From the IMG/VR virus record IMGVR_UViG_3300027737_000006, positions 1-35,743 of that record: 35,743 nt of DNA. One strand, 5' to 3'. The translations under genes were made by a program, and so were the position numbers. The notes below the pieces were generated by a model, which was not told where the DNA came from, made no database searches, and saw only the letters and a list, made by a program, of their open reading frames with translations. Of this stretch, positions 1 through 35,743 are shown in pieces. The DNA is from a virus. Each line of letters starts with the position of its first letter. Position 1 is the first letter of the stretch.

Positions 1-2
1 TA

Positions 3-638
3 GAGAAGCACCTCCAGAATATGATATTCAATAAAGACCACTTCTCAATCCAAAAAACTTCCCAATATCCCCCATTCTTCCGAGTTATTCAAAGCGTCTA
101 TAGCCCAATCTTAGGAAATGCATCGCCATATGATTCCGATAAAGAGACGGCCTATACCGCTATCCTAAGCTTAGGTCTGTGGAAAACTGACACCAAGGAG
201 CAAGGAATCAGCATTTGCGCTGTCCTTCAGAAAAAGATAATGGACCCTATGGAGTTGATTAAGCGCCTGAAGTTAATGAAAAAGGACTACCTTAATAAGA
301 CCTTGTCCAACTCTGAGTTCATTAGACCAGCAGACGAACTAATCATTGAGCGACGCAAGAGCGACAAGGGACCATTTGCCCTCTACGGCGAAGTCGATAA
401 CTTTGCCTTCTTCTATCCTGAGTACCACGGTGGGGATACCCTCAATAATCGATTAACGCTAGCTATCCCACTCTTCAAGAAGATTCACTTAGCAGAGCTG
501 CCAGACGATGAAGGTCTTAGAGCAGAAGATAAATACCTGCTTTCAATGATTAGAAGCTTCCCAAGCGCTGAATCATATCCGCTGGTATCTGCGTTATCTC
601 AAGGTGTATTATATGCGAACAGAAGGTGGTTTAAGTGA
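3..638 (+). CDS. Possible C-terminal part of large terminase (5' end outside window)
   Basis: The frame is open from the window edge, so the gene probably begins upstream. The first ATG at 21 has no Shine-Dalgarno in front of it. It lies two to five genes before the portal, where the large terminase usually sits. The last 70 residues resemble the end of a terminase nuclease domain: a run like LNNRLTLAIPLFKK, then an acidic stretch, then RSFPSAESYPLVSALSQ. Terminases commonly show RI..L.P.F..G, then FP....DD.VDALSQ there. The usual aspartates of that last motif are not present (YPLVSALSQ), so the copy is divergent or the resemblance is accidental. No Walker motifs are visible because the ATPase part would be upstream. 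If it is not a terminase fragment, it is an unknown phage protein. The terminase identity is inference. Confidence 0.45.
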   Translation, partial: EKHLQNMIFNKDHFSIQKTSQYPPFFRVIQSVYSPILGNASPYDSDKETAYTAILSLGLWKTDTKEQGISICAVLQKKIMDPMELIKRLKLMKKDYLNKTLSNSEFIRPADELIIERRKSDKGPFALYGEVDNFAFFYPEYHGGDTLNNRLTLAIPLFKKIHLAELPDDEGLRAEDKYLLSMIRSFPSAESYPLVSALSQGVLYANRRWFK

Positions 639-829
639 AGCAAAATTTTGATATAATTATTGCTACCATTATAGGTATTATTCTTATCTCTCTTCCGTTT
701 GTATTTTCATATCTGACGAATGACCGAAAAAATGAAAGGATGGATAAAATTAATGAAAAATATGAACAAAAGTTAAAGGAAATAAAGAAATGTCAATCAA
801 AGGAATGTATCAATGAGCAAATGGATTGA
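635..829 (+). CDS. Small single-span membrane protein, unknown
   Basis: This encodes 64 residues from a GTG start that overlaps the stop of the gene before it (GTGA). A good ribosome site (AGAAGGTGG, 621-629) precedes it. Residues 7-27 form one hydrophobic span, followed by a highly charged helix with coiled-coil character and two cysteines near the end (KKCQSKECINE). An N-terminal span followed by a charged helix is the general plan of inner-membrane spanins and some small holins. The next gene also has an N-terminal span and no lipobox, so a classical spanin pair is not shown. Lysis is a possible role, not a demonstrated one. Confidence 0.6.
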   Translation: MKQNFDIIIATIIGIILISLPFVFSYLTNDRKNERMDKINEKYEQKLKEIKKCQSKECINEQMD

Positions 830-995
830 AACAGGAATGGCTATAATTATTGTTATCATGCTTTTTTTAATGAATAACTTTTACCACGAGATGGATATCA
901 TTCATAAAGAGATATCGAACAACCGTCAAAAGATTGATGAAATTTATGACTACCTTTCCAGCGTCTACGCTGATGCTCTTCCGGAGGATAATTGA
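813..995 (+). CDS. Small single-span membrane protein, unknown
   Basis: This encodes 60 residues and overlaps the preceding gene by 17 bases, with AAAGGA upstream as a ribosome site. Residues 8-22 (GMAIIIVIMLFLMNN) form a hydrophobic span. The rest is an acidic helix rich in Ile and Asp. There is no cysteine, hence no lipobox, so it is not an outer-membrane spanin. Together with the preceding gene it makes two consecutive N-terminal-anchor proteins between the putative terminase and the portal, a place where some phages keep lysis or superinfection-exclusion genes. No family was recognised. Confidence 0.55.
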   Translation: MSKWIETGMAIIIVIMLFLMNNFYHEMDIIHKEISNNRQKIDEIYDYLSSVYADALPEDN

Positions 996-1208
996 ATGAT
1001 GGAAGTTACTCTAAAAGATATGTTCGAACAAATATTAGATAATGAGTATCGATTAGTTATTCTAGAGTACATCTTACAGCAAATAATCGATAAGATGCCA
1101 GACCTTCTTACAGAGGATGAGTTTTCAAAAATAAAGGACAAATCGTTCGCTATCCTTGAGTCGAAATATCCAAAAGCTGGAATTAAGAAGCCCCCCTTCC
1201 TAAACTAG
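996..1208 (+). CDS. Small acidic helical protein, unknown
   Basis: This encodes 70 residues. The stop of the previous gene (TGA, 993-995) directly abuts the ATG. The ribosome site CCGGAGGA lies at 981-988. The product is predicted to be mostly helical, alternating Ile/Leu with Glu/Asp (EYILQQIIDKMPDLLTEDEF), and has a proline-rich end. It has no membrane span or cysteine. It is the last gene before a gap of 62 bases that precedes the portal. I did not recognise a family. Confidence 0.55.
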   Translation: MMEVTLKDMFEQILDNEYRLVILEYILQQIIDKMPDLLTEDEFSKIKDKSFAILESKYPKAGIKKPPFLN

Positions 1209-1270
1209 GGAAATCCCGATAGACTGATACTATTAACTGCCCACCCGTTCGGCATTTATTTGGTCCATGC

Positions 1271-3763
1271 ATGGATGAAATAATGTCATATAACTTTCCA
1301 GAATACCAAGACCCCAATATGCTCCCTCAGAATGAGCAAGATGCTTATTCACCGTACGAATCACCAGAAGACTTTTCCGAAGAAGATTTCAATGCCGCCC
1401 GAACGGGGGAGGTAGAACATCAAAAGTCTGCCTCTGCTGGCGGCACCTTTTATGAAAACTTAGCGTTAAAAATGCAGGACAACGAGCTTGTGGCTATCGG
1501 TGGCGAGCTGATGGAAGATGTCGATAACCAACTTAAAATGAAAGAAGAATGGGAATCCTCCATTGCCACAGCTGAGAAGTATCTAGGCCGCAAGATTGAA
1601 GAACCACAAAACGAAGAGGGTCGAGAATGGCGTTCAACCGTTTATGACACCACGCTGTCAACCGCTGTCTATCGAATCTATTCTGTCTATAAGCGAGAAC
1701 TCTTCCCCCCTAGCGGCCCCTGCAAATCTGAGATAGAAGGGATTGCCACCAAGGAAATCAACGAAAAGGGTGAGCGTCGAAAGATGTTCGCCAACTATGC
1801 CTTAACGGTAGAGGACAAAGGCTACTACCCTGACTCCGATGACATGTTATTCACCATCATCTTTACTGGTTCAGCTTTCAGGAAGGTCTTCATGGACCCG
1901 ATGACCGGGAAGCCAAAAGCAAGGTTCATTAAACCCCAAGACTTTATCTGTGATTTGAATTGCACCTCTTTGCTGGAATCTCAAAGCTTAGGGTACCGCT
2001 ATAAAGAAAGTAAGCGTGATATTCTTCAGCTTCAAGAACTAGGGAAGTACGTTAAGTTTGACTTAGGAATGCCTGCTGATTCTGATACGACTGAATCCGT
2101 TATTGATAAAACTGCTCGCGAAGAAGAGGGAATTGTCCTTCAGACGATGGAGAACAAAACCTTATTTGAGGTTCATGAACGGCACGTCTATTTAACTAAA
2201 GATAAATTAAGGGATGGTGACCCTCTCGCCACTGATGAAACTAAGCTATATCCTTACAGAATCACAGTGGTTGACCGAAAAGCTGTAGAAATTGTTAGAA
2301 ATTGGAAAGAAGAAGATGAGCTCCGCACCAGAATCCCTAACTTTGTGCATTATAAGTTCTTGCCCGGAATGGATAATTTGTTTGGTGTTGGGATGGCTCA
2401 TTTGGGAGGTTCTAACGCTATAACCTTGACGACTATTTTGCGTCAAATGATTAACAAGTTATCCTTAAATACTTTCCCTGGCGGCATTAAAACAACGACG
2501 GTACGCTCTGAAGATAATCTTAGAGACCCAAGCCCAGGCGAATGGTTAGAAGTAGAAACGGGCGGCCAACCTTTAGGCGAATGTTTTGCTGAGATGCCAT
2601 ACCCTCCCCCAAGCGCTCTCTTTTTTGAAATATTCAAAAGCGTTCAAGAAGGAACATTTACTCAATTAGGGGTGGCTGACACCAATATTCCGGAGAACTC
2701 CAACCAAACGCCAGTCGGAACAACGATGGCAGCGGTTGAAGTAGCTAACCGGATGCAATCCGCTTCTCTTTCGTCGCTTCATACCTCTTTACGCTACGAG
2801 TTTGAGCTGCTCTTTGACTTATGGGCTGAATGCCTGCCGGATGAGCCTTATCCCTTTGCGGTTCCAGGATTCGACGGCGCTATTATGCGCTCAGATTTTG
2901 AAGACCATATTAATACCGTCCCCGTTTCTGACCCAAATGTCTTAACAAGTACTCATAGATTGATGCAGGCGGAAGGGCTTTCGCGTATAGCTGCTGAAAA
3001 CCCAGACCTTTATAGTCAGCGAGAAGTTCAGAAACGTATGCTGGAAGCGATGGGCGTTGAAAATATCGATGAGATATTACCCCCTGAGCCAACTCCTTCA
3101 TCTTCCGATGCAGTCAGTGAAAACATGATGATTCTGCAAGGCGAAGGAATAACCATTACGCCAGAACAAGATGATGAGGCACATAACATCGTTCACAACA
3201 TCTTATTGGAACAAATGGAAGCGGACCCATCCCTACTTCAAATCAATCCGTCAGCCAAATATCAATTGACGCAACATATTCAAAAGCACTCCGCCTCTCA
3301 ATTGGTTAAACAGGCCAGAGCTGAAAATAAATATGCTTTCCCAGATGTAGAGCCAGATGGTTATTTAGATATTCCAGAAATTCAGAATCAATTAAGCATG
3401 ATGAATGCAGAAGAAGGCATTAAACAGAAGGAAGCGGCAGACGCGCAGGCAATGGAAGATAAGCAAAATCAATTATTGCCACAACAAGTGATGTTGGAAG
3501 ATATTAACCAACGCCGTGAAGCCGAACAAATCAGAGCTGAAATGGCTCGTATGAAGATTGAGTTCGAAGAAAGAATGGCCGTGATGAAGATGGAATTTGA
3601 AAAACAAATGAGTGAAAAGAAAATAGAGTCCGAGTCCTTCAGGGAACAACTGAGGTTTGAGGCTGACACAGTTAAGCTAGAAGCAGATAAAGAAATGGCT
3701 CGCGAAAAAAACGAGCATGACTTAACCCTTGAACAAATGAAGCAACATACCCCAGGAGTGTAA
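1271..3763 (+). CDS. Portal protein (head-tail connector)
   Basis: This encodes 830 residues, a usual size for long podovirus portals. As a dodecamer at one capsid vertex, the portal seeds the prohead, docks the terminase and holds the tail. The N-terminus is acidic and disordered (to about residue 60). The core carries family-typical stretches such as IKPQDFICDLNCTSL, VGMAHLGG and a TPVGTTMAAVEVANRM region in the clip/stem half. The last 110 residues are a long charged coiled coil, consistent with a barrel or internal extension. Position before the scaffold and capsid genes supports the call. There is no clear Shine-Dalgarno before 1271. An in-frame ATG at 1283 is an alternative start. Confidence 0.9.
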   Translation: MDEIMSYNFPEYQDPNMLPQNEQDAYSPYESPEDFSEEDFNAARTGEVEHQKSASAGGTFYENLALKMQDNELVAIGGELMEDVDNQLKMKEEWESSIATAEKYLGRKIEEPQNEEGREWRSTVYDTTLSTAVYRIYSVYKRELFPPSGPCKSEIEGIATKEINEKGERRKMFANYALTVEDKGYYPDSDDMLFTIIFTGSAFRKVFMDPMTGKPKARFIKPQDFICDLNCTSLLESQSLGYRYKESKRDILQLQELGKYVKFDLGMPADSDTTESVIDKTAREEEGIVLQTMENKTLFEVHERHVYLTKDKLRDGDPLATDETKLYPYRITVVDRKAVEIVRNWKEEDELRTRIPNFVHYKFLPGMDNLFGVGMAHLGGSNAITLTTILRQMINKLSLNTFPGGIKTTTVRSEDNLRDPSPGEWLEVETGGQPLGECFAEMPYPPPSALFFEIFKSVQEGTFTQLGVADTNIPENSNQTPVGTTMAAVEVANRMQSASLSSLHTSLRYEFELLFDLWAECLPDEPYPFAVPGFDGAIMRSDFEDHINTVPVSDPNVLTSTHRLMQAEGLSRIAAENPDLYSQREVQKRMLEAMGVENIDEILPPEPTPSSSDAVSENMMILQGEGITITPEQDDEAHNIVHNILLEQMEADPSLLQINPSAKYQLTQHIQKHSASQLVKQARAENKYAFPDVEPDGYLDIPEIQNQLSMMNAEEGIKQKEAADAQAMEDKQNQLLPQQVMLEDINQRREAEQIRAEMARMKIEFEERMAVMKMEFEKQMSEKKIESESFREQLRFEADTVKLEADKEMAREKNEHDLTLEQMKQHTPGV

Positions 3764-3766
3764 ATC

Positions 3767-4951
3767 ATGATGATACCAAAAGGCAGAGGAATTCCTCACG
3801 AACTTAAAGTAGGTAAGTCTGGCTATAACGACAGAGACGATGTAATGCGCAACAAAGCGCATCGAGCAATGGATGGAGATTTGAAACAGGTGAGCAAACC
3901 TTATTCTCCTGAAAGCGCATCGAGCCCAGGCAATAGCAAATTGATTCAAGGTTACGCTAAAGGCGGCCACGTTAAAAAAGGTCATAGAATCCCAACGGAT
4001 ATGCATATACCAACGCAGCCTAAGAGTTGCATGCCAAAGAAGACGCCTGTTACTCGCGTTAAAAGACATGGTGGTGTCATGCAAGGCGACCACGGTCCTA
4101 ATCATGGTGGACCCGGTCATGAAGTGGCTGTTCAAGGTTCAAAAGGACCCCATTTAAAACATGGTGGGATGCCTCGTCACAAAAGACATCATGAGCATAT
4201 GTTGCATGAGAGCTTAGGCGGAAGTATTAAGAAAGGACTTAGTAAAGTTGGAAAAGGGCTTAAGACAGCCGCAAAAGTCGTTAAACCTTATGCAAAAGCG
4301 GCTTATAACGCATCTAAACCAATCTTAAGAGAAGTTGCTAAGAAAGGGATTGATTACGGCAGTAAAGCTTTAGGCGCTGCCGCTACGGGAGCTGCAACAG
4401 TTGCAGGCGGACCAGCCGCTGGTGTTGCTGCTGGGTACTTAGCTTCTAAAGCCAGTAAGAAATTGGGCAATTATGCGACTAAGAAAGCTGGATTGAAGCG
4501 TGGCGGTGAACATCATGAGCATCATCATATGGCTCATAAAGGTTTTGGTGGCATGTTAAAAGGAGCCGCAAAAGCTGGCATGGCTGCTGCAAAACCTCAT
4601 TTAAAGGAAGCGGCCAAACAGGGCGTGAAACATTTATCTGAGAGAGCAACCGAAAAAATGAATGGTATGCGTCACGGTGGCCATTATGGAATCGGTGGAA
4701 TGTTAAAGAGCGCTGGAAAAACGGCTTTAAAGAGTGCCGCTAAGCAAGGTATTGAACATATGGCCAGCAAAGCCGCGACTATGCGTCATGGTGGCGATAT
4801 GCATCATCATCTTGGTATTGGCGGGATGCTCAAAAGTGCTGGCAAAACGGCATTGAAAGCGGCCGCTAAAGAAGGAGTTCAACATTTAGCAAACAAGGCT
4901 TCTACGATGCGTCATGGTGGTGTAAAAAAAAAGCTAATGGCGGGGATATGA
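3767..4951 (+). CDS. His/Lys/Ala-rich protein with three amphipathic helix repeats
   Basis: This encodes 394 very basic residues, starting 3 bases after the portal stop with CAGGAG (3753-3758). The N-terminal third is rich in Lys, Gly and His with recurring HGG. Residues 150-235 are Ala/Lys helices plus a Gly/Ala hydrophobic stretch (TGAATVAGGPAAGVAAGYLA). Then three copies of one unit, about residues 260-305, 308-343 and 350-385, each run GGMLK, then an Ala/Lys amphipathic helix, then MRHGG. Such helices can bind membranes or nucleic acid. Adenovirus protein VI and core proteins are analogies of plan, not homologues. A similar plan recurs in the gene at 23500-24387. The stop overlaps the start of the lipase-like gene. 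Function unknown; packaged virion protein is my inference. Confidence 0.75.
   Translation: MMIPKGRGIPHELKVGKSGYNDRDDVMRNKAHRAMDGDLKQVSKPYSPESASSPGNSKLIQGYAKGGHVKKGHRIPTDMHIPTQPKSCMPKKTPVTRVKRHGGVMQGDHGPNHGGPGHEVAVQGSKGPHLKHGGMPRHKRHHEHMLHESLGGSIKKGLSKVGKGLKTAAKVVKPYAKAAYNASKPILREVAKKGIDYGSKALGAAATGAATVAGGPAAGVAAGYLASKASKKLGNYATKKAGLKRGGEHHEHHHMAHKGFGGMLKGAAKAGMAAAKPHLKEAAKQGVKHLSERATEKMNGMRHGGHYGIGGMLKSAGKTALKSAAKQGIEHMASKAATMRHGGDMHHHLGIGGMLKSAGKTALKAAAKEGVQHLANKASTMRHGGVKKKLMAGI
4544..4921 (+). repeat. Three in-frame repeats encoding amphipathic helices
   Basis: Coding repeats lie at about 4544-4681, 4688-4795 and 4814-4921. The second and third are closest: both encode IGGMLKSAGKTALK, then an Ala/Lys helix ending MRHGG. 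The first is longer and more diverged. They look like tandem duplication inside one gene. Confidence 0.75.
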
Positions 4952-5538
4952 GTTTAGAGTTTGCGAAGGAAGCCTATAGCAAATCTCCAAGAGAGAATGT
5001 TAATGGCTACATGCTAGATAAAAGTCTTTCCAATAAGAAGACTTATACCTATCACAATCCTGAGACAAAACAGACTTATATTGCCCACAGGGGAACAGAC
5101 CCTAAGGATAAGAAGGATTTGAAGAATGATTTCTTAATCACGACAGGTTTGTTAAATAAATACACCTCTAAGCGTGTTAGGAATGCAGAGAAAATAGCCA
5201 AAGGGGCGCAAGATAAGTATGGAACCAACATTGAAAACGTTGGTCATTCTTTAGGCGCTACTATGGCTGAAAAGACTGGAAAGAAATTGAAAGTCGAGAA
5301 CAGTAAGGTAACGGGATATAACCCAGGAATGTCTCCATTAGATATTCCAAAAGGATTGTATAACAAAGCCAAGTCTTATATCGCTCCTAATTCGAAAGAC
5401 AGTCAAAAGATGAAGAATGTCACTAGACATACTACAGGCGTTGACCCTATTTCGATGAGCGGTATGATTCATGCAGGTAAAACCGTTCTGCATAAGCCTA
5501 AGCAATTAAATGTCCATGGATTAAGCAATTTTAGTTAA
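4948..5538 (+). CDS. Lipase-like alpha/beta hydrolase (class 3 lipase type)
   Basis: This encodes 196 residues, with an ATGA overlap to the preceding gene. Class 3 lipase landmarks occur in order: YIAHRGTDP at 44-52 (the HRGT strand, oxyanion region), a D..ND segment after it, GHSLGA at 99-104 with nucleophile Ser101, GYNPG at 123-127, GVDP with Asp166, and NVHG with His190. The Ser-Asp-His order and spacing form a complete potential triad, so the protein may be an active esterase or phospholipase. It is shorter than typical bacterial lipases (about 250 or more residues) and has no signal peptide. Similar compact lipase-like proteins are known in large and polinton-like viruses of eukaryotes. 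Its place in the virion operon suggests it is packaged or acts during entry or release; that is inference. Confidence 0.75.
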   Translation: MSLEFAKEAYSKSPRENVNGYMLDKSLSNKKTYTYHNPETKQTYIAHRGTDPKDKKDLKNDFLITTGLLNKYTSKRVRNAEKIAKGAQDKYGTNIENVGHSLGATMAEKTGKKLKVENSKVTGYNPGMSPLDIPKGLYNKAKSYIAPNSKDSQKMKNVTRHTTGVDPISMSGMIHAGKTVLHKPKQLNVHGLSNFS

Positions 5539-5552
5539 TAAGGGGAAATGAA

Positions 5553-5807
5553 ATGAAAAAATCAGTTAAGAAAGCAGGCGAAGGCCAAGCTGTTTACGAA
5601 CATCAAATGATGGGCGAAAAGAAAGGCTCCAAAGGCGCGCATGCAAATTATGAATCCACGATGCGTGGAGAACATGCAACGCATAAGCCTGCCGTTAAGA
5701 TGTCAAGCTACGCAAAAGGCGGCGTTGGAAAGATTCGTCATGAGCAAGCAACCATGAGCGGTAAACCAAAAGCACCAAAAGCTTTAGGTAAGATTGCTCG
5801 AGGATAA
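5553..5807 (+). CDS. Small basic protein, unknown
   Basis: This encodes 84 residues, with AAGGGGA before the ATG. It is Lys/Gly/His-rich and low in hydrophobic residues. It shares short phrases with the basic gene at 3767, such as YAKGG and HK/RHE segments, and the pattern YE....MRGEH. It may bind DNA or be a virion component made with the head proteins. The next gene starts one base after its stop. No family was recognised. Confidence 0.65.
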   Translation: MKKSVKKAGEGQAVYEHQMMGEKKGSKGAHANYESTMRGEHATHKPAVKMSSYAKGGVGKIRHEQATMSGKPKAPKALGKIARG

Positions 5808-5808
5808 G

Positions 5809-6027
5809 ATGCTCGATTTTTACAAAGACAATCTTTTAAAGAAAATTCAAGCGCGTCGGCAGATTTACGAAGTTCGTTTAGCTGCGGGCGCAATTGATAA
5901 AATTGAAGACTATAAACTGGTTGTGGGTAAAGTGCAGGGCCTCGATGAGGCTACTATTGTTATCCAGAATGCCTATAAAGAACTAATAGCTGGGAGTCAA
6001 AAAAATGAGCGAGTCGAGAAAGTATGA
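5809..6027 (+). CDS. Small helical head-region protein, unknown
   Basis: This encodes 72 residues from ATG 5809, which has CGAGGA about 5 bases upstream. An upstream in-frame TTG at 5794 exists but lies inside the preceding gene and is less likely. The product is a mixed-charge helical protein beginning MLDFYKDNLLKKIQ. Short proteins of this type are common between portal and scaffold genes in related phages, without assigned function. Its end overlaps the GroES-like gene by 23 bases. Confidence 0.65.
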   Translation: MLDFYKDNLLKKIQARRQIYEVRLAAGAIDKIEDYKLVVGKVQGLDEATIVIQNAYKELIAGSQKNERVEKV

Positions 6028-6484
6028 GCATACGGAAGAAGAGTTAATCAAAGCCCAACAGCAGATTGAGAAAGAATTAGGTTTCGAGCCAATCGAAACG
6101 CTTGGATATCATATTGCTGTTTTGATTTATGAGCCTAATAAAAACGCCGAAAAAGATAAAAAATTTACTTATAAAGACCCGACCACAGGCGAAATGAAGA
6201 AATCAATCTTTGAAATGCCTGAAGATTTATCTAAACGCGTCTCCGAAGAAGATAAATGGACTGAATGCGTTGGTCAGGTTATCTATTTAGGAGATGAAGC
6301 CTATAAAACAGGAAAGTTTGCCGATGGAAAAGTAAAACCTTGGTGCAAATTAGGTGACTGGGTAGTATTTCCTCGACACGAAGGTACACTTATTTCTTAT
6401 CGGGATAAGCCTGTCATGCTCATTCCTGATGACCGAGTCATCGCCAGAACCCCAGACCCATCCTATGTATCAAGATTTAAATAA
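6005..6484 (+). CDS. GroES-like co-chaperonin-fold protein
   Basis: This encodes 159 residues. The layout follows the Cpn10 beta-barrel: a first strand IAVLIYEP at 37-44, a long polar loop at about 46-78 where the mobile loop would lie, CVGQVIYLGDEAY at 88-100, VKPWCKLGDWVVF at 110-122 (the KxGD turn is typical), and a closing strand PVMLIPDDRVIART at 136-149. An N-terminal helix of about 30 residues is extra. Phage Cpn10 homologues such as T4 gp31 replace host GroES for folding the capsid protein, and this gene sits directly before the scaffold. It could instead be a virion-associated protein that reuses the fold. I am fairly confident of the fold, less of the function. Confidence 0.65.
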   Translation: MSESRKYEHTEEELIKAQQQIEKELGFEPIETLGYHIAVLIYEPNKNAEKDKKFTYKDPTTGEMKKSIFEMPEDLSKRVSEEDKWTECVGQVIYLGDEAYKTGKFADGKVKPWCKLGDWVVFPRHEGTLISYRDKPVMLIPDDRVIARTPDPSYVSRFK

Positions 6485-6494
6485 GGAGTAGCCT

Positions 6495-7529
6495 ATGCTT
6501 GCAGAAGAGGAATATGTAGAAAACACTCAACCAACAGCTGAGCCTGAATATCAAGAGCCAGAAGTTGAAATCATTGATGACGAACCTGAAGAGGAAGAGA
6601 TAGAAGAGCAAGCCGACGGTAAACTGACTAAAGATGAGGCCAGTCTACTGCAAAAAGATGAAGGTGGTCTCGAAGAGGCTCCTGACCCATTGGAGCTCGC
6701 TAATAAAAAGATTGCAGAGCTTAGAAAGAAGTTAGATAAAACAAATCGTCATTATGGTCAGACCAGAAACCAAGCTGCCGAACTTCAAAGGCAATTGGAG
6801 CAGGCGCAGAGAGACATGAAAGAGCAAGGTAAGATTAATGCTGATACCGTTGAGTCTCATCTTAACCAAAGGATTGCTGAAGCGACTAGGAAATTAAAGG
6901 AAGCTAAAGAGAATGGAGATATTGACGCTGAAACAGATGCGATTACTGAACTGCAGCGAGCAAATATCACTAAATCTAAATTAGAAGACAATAAATGGAA
7001 GCAAAAGCTAAATGACGATGCTGAAGCAGCCGCGATTCAGAATCAACAAGCGCAGCAAAGTGAGACCTCAGAAGAATATGACCCTTATTATCTCAATAAA
7101 GAGAACTTCAATGGCTGGCTAGAGCAGAATGACTATTGGTTAAACCCTCAAAGTCCGCAACATAACCCTATGTTATTTGAAGGGGTCGATAGGTTTCTGA
7201 CCGAATGGAATTCAGCAATTATAGAAAGCGGTCGGGAAGACTATATCGGCTCTGATGAATACAACCAATTGCTGACTCAGCGAGTCAATGAAGCAAATGC
7301 TAAGTTAAATGCTCAAAGAAGGAGACAACCACAAATGAAACCAGTACAACGAGCGGGCGCCCCAGTGCGCGGAAGCGGAAGAGCCCCAGTAAGTAATACG
7401 CCGCTTAAGTTAGAGCGCCGCGAACATGAAATGTTACAGGGTCTTAGGAATCATGGGTTTAAAGTAAAAACAGAAACCTATCTTGCTAAGAAAGAAGCGT
7501 TAGCCAATAAGAGGGGGCCATGGGGATGA
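6495..7529 (+). CDS. Scaffolding protein
   Basis: This encodes 344 residues, with AAGGAG before the ATG. Composition is typical of internal scaffolds: residues 1-60 are extremely acidic (EPEEEEIEEQ), residues 65-175 form a coiled coil, and the C-terminal quarter is basic (NAQRRRQPQMKPVQR, then a Lys-rich helix) as expected for the capsid-contacting end. It sits between portal and capsid genes, the usual place. There is no protease domain, so capsid maturation would not depend on a protease fused here. Its stop overlaps the next start as ATGA. Confidence 0.85.
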   Translation: MLAEEEYVENTQPTAEPEYQEPEVEIIDDEPEEEEIEEQADGKLTKDEASLLQKDEGGLEEAPDPLELANKKIAELRKKLDKTNRHYGQTRNQAAELQRQLEQAQRDMKEQGKINADTVESHLNQRIAEATRKLKEAKENGDIDAETDAITELQRANITKSKLEDNKWKQKLNDDAEAAAIQNQQAQQSETSEEYDPYYLNKENFNGWLEQNDYWLNPQSPQHNPMLFEGVDRFLTEWNSAIIESGREDYIGSDEYNQLLTQRVNEANAKLNAQRRRQPQMKPVQRAGAPVRGSGRAPVSNTPLKLERREHEMLQGLRNHGFKVKTETYLAKKEALANKRGPWG

Positions 7530-8077
7530 GTAAAGTAGCTGAAAAAATGAGAGGCGATAAAGAAGGGCGTGAAACCAGAATGGATGATGCAAGGCGGCTT
7601 CGAGAACGAGAAGCTGAATTGGCGCATGTGCCTCATATGGAGTACAGCAGTCCCATTACCAGATTAGGCAACTTAGCCCCTTCTGGTTGGACGTATGCAT
7701 TCAAGCGTGCTTATATCGGTGAGCGGTATGACGTTTCCAATTGGATGGCTATGGAAGAAGAAGGATGGGAAATGGTGTCAGTTTCAGAACATCCAAAATT
7801 AAGGCTCGCTAAAGGGATGGCTGGGAATGAAACATTCCAGGACTGCTTCTTCTATAAAGGAACCGTGCTTTGCAAAATTCCAACGTCTACCTTGAAGGCT
7901 ATAAAAAATAGCATCAACAAAAAGAACTACGATGAAATGGAAAACTTGAATGCCGTTAAGATAGCGCAAGGGATGAACCCGATTGCTATGAAAGCTGGCC
8001 ACTTCATGCAGCAAACCAAATGGGGAAGTAGTGATGCAGCTTACGAACAGGCGTTTGATTCAAGTGTCACAGAATGA
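7526..8077 (+). CDS. Conserved phage protein between scaffold and capsid genes
   Basis: This encodes 183 residues from ATG 7526, giving an ATGA overlap with the scaffold stop and a well-spaced GAGGGGG at 7511-7517. ATG 7520 is in frame but too close to that site. The N-terminal 45 residues are a charged helix. The core holds FKRAYIGERYDVSNWMAM followed by EEGWEMVSVSEHP, then FKD/YKG and LCKIP. I recall a phage family with the same order (an R.N... segment, GWE.V, then L.K.P) next to scaffold or capsid genes, function unknown. It is the last gene before two terminators, so it closes the first head transcription unit. Confidence 0.7.
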   Translation: MSKVAEKMRGDKEGRETRMDDARRLREREAELAHVPHMEYSSPITRLGNLAPSGWTYAFKRAYIGERYDVSNWMAMEEEGWEMVSVSEHPKLRLAKGMAGNETFQDCFFYKGTVLCKIPTSTLKAIKNSINKKNYDEMENLNAVKIAQGMNPIAMKAGHFMQQTKWGSSDAAYEQAFDSSVTE

Positions 8078-8109
8078 TACAATTGCACGTCAATCTTTAT
8101 AACACATTA

Positions 8110-8144
8110 CCGCTAACAGTCACTATCCTGTTAGCGGGTCTTTT
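8110..8144 (+). terminator. Rho-independent terminator 1
   Basis: A 10-bp perfect stem (CCGCTAACAG at 8110-8119 with CTGTTAGCGG at 8128-8137) has an 8-base loop and is followed by GTCTTTT. It lies 32 bases after the stop of the gene ending at 8077. Confidence 0.85.
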
Positions 8145-8179
8145 GTTATGTGATTCGTCCTTGTTCTCCAACAAGCTGG

Positions 8180-8218
8180 AAGGAGCTACTGTCAGAAAAA
8201 AGCAGTAGCTCCTTTTTT
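8180..8218 (+). terminator. Rho-independent terminator 2
   Basis: A 12-bp perfect stem (AAGGAGCTACTG at 8180-8191 with CAGTAGCTCCTT at 8203-8214) is followed by TTTT. With the first terminator it makes a strong double stop upstream of the capsid promoter. Confidence 0.9.
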
Positions 8219-8246
8219 ATTTGTAAAAATAAATGCTAAAACACTA

Positions 8247-8274
8247 TTGACTTCATTTAATACTATTATAGAAT
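8247..8274 (+). promoter_or_regulatory. Sigma70-like promoter for the capsid transcription unit
   Basis: TTGACT (8247-8252), a 16-base spacer and TAGAAT (8269-8274) lie in AT-rich sequence directly after terminator 2. Transcription would begin near 8281, giving a leader of about 175 bases before the decoration-like gene. A second -10 choice, TATTAT at 8264, is too close to the -35. Confidence 0.65.
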
Positions 8275-8287
8275 ATCAATATAGGTA

Positions 8288-8400
8288 GACCGTCCCTTTA
8301 ATCGGTCGGAAGCAATTCCCTAGGCGCTTTGGCCTACTCTAAAGCACAGGCGGACCTCGCCTTAAAGGTCATCAGGTAACTGGGCCATAATCCAGCGGTT
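8288..8400 (+). promoter_or_regulatory. Structured 5' leader RNA with tandem stem-loops
   Basis: Five consecutive stems are visible: GACCG/CGGTC (8288-8292, 8303-8307); GGAA/TTCC closed by a GCAA (GNRA) tetraloop (8308-8319); TAGGC/GCCTA (8321-8325, 8332-8336); AGGCG/CGCCT (8348-8352, 8358-8362); and CTGG/CCAG (8380-8383, 8392-8395). In the third, loop bases GCTTT (8326-8330) are complementary to AAAGC (8341-8345). In the fourth, loop GACCT (8353-8357) is complementary to AGGTC (8366-8370). Thus two adjacent elements share one design, either compact pseudoknots or switches between two hairpins. It matches no riboswitch or ribozyme I know. No ORF of meaningful length occupies this stretch. Confidence 0.6.
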
Positions 8401-8437
8401 TAACTTTATTAATGTTGCTATAGCCCGTTCATGGCAC

Positions 8438-8453
8438 ATACTCTATGGAGTAT
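8438..8453 (+). promoter_or_regulatory. Hairpin enclosing the ribosome site of the decoration-like gene
   Basis: ATACTC (8438-8443) pairs with GAGTAT (8448-8453) around the loop TATG. The GGAG Shine-Dalgarno (8447-8450) is largely inside the 3' arm, 8 bases before ATG 8459. Folding would lower ribosome access, so translation of the first gene of this unit may be controlled. This is inference from sequence. Confidence 0.5.
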
Positions 8454-8458
8454 ATGTT

Positions 8459-9274
8459 ATGTATGGAATTAACGCGCCGTTAGGGTTAATACCCCAATCA
8501 AGTCTTACTGGTGCGACCTGGAATAACCAAACCCGGGCGTACGAAATTAATCCAGCTTATGCAACCGTCATTTCCAAAGGGGACCCTGTTAAGCGTCTTG
8601 CCGATGGAACAATTGGCGTTTGGAATCCCGCAACAGATGCGGCAGTTGGAATTTTAGGAATTTTCCAAGCTTGTTTTTATTTAACCAATGCGCCAACAGT
8701 CGGTAATGCTGTTTCAGCCCCCTACTGGCCTGGTGTTGCAAACGTTGCAACAGGTGGAAATGGTTTTGCCAATACTCCTCAAGCATTAATAGTGGACGAC
8801 CCAGAAATCGTCTATAGCGTACAGGTTTCTCAAAGTGGAACTGCTGGTGGTGTTGCTAATCCTATTGTTGCATTGGGTGTCACATTGGCAATGTTCGGAT
8901 GCAACATTTCGTTCGATAACCGTAATAACGTCCTCGCTCAAAATATGGGCTTCGCGACCGTATTTCCAAGCACGGCGGCTGGAACAAGTTATGTTCCGCC
9001 TAATAACCCCGGTCCTGGTACGGCAGCAAACAATTATCAATCTGGTTTTTATGCTGATTTAAATACCATGGTTGGTCCTGGCGGCGGCGCAACCGTTGTT
9101 GGAAAAATCGTTGGCTTCGATAAATCTACTTTTGTGGGTCAAGTACCTTATACAAGTGTAGGACCAGTTCAAACAGGCGTCTTCACTAATGCGTTAGTGA
9201 TTATTAACAATCACGTTTACAAAGGTGGTACCGGAACGATTGCGACCGGAACTGCTAAGACAACTGGACCATAA
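8459..9274 (+). CDS. Capsid decoration-like structural protein
   Basis: This encodes 271 residues, first gene after the 8247 promoter and immediately before the major capsid gene. It begins MYGINAPLGLIP and has the order I recognise from a phage structural family found just before capsid genes: an N-terminal YGxxGL.P region, a Y.I..AYAT.I..GDPV segment (residues 28-44), a G....VLG/ILGIF...FYL segment, a WPG motif, and a V.DDPEIVYSVQV strand. The rest is Gly/Ala/Thr-rich beta sequence. It probably sits on or in the capsid in many copies, given promoter proximity. Family function is not proven biochemically as far as I know. Confidence 0.7.
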   Translation: MYGINAPLGLIPQSSLTGATWNNQTRAYEINPAYATVISKGDPVKRLADGTIGVWNPATDAAVGILGIFQACFYLTNAPTVGNAVSAPYWPGVANVATGGNGFANTPQALIVDDPEIVYSVQVSQSGTAGGVANPIVALGVTLAMFGCNISFDNRNNVLAQNMGFATVFPSTAAGTSYVPPNNPGPGTAANNYQSGFYADLNTMVGPGGGATVVGKIVGFDKSTFVGQVPYTSVGPVQTGVFTNALVIINNHVYKGGTGTIATGTAKTTGP

Positions 9275-9294
9275 ACTTTTAGGAGAGATGAATC

Positions 9295-10206
9295 ATGGCA
9301 TTAACAACTACTGGTGATATCCCCTCGCTACTAAAAGCTGGTCTAGCGGCCGTTTTTGGCGAATATCCCAAGTATCAAGCGCAGTGGAGTGAAATATTCT
9401 CAACGTATCGTTCTGACAAACAAGTCGAACAAGAAGTTGAAATGCAATACCTACCTGTTGCGAGCTACCGACCTGAAGGCGCGCCTACTGATATTGCTTC
9501 CATGCAACAGAAGTATGTGACGACCTATGTCCATAAGTATTTCAGTATAGGTATGATTATCACAAGAATGGCCGTTATGGACAATCTTTATAAGTCATAC
9601 TTCCCAATGATTGCGCAAGCGATTAACGATGCGTTAGACCAAGCCCGAGAAATTATGGGTGCTTCCATTTTCAACAATGGTTTCAACCCAGCTTTCCCAT
9701 TAGGCGATGGTCAACCATTCTTCTCGTTACTTCATCCGATTACTGGTGGCGTTGTTGCTAACACCCCTGTAACTCCGGTTGATTTATCGGAAGCATCGAT
9801 TGAACAAGCATTGATTGCTATCCATCAATTCAAAGACCAAGCCGGATTAACCATCAAGACCAAAGCGGTCAAATTGTTAGTTCCAGCAACGGGTGAATAT
9901 GTTTCGGATAGGCTTTTAGGCTCACAATTTAGAACGAACACTGACATCAATGATATTTCCGCAATCTTCAATACTAAAGCGGTTCCACAAGGCTACAGAG
10001 TTAACCAATTCTTAAGCTTGTTGTTCCCTAACGCTTGGTATCTTTTAACTGATTCACCTAACTCACTCAAATTTTACCGTCGTGAAGACATCGATACCGA
10101 CGTTTACACAGAACCGCTAACCAATAACTTGATTATTACTGGTACCGAACGATATTCATTCGGGGTCAGTAACTTCAGAGGTGCTTACGGTTCACAAGGT
10201 ATGTAA
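9295..10206 (+). CDS. Major capsid protein (HK97-fold type)
   Basis: This encodes 303 residues, with TAGGAGAGATG upstream. An N-terminal arm is followed by mixed alpha/beta sequence. GDGQPFFSLLHP at 137-148 resembles the DG..LFS..HP motif in Mu gpT-like and related capsid proteins. The long helix YFPMIAQAINDALDQAREI (102-120) fits the spine helix, and the closing SFGVSNFRGAYG fits the last strand of this group. Position after scaffold and decoration genes agrees. No protease gene was seen nearby, so assembly is probably scaffold-dependent without cleavage. Confidence 0.88.
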   Translation: MALTTTGDIPSLLKAGLAAVFGEYPKYQAQWSEIFSTYRSDKQVEQEVEMQYLPVASYRPEGAPTDIASMQQKYVTTYVHKYFSIGMIITRMAVMDNLYKSYFPMIAQAINDALDQAREIMGASIFNNGFNPAFPLGDGQPFFSLLHPITGGVVANTPVTPVDLSEASIEQALIAIHQFKDQAGLTIKTKAVKLLVPATGEYVSDRLLGSQFRTNTDINDISAIFNTKAVPQGYRVNQFLSLLFPNAWYLLTDSPNSLKFYRREDIDTDVYTEPLTNNLIITGTERYSFGVSNFRGAYGSQGM

Positions 10207-10216
10207 GGAGTCTTAA

Positions 10217-13200
10217 ATGGCTGTTCCAGCTTCTAACGTTCTTGTTCCAGGAATGAACTCGCAGACACCTGCGTTAATTGCAGACAAAGTATTGTCTTAT
10301 TCAGCTTCACCAGGAATCCCGGCTTCGGGACCTGGTGGGGTTGCGACATTTACGACTGTCGCTAATGCGCAAGGGTTTCAAGTTCCTATCTCTGCGGCTC
10401 TTGAAATTCAGTCGACAAGCGGTGCTTTTGTAACGCCCCGAATGACGACAGCCCAAAGAGGTGCGTTAGTTGTTGATGAAGGAATGGTCGTATTTGATAC
10501 TGATTTAGCTGTTTTCTTGTTCTATCAAGGCGGCATGTGGATTCAATTCTCGGTTAACCCACCAGGCGGTAACGTTGTTGGACCAGGCGCTGCTCAAGTT
10601 AATGCCATTGCTTTATACGGTAATGGAACTGGAACTCAGTTATTAAACTCCGCTATTTTAATCAATGCGACTGGAACAATTAGTCAAAATCCAGGCGTTG
10701 TTAACTCTGAAGTAGTTATTTTAGGCTCAAGCGCAGCTACGGCTGCTGCCCCTTCTTATTCGTTCGAAGGCGATACCAATACTGGTATGTATCGGGCTTC
10801 TGCTGAACATATCGGATTTGCTGCAAATGGCATTCAACAATTCCAGGTAACAACCGGAACTGGTAACGGTGCTTATTTAATAGCGACCGGCGGCGCAACA
10901 GCAGGATTTTTAACAAGTGGCGGCGTTGCAAACGCAGAAGTTTCTATTTTATTAAACGGAAGCAATCCGGCTTCAAGTGCGTTCGGGGTTCATGGACCTG
11001 TTGGAACTGGCTATGCTGGAAACATTCGGTTATATGAAGGTCAAGCAAACGGTGTGAACTATGTTGGCTTCACTGCTCCTGCTGCAATCGGTGCAAACGT
11101 TCAATGGACGTTACCTAATGCAGATGGATTAAATGGTCAAGCTTTAGTGACAAACGGTGCTGGAATTCTTTCATTTGCGGCTGTTGCTGGAAATGTAGCG
11201 TTTACCGGACCTGCTCCTGTTGCGACCAATGTTGCGAGATACAGTAATAACATTGGAAACTTAATTGAAGCATCTCCTGTGACTATCGATAATGTAACCG
11301 GAAAAATTACGATTACTGGCGGAAATGGCGGCGTTATCAATGTTGATAACGGTCAAGCAAGTACTGCTTCTTATGGTTTTGTGGGTGACCCTGATACAGG
11401 TATGTGGTCAAGCGCTGCTGGTACATTAGATTTTGATTCCAACGGAACTACACAGTTTAGAATTGGACCATTAGGCGGCGCAGTTAATTTCATGACCGCT
11501 TTTGGTGCAACTGGAACTTCCAGTCCAACATTGTCTTCGGTCGCAAGTACTGGTGGTGTCGATATCGGCGTCTCTATCATTACCAAAGGAAATTCTGCCT
11601 TAGAAATTCACAGCAATACCGTTGCTGGTGAAATCAGATTTTATGAAACAGGCGGCGTTAATTATGTAGCACTTCAATCTGCTAATGTTTTAGCTGCGAA
11701 TGTCACTTGGACATTGCCAATTGCTGACGGCACCAATGGTCAAGTATTGTCTACAAATGGCGCAGGCACTTTAGCTTTCTCAAGCGTTATTTCAGCTCCT
11801 GGAGTTGTTACTGACCACACAATGTTGGTATTTAATGGCACGGCTGGCGCAGTTTTTGCAAATTCTGGCGTTACTGTCAGTGCTGCTGGAACCATTGCTA
11901 ATGCAACTGGTAGTGGTACAGGTCAATTTATTCAATCTCCTGGTACGATTGGTGTGCCTTCTTATACTTTTGTAGGCGATACTGATACAGGTATTTCAGC
12001 TAATACGGCAGGAACCTTAGATTTCTCCAGCAATGCTTCTAGAGAATTCCAAATTACCCCAACGGCTGCGGCTAACAATTGGTTAAGTGTTACTGGTGCT
12101 GTTAATGGAAGCGCTCCTTCCATGTCTGCCAATGGAAATGCAGATGCGGACGTTTCGATTTCATTAATTCCGAAAGGTGCTGGTCAGGTATTAAATATTG
12201 ATGGAGATGACGCAGCTCCTTCTTATAGCTTTGCAAGCACACTAACGGTTGGTATGTATACCGACGGCACGAGCGTATTATTTGCAGGTGCAGGCGCTAC
12301 GCAATTTGCTGTTGGCGCAACAGCTGGCGCAGTTGACTACGTAATGGCAGTCGGCGGAAATTCAGGTAAAGCTGGATTCGAAACCACTGGTACGGACGCA
12401 GACATTGATATGTTATTCCTTGCAAAAGGAATTGGTGGCTTTGACTATGGTAATGTCACTAACGGCGCTCAATTACAAATCATCGACAGCGGCGCTCCAA
12501 CAACTGGTTGGATAACAATCAGAGGTTCGGCCACTGGTGCTGCAACGACACCTACGATTGGTGTTGCGGGTTCAGCGACTGATATTGACATCGTTATTGA
12601 AACTCAAGGAACTGCGGGATTAGCATTGGCTAATAGCACGGTCGGGGGCACCCTAGCATTGTTAAATGCTGGCGGAACTGCTGCTTGTGCGATTACGATA
12701 GACCCTGCGTTTGTTGGTGAACATAACATTCAGTTGCCAAATATTACAGTTCCTGTCGGTGGGCCTTATGTTTTACAAGCAACTCAAGTTGACGCAAGCA
12801 ATACAACATTAAGCTATGGATTAGTTCCATCCTTAACGCTTGCTTCTACTACAGTTTCATTGACTGCTGCACAAGTTCAAAATCTAGTAGCAACTCCAGT
12901 TTCGCTGGTTCCAGCCGCTGGCCCAGGAACAATAATTATTCCATTAGCAATCGTTGTTTCATATACGTTTGTTACGACACCATATGCTGCAACAACTTCT
13001 AAATTTATTGTGACGGTAGGTTCAACGATTGTTGATACACCTCATTTAACTGCTAATGGATTTATTACCTTAGGAACCAGTCAAGTAGCAGGACAAGCCC
13101 AGTTTATTACAGGCGCTCCATTTGCAACGGCTGGAATTACGAATGCTGATGTTTTCTTAAGCAATGATAATGTTGGCGGAGAATTTGCAGCAGGTGACGG

Positions 13201-13243
13201 AACATTAAAAGTTACGACAAGTTATCAAATAATTACACTTTAA
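10217..13243 (+). CDS. Large repetitive fibre or head-appendage protein
   Basis: This encodes 1008 residues, 10 bases after the capsid gene with TAAGGAG. The N-terminal 35 residues resemble those of the 1185-residue fibre at 16236 (ALIADKVLSYS versus VLIADTALLYT). A module at about 60-115 with PRMTTAQRGAL and WIQF also recurs there. The body has four units of the PSYSFxGDTDTGMY type at about residues 178, 384, 580 and 666, each ending in a Q-F-x-(I/V) strand, a unit common in phage fibres. The composition is Gly/Ala/Thr-rich, with almost no Cys. Its place beside the capsid gene makes a head fibre as likely as a tail fibre. Confidence 0.75.
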   Translation: MAVPASNVLVPGMNSQTPALIADKVLSYSASPGIPASGPGGVATFTTVANAQGFQVPISAALEIQSTSGAFVTPRMTTAQRGALVVDEGMVVFDTDLAVFLFYQGGMWIQFSVNPPGGNVVGPGAAQVNAIALYGNGTGTQLLNSAILINATGTISQNPGVVNSEVVILGSSAATAAAPSYSFEGDTNTGMYRASAEHIGFAANGIQQFQVTTGTGNGAYLIATGGATAGFLTSGGVANAEVSILLNGSNPASSAFGVHGPVGTGYAGNIRLYEGQANGVNYVGFTAPAAIGANVQWTLPNADGLNGQALVTNGAGILSFAAVAGNVAFTGPAPVATNVARYSNNIGNLIEASPVTIDNVTGKITITGGNGGVINVDNGQASTASYGFVGDPDTGMWSSAAGTLDFDSNGTTQFRIGPLGGAVNFMTAFGATGTSSPTLSSVASTGGVDIGVSIITKGNSALEIHSNTVAGEIRFYETGGVNYVALQSANVLAANVTWTLPIADGTNGQVLSTNGAGTLAFSSVISAPGVVTDHTMLVFNGTAGAVFANSGVTVSAAGTIANATGSGTGQFIQSPGTIGVPSYTFVGDTDTGISANTAGTLDFSSNASREFQITPTAAANNWLSVTGAVNGSAPSMSANGNADADVSISLIPKGAGQVLNIDGDDAAPSYSFASTLTVGMYTDGTSVLFAGAGATQFAVGATAGAVDYVMAVGGNSGKAGFETTGTDADIDMLFLAKGIGGFDYGNVTNGAQLQIIDSGAPTTGWITIRGSATGAATTPTIGVAGSATDIDIVIETQGTAGLALANSTVGGTLALLNAGGTAACAITIDPAFVGEHNIQLPNITVPVGGPYVLQATQVDASNTTLSYGLVPSLTLASTTVSLTAAQVQNLVATPVSLVPAAGPGTIIIPLAIVVSYTFVTTPYAATTSKFIVTVGSTIVDTPHLTANGFITLGTSQVAGQAQFITGAPFATAGITNADVFLSNDNVGGEFAAGDGTLKVTTSYQIITL
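10748..12318 (+). repeat. Four dispersed fibre repeats (PSYSFxGDTDTGMY type)
   Basis: Repeats start near 10748, 11367, 11956 and 12213. Each encodes SYxF, usually followed by GDxDTGM, and after 15-20 residues a TQF or REF strand. The last copy is degenerate in its middle (SYSFASTLTVGMY). Confidence 0.65.
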
Positions 13244-13273
13244 AAAGATTATTAACAACACTAGGAGCGAAGC

Positions 13274-13522
13274 ATGTCCATTACATTAGCAGAAGTAGAA
13301 GCAAAACTTGAGAGCGCGTTCAAACAAGTGACCGAGCATCAAGGTTTGTTATCTGAAAAATTGAAACAAATTGAACAGTTAACGAATGATAAAGGGACGA
13401 TTTTATCGTTTCTTAATCAGTTAAATGGTTACATCACGGCTTATCAGGATATTAAACGAGTTTTAAGTCCTGCTGCACCAGTTGCACCAGAGGAACCTGT
13501 AGCACCTGCTGTAGAGGCGTAA
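13274..13522 (+). CDS. Small coiled-coil protein, unknown
   Basis: This encodes 82 residues, with CTAGGAG upstream. Residues 5-60 form a heptad-rich helix (KLESAFKQVTEHQGLL). The tail is a Pro/Ala/Val/Glu repeat (APVAPEEPVAPAVEA). It sits between fibre and structural genes, so it may be a small virion or assembly factor. No family was recognised. Confidence 0.65.
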   Translation: MSITLAEVEAKLESAFKQVTEHQGLLSEKLKQIEQLTNDKGTILSFLNQLNGYITAYQDIKRVLSPAAPVAPEEPVAPAVEA

Positions 13523-13538
13523 TCAAGAAGGAATGTAA

Positions 13539-14402
13539 ATGAAGCCTGTATCTGTATTATGGTTGCCATCAGGTGGAAATACCGCAGCTACAGGCTTAGC
13601 ATATCGAGACGCTATTGTAACTTCTGCATCTGCTCAAATTCTTGATATAGGACAATCTTTCGTTATCAACGGAACTTTAGCCGTTCCAGGAACGAATACG
13701 GGTGCCGTTCAAACAGTTCCGACTTTTGGTGGTGGAATTGCTTTAGTCAATACCACTCAAAACTATGCCTCTCTTATTCCGTTGCGTCAGGCTAGAACAG
13801 TCAGTATTCGCTCAGGTGCCGCTGGTAATGTTGGTACTGTCTATATTGTTACTGGCACTTATTTAGGGAATCAAGTTGTAGGACAAGTATTAGGAGCCGC
13901 TGCTAGTACGGCTGCTGAATCAACCATTGGTCCAGGTGGGCCTCCCGCTATTTTCGATACTGTTACGAGCATTACGGTAACGACAGTTGATATGGCAGGA
14001 AGCGCTAGCGTTGGCCTAGGAACTGTTGGTCAAATCAGCTGGATTCAATACGACCATCACATGATGTATCCCAACCTGTCGGTTGAGGTATTCACTCAAT
14101 TCCCTGCTGTTCCTGCGGGAAATATCAATTACAGATTCATTAGTACTTTAGATGAAATTAGCGCATCTCCTGTCACCATTGGACCGCCAACCGTTAACCA
14201 GAATATTGGATTAATCGTTCAAGATGGCTCAGGCGCTGCCACATATAAAACGATTTTAGACGGTGGCGCAGTTGCTGCAACCACCGTTGAAAGCGGAACG
14301 ACTTCTAACGCATTTAGATATTACACCATTCAAGTAACTGCTCAAGGTGCTGGGTTCAATGGAACATTGCAAGCAACCTTTGTTCAAGGAGGAATTCGGT
14401 AA
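13539..14402 (+). CDS. Beta-rich virion structural protein, unknown
   Basis: This encodes 287 residues, with AGAAGGA upstream. It is Gly/Ala/Thr/Val-rich throughout with alternating beta-strand pattern, few charged residues and no recognisable catalytic motif, the same composition as the neighbouring capsid and fibre proteins. It has no fibre repeats. A structural role in the head or neck is inferred from context. The stop overlaps the next gene by one base (TAATG). Confidence 0.65.
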   Translation: MKPVSVLWLPSGGNTAATGLAYRDAIVTSASAQILDIGQSFVINGTLAVPGTNTGAVQTVPTFGGGIALVNTTQNYASLIPLRQARTVSIRSGAAGNVGTVYIVTGTYLGNQVVGQVLGAAASTAAESTIGPGGPPAIFDTVTSITVTTVDMAGSASVGLGTVGQISWIQYDHHMMYPNLSVEVFTQFPAVPAGNINYRFISTLDEISASPVTIGPPTVNQNIGLIVQDGSGAATYKTILDGGAVAATTVESGTTSNAFRYYTIQVTAQGAGFNGTLQATFVQGGIR

Positions 14403-14611
14403 TGGCTAAAGAGGATGGCAAGTGGATTCAAGGTGCGATAAAGCGTCCTGGCGCTCTAAAAGCTAAACTCGGAGTTCCCGAAGGTAAAAAGATTCCAGCT
14501 AAAAAATTAGCAAAGGCTGAGCATTCTAAGAATCCGACTTTAAGACGTGAAGCAAATTTAGCCAAGACATTAAAGAGTTTTAACCACAAAAGTGGTGGAA
14601 GGGGAAGATAA
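14402..14611 (+). CDS. Small basic phage protein with KxPGAL motif
   Basis: This encodes 69 residues, very Lys/Arg-rich. The sequence WIQGAIKRPGALKAKLGV, then KIPAKKLAKA, then TLRREANLAKTL resembles a short conserved protein I have met in many phages and some large viruses, function not known to me. The basic charge and its gene position fit a nucleic-acid-binding or virion-internal role. TAATG overlaps join it to both neighbours. Confidence 0.75.
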   Translation: MAKEDGKWIQGAIKRPGALKAKLGVPEGKKIPAKKLAKAEHSKNPTLRREANLAKTLKSFNHKSGGRGR

Positions 14612-14790
14612 TGCATAAACCAAAATGGTTAGCCGAAGGCTTAAAAGATGAGAAATCCATTGATAGAGAATGGAGACCTTTAGGAAGTAAAGGTCTTCCT
14701 GAAGCGCATTTGACATCTGAATTTAAATCTCAGAATTCGGTACCTAAATCTAAAGAAGTCATGGAAAACCTACACGGTCATGAGAAGTAA
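14611..14790 (+). CDS. Small unknown protein in the head operon
   Basis: This encodes 59 residues from ATG 14611, which overlaps the previous stop as TAATG; GGAAGGGGAAG lies just upstream. The stop is at 14788-14790, 12 bases before the next ATG. The protein starts MHKPKWLAEGLKDE and is rich in Lys, Glu and Ser with two Trp. It fills the only gap between two overlapping genes and has its own ribosome site, so I consider it real. No family was recognised. Confidence 0.7.
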   Translation: MHKPKWLAEGLKDEKSIDREWRPLGSKGLPEAHLTSEFKSQNSVPKSKEVMENLHGHEK

Positions 14791-14802
14791 TAAGGGGATG
14801 AA

Positions 14803-15912
14803 ATGTTATCAACTTCGGGTGTTTATACCTATAACACGCCAGAAAGTCGGATAATTATCGATAATGCTTATCGACGGATAGGTATTGACCCTGCAAAAAT
14901 TACTCAGCAACAAGTGATTGCTGCTCAAGAATTCGGGAACATAGCACTTCAGTCTTGGCCTAATCGCGGTATCAATCTGTGGTTAAGACGCACTGCCATG
15001 ATTACGCTGATTCCATATCAATACATGTATCAATTACCGCTTTATACGAGTTCTGTTCGGGAAGTGACCAGGCGAACCTCTGTAAGGGATGTAACACCTA
15101 CTGGAATTCCATTTTCAACACCAATTACTGGTGGCGTTGCCGCTAATGCGTTTGACGGCGACCCCGCGACGGCATGTACCCAAACTGCTCCCAATGGGTA
15201 CATTGGTTATCAATGGCCGATTATTCCATCGTTGGTTCCAATACCATTGCAACCACAGAATACCGGGGCTCAAATTATTACGTTAGTCGGTGTGACCTCA
15301 CAAGTGAATACTGACTACACACTTTCGTTTCAATATTCTCAGGATGGGATGACTTGGACGACGGCCTTAGCGACCCCAACTCAGGCCTATACCGCTGGTC
15401 TTATCCAATGGTTTGAAATCATGATGCCAGCATTTGCATTCTATTTCCAAGCAATAGAAACCGGAGGCGCAACTCTTAACATACAAGAGCTTTATTTTAA
15501 CAATCAGGTTCGAGACGTTCCATTAACCGGAATTTCTGAATCTGAGTACATGAGATATCCTAATAAGTCATTCCCCAATGCGTCTGCACCTTCTAATTTT
15601 TTTGTGGATAGACAGATTAATCCAACGATTTATCTGTATCCAGCACCTAGTTCACAATACAACAATTTGTTTTTCTCCTATCAACAACAAATCCAAGACA
15701 TGGGACAAATGACCAATTACGTGCAAATTCCAGCAAGATTTATTAACGCATTGACGGCGGAGATTGCCTATTACGTGTCCTTCAAGGAAGCGCCCGATAA
15801 AACAGCCATGTTGGAAGCTGATTTAACACGACAAGTTAAATTGGCGCACAACGAAGACCGCGAGCGCGTTCCATTGAAGATGGTTGGTAACTACCAACAA
15901 GGGGGCTACTAA
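14803..15912 (+). CDS. Head-tail adaptor-like protein with discoidin-like insertion
   Basis: This encodes 369 residues, with TAAGGGGATG upstream. Residues 17-95 (IIIDNAYRRIGIDP, then ALQSWPNRGINLWLRR) and 243-345 (ISESEYMRYPNKS, FVDRQINPTIYLYPAP) are typical of a podovirus adaptor that joins portal to tail. Between them, about 105-235, lies a separate beta domain with AFDGDPATACT, a signature turn of F5/8C (discoidin) galactose-binding domains, and DGMTWT. Discoidin domains bind carbohydrates or lipids. The insertion would be exposed at the neck. The gene stop overlaps the next start (TAATG). Confidence 0.75.
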   Translation: MLSTSGVYTYNTPESRIIIDNAYRRIGIDPAKITQQQVIAAQEFGNIALQSWPNRGINLWLRRTAMITLIPYQYMYQLPLYTSSVREVTRRTSVRDVTPTGIPFSTPITGGVAANAFDGDPATACTQTAPNGYIGYQWPIIPSLVPIPLQPQNTGAQIITLVGVTSQVNTDYTLSFQYSQDGMTWTTALATPTQAYTAGLIQWFEIMMPAFAFYFQAIETGGATLNIQELYFNNQVRDVPLTGISESEYMRYPNKSFPNASAPSNFFVDRQINPTIYLYPAPSSQYNNLFFSYQQQIQDMGQMTNYVQIPARFINALTAEIAYYVSFKEAPDKTAMLEADLTRQVKLAHNEDRERVPLKMVGNYQQGGY

Positions 15913-16232
15913 TGCCATACATGCCGAAGGGTAAGCGATACAAAGTCGATATCAATAATCCATTGGGTTACGGTATTTGCGATAAAACGCAGTTCGTTAT
16001 GCGTCATTGCGACATGGTTAAACAAATGGAATACATGGGTAATGACCTGCAATGGACTGGCTACATGGTGGGCAAATGGTATGTCGACAAACCAAATCCC
16101 TCATTGCGTCCCGTTATTTTAAAGCCCGACCCAGTGCCTTTGATTAATCCAAGGCCGCAACAGAAGCAACCCGATGCGCCGACATCTCAGGTTGGTTATC
16201 AAATTTTAAATTCTATTTATTTTGGAGCATAA
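15912..16232 (+). CDS. Conserved small phage protein, unknown
   Basis: This encodes 106 residues. Features are YGICDKTQF and VMRHCDMVKQMEYMGNDLQWTG, then a proline-rich tail (LKPDPVPLINPRP). I recall related phage proteins in this position in which the first part carries two or more Cys suggestive of metal binding and the tail reads RP..P.DPVPV.NPRP. Here only two Cys remain (in ICD and HCD), so metal binding is doubtful. The position between adaptor and fibre suggests a tail component. Confidence 0.65.
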   Translation: MPYMPKGKRYKVDINNPLGYGICDKTQFVMRHCDMVKQMEYMGNDLQWTGYMVGKWYVDKPNPSLRPVILKPDPVPLINPRPQQKQPDAPTSQVGYQILNSIYFGA

Positions 16233-16235
16233 AAA

Positions 16236-19200
16236 ATGGCAATTCTTCCACAGTTCAGACCTTCTAACATCAACTTGCTATCTGGCGCTAAGATGCCGTC
16301 TGCCGTATTGATTGCTGATACTGCTCTTCTCTATACACCATTGGATGCTAGCATTGGTTACGCGCCAGACCCAAATGTTGTTGGAATTCAACTAGCGGAA
16401 GGCGTATTACCTCCAACATTAACGCGAGTTGTTAATTACCAAAGACCTGGCGGTCCTGTAAATCCGCAACCACAAGTTGTTAGTGCCGCATTAGAAATTA
16501 ATTCTAATAAGGGCGCGCTCTTAAATGCGAGAATGACAACCGCGCAGCGTGATGCATTAATTCCAACAAACGGGATGCAGATTTATAACATTAGCACCGA
16601 TTCTATCGATATATTTATAGGCGGCAATTGGGTCCAATTTACGCAAGGTGGAGGGGATGTTAGCTTTCAGAATCCTCCCCCGGCCGCTGCTGGCAACATT
16701 ACCGTTTTTCCAGTCCTAGGAAATGGTCTTATAATCGCAGATGGTTTGGTAAATATTGTTGATGTTGGCGGCGCTTTGACAGCTAACGTTAATCCAGTCG
16801 CAGGTCTTCAATTAAGCAACGTCAGTATTATAGAGTTTGTTACTTCTACAAATACGGCGAATGATTGCGCTCTAGCGATTGAAAGAGCTGATACGGCTGA
16901 TACTGTTTATCTTGCACGAATATATAGAGATGACCTTGGCAGTGGCGAAGGCAGAACCCCTGTCGCAAATATGGTATTTAGCAATAATGCGTTTGGCGTT
17001 TCTCCCACTAGTCCTAGCGCTATTTTAGAAATACAGTCGACAGAAAGCACGTTCTTAAATGCCAGAATGACCACTGCGCAAATGAATGCTATAGCTGCGC
17101 CTGCTGACGGAATGCAAGTTTATGTCACAGATGTTACTCCTGGGCTATATGCAAGAATTTCTGGAGCGTGGGTTCAATTAGGTAGTAGTGGGCCAGTAAC
17201 TGGAATAACTGGTATCGATAAACCATTAATTCAAACCATATTTGTTGGTATTGGTTCCGGAAACAATTCGAGCACCGTCAATGGTAATGTAGGTCTAGGA
17301 AATTTAGCGTTATCTAATTTAACGACTGGTGGAAATAACGTTGCTCTTGGTGCAAACGCATTAAGGACAGTGACTACAGGCGGAAATAATATTGCGATAG
17401 GAAATGCAGCTCTTTTAAATAACACTGCAAATCAAAATGTTGCTATCGGTAATGTAGCACTTTTAAGTAATACGACTGGTAGCAATAATACTGGAGTTGG
17501 ATTCCAAGTTATGGCTTCAATTACAACAGGTCATGATAATAGCGCCTTCGGTTCAGGGGCTTTACAAAGCTTAAGTACTGGAAGTAATGCTTGTGCATTT
17601 GGTTCACTTGCATTAAATGTAACTCTTCAATCTAATAGTTGCGCATTCGGCACTGAAGCAATGAGATATAACTTAGTGGCGGCTAATAGTTGTGCGTTTG
17701 GATATCAAGCTTTGTTATCTCAAAATGTCCTTACTGGTGGTCATCAGTGTTCTGCATTTGGATTCCAAGCTCTCTTATTAAACGCCGGAGCCATTGATAA
17801 CAGTGCGTTTGGATATCAAGCTCTTTCACAAACAACTTCTGGTAGTCAAAATTGTGTATTCGGTTCTAGGGCTGGAAATAACATAACCACAGGAAGCGGT
17901 AATAACGTTTTTGGCTATGCGGCAACAGGCGGAAATCCAACAAGCGCAACAGGAAGTAGGAATCAAGCATTTGGAGCTAACGCTCTCGGTAATTTAACAG
18001 CCGGTAACGATAATATTGCATTTGGCGATTCTTCGCTTGTTACCATATCAACAAATAATAGAATAATATCCATCGGTACTAACGCGATGCAAAACGCCAC
18101 AGGTAGTGACGATACAATTGCGATTGGTTATCAAGCATTGCAAAATCAAACATCTGGATTTAATAATCTTGCAATTGGTAGTAATGCGCTTCAAAACAAT
18201 ACAACAGGTATATTTAACGTTGCTATTGGCGTAGGAACATTAGGTGCTAACGTTTCTGGTCAATCCAATATAGCTATCGGTCAGAACGTATTAACAAATA
18301 ACACTGCGGGCCATAACGTTGGTATTGGCGCGAGTGCTTTGGAAAACAACACGACAGGAGCTGCTAACGTTGCTATCGGATTTTCAGCATTGGCGGGCAC
18401 AATATCCGGAAATTCCAATATCGCCATTGGCGATACGGTTTTAGCGCTTAATACGACCGGAGGTCAAAATATTGGTATCGGTGTGGATTCATTAGCTAGT
18501 ACCACAGGTTCCGATAATATTGGTATCGGATTTGCAGCGCTCAATGTTAATACTGCTGGAAATCAAAATATTGGTTTAGGTAGTTTTGCATTATTCTTCT
18601 TGGCTGCTGGCGATAACAACGTTTCATTGGGCTATCGCTCAATGAATAACCTCGCTAACGGTAGTAATAATCTAGGGCTCGGAAATCTGTCATTAGAAAA
18701 TGTGACTTCTGGTTCTGACAATATAGGAATCGGTTTTGAATCATTACAAGCATTAACCAGCGGTAATCATAACGTTTCATTAGGCGATGGCGCTTTAGCA
18801 GCTCTAACGAGCGGTGATAATAACGTCGCTCTTGGTTATCAAGCATTAGCAACCATTGGCACAGGTGATAATAACTTCGCTCTTGGTTATCAAGCTTTAT
18901 TGTCTTTAACTTCTGGAAATACTGGAAATGGCGCGCTAGGGTATCAAGCGTTAATGTCTTTAGCGACTGGGTTCAATAATGCTGCTATTGGTAATGCTTT
19001 AGTCTTAATTACTGGCGGAAGTAGAAACTTAGCGATTGGACAGGGCGCTATTAGTGGTTCGACTGGAACGCTGAATGACAACTTAGCAATTGGTGTTAAT
19101 GCGTTAAACGTCAGCTCGGCTGATAGGAACTTAGCGATTGGTCCAAGAGCGATGGATATCTGGGGAACTGGGGGTGATAACGTTTGTATCGGAGCTAGTG

Positions 19201-19793
19201 TTGCTATCAATACAACCAGCGGAAATAAGAGTATTATCATCGGGTCCCAATCGGCACCGTCATTACCGACATCGGTTGGTAACGTAATTATTGGTGAAGG
19301 TGCTGCCTCCACTCCAACGACAACGCTAGATAATTGTACTCTGATAGGAAATGGCGCTGACTGCAGTGATAACTTATCATTGGCAACAGCTATTGGCGCT
19401 GGGGCAATTGTAACGGCAAGCAATTCAATTGTCTTGGGAACTACTGAAAACGTTGGTATTGGAACAAGTTCTCCCGCCGCTTCGTTACATGTCGTTGGCG
19501 GCCAAATAATTAATCAAACCACTGTCACAACGACATATTCAGTCTTAAATACTGATTACGTTGTGCTATGTGATTCCACGGGAGCAGCATTCTCGGTGAC
19601 GTTACCCGCTGCTGCAACTGCAACAGCAGGCCAAGTATTCACCGTTAAAGATAAGGGTGGCGCAGGTAGTACTAATAACATTACGATTGCGACTTCTGGC
19701 GGAAATATAGATGCATTTGCAACGGCGGTTATAAACACTAATTACGGCTCGCTAAGTTTCATTAGTGACGGCACTAATTACTTTATTATTTAA
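16236..19793 (+). CDS. Giant fibre with YadA-head-like repeats
   Basis: This encodes 1185 residues. Order: N-terminal attachment segment shared with the fibre at 10217; two ALEIxSxxGxxxxARMTTAQ modules (near residues 85-135 and 265-320); about 40 repeats of 16-18 residues of the type NNxAIGxxALxxxTTG (near 350-1065); NVGIGTSSPAASLHV, a motif that often precedes fibre tips; and a C-terminal beta domain of about 95 residues ending DGTNYFII. The repeats match the left-handed beta-roll of trimeric adhesin heads, so the protein is probably a long trimeric fibre that contacts the host. The C-terminal domain recurs in two following genes. No chaperone endosialidase domain was seen at the end. Confidence 0.8.
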   Translation: MAILPQFRPSNINLLSGAKMPSAVLIADTALLYTPLDASIGYAPDPNVVGIQLAEGVLPPTLTRVVNYQRPGGPVNPQPQVVSAALEINSNKGALLNARMTTAQRDALIPTNGMQIYNISTDSIDIFIGGNWVQFTQGGGDVSFQNPPPAAAGNITVFPVLGNGLIIADGLVNIVDVGGALTANVNPVAGLQLSNVSIIEFVTSTNTANDCALAIERADTADTVYLARIYRDDLGSGEGRTPVANMVFSNNAFGVSPTSPSAILEIQSTESTFLNARMTTAQMNAIAAPADGMQVYVTDVTPGLYARISGAWVQLGSSGPVTGITGIDKPLIQTIFVGIGSGNNSSTVNGNVGLGNLALSNLTTGGNNVALGANALRTVTTGGNNIAIGNAALLNNTANQNVAIGNVALLSNTTGSNNTGVGFQVMASITTGHDNSAFGSGALQSLSTGSNACAFGSLALNVTLQSNSCAFGTEAMRYNLVAANSCAFGYQALLSQNVLTGGHQCSAFGFQALLLNAGAIDNSAFGYQALSQTTSGSQNCVFGSRAGNNITTGSGNNVFGYAATGGNPTSATGSRNQAFGANALGNLTAGNDNIAFGDSSLVTISTNNRIISIGTNAMQNATGSDDTIAIGYQALQNQTSGFNNLAIGSNALQNNTTGIFNVAIGVGTLGANVSGQSNIAIGQNVLTNNTAGHNVGIGASALENNTTGAANVAIGFSALAGTISGNSNIAIGDTVLALNTTGGQNIGIGVDSLASTTGSDNIGIGFAALNVNTAGNQNIGLGSFALFFLAAGDNNVSLGYRSMNNLANGSNNLGLGNLSLENVTSGSDNIGIGFESLQALTSGNHNVSLGDGALAALTSGDNNVALGYQALATIGTGDNNFALGYQALLSLTSGNTGNGALGYQALMSLATGFNNAAIGNALVLITGGSRNLAIGQGAISGSTGTLNDNLAIGVNALNVSSADRNLAIGPRAMDIWGTGGDNVCIGASVAINTTSGNKSIIIGSQSAPSLPTSVGNVIIGEGAASTPTTTLDNCTLIGNGADCSDNLSLATAIGAGAIVTASNSIVLGTTENVGIGTSSPAASLHVVGGQIINQTTVTTTYSVLNTDYVVLCDSTGAAFSVTLPAAATATAGQVFTVKDKGGAGSTNNITIATSGGNIDAFATAVINTNYGSLSFISDGTNYFII
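17280..19436 (+). repeat. About 40 tandem coding repeats (about 51 bp each)
   Basis: Each unit encodes N-x-(A/G)-(I/L/F)-G-x-x-A-L followed by a (T/S)xG turn. DNA identity between units is low, so they are old and diverged protein repeats, not a recent expansion. Closest are units encoding NNVALGYQALATIGTGD and NNFALGYQALLSLTSG near 18820-18920. Confidence 0.8.
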
Positions 19794-19803
19794 GGGGATT
19801 TGA

Positions 19804-20139
19804 ATGTCATACTCAGGAATAGGATTGCCTTTAACAATTCCGAATAGTCATATTCATCCGCCCAATAACTATACAGTGCTGGTGACGGACGTCATTGTCG
19901 GGTTAATTACGGTGACAAATTGGATTATCACGCTGCCAGATAGCGTTAGTGGTCCACTGCCAGGTGTTGCTCAAACTTTCGTCATTAAGGATTACACGGG
20001 ATATTGTTCGCCAACTAATAATATAACTATTAGTACTCTAAATGGCGCATTAATAGATGGATTAACGAGCTATGTGATTGATAACGCATGGAGTTCGGTT
20101 TCATTATTCTTTGATGGAACCAACTATTTTAGTTACTAG
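19804..20139 (+). CDS. Fibre-tip-like small protein
   Basis: This encodes 111 residues, with AAGGGGA upstream. The whole protein matches the C-terminal domain of the preceding giant fibre: YTVLVTD, ITLPDS, FVIKDYTG, NNITIS, ALIDG, then FDGTNYFSY. It is thus a stand-alone copy of a tip domain. It may trimerise, cap the fibre or be an alternative receptor-binding element. It could also be a duplication remnant, but the reading frame and ribosome site are intact. Confidence 0.7.
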   Translation: MSYSGIGLPLTIPNSHIHPPNNYTVLVTDVIVGLITVTNWIITLPDSVSGPLPGVAQTFVIKDYTGYCSPTNNITISTLNGALIDGLTSYVIDNAWSSVSLFFDGTNYFSY

Positions 20140-20147
20140 GAGACAAC

Positions 20148-20567
20148 ATGAGCAATATAGTTCCTTCAACATATACCATGACAGCGCTGAACGTTGATTT
20201 AACACAGCCTGTAAGTACCAATTTTTTACTGGGAACAACCAGATTTAATGAAACATTTATTGCGATAGGCTGCACAATTGAAATAACGAGTCTTGGCAGT
20301 ACTGGAACACTTCCAAGCATTAGCCTTGGAACAGTAGCAGGTAGTTATACTGATGTGGCTGCAGCTCAACCATTGACAGGCCCTGTCGGACCTATTACGC
20401 CGGGCGCTCCCCCTTATCAGGTTACCGGAATTAACACCAATGGTTCGCCAAATTTTGTATCTATCCAAGCTCAAACAGCTATTTATTTGCAGATATCATT
20501 GTTATCAACGGTAACGCCTTGCACGGCTAATATCACTTTATTGGGCATTTCATATAACACGGTTTAA
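20148..20567 (+). CDS. Small beta-rich structural protein, unknown
   Basis: This encodes 139 residues, with AGGAGACAAC before the ATG. It is Thr/Ser/Ile/Gly-rich with alternating strands, and has a proline-rich loop in the middle (TGPVGPITPGAPPYQV). It lies between two fibre-tip-like genes but lacks their KDYTG and DGT motifs. It is probably an accessory fibre or tail component. No family was recognised. Confidence 0.6.
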   Translation: MSNIVPSTYTMTALNVDLTQPVSTNFLLGTTRFNETFIAIGCTIEITSLGSTGTLPSISLGTVAGSYTDVAAAQPLTGPVGPITPGAPPYQVTGINTNGSPNFVSIQAQTAIYLQISLLSTVTPCTANITLLGISYNTV

Positions 20568-20578
20568 GGGGAAATATT

Positions 20579-21007
20579 ATGTCTTATGAATTAACAGGTG
20601 CTGGTGGAATTGCAAAAACAGGAAATTTCGCTGTTGATTTCATCTTTACCGCTGGTACGACGCTCACTTTCCCAACCAGCGGAACTTTAGCGACAACTGA
20701 TTCATCTTCTAACTTGAAGGTAACGCTGGTTCCGTCTCCTTCTTACAACGTTCAATTAAATGATTGCATCGTTGGATGTGAAGTAAGTTCTACGCCAGCA
20801 ACACCATTTGACGTGGTATTGCCGTCGGCAGCGCCGAGTGGTCAGGTAATGTATATCAAAGACTACACAGGTCAATCTGCCGTTAATCAAATAAACGTTA
20901 CAGCGGGCTCTTCCAAGATTGATGGAAATCCTTCTGGTGCAATTATCTTTACTGCTTATGCGTGCCAGGGATATTTCAGTGATGGAACAGATTGGTTTAC
21001 TTTATAG
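20579..21007 (+). CDS. Fibre-tip-like small protein
   Basis: This encodes 142 residues, with AAGGGGAAAT upstream. The first 50 residues are Thr/Ser-rich, with FPTSGTLATT, a phrase common in fibre shafts. The remainder repeats the tip domain of the 1185-residue fibre: VVLPSAAPSGQ, YIKDYTGQ, QINVTAG, KIDG, then FSDGTDWFTL. It is therefore the third copy of this domain in the cluster. The presence of a short shaft-like part suggests it may work as a minimal fibre. Confidence 0.7.
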   Translation: MSYELTGAGGIAKTGNFAVDFIFTAGTTLTFPTSGTLATTDSSSNLKVTLVPSPSYNVQLNDCIVGCEVSSTPATPFDVVLPSAAPSGQVMYIKDYTGQSAVNQINVTAGSSKIDGNPSGAIIFTAYACQGYFSDGTDWFTL

Positions 21008-21016
21008 AGAATTTAA

Positions 21017-21655
21017 ATGTTTACAACATACGCCTCATTAATCACGCAAACGCAAGCAACCTTAGATAGAAATGACGCTTCTACTGTTGCGCAAATTCCT
21101 TACTTTATCTATCAAGCTGAAGTAAAGATGTGCGAGATGATAAAGACGTTAGGTGTTGAAGATTATGTAGTTGGCGCATTTACGCCAAACGTAGATGTTT
21201 ATCCGTATCCTGCTCGCCTTCGGCGCGTCATCAACATTAACTACGGCACACCACCCGGAATTAATAATAACACCAGAAACCAATTACAAGAGCGTAGTTA
21301 TGAATATTGCCGTATGTATAGTCCAGATTCTAATACTCCCGGATTACCTCAATTCTATGCCGATTATGGATATTACAATTTCCTGGTTGTCCCAACGCCA
21401 ACTATTGCTTATCCATTTGAAATTGCTTATATGGGGCTTCCAGAGCCTTTAACCGCTATGAATCAAACAAACTGGTTTACCAATTATGCGTCGAACGCGT
21501 TGTTTTATGCGACGATTATTGAGGGGCTTAATTATTTGAAAGATTATGAACAAATCCCCGCATGGGAAGAAAAGTTTAAAGAAGCTTCAGCTATTTTACA
21601 AAATACCGATGAGATGCGTAAGAAAGACCGAGGTGTTAATAGGGACGCAGACTAA
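21017..21655 (+). CDS. Second head-tail adaptor-like protein
   Basis: This encodes 212 residues. It starts MFTTYASLITQTQATLDRND and continues with IPYFIYQAEVKM, the usual opening of a podovirus adaptor or tubular protein family (T..Y..L......WL.R.D....I..FI..AE). The middle holds YPARLRRVININY and FYADYGYYNFLVVPTP, and the end is a charged helix. In such phages this product joins the portal-adaptor ring to the nozzle, which is the next gene. The stop overlaps it as TAATG. Only a weak ribosome site (AGAGAAT) precedes ATG 21017. Confidence 0.75.
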   Translation: MFTTYASLITQTQATLDRNDASTVAQIPYFIYQAEVKMCEMIKTLGVEDYVVGAFTPNVDVYPYPARLRRVININYGTPPGINNNTRNQLQERSYEYCRMYSPDSNTPGLPQFYADYGYYNFLVVPTPTIAYPFEIAYMGLPEPLTAMNQTNWFTNYASNALFYATIIEGLNYLKDYEQIPAWEEKFKEASAILQNTDEMRKKDRGVNRDAD

Positions 21656-23259
21656 TGGCCGATTTAATAGCAATGAAAGGCTATGCCATCAAGATGGCTC
21701 CCGGAATTCTTCGGGACGGTACTCGATTTGCTAAACCTAACTGGATTGATGGTCAATGGTGTCGTTTTTATCGAGGTCTTCCTCAGAAAATGGGAGGCTA
21801 TAAGCAAATCCCAGACCCATTCGATACAACTTTTCCTAATCAAATTCCACGCGGTTTATTCGTGCTTCCGCAATCACCTAATTTCGATGTGTATGTAGGA
21901 GACCAGGATAGTGTAGGGTTTATCCCAATTGACTTCTTTGGTAATCCCGTTGGCGGCTATGTCGACAGAACGCCTGTGGCACCTCCATTTGCGGCTAACC
22001 CGGCTAATCAATGGCAATTTGATATTATGTTCTCAGGCGTGACAGACGCAGGTGGCACTAGCGTTATTATCGCTTTTGCGGCTCCGAATTTACTGTCAAT
22101 TGACAATCCAGACAAGAGACCTATTTATTATGGGCCAGCTTATAATTTTATACCAGCTGAGCAACGTCTTATTGAAACCGGATTTTCAGTAGCGGGCGGC
22201 ATTGTTGTTTTGCATCCTTACCTATTTATGCTAGATGACGCAGGATTAGTTATTATTTCTATGCCATCAAACCCAACCGTGGAGCTAGATTCATTTAGAA
22301 TTGCGCCTTATAAGCTTTTAGCGGGCCGTCCTGTTCGGGGTGGTAATACCTCTCCTGCCGGACTTATTTGGAGTACGGATAGATTAATCCGAGTCACACA
22401 AAAAGGTTTAACCTTTGAAACCCCTGAATGGAATTTCGACACCATTAGTACAGGCATTAGCACTATGTCGAGCACATGTATGGTTGAATATGATAATGAT
22501 TATTATTGGATGGGGATTGATAGGTTCTTTTTTTACAACGGCGTTGTTCTAGAATTGCCCAATGATATGAATCGTAATTACATATTCGACAACCTTAATT
22601 ATAATCAGCGACAAAAGGTGTGGGCGACTAAGGATACTGAATGGGGTGAAGTATGGTGGTTTTATCCGTCTGGTAATAATTTAGAGTGTGATTCCGCTGT
22701 TATCTATAACGTACGAGAAAAAACGTGGTACGACACAAAGCTAAATCGTTCTTGCGGATATTATAGTACCGTTTTTGCCCAACCGATTTGGGCTGATAAT
22801 CAAATAAACGTCGCTAATGTTTATCCGCTTTGGTTGCAAGATGAAGGAAATAATCAGGTCAGTTTTGATGCAGCAGGACATCCTGTGGTAACTGCTATTA
22901 ATTCATTTGTTACTACAGGCCCAATGTCCTGGATTGGCGTAGGTCCAGACCAACAACGTCGTGGCATGGATAGATGGATTTCTTACTATAGATTTGAGCC
23001 TGACTTCGTGCAGATTGGCAACATGACGATGACGATTACGTTTAATGATTATGCCGCGTCGCCAGTTCCAACTTATACGATATCAGGTCCTTATACTTTC
23101 GCACCCACGACAGTCAAAATTGATATCGATAATCCAAGACAAGGTAGACAGTCAACTATTACTTTTACAAGCAATGTTATTGATGGCTACTTCGAAATGG
23201 GTGAGCCAATTCTTATTGTAACAGTCGGCGATGGTCGACAATCAGTTCCGGGGGCTTAA
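21655..23259 (+). CDS. Tail nozzle protein (P22 gp10-like)
   Basis: This encodes 534 residues. The opening has RDGTRFAKPNWIDGQWCRF and YRGLPQKMGGYKQI, corresponding to the RFADG..VRWR.G.PEK.GGW signature of the P22 gp10-like nozzle and DNA-stabilisation family. The body looks like a beta-propeller (DNDYYWMGIDRFFFYNG). Near the end are RRGMDRWISYYRFEPDF and RQGRQSTITF, also typical. The protein would close the tail channel and carry the fibres. Its position after the adaptor is the expected one. The stop overlaps the region of the next ribosome site. Confidence 0.82.
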   Translation: MADLIAMKGYAIKMAPGILRDGTRFAKPNWIDGQWCRFYRGLPQKMGGYKQIPDPFDTTFPNQIPRGLFVLPQSPNFDVYVGDQDSVGFIPIDFFGNPVGGYVDRTPVAPPFAANPANQWQFDIMFSGVTDAGGTSVIIAFAAPNLLSIDNPDKRPIYYGPAYNFIPAEQRLIETGFSVAGGIVVLHPYLFMLDDAGLVIISMPSNPTVELDSFRIAPYKLLAGRPVRGGNTSPAGLIWSTDRLIRVTQKGLTFETPEWNFDTISTGISTMSSTCMVEYDNDYYWMGIDRFFFYNGVVLELPNDMNRNYIFDNLNYNQRQKVWATKDTEWGEVWWFYPSGNNLECDSAVIYNVREKTWYDTKLNRSCGYYSTVFAQPIWADNQINVANVYPLWLQDEGNNQVSFDAAGHPVVTAINSFVTTGPMSWIGVGPDQQRRGMDRWISYYRFEPDFVQIGNMTMTITFNDYAASPVPTYTISGPYTFAPTTVKIDIDNPRQGRQSTITFTSNVIDGYFEMGEPILIVTVGDGRQSVPGA

Positions 23260-23260
23260 T

Positions 23261-23488
23261 ATGGTCATTCCAATCGCAATAGATATGAAAACTTGGTGGA
23301 GTTCATTGGCTATTGACTTCCCAAATGATAATATTCCTGTATTGAATGACAAAAGAGATTGGAAAGTTACTGGTAACTTTTTAGTGCAGGAAAATAGCTT
23401 TGCAATCCAAGGTGCCCCGTCCACTTTTGCTTTCAATGACTTCGAGCCTTGGGCTATGGAAGTTTTTTTAACGATGAATAATTTCTAA
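23261..23488 (+). CDS. Small tail-region protein, unknown
   Basis: This encodes 75 residues from ATG 23261, chosen because GGGGG (23250-23254) lies 6 bases upstream. An in-frame ATG at 23231 would overlap the nozzle gene. The sequence is rich in aromatic residues (TWWSSLAIDFPND, KRDWKVTGN) and its order IDFP, W, F, W-A-M-E resembles a short conserved protein seen after nozzle genes in related phages. A tail-plug or needle-like role is possible, not shown. Confidence 0.65.
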   Translation: MVIPIAIDMKTWWSSLAIDFPNDNIPVLNDKRDWKVTGNFLVQENSFAIQGAPSTFAFNDFEPWAMEVFLTMNNF

Positions 23489-23499
23489 GGGGAAATTCT

Positions 23500-24387
23500 A
23501 TGCTATCAGCACTCTCTCAGCTCGCTCCACTGGCAATCGACTTATTACCACAACGCGGTTATTCGCATGGTGGTCATCATCCTCATCATCCGATGCATAA
23601 TGGGGGCCATTATATGCATGGCGGCTATTCGCACGGTGGGTACGCTGAAGGCGGCCATATTCCGGGACATTATATGGATGGCGGCTATGAAGATGGCGGA
23701 ATGGGCGCAGTCCCTCAAGAAGGCTCCCCAAATGGCGGAACAACTGAATACGTACAACATGAGCCTAATATGAACGCTCCAATGGCGCCTTATGCCCATG
23801 GTGGATACGCTCATGGTGGTCATTATATGTACGGCGGTCATCACCCAATGCATGGTGGTGGTCATTATATGGATGGAGGTTATACCGAAGGTGGCCCTAT
23901 TCATCACAGTACCTACGCGGGCGGTGGTCATGCTAGAAGCCATCACCAAGCGCATCATTTGCATCACTATGGATTTGGCGGCGCGTTGAAGAGCGCTTAT
24001 AACGCTGCTAAGCCTGGGTTATCCCAAATGGTTAACAAAGGAGTAAATTATGCGGCTAAACAAGCTGGTAATGCGGCTCAAGGATATGCAACTAAGCATC
24101 TTGGAGCAGAAACAGGTCAAATGGTTGGAAATGCTGCACGACAAGGCGTTCAAGGCGCAGGACAACACATGCAAAACCGCGCTGGATTGTCTCGTCCCGC
24201 AGGTGCACCTCCAGCTCCTCCTGCACAAATTAATGTGCCACAACAACAGCAACCACAGCAGCAAGCAGCTCCTCAACAACAAGAGGAATATAACGCCATG
24301 AATGAATTGCCATTCGCGAACGAAAGACGTGGCGGCTATATGCATCACAGAGCAGGCGGTGGAGCACTTTACCCTTATCAACGATAA
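23500..24387 (+). CDS. His/Gly/Tyr-rich repeat protein with amphipathic segment
   Basis: This encodes 295 residues, with AAGGGGAAAT upstream. Residues 21-143 are made of HGGY, GGHYM and DGGY units with many His and no long hydrophobic stretch. Residues 158-225 are Ala/Gly/Asn/Gln helices starting GFGGALKSAYNAAKPGL, close to the GGxLK...AAKP units of the protein at 3767. Residues 231-262 are Pro/Gln-rich, and the end returns to RGGYMHHRAGGG. The His-rich part could bind metal or sense pH. It opens the ejection-protein cluster, so it is probably packaged; this is inference. Antisense open frames here come from codon bias. Confidence 0.7.
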   Translation: MLSALSQLAPLAIDLLPQRGYSHGGHHPHHPMHNGGHYMHGGYSHGGYAEGGHIPGHYMDGGYEDGGMGAVPQEGSPNGGTTEYVQHEPNMNAPMAPYAHGGYAHGGHYMYGGHHPMHGGGHYMDGGYTEGGPIHHSTYAGGGHARSHHQAHHLHHYGFGGALKSAYNAAKPGLSQMVNKGVNYAAKQAGNAAQGYATKHLGAETGQMVGNAARQGVQGAGQHMQNRAGLSRPAGAPPAPPAQINVPQQQQPQQQAAPQQQEEYNAMNELPFANERRGGYMHHRAGGGALYPYQR

Positions 24388-24391
24388 GGGT
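24371..24391 (+). promoter_or_regulatory. 9-bp hairpin at gene end beside the parS-like site
   Basis: ACCCTTATC (24371-24379) pairs perfectly with GATAAGGGT (24383-24391) around a 3-base loop. It overlaps the stop codon at 24385-24387. No T-run follows, so it is not a standard terminator. It may protect or process mRNA, or together with the adjoining palindrome form two stacked hairpins ahead of the next ribosome site. Confidence 0.6.
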
Positions 24392-24403
24392 TCCACGTGG
24401 AAC
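24390..24403. other. parS-like palindrome (ParB/Noc-type site)
   Basis: GTTCCACGTGGAAC is a perfect 14-bp palindrome lying in the 27-base gap between two genes. With flanks it reads G then core then A, 15 of 16 bases identical to the parS form known from Pseudomonas (TGTTCCACGTGGAACA) and closely related to the Bacillus site. ParB loads at such sites and spreads along DNA. No parA or parB gene is in the window. As RNA it could also form a 5-bp hairpin with loop ACGT, so an RNA role is the main alternative. Confidence 0.6.
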
Positions 24404-24414
24404 AGGGGTAACTA

Positions 24415-25797
24415 ATGAACAGAGCACTAAAACAAGCGGCAGAGAAAGTTAGAAAGCAAGGTCAGCGTGGCGATAAGATATTAGCCCATATCAACCCTGC
24501 TGAAGCTAGCTACTTAAAAAAACATTTCGGCGGGGATAAGAATCCAAAGACCGGACTGCCGCAGTATGGGTTAAAGAAATTCTTCAAGAAATTTACCCCC
24601 GCTGGCTTTATGAGTGACAGTAAAAATAGAAAGAAAGTCATGAGTATTGCGGCTCCAATCATTGGCAATATGATTTTGCCGGGTGCCGGGGCCGTTATCG
24701 GGGGGGCTATCGGGGGTGCCGCGAGCGCCAAGAAAGACGCGAACGGAAAGCGAAATTATGGAAAAGGCGCTTTAAGAGGCGGCTTAACCGGAGCATTAAT
24801 GGGGTATGCAATGCCTCAAATTGGTGGCGCACTTGGTGTAGGCCAGGGCGGAACGGCTGGAAGAGCATTTGGTATGGGTTCTCCCAGCTTTATGAACAAT
24901 CTAGGGCTTCCTAACATGTTTGGCGGTGCTGCTGCCGCGGGCGCAGGCGGTGGGGGCGGTGGATTCTTATCTAACCTTTTCGGAGGAGGCGCTGGCGCTG
25001 CTGCCGAAGGGGCTACAGGTGGGGGCGGTCTCTTAGGGGGAGGCGGCTTGGGTAATCTTTTATCACTAGGTGCTTTAGGAACTATGATACAGGGTGTTCG
25101 AAAAGGCAAAAGTACTATTCCGAAATATGAAGGGCCGACTGCTGCTGAAACAATGCGCCAGCATGGTTTAACGCCTCCTCAAATTGTTCCTTATACACAA
25201 CCAAGGCCTTATACCAGACGAGATAGACCACCTTCTCAGATATTTACGCCTGAAATAATTGAACCAGATTATTTTGAACCGATTCCGTTTCCTGGACAGT
25301 ACGCCTATGGTGGCGAAGTAGATTACGCAGGCGCTCAAAACTACATTCATGCGCCAACGCCCTATGCAGATGGCGGTTATGTTAATGATGGTTATTTCCA
25401 TGGCGCATCTGGTGGGCAACAGGATAATCGTAAAACCAAGATGAAAGAAGGCTCTTATGTAATGGATGCAACCACGCTTAGCCTTTATGGTGATGGAAAT
25501 TCAGAGGCCGGGAAAGAACGTTCCGCTGAATTGATGGAAAAGTTTATTAAAGCTGCTCATGACCATGGGTATGAAGCGCCTAAGAAAGTGAAAATGTTGC
25601 CCGCAATGGTTTCAGATGGTGAATCAATTTGGCCGCCTGAAGCGGTTTGGGGCGCTGGAATGCTCGTGGAAGGCGACCCAAGTCAGGGAGTCAAAGTGCT
25701 CAATAGATTCCGAAACAAGCTTCGAAAACAAAAAGGCGTTAAGTCGTTCCTGCCGCCTAAGTCAAAACATCCTAAATATTATTTGGAGGCAAAATAA
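24415..25797 (+). CDS. Glycine-rich ejection-type virion protein
   Basis: This encodes 460 residues, with CAGGGG before the ATG. Residues 1-75 are basic. Residues 78-105 (PIIGNMILPGAGAVIGGAIGG) form a glycine-zipper membrane-type segment, repeated weakly at 120-150 and followed by a Gly/Ala tract to about 225. The C-terminal part has EGSYVMDATTLSLYGDGNS (345-363) and VSDGESIWPPEAVWGAG (399-415), units I recognise from phage internal or ejection proteins (DGE.V.P..VV..LGDG). The glycine zippers suggest that it inserts in membranes during DNA entry. It overlaps the next gene as TAATG. Confidence 0.7.
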   Translation: MNRALKQAAEKVRKQGQRGDKILAHINPAEASYLKKHFGGDKNPKTGLPQYGLKKFFKKFTPAGFMSDSKNRKKVMSIAAPIIGNMILPGAGAVIGGAIGGAASAKKDANGKRNYGKGALRGGLTGALMGYAMPQIGGALGVGQGGTAGRAFGMGSPSFMNNLGLPNMFGGAAAAGAGGGGGGFLSNLFGGGAGAAAEGATGGGGLLGGGGLGNLLSLGALGTMIQGVRKGKSTIPKYEGPTAAETMRQHGLTPPQIVPYTQPRPYTRRDRPPSQIFTPEIIEPDYFEPIPFPGQYAYGGEVDYAGAQNYIHAPTPYADGGYVNDGYFHGASGGQQDNRKTKMKEGSYVMDATTLSLYGDGNSEAGKERSAELMEKFIKAAHDHGYEAPKKVKMLPAMVSDGESIWPPEAVWGAGMLVEGDPSQGVKVLNRFRNKLRKQKGVKSFLPPKSKHPKYYLEAK

Positions 25798-26681
25798 TGG
25801 CCGCTAATGGACAAGCAGTTGCCCAGCAAATCGCAGGACAAGCGCCCCCTTCCATTCAGGAATTGGATAATTTAATCCGCGCTAGGGCTCAACAGCTCGC
25901 TCAGCAACGACAACCTGTGTATGGCGGCGCTGAACTTCGCGTTGCGCCATTACCTCCCGGTATTCAGAGAGCGCAGCAATTAGCGGGACAAGTAGGTGCG
26001 GCGGAACCTTTAGTGCAAGAAGCAAGACGATTACCATTTAGAAATTTTCCCCAAGCGCATCAGGAATACATGAACCCTTATGTGCAACAAGTGGTTCGTA
26101 GAGGCGCCGAGGAAGGAAATGAAAATCTTGCTAGAAATATTTTACCCGCATTAGATGCTAAGTTTTCACGGTTGGGACAATTTGGCAGTACGAGACATCA
26201 AAAAATTGCGGCACAAGCGGGAAGAGACATTCAGCGAGATATTTCTGCGAACCAGCAAAAAGCTTTATTGACCGGATATCATCACGCGGGAGAACTTTTT
26301 AACAGGGACCAAATGGCTAATCTCGAAAGAGGAAATATGTTAGCGAGATTGGGTGCTGTTTCTCAATCAGGCCGTCAAGCTGATATTGGCGGCTTAGCAA
26401 AAATGGGTGACTACGAACGTCAGCATGAACAACAAATGCGCGATGTTCAGTATCAAAATTGGTTAAGACAGCACTCTTACGACTGGGATGTTTTATCCAA
26501 ATGGATAGCGGCAAATCAAAACATTCCCTACCCAACCACTAATACTAATGTGGAAGTGGCTCCTCAGCAGCCTATTCTCAATTCTGCAGGAAGCGCGGGC
26601 GTTATCGCTGGTAATGTATTGCCCACATTATTGCAGCAACAAGCGGCAAATAGACAAAGACTCTTAAATGGATGGATGTAA
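25797..26681 (+). CDS. Ejection protein (internal virion protein family)
   Basis: This encodes 294 residues. Recognisable points are YMNPYVQQVV at 91-100, GQFGSTRH at 127-134 and a following helix with Q..AL..GY, then MGDYERQHEQQMRDVQYQNW before HSYDWDVLSKW. This ordering (MNPYVQ, GQFGSSRH, G...Q..Q......F) is shared by many podovirus internal proteins that leave the capsid ahead of the DNA. The protein is strongly helical with Gln/Ala-rich ends. It forms an operon with the next two genes. Confidence 0.75.
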   Translation: MAANGQAVAQQIAGQAPPSIQELDNLIRARAQQLAQQRQPVYGGAELRVAPLPPGIQRAQQLAGQVGAAEPLVQEARRLPFRNFPQAHQEYMNPYVQQVVRRGAEEGNENLARNILPALDAKFSRLGQFGSTRHQKIAAQAGRDIQRDISANQQKALLTGYHHAGELFNRDQMANLERGNMLARLGAVSQSGRQADIGGLAKMGDYERQHEQQMRDVQYQNWLRQHSYDWDVLSKWIAANQNIPYPTTNTNVEVAPQQPILNSAGSAGVIAGNVLPTLLQQQAANRQRLLNGWM

Positions 26682-27781
26682 TGTTTACAACAATTAGTCC
26701 AGCAATGAATCGATACATGGCCACCCAGCAGGCGATACAGCCTCAAGGACAAGATGCCATTGGTCAAGGTGCCGCTCGTGGAATTGATGCAGCTAGAACC
26801 TCATTAAGTATGACGCCCAATATTAGTCGGCCGTCCGCAATGGCGAGAGCTATTGGTGGTGGTGCAGCAGCATTTAAAGCGCCTCAACCAGGAACAGGAC
26901 AAGCAGGCATGTTGAATTCCATTGCGCAAGCGATGGGGCCTGCCATGCAGGAATATTATCGAGAAATGGATACGCGAAATGCGCTCGAGATGCAGATGGC
27001 TGAAGCCCAACAAAAACAACAAAATGAGATGATGGATAGGGATTATAGGCAGCAAGTATTGGGAGAAACATCTAGACATCACAGAGCGATGGAGCATTAC
27101 CACGAAAGCAGAAATCCAGTCGTTCTCGAGAGTCCAAGACGCGCTCAGTTAATGCAGGCCGGGATATTACCTGCTAATGCCGGGCTGTTATTTGAAGAAA
27201 TGAAATCAGACGAGAGAAAAATTAGACAAAAAGAACTTTCAGAAAGAAAAAATAGATATATTCCCGCCGAAGAGAATATTAATAATTTTAAACAAGCTGA
27301 CGTTATATTTAAAGAGCACCCAAATCTTTGGAGAAATCCTCAGGTAATATTAGCAGCTGCCGAAAAACCAGGGCTTGCAAATCAATTTTTTAGCTCATTT
27401 TCTGCGAAAGACAAGGCCGCTGCTCAAAAATTAAGCAAATTAATGGGCGATATTGCTTTAAATGAAATAAAGAAATTCCCAGGCGTAAAGACAGACTTAG
27501 TTAAGAAAACGATTATGAAAACTTTGGCCGATGGATTTACAACACCAGAAGCATGGGAATTAATTCGTGATAAAAACATTAAGAAAAATGAAAGAACGTT
27601 GATTGATTCCAAAATGGCGCATGAAGCGTGGAATAATAGATACGATATACCGGAATATTTGGGAGAAAATGAAACAGAAAATGAGTCTGCAATAGACGCT
27701 GCACCATCTGCAAATGATTTTTCTAATTTAAGCACTGAAGACCTTCTCCGAATGAGAGCAGAGGCAATGAATGGCGGTTAA
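26681..27781 (+). CDS. Ejection-type helical virion protein
   Basis: This encodes 366 residues from ATG 26681, which overlaps the previous stop as TAATG; an in-frame ATG at 26672 is the alternative. The N-terminal third is Ala/Gln/Met-rich, the middle (about 95-150) is a coiled coil with EMQMAEAQQKQQ, and residues 170-330 are charged helices. The layout and site between two ejection-type genes suggest a second internal protein. I did not recognise a named family. Confidence 0.65.
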   Translation: MFTTISPAMNRYMATQQAIQPQGQDAIGQGAARGIDAARTSLSMTPNISRPSAMARAIGGGAAAFKAPQPGTGQAGMLNSIAQAMGPAMQEYYREMDTRNALEMQMAEAQQKQQNEMMDRDYRQQVLGETSRHHRAMEHYHESRNPVVLESPRRAQLMQAGILPANAGLLFEEMKSDERKIRQKELSERKNRYIPAEENINNFKQADVIFKEHPNLWRNPQVILAAAEKPGLANQFFSSFSAKDKAAAQKLSKLMGDIALNEIKKFPGVKTDLVKKTIMKTLADGFTTPEAWELIRDKNIKKNERTLIDSKMAHEAWNNRYDIPEYLGENETENESAIDAAPSANDFSNLSTEDLLRMRAEAMNGG

Positions 27782-30209
27782 TCGATTATCGTTAATAGAT
27801 GAAGAATTGAAACGCAGAGGTATCGCTGTGGCAGCCGATAATCCTCGTGTTAATTTAATTGATGAAGAGCTTAAGACAAGAGGTGTTGATGTCAATAAGA
27901 CGTCCGCAGCACCATCTATGTCAAGATTAATCGGAGAACAATTAACGCAAGGAACATTATCGTTAGCAGATTTAATGAATGCGTTAGGCCGCTCTCATCC
28001 AGCTACAATGACAATGCCAGAAGAAGAACTTTCAGCTATTCAGGGCATTCAGAAAACACCTTCCGCAGCATTTGAGCAATACGGGCCTGACATTAATACT
28101 CAACCTTTAAATACGCCTGGAAAGCGAATAGCAGGACATGCGTTAAGAGCTATTCCATCTGGGGTTTTAGCTGGGGTTCCTGGCGTTTTAATGGGAGCTG
28201 GAGCAGGCGCGGCAAGTGGCTTAATGCAAGAAGCCGGTATGAATCCTTTATTGGCTGAAGTCGCCTCTATTCCGTTTGCGGCTGGCGCATCAAGAATTCC
28301 AGGAATGTTAGCCGCTAAATCAATATCTCCGCTTTCAGGTGCAGAGCGAAAAGTGGGTAGAATATTAGAGAAATTTGCAGGAGAAGAAAATATTCCGCAA
28401 GTGTTGAAAAACATTGAGAATGCGCCTTTATATAAAACTGGATATGTTCCGTCAACATCAGAAATTGCTGAAAATCCGGGTTTGGCATCTTTGGCGAGAG
28501 CGCAATATGAAGTGCCTGGCTCTGGGTTACCTCAGCATGCTGCGGAACAAGCTGGAAAAATAGAGGCATCTTTAAAAGATTTATCTAAGGGAAATATAAG
28601 CGACACGCAAGAACATGTTGCGAAAAATTTAAACAAATTAAATACCAGAACTAATCAGGCGCTTGAATCTATTGGAAAGCAAGCAACAGGAGAAGAATCG
28701 GGCGAAGCGATTCAACAATCTTTATTAAAAGAACTTAGCGGCAGGAAATCTGTCAGAAGCTCTGAAACTAAACCACTTTATGAAAAGCTTTATGAAATAC
28801 AAACGGGTATTCCTACCCCTAATGCTAATTCATTTTTATCAAAAGAATTGAAAACCGCTAAGGGTAATCAAAGGAAAGCATTGGAAGAGGCGGAAAAATT
28901 AATTCAACCAAATAAAGGTGAAGGATTAGAGCTTTCGCAATCATTTTTGAATGCACATCCTGAGTTTGCTTTTAAAAATAATGCAAGTCCAGCAGAACTT
29001 AAGGAAGCTTTAACAGAGATATCTGAAAGAATTACTGCCGCAAATAGAATTGGTCATACGCAAACTGCCGCCAGACTTAGAGGATTAAAGAAAAATCTAT
29101 TAGAAGACTTAAACCAAGTTCCAGAAGAAATGGCGGCTAGAACAAAATATGCTGAATTATCTGAGCCAGTTAATGCAATTCAAAAGCATCCTGTTATGGG
29201 TAAAATTGTTAAAAAAGAACCTACAGAATATATGTCAAAGAAATTAATTATGTCTGAGTCTAGGGTTCCGGAGCAGTTTTTGAAGAAAAGCGAAGGTTCA
29301 ATTGATGATGCTAAAGCGTTTCTGAAAGAAGTTGGTCATGACAAAGAAATGCTAGAAGTTGTTAAAAATGATTTAAATCGTCGCGCATCGCTGAGTATTC
29401 TTAACAAAGAAACAGGTCGCGTTGAACCTAGAAAGGTAGAAAGTTTTATCAACAATCATCCAGCAATAGCGGTCTTATATCCTGAATTAGCAACTATAAA
29501 GTTAAAAAATATACAGAATGCTCAATCCATGGCTAATCGTTATTTTAGAGATGCTGAAAAGATAGCTTCTACTCTCAGGAAAGATGAATTGGGTAAATAT
29601 GTTCCTGGCCCAGCTCAAGGGCTTGCGCCAAAAATATATAATGCAAAATCTCAAGAAAATATATCCTACCTTTTAAAATCGATTGGTGATGATATCCCAG
29701 CTAAAGAAGGTTTAAGGGAAATGACAATAGACCATATGCTAAAAAGTATTTCTAATGCAGGGGCTGAAGGAAAAGGGAGCGTTTTATCTCATGCAAAAAT
29801 GAATAGATTTATGACGATGCATAGAAAATCATTAAAGCCTCTTTTTGAGCCGGAACAATTGGCTTTAGTGGATGAAGTGTCTAACATATTAAAAGGGCAG
29901 AACTATTATAAGACATCAGGCGCAAGCATGGGTTCTCCTACTGCTGCAAGAAAAATTATAGATGAGGAAATTGGCAAAGGAATTACCATTGGTCCTGAAA
30001 AATTTAAGAAGTTTATTAATTTCTTTCATAATATGGGAGCGGAAAAAACAAAAGACATTTTACATAAATCTTTAATAGACTCAAAAATAGCTAAAAAGAT
30101 ATTAGAGGGTAATTTTAAAGGTCAGTCAGGTTTTGAAAAATATTTGCAGGACGTTAGCAGAATGAGCGTTCCTTTGGTAAAATATAAATCTAAAGGGGAA
30201 GAAGAATGA
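27771..30209 (+). CDS. Large ejection protein (internal virion protein)
   Basis: This encodes 812 residues, with GAGG 6 bases before the ATG and an 11-base overlap with the previous gene. The N-terminus holds a twofold motif, SLIDEELKRRGI and NLIDEELKTRGV. Residues 130-185 are Gly/Ala-rich and hydrophobic (GVLAGVPGVLMGAGAGAASG), likely membrane-interacting. The rest is long alternating charged helices. GSPTAARKI near residue 720 resembles a motif near the C-terminus of other phage large internal proteins. Size and gene order fit the largest of the ejected proteins, analogous to T7 gp16 or P22 gp16/gp20. No lysozyme or transglycosylase motif was seen. Confidence 0.75.
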   Translation: MAVNRLSLIDEELKRRGIAVAADNPRVNLIDEELKTRGVDVNKTSAAPSMSRLIGEQLTQGTLSLADLMNALGRSHPATMTMPEEELSAIQGIQKTPSAAFEQYGPDINTQPLNTPGKRIAGHALRAIPSGVLAGVPGVLMGAGAGAASGLMQEAGMNPLLAEVASIPFAAGASRIPGMLAAKSISPLSGAERKVGRILEKFAGEENIPQVLKNIENAPLYKTGYVPSTSEIAENPGLASLARAQYEVPGSGLPQHAAEQAGKIEASLKDLSKGNISDTQEHVAKNLNKLNTRTNQALESIGKQATGEESGEAIQQSLLKELSGRKSVRSSETKPLYEKLYEIQTGIPTPNANSFLSKELKTAKGNQRKALEEAEKLIQPNKGEGLELSQSFLNAHPEFAFKNNASPAELKEALTEISERITAANRIGHTQTAARLRGLKKNLLEDLNQVPEEMAARTKYAELSEPVNAIQKHPVMGKIVKKEPTEYMSKKLIMSESRVPEQFLKKSEGSIDDAKAFLKEVGHDKEMLEVVKNDLNRRASLSILNKETGRVEPRKVESFINNHPAIAVLYPELATIKLKNIQNAQSMANRYFRDAEKIASTLRKDELGKYVPGPAQGLAPKIYNAKSQENISYLLKSIGDDIPAKEGLREMTIDHMLKSISNAGAEGKGSVLSHAKMNRFMTMHRKSLKPLFEPEQLALVDEVSNILKGQNYYKTSGASMGSPTAARKIIDEEIGKGITIGPEKFKKFINFFHNMGAEKTKDILHKSLIDSKIAKKILEGNFKGQSGFEKYLQDVSRMSVPLVKYKSKGEEE

Positions 30210-31930
30210 CCACGTACGCTTCAGTTTTCGGAAACGCACTTCTACCTCCGGTCTACAACAATTTCAATTCTATTACGTTCGCGGCAAACGTTCAGCTCGC
30301 CTGGTCAACACAATTCCAGAATGGCCCTAACGTTGTTAGCACTATCATGAACTTCAACGCCACAGGCGCTGGATTGACTGTTACTTTACCGGATGCCACG
30401 CAGACCTCGGTGGGAGCTCAATTTTATGCGAATAATATCGGAGGGAATGCTTTTAATCTTCTTTATTTTGGTGGCGGCGTATTAGCAACGATTGCGCCAG
30501 GAACTTACAGTATATTTTATCTCGCTGATAATTCTACTCAGAACGGTACATGGTTTAGAATTCAAGGGGGAGGTGGATTTTCTGCTGTTACTAGCGTTAA
30601 TGCTACCACCACTAATACAAATACTGATGAAAATTTATTAATAACTGGTACTCCGGGCTTACCTATTACTGGCGTTGGAACTATTAATTTTGAATTCATC
30701 GGAGATTTAGCGCAATTAATTAATTTTGGCGCAGGAACTGGAATTGCGGTTAGAACTTCGGCTGCTCCAATCTGGGCGTTAAGACAAATTTTACCATTCC
30801 CGGGACAAACGGTTCCCGTTAACGGTAATGGTGTTGCTGGCGATATACAGATTCAATTGGCAAACAATATTACGGGTATCAATAGTATTCAGGCTGGAAA
30901 TCTTCAATTAGGGCCCGCCAATACACTTTCTGCTTTTGTGGGGGACGTGATAACGCTAGTGCCTCAGACCGTTACTAATACTAATTTCCCATTTGTTTTA
31001 TTAGGTCCTAATGGGTTAATACGATTCAATAATAATGCAAATACTCACTTTGTTAGCATTCAAGGCCCAACCGTTATTCCTGGTGCTGTCGATATTCCAT
31101 TGCGTTTACCAGAAACTGCTCCAGCGGATGGTCAGGCGCTTTATAACATTACGGGCGGTCAATTAGGATGGGCTAACTTCTCGTCAACCGCAGGTGCAAC
31201 TGTGGCGGGAACATTGCCTGTTTATGTGAATAATGCAGGCGGTCTTGGAGATACGGGGATCGCCGTTTCGGCATTTAATGATGTTACGGGTGTGACTTCC
31301 ATGGTAGTCGGGAATCTTCAGCTTGCATTAGCTGGGCCTGCCACTATTTCAACTGGCGCTACCGCTATTTCTATATCTCCAGGAGGACTTCAAAACACTA
31401 TCATCAATAGCACATTGAACGTTGCATCAGGAAATTCGTTAGTTCTATCAAATGCGCTCAATACAGGAAGCGGTGGATTTACGGCGACAACAACGCCTGG
31501 CGGTACTAATAATCTTTGGCAACTTCCATTAGCTTTAGGTGTCGCTAAGAGCTTTCTAACGACTAGCGTTGCGGGAACCAGCGTTTTAACTTTTGCATCT
31601 TTAGTTACTACCGACAACGTACCTAAAGCTTATGCCTCAGTGGCCGCAGGCGGTTCTGGCGGCGCGCCTGCTGGTTCAATTAATGTGACTTCCGTAGCTG
31701 CGGGTGGTGCTGGTCTTTATACGGTCACACTAACCAACGCAATGGCTAACACCACCTATACATTTTCAGGAGTAGTTTCAGGTGCAAATAATGGATATGT
31801 CTCAAACTTTACGGTGATATCGGCGACGCAGTTCACCTACAATACCTATATCGTGAATCCAGTGGGGCCAACTGTTACTGCCGCTAACGCGCCAGTCACC
31901 TTCCAGGTGTTTGGCCAGTTTGCGACCTAA
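30206..31930 (+). CDS. Tail fibre or appendage protein
   Basis: This encodes 574 residues, with AAAGGGGAAG upstream and a short overlap with the previous gene. The first 125 residues (VYNNFNSITFAANVQLAW, TVTLPDATQTSVGAQF, GTYSIFYLADNS, GTWFRI) are a module I know from fibres of other podoviruses, and are related in design to the tip domain of the 16236 fibre. The remainder is Gly/Thr/Ala/Asn-rich beta sequence with phrases such as DGQALYNITGGQLGW. The C-terminal 90 residues form a separate beta domain. It contains the only GATC tetranucleotide I found in the window (31258-31261). It converges with a minus-strand gene at its end. Confidence 0.75.
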   Translation: MTTYASVFGNALLPPVYNNFNSITFAANVQLAWSTQFQNGPNVVSTIMNFNATGAGLTVTLPDATQTSVGAQFYANNIGGNAFNLLYFGGGVLATIAPGTYSIFYLADNSTQNGTWFRIQGGGGFSAVTSVNATTTNTNTDENLLITGTPGLPITGVGTINFEFIGDLAQLINFGAGTGIAVRTSAAPIWALRQILPFPGQTVPVNGNGVAGDIQIQLANNITGINSIQAGNLQLGPANTLSAFVGDVITLVPQTVTNTNFPFVLLGPNGLIRFNNNANTHFVSIQGPTVIPGAVDIPLRLPETAPADGQALYNITGGQLGWANFSSTAGATVAGTLPVYVNNAGGLGDTGIAVSAFNDVTGVTSMVVGNLQLALAGPATISTGATAISISPGGLQNTIINSTLNVASGNSLVLSNALNTGSGGFTATTTPGGTNNLWQLPLALGVAKSFLTTSVAGTSVLTFASLVTTDNVPKAYASVAAGGSGGAPAGSINVTSVAAGGAGLYTVTLTNAMANTTYTFSGVVSGANNGYVSNFTVISATQFTYNTYIVNPVGPTVTAANAPVTFQVFGQFAT

Positions 31931-32180
31931 AGTATTGATTAATGGCATCTTGAAAGCAGCGCTCTAGAAAACCTCTCGCTTCCTCATATATGCTATCATC
32001 ATAACTTATTCCCATTTCTTTCATGTTAAAGAGTCTCGCCGTAATGGTAGAGTCAATTATGTCATTCACCTTATTTTTAACCAAAAGCTCTTGAACATTA
32101 ACGATTTTGGACAGAGCATCCTCGCAATTACACGACTCAATGGGGCAGGCAGCCATATTTCTTGTTCCAATAGTTGACAT
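31896..32180 (-). CDS. Minus-strand small protein, unknown
   Basis: This encodes 94 residues. It occupies the whole 300-base interval between the fibre and the next plus-strand gene, overlapping the fibre's last 35 bases tail to tail. On the minus strand AGGA lies 8 bases before the ATG, and two exact TATAAT boxes lie upstream. The protein has three cysteines near its N-terminus (CPIESCNC) and then charged helices ending near FRSQTGQTPGR. No family was recognised. Its divergent orientation to the ribbon-helix-helix gene suggests a regulatory or early role; this is inference. Confidence 0.6.
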   Translation of the reverse strand: MSTIGTRNMAACPIESCNCEDALSKIVNVQELLVKNKVNDIIDSTITARLFNMKEMGISYDDSIYEEARGFLERCFQDAINQYFRSQTGQTPGR

Positions 32181-32202
32181 TCGGTCTGTCCTATTATAAA
32201 TT
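32174..32202 (+). promoter_or_regulatory. Plus-strand promoter of the recombination module
   Basis: A perfect TTGACA (32174-32179) is followed after 15-17 bases by AT-rich -10 candidates (TATAAA at 32195-32200, or TAAATT at 32197-32202). The -35 overlaps the start codon of the divergent gene. Confidence 0.5.
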
Positions 32203-32205
32203 ATA
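32193..32205 (-). promoter_or_regulatory. Minus-strand -10 boxes of the divergent gene
   Basis: Two exact TATAAT boxes occur on the minus strand (32193-32198 and 32200-32205), one base apart. No good -35 is visible for either. The interval is partly symmetric (CTAT at 32191, ATAG at 32203) and overlaps the plus-strand -10, so one bound repressor could control both directions. Confidence 0.4.
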
Positions 32206-32230
32206 GCAATACAGAATTAAAGGACATTTA

Positions 32231-32683
32231 ATGATTTCAAAGGAGAAACCAAAAGCAAAGAATATCTTTATTCTTATTTTGCAGGAAAATTATATCAAAC
32301 TACAACGGCTTGCGAGAAAGGATTATAGGAAGGTAGCCACATATATTAAAAAGTTGATTTTTATCAATAACATGGCTGGCTCGCCTAAAGTGCTCACCAA
32401 GCAGGAGATACTAAAAAACAACAATCGGTTTAAGAAGAATAGGCAATATTGCCGAAAAACGAGGACTTATAATGCGATTGAATATAGAAGAATTTTCATT
32501 TCTTTAGAGGGAGAAGATTATAAAGAATTACTGGAGATTGCCAAGCAAAACAAAATGAAAGTAACTACCTATGTCAGGTTGTTGGTCTTATGTTATATCG
32601 ATGAATATGAAGAAAAAAGTTCTCCCGGAAAGGCGCGAGAGACAAAGCTAGGAAGCACTGATATTTTATCAGAAACTGGTTAA
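32231..32683 (+). CDS. Tandem ribbon-helix-helix protein, probable regulator
   Basis: This encodes 150 residues, with AAAGGA upstream. Two similar units are visible: residues 11-46 (NIFILILQENYIKLQRLA, then VATYIKKLIF) and 87-124 (RIFISLEGEDYKELLEIA, then VTTYVRLLVLCYI). Each has a beta strand, a helix and a second helix as in Arc/MetJ-type DNA-binding domains, joined by a basic linker (NNNRFKKNRQYCRKTR). A single chain with two units could act as a built-in dimer. It lies downstream of the divergent promoters at 32174-32205, a natural operator. Regulation is inference; the fold call is moderate. Confidence 0.65.
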   Translation: MISKEKPKAKNIFILILQENYIKLQRLARKDYRKVATYIKKLIFINNMAGSPKVLTKQEILKNNNRFKKNRQYCRKTRTYNAIEYRRIFISLEGEDYKELLEIAKQNKMKVTTYVRLLVLCYIDEYEEKSSPGKARETKLGSTDILSETG

Positions 32684-32705
32684 AATTTAAAGATAGGAAG
32701 CGAAA

Positions 32706-33530
32706 ATGGAGTCACAAGCAAAACTGATTGAAGAGCTTGATATTAATGAATATCATCAAATGCCAGGAATTAGCGCAACAGGTATAAATCTGATTTTAGA
32801 TTGCCCTAAGCGCTATTGGCATGAATACATGAATCCACTGAGACAAGGAAAGGATTCAGCCGCCTATATGCTCGGAAGAGCGGTTCACATGCTGATTTTA
32901 GAGACCGATAAGTTTCACGAAAAGTTTTATTGTATGGATGAAAAAGTTAATCTCACCACTAAAGTAGGTAAAGAAGTTTACGAGAATGCTAAACATATAG
33001 CAAACAGGCGTGAAATATTAAGACTTGATGATGTTATTTCGGTAAAAGAAATTGCAACTTCAGTACTTAATCATTCTGTTTGGAAGCGTGTTGGCCTCGG
33101 AAAAGTGGAACATTCTTTATTTTTTGAGGGTGGTACTTATACGACACCTCTTAAATCAAGGCCTGATTTTTATACTGATAAGATTATTATCGACGTAAAA
33201 ACCACAGACTCAATCCCCGGTTTTATGCGTTCTATTTATAGTTATGGCTATCATCGACAAGCGGCTATGCAAGTAGATGCGCTCTTTAAATTAGATGGTA
33301 AAGCGCGTAATTTCTCATTTTTAGCTGTTGAAAAGAAAGCGCCTTATCTTTGTTCTTGGGTTTCTTTAGACGAAGCATCAATTGATAAGGGTCGTGAAGA
33401 CTATTTACATGGCGCTGATTTGTATTCAGAATGCCTATTAAATGATGAATGGCCAGGTTATGGGGGTAGTGAAGAGCTTTGTATACAAGCATCGTTGCCA
33501 AAGTGGATACAAAATGGGGAGAACTATTGA
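32706..33530 (+). CDS. RecE-like PD-(D/E)XK exonuclease
   Basis: This encodes 274 residues, with ATAGGAAG upstream. The opening YHQMPGISATGINLILDCPKRYW and GRAVHMLILE (57-66) are typical of the exonuclease VIII/RecE type. Catalytic-type residues follow: Glu136 in VEHSLFFE, Asp154 in SRPDF, and Asp163-x-Lys165 in IIDVKTT. Then YGYHRQAAM carries the Y..Q motif (Tyr182, Gln185). The enzyme would chew 5' ends to make single-stranded DNA for the partner in the next gene. The stop overlaps that gene's start (ATGA), the usual exonuclease-annealase pairing. Confidence 0.85.
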   Translation: MESQAKLIEELDINEYHQMPGISATGINLILDCPKRYWHEYMNPLRQGKDSAAYMLGRAVHMLILETDKFHEKFYCMDEKVNLTTKVGKEVYENAKHIANRREILRLDDVISVKEIATSVLNHSVWKRVGLGKVEHSLFFEGGTYTTPLKSRPDFYTDKIIIDVKTTDSIPGFMRSIYSYGYHRQAAMQVDALFKLDGKARNFSFLAVEKKAPYLCSWVSLDEASIDKGREDYLHGADLYSECLLNDEWPGYGGSEELCIQASLPKWIQNGENY

Positions 33531-34264
33531 TGTTAAACGACAAAGCAATTGAACAAGTGGTTATGCAAGGAGATTTATCTAAATTAACTTCTGAACAAAA
33601 GGTATTTTACCATAAAGCAGTTTGTGATTCTTTGGGATTAAATCCATTGACGAAGCCATTTGAGTATATAACGCTCAATGGAAAACTAACACTCTACGCA
33701 AAGAAAGATTGTACAGACCAATTACGAAAGATACATGGTATTAATATTGAGATTGTATCAAGAGAAATTATCGATGACCTTTATATTGTAACCGCTAAAG
33801 CTACTTATAAGGATGGTCGATTTGACGAAGCCACTGGCGCTGTCACTATTTCTGGATTGAAAGGTGAACAAAAAGCAAATGCGACCATGAAGGCAGAGTC
33901 TAAGGCCAAGCGCCGAGTGACGCTTTCAATCTGTGGATTAGGTATCTTGGATGAATCTGATGTTCAGAGTGTGCAGTCGCGACAACCGTCTGAAGAAGCT
34001 TTTATCGATGTTTTAGACGAAGGTCATATCAAGGTATTACGAGAGCTTATCGCTGATGCTGGTACTACTGAAGAAAAGATGTGCTCCTATCTTGACATTA
34101 AGGATATCAATGATTTAACACCAGTTCAGTGGAGTAAGGTTTGTCGAAATCTAGATAATAGAATTCAGAAGCAAAAGAAGCTAGCTGAGTCGCCTATTAA
34201 TCAGGCATTTGGGACTAAAGAAGAACATTTGGCGATTGATGCGAAATTGGCGGAGGAGGAATGA
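33530..34264 (+). CDS. RecT/Bet-like single-strand annealing protein
   Basis: This encodes 244 residues from ATG 33530, with GGGGAG upstream. The sequence CDSLGLNPLTKPFEYITLNG, then LTLYAKKDCTDQLRKIHGI and the block NATMKAESKAKRRVTLSICG before LGILDESDV, follow a phage family usually annotated as recombination protein and grouped with RecT or Redbeta-like annealases. The C-terminal 75 residues form a smaller helical domain. Coupling to the RecE-like nuclease supports the role. The family link is from memory and moderate; the operon link is seen. Confidence 0.65.
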   Translation: MLNDKAIEQVVMQGDLSKLTSEQKVFYHKAVCDSLGLNPLTKPFEYITLNGKLTLYAKKDCTDQLRKIHGINIEIVSREIIDDLYIVTAKATYKDGRFDEATGAVTISGLKGEQKANATMKAESKAKRRVTLSICGLGILDESDVQSVQSRQPSEEAFIDVLDEGHIKVLRELIADAGTTEEKMCSYLDIKDINDLTPVQWSKVCRNLDNRIQKQKKLAESPINQAFGTKEEHLAIDAKLAEEE

Positions 34265-34500
34265 CTGAAGAAAGATTAGGTACGCTAACGGAAGCCAGTA
34301 AGCAAATAGACCTATTAATAAGTGGATTTACTTATTTAGAGTGCGTTTGTATTACTGGAACTTCTCTTTCGGGTGTTTATTATTCTATGTTAAGGGAATT
34401 TCCAAACCATCCCTATAAAGAGGAGCTTGAATGGTTTAAAAATAGGATAATAGAGCGAGTTACTACCACATTAGAGGGAGCAGATGATGCAGGAAATTAA
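34261..34500 (+). CDS. Small unknown protein of the recombination module
   Basis: This encodes 79 residues, with GGAGGAGG before an ATG that overlaps the previous stop. It has charged helices around a CVCITGTSLSGVYY segment with two Cys. It is probably cytosolic. No family was recognised. It shares an overlap with the following gene, so all belong to one transcript. Confidence 0.6.
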   Translation: MTEERLGTLTEASKQIDLLISGFTYLECVCITGTSLSGVYYSMLREFPNHPYKEELEWFKNRIIERVTTTLEGADDAGN

Positions 34501-34684
34501 GTACATAACTGTCACAAATGATTGCGAGACTGGAAAAGGCGTTAGTAAGAAAGACGTTCAGAAAATGAATGATGCGCTGAAAGAAGGGTATCGGATATTG
34601 TATACTTGCAATAGGTTATGTGGTGAGAATGATATGCGTCTTGCTCATGTGCTGATTAGGGATATTCCGAAGGAAAAATCGTGA
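34484..34684 (+). CDS. Small unknown protein
   Basis: This encodes 66 residues from ATG 34484 (ATG 34487 is the alternative), with AGAGGGAG upstream, overlapping its neighbours. It has a beta-alpha-beta feel: YITVTNDCET, then DVQKMNDALKEGYRILYTC, and ends HVLIRDIPKE. The composition resembles short phage single-domain proteins with a DALKEGY helix. No function is suggested by motifs. Confidence 0.6.
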   Translation: MMQEIKYITVTNDCETGKGVSKKDVQKMNDALKEGYRILYTCNRLCGENDMRLAHVLIRDIPKEKS

Positions 34685-35100
34685 AAGAAATAAGGGAAAT
34701 TAAGGGATTTGTAAGAGATTTTTGGAAAGAATCTTTCACGGACGCGCTCACAAATGAGAAAATTTTTAAAGTTATATTAAGAGTTGACCAATGTATCGAT
34801 TTGTCTGTTGATAAATATCAAGACATTTATCATAAATCATTTTTTTTTGGTAAAAAACTTAAAACTCAAGAAGAATTTGATTTAGAGCCAGATATAAAAA
34901 AGCCAACTTATGAAATCACTTTTGAATTTTTTACTTGGTTAGATAAGGTTCCAATAACTATCGCTGAGATTGAGAGAGATGATTCTATAAATTGTTATCA
35001 TGAGTTAGATTCAGGCAGAGAGGGGCAATATTATTTAAAGGCCAATTATTTTATTGTTAAGGAGGTAGGAAATGCCATTCCTCTCAAAGAGTCAGAGTAA
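34681..35100 (+). CDS. Unknown protein of the early region
   Basis: This encodes 139 residues from a GTG start (34681) that overlaps the previous stop (GTGA), with AAGGAAAAAT upstream. It is rich in aromatic and charged residues (FKVILRVDQCIDL, FFTWLDKVPITIAEIE), with no known motif. Codon use is more AT-rich than in the virion genes. The end overlaps a hidden small gene at 35072. Function not known. Confidence 0.6.
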   Translation: MKEIREIKGFVRDFWKESFTDALTNEKIFKVILRVDQCIDLSVDKYQDIYHKSFFFGKKLKTQEEFDLEPDIKKPTYEITFEFFTWLDKVPITIAEIERDDSINCYHELDSGREGQYYLKANYFIVKEVGNAIPLKESE

Positions 35101-35215
35101 GTATTTGTGGGCAACCAATCCAGAAGTAGCCAAAGAATTCGCCGAGCATACGCCGAACATTAAGGCGTTACCGGAACATGTGAAACCGAAGAGGGGTAGG
35201 AGGGGGAAGAAATGA
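35072..35215 (+). CDS. Short conserved phage protein (SKSQxKYLW type)
   Basis: This encodes 47 residues, with a perfect AAGGAGGTAGG at 35059-35069. The sequence MPFLSKSQSKYLWATNPEVA, then FAEHTPNIKALPEHV matches a small conserved pattern seen in phages and some giant viruses (SK.Q...L.A..PE.A..FA..TP....LP..V). It ends in a basic tail. Its ATG lies inside the end of the preceding gene and its stop overlaps the next start (ATGA). The pattern match, ribosome site and coupled frames support it being real. Function unknown. Confidence 0.75.
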   Translation: MPFLSKSQSKYLWATNPEVAKEFAEHTPNIKALPEHVKPKRGRRGKK

Positions 35216-35538
35216 GCATCCCAGAATCCAAAAAATGCACAATTTGTAAAGAAATTCTATCAAAAGAGTTTTTTTACCGAGCATTGAAAGATGGGAAATC
35301 ATACTTAGCTTCCAGATGTATAGAATGTTCTAAAGTACATGGAAAGCAATATCGTATCAATAATAAAGATAAAGTTAAAGCCTGGTATAGAAAGCACTAT
35401 GATATCAATAAAGACAGGATTCAGGAAAAGGTTAGAAAGTATCGCGCTGAAAATAGAGAGAAGATATGTGCGAGGAAAAGGGAGAATTATAGGGTCAAGG
35501 CGGAGAAGAAGAACTTTGAGAGTGTTGACGCGTCATGA
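35212..35538 (+). CDS. Zinc-binding basic protein, endonuclease VII-like or unknown
   Basis: This encodes 108 residues, with an ATGA overlap and AGGAGGGGGAAG upstream. Four cysteines in two pairs (Cys9-x2-Cys12 and Cys36-x2-Cys39) suggest a zinc site. The part after residue 45 is a basic helix with recurring RKY/RKH/YR units (NKDKVKAWYRKHY, KVRKYRAENREK). Recombination endonuclease VII and related HNH proteins begin similarly, but no HNH catalytic part is visible, so it may be a zinc-finger-only relative. It likely binds DNA or RNA. Confidence 0.6.
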   Translation: MSIPESKKCTICKEILSKEFFYRALKDGKSYLASRCIECSKVHGKQYRINNKDKVKAWYRKHYDINKDRIQEKVRKYRAENREKICARKRENYRVKAEKKNFESVDAS

Positions 35539-35612
35539 GTAATGAAGAAACTAGGGGAATGATAGTAATAGTTCTAGTATTGGTAGCCATGATGATTATA
35601 GTTCATGCGTAA
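35535..35612 (+). CDS. Tiny membrane protein, 25 residues
   Basis: It starts at ATG 35535 within ATGA of the previous gene and ends at 35612. A charged N-terminus (MSNEETRG) precedes one hydrophobic span (MIVIVLVLVAMMIIVHA). The size is at the limit of what can be called from sequence. Translational coupling and the clean membrane pattern favour a real product. Function unknown. Confidence 0.45.
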   Translation: MSNEETRGMIVIVLVLVAMMIIVHA

Positions 35613-35624
35613 TTTTCTTATCTC

Positions 35625-35743
35625 CTACACAATCGGTTTCGGCTCCATCCTATCCTTAATCCCTTCAATTAAATCGAAGTTTTTAGCTTTAAATTTAATC
35701 CATTCGGATTGACATCTTTCTTGGTCATAGTTAGTGCTTTCGA
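35625..35743 (-). CDS. C-terminal end of a minus-strand gene (partial)
   Basis: An open minus-strand frame runs from the window edge to a TAG at 35625-35627, giving 38 residues that end in FDLIEGIKDRMEPKPIV. The composition (Glu, Lys, Phe, Trp) looks like real coding. It converges on the small membrane gene with a 12-base gap and no terminator visible. Its start lies outside the window, so no function can be suggested. Confidence 0.5.
   Translation of the reverse strand, partial: ESTNYDQERCQSEWIKFKAKNFDLIEGIKDRMEPKPIV

Follow-up and report, generated by a model that had tools for sequence, protein, structure and literature searches.

A class 3-lipase-like hydrolase associated with a lysine- and glycine-rich KGG gene in the head operon of an uncultivated phage

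The window analysed here is a 35,743-base IMG/VR virus record, considered at its full length, and represents a fragment of an uncultivated podovirus-like phage. Its head genes are arranged in the order portal, 394-aa protein, lipase-like protein, 84-aa protein, 77-aa protein, GroES-like co-chaperonin, scaffold-position protein and major head protein (Table 1). The preliminary description was therefore right in assigning the lipase-like gene to a head operon, as it sits between the portal gene and the GroES-like, scaffold-position and major head genes. Portal relatives of the window include Roseobacter phages CRP-901/902, Pelagibacter phages HTVC023P/027P and Caulobacter phage RW, and Planktothrix and Synechococcus phages are also found among them. 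Elsewhere in the window (23500-24387), among tail and ejection genes, a 295-aa His/Gly-rich protein is encoded that is weakly similar to the 394-aa protein (phmmer E=5.6e-6).

Table 1. Features of the window in and around the slot between the portal and GroES-like genes
Feature	Coordinates	Strand	Evidence or remark
SU10-type portal gene	1271..3763	+	Pfam SU10_portal E=2.6e-10, phrog_1216 E=3.9e-22; upstream neighbour
394-aa basic KGG protein	3767..4951	+	N-terminal module aligns with KGG proteins of relatives
A_AAA_AAG heptamer (candidate only)	4927..4933	+	in frame with the 394-aa ORF
ATGA overlap	4948..4951	+	stop of the 394-aa ORF, start of the lipase-like ORF
Class 3-lipase-like protein, 196 aa	4948..5538	+	HRGT 47-50, GHSLGA 99-104, Asp166, His190
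84-aa basic protein	5553..5807	+	C-terminal KGG modules; aligns with C-termini of relatives' KGG proteins
GroES-like co-chaperonin	6005..6484	+	phrog_3188 E=1.7e-8; downstream end of slot
Major head protein	9295..10206	+	Pfam Mu-like_gpT E=3.7e-8, phrog_371 E=7.2e-13

The lipase-like open reading frame is complete, with an ATG start, and its translation confirmed the motif set for which it had originally been singled out, comprising the HRGT strand, Ser101 in GHSLGA, Asp166 in TTGVDPISM and His190 in NVHGLSNF. The HRGT strand and the GHSLG elbow are shared with the class 3 lipases (Pfam Lipase_3, PF01764), as is, in the window sequence though not in its homologue, the order of Asp followed by His. 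The protein differs from these lipases in being short and very basic (pI 9.8) and in matching the Lipase_3 profile with only 17 bits (E=0.0055) against a curated cut-off of 22. Its homologue in another phage (contig L097, described below) reached 15.4 bits, and since both scores lie below the cut-off, the name class 3-lipase-like is used here. The best profile match was the NCBIfam family SA1320 (NF047388; E=2e-11, residues 41-170), although the members of this family are about 640 aa long and the score of 43.1 bits is far from the curated cut-off of 230, and a secreted lipase model matched at 1.8e-5. An Nlrc4 winged-helix match in Pfam, spanning 27 residues and lying below cut-off (E=1.5e-5; 0.0089 for the homologue), was taken as chance. 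The window protein had no PHROG match at E<=1, so that the esterase/lipase profile phrog_21992 was also unmatched, and the L097 homologue had none at E<=0.01. When the protein was aligned with two further lipases of phages and a DUF2974/Mbeg1-like protein encoded on a plasmid, GHSLG, His190 and the GT of HRGT were kept throughout. The window protein carries no obvious signal peptide.

An AlphaFold2 model of the window protein, built from three sequences, was of low confidence (pLDDT 47, pTM 0.44), and a single-sequence model was poor. In the low-confidence model, a strand at residues 42-47 leads into HRGT and a strand at residues 95-98 leads into the elbow and a helix, an order which fits a lipase. 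Foldseek placed class 3 lipases of fungi, together with feruloyl esterase A, at the top of its PDB matches for this model, and the same family headed the ranking of a second structure aligner (Z 5.4, 3.2 A over 95 residues). The structural comparison with class 3 lipases that had been proposed returned this family as best PDB matches, but at E=0.24 and Z 5.4 and from a model of low pLDDT. Five viral models matched with E<=0.001; the strongest of them reached 3e-7 at 36% identity, and the sole named entry among these five is a Qinghai Lake virophage protein, which weakly supports a likeness to lipases from small viruses of eukaryotes. Each of these tests is weak by itself, but profile, model and motif combined make it very likely that the window protein is a class 3-lipase-like alpha/beta hydrolase, and its presence in a phage head operon, as originally put forward, is supported.

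In ten relatives, the slot between the portal gene and the 77-aa/GroES genes is filled by one long ORF encoding a basic protein, here called KGG. Across these ten, an N-terminal module of the form G[YF]xGxD[SAN][ML]RxxA is mostly followed by SxxxxxKMRxYKxGG, the middle is variable and rich in Lys, Gly and His, and the C-terminal part contains VYExxMxGE...NYExxMxGE modules in several cases and ends in GG[VA][AG]KxR in all. In the window this gene is split, with the N-terminal module in the 394-aa ORF, the C-terminal modules (VYEHQMMGE...NYESTMRGEH, GGVGKIRHEQATMSGKP) in the 84-aa ORF, and the lipase between them; in BLASTP, the 84-aa protein matched the KGG protein of L097 at 58% over 26 aa. 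The ATGA overlap suggests that translation of the 394-aa ORF and the lipase may be coupled. In L097, the lipase gene precedes an intact KGG gene, and the lipase has a KGG-type N-terminus (AGYQGKKDSMRNRSQGIIKKAMGG) of its own and ends in a KKGG tail. Both phages thus link the lipase to KGG sequence, in the window through embedding and in L097 through fusion; the KGG genes of eight other relatives yielded no enzyme domain. In the open-licence library searched, no description was found of a lipase placed within, or joined to, a KGG protein of a head operon.

The 394-aa protein has a pI of 10.4 and a charge of +51, and the KGG protein of L097 a charge of +25. Within the 394-aa protein, the segments 156-173 (fraction 0.0004) and 185-202 (fraction 0.024) are more amphipathic than shuffled versions of themselves, and for the repeated GGMLK segments no such excess is clear (0.08-0.09). 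The C-terminal end consists of repeats (GIGGMLKSAGKTALK...MRHGG), with 113-nt copies at 4682 and 4808 that are 73% identical; a Bombinin match of these repeats in Pfam (E=0.0042, below cut-off) was taken as shared composition. Long variable inserts with helical segments and no Pfam match were observed in the KGG slots of L116 (1540-3183), L113 (5498-6952), L107 (2-931) and L168 (3525-4457), the last of which also holds an extra 311-aa ORF. Such variability among relatives suggests that the KGG slot accepts varied cargo.

Fusion of the two window proteins by a ribosomal slip was also considered. The lipase frame is open from 4870, and a -1 slip at the A_AAA_AAG heptamer would enter it, giving a product of 590 aa in which the 394-aa protein is fused to the lipase and the junction would span VKKKANGGDMSLEF. 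Heptamers of this type are rare in the window. The site is present in 55% of synonymous shuffles, which is no excess over what the protein sequence leads one to expect, and the hairpin behind it is ordinary. Programmed -1 frameshifting at this position is accordingly listed as a candidate only.

Close homologues of the lipase were found on two contigs, L097 (57 kb) and L098 (7.5 kb), which match each other at 100% identity across 7,473 bases and encode, in the same slot of another phage, a protein 68% identical to the window protein over 195 residues. They were reached only by an alignment-based scan, and a further scan including their sequences gave no additional homologues. Searches with the protein alone turned up no relative in phages, viral contigs or genome contigs, a plasmid search returned only distant lipase-like proteins (E>=0.09), and a DNA pattern search yielded no true relative; the protein pattern KYG-x6-GHSLG recovered L097 and L098 together with another phage lipase, L102. 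No third family member was present among 80 head-protein relatives, and Lipase_3 was absent from the other 46 of the 47 head-protein relative records searched whole. In the wider portal group, a single record out of 50 contained Lipase_3, elsewhere in the genome. The observation goes beyond chance, since the homologue occupies the same slot and the lipase motifs align with those of independent lipases.

The homologous protein keeps His100, Ser101 and His190, with GHSLGG at the elbow, while HRGT is replaced by HKGT and Asp166 by Ala (codon GAC in the window, GCC in L097/L098), and in L097 no Asp occurs anywhere after the nucleophile. A complete triad is thus present in one of the two known distinct sequences, that of the window. 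The full Ser-Asp-His set highlighted in the preliminary description consequently holds for the window protein but is not conserved in its sole close homologue. Loss of Ser101 and His190 from homologues had been named as an observation that would speak against a lipase, and both residues are retained. The remark that the protein differs from most decayed paralogues is unsupported, as the window holds no second copy and the only homologue lacks the Asp. With its triad complete, the window enzyme could be active; for the L097 homologue, in which the acid residue is lost, the best explanation would be that activity is reduced or that the domain has turned into a binding module.

Between the window and L097, dN was 0.23 for the lipase, compared to 0.41 for the head protein and 0.63 for the portal, and synonymous differences are near saturation in all three genes. 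Judged by these rates, the lipase is under strong amino-acid constraint and more conserved than the capsid protein, and, on the same sequence comparison, it entered the slot, or was exchanged, long ago. Recent lateral transfer, which the high identity might suggest, was rejected because the synonymous sites of the lipase are about as saturated as those of the head protein.

Class 3 lipases in phages are not especially rare, given the esterase/lipase family in PHROGs and two more phage lipases found here, L102 and G008. Like the window protein, the members of phrog_21992 are small phage proteins with GHSLG and His; unlike it, both L102 and G008 match this profile. In L102 (7337-7936, - strand), an unrelated phage, a 199-aa class 3 lipase gene lies directly upstream of the terminase and portal genes, and lipases near packaging genes therefore occur more than once. 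Phage class 3 lipases are hence already known (phrog_21992).

The role which we tentatively prefer, plausible though short of probable, is that of an accessory lipase domain which accompanies a basic head protein, itself probably internal, and which perhaps works on the membranes of the host during entry. In this proposal, the hydrolase would be an accessory domain within the Lys/Gly-rich KGG gene between portal and GroES, and the KGG protein, because it is strongly basic and placed among head genes, would be an internal head protein binding the packaged DNA. The lipase would be packaged with it by fusion, frameshift or co-assembly, be ejected with the genome and so reach the host envelope at ejection, where it may act on envelope lipids and help entry. 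For viruses of eukaryotes, packaged lipases with a role in entry are known or have been proposed. The lipases of polinton-like viruses and virophages are likewise viral and Lipase_3-like, and packaging for entry has been proposed for them (PMC4642659), though their hosts are eukaryotes and the window protein was compared with them by model matches only. Phage P1 packages internal head proteins, the Dar proteins, and ejects them with its DNA (PMC12810830); these protect DNA against restriction, and their likeness to the window lipase is one of a proposed way of working. Counting against an entry role are the relatives that do without a lipase, the Ala at Asp166 in the sole homologue, and the low-confidence model and sub-threshold Lipase_3 score. 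The bolder version, in which a virophage-like lipase tied by gene fusion in one lineage, and perhaps by -1 frameshifting in the other, to a DNA-binding internal head protein would be injected and breach the host membrane, is unlikely; if true, it would represent an entry lipase in a bacterial virus.

Other roles were weighed against the same data. As a lysis enzyme, the protein would be made late and attack inner or outer membrane lipids from within to aid progeny release, resembling LysB of mycobacteriophages in role. Such a function would agree with the finding that G008, which has a related portal, carries a canonical class 3 lipase with membrane-protein genes and a phage lysozyme gene within 2 kb, a placement that, in this one phage of the wider portal group, favours lysis, and with a GDSL lipase encoded close to holin and endolysin in a Pseudomonas phage, which was active and antibacterial in a chimera (PMC12173070). 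However, the G008 lipase is not close (17% identity in alignment), the genes near the lipase in the window and L097 have no holin, spanin or endolysin match, the position is between portal and GroES, the association is with KGG sequence and not with lysis genes, and an obvious signal peptide is missing, which together leave lysis an improbable role. A search for lysis genes with Phage_lysozyme in 12 relatives found none. In the G008 locus (L095:8804-11267), the lipase is 266 aa long, with E-values of 4.5e-19 and 4.3e-17, and after its gene come a small ORF resembling a lipoprotein gene, two membrane-protein-like ORFs and one for a phage lysozyme, an arrangement resembling a lysis cassette that includes a lipase.

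Within the KGG protein, the lipase fold could instead have a structural or lipid-binding function for which catalysis is unneeded. The homologue, which lacks any Asp beyond the nucleophile, reads HKGT in place of HRGT and is nevertheless under strong purifying selection, fits such a pseudo-enzyme, but Ser101, the GHSLG elbow and His190 are present in both sequences, which would be unusual for a purely structural fold, and the window protein has the full triad; we regard this role as rather unlikely, if a little less so than lysis. More doubtful is a hydrolase acting inside the infected cell on a different ester, for instance in host takeover or counter-defence, whose place in the late operon would be incidental. 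The patchy distribution, and the many substrates on which alpha/beta hydrolases act in general, would be compatible with it, whereas the window protein gave no match to any PADLOC model, and in each of the two phages the gene either lies within KGG sequence or is joined to it.

The passage of the genomes of short-tailed phages through host membranes is only partly understood. Under the preferred reading of an accessory lipase carried with an internal head protein, a lipase within a head-operon gene would make a lipid-acting step in phage entry directly testable. It also marks the KGG gene as a possible site for additional domains in phages of this group.
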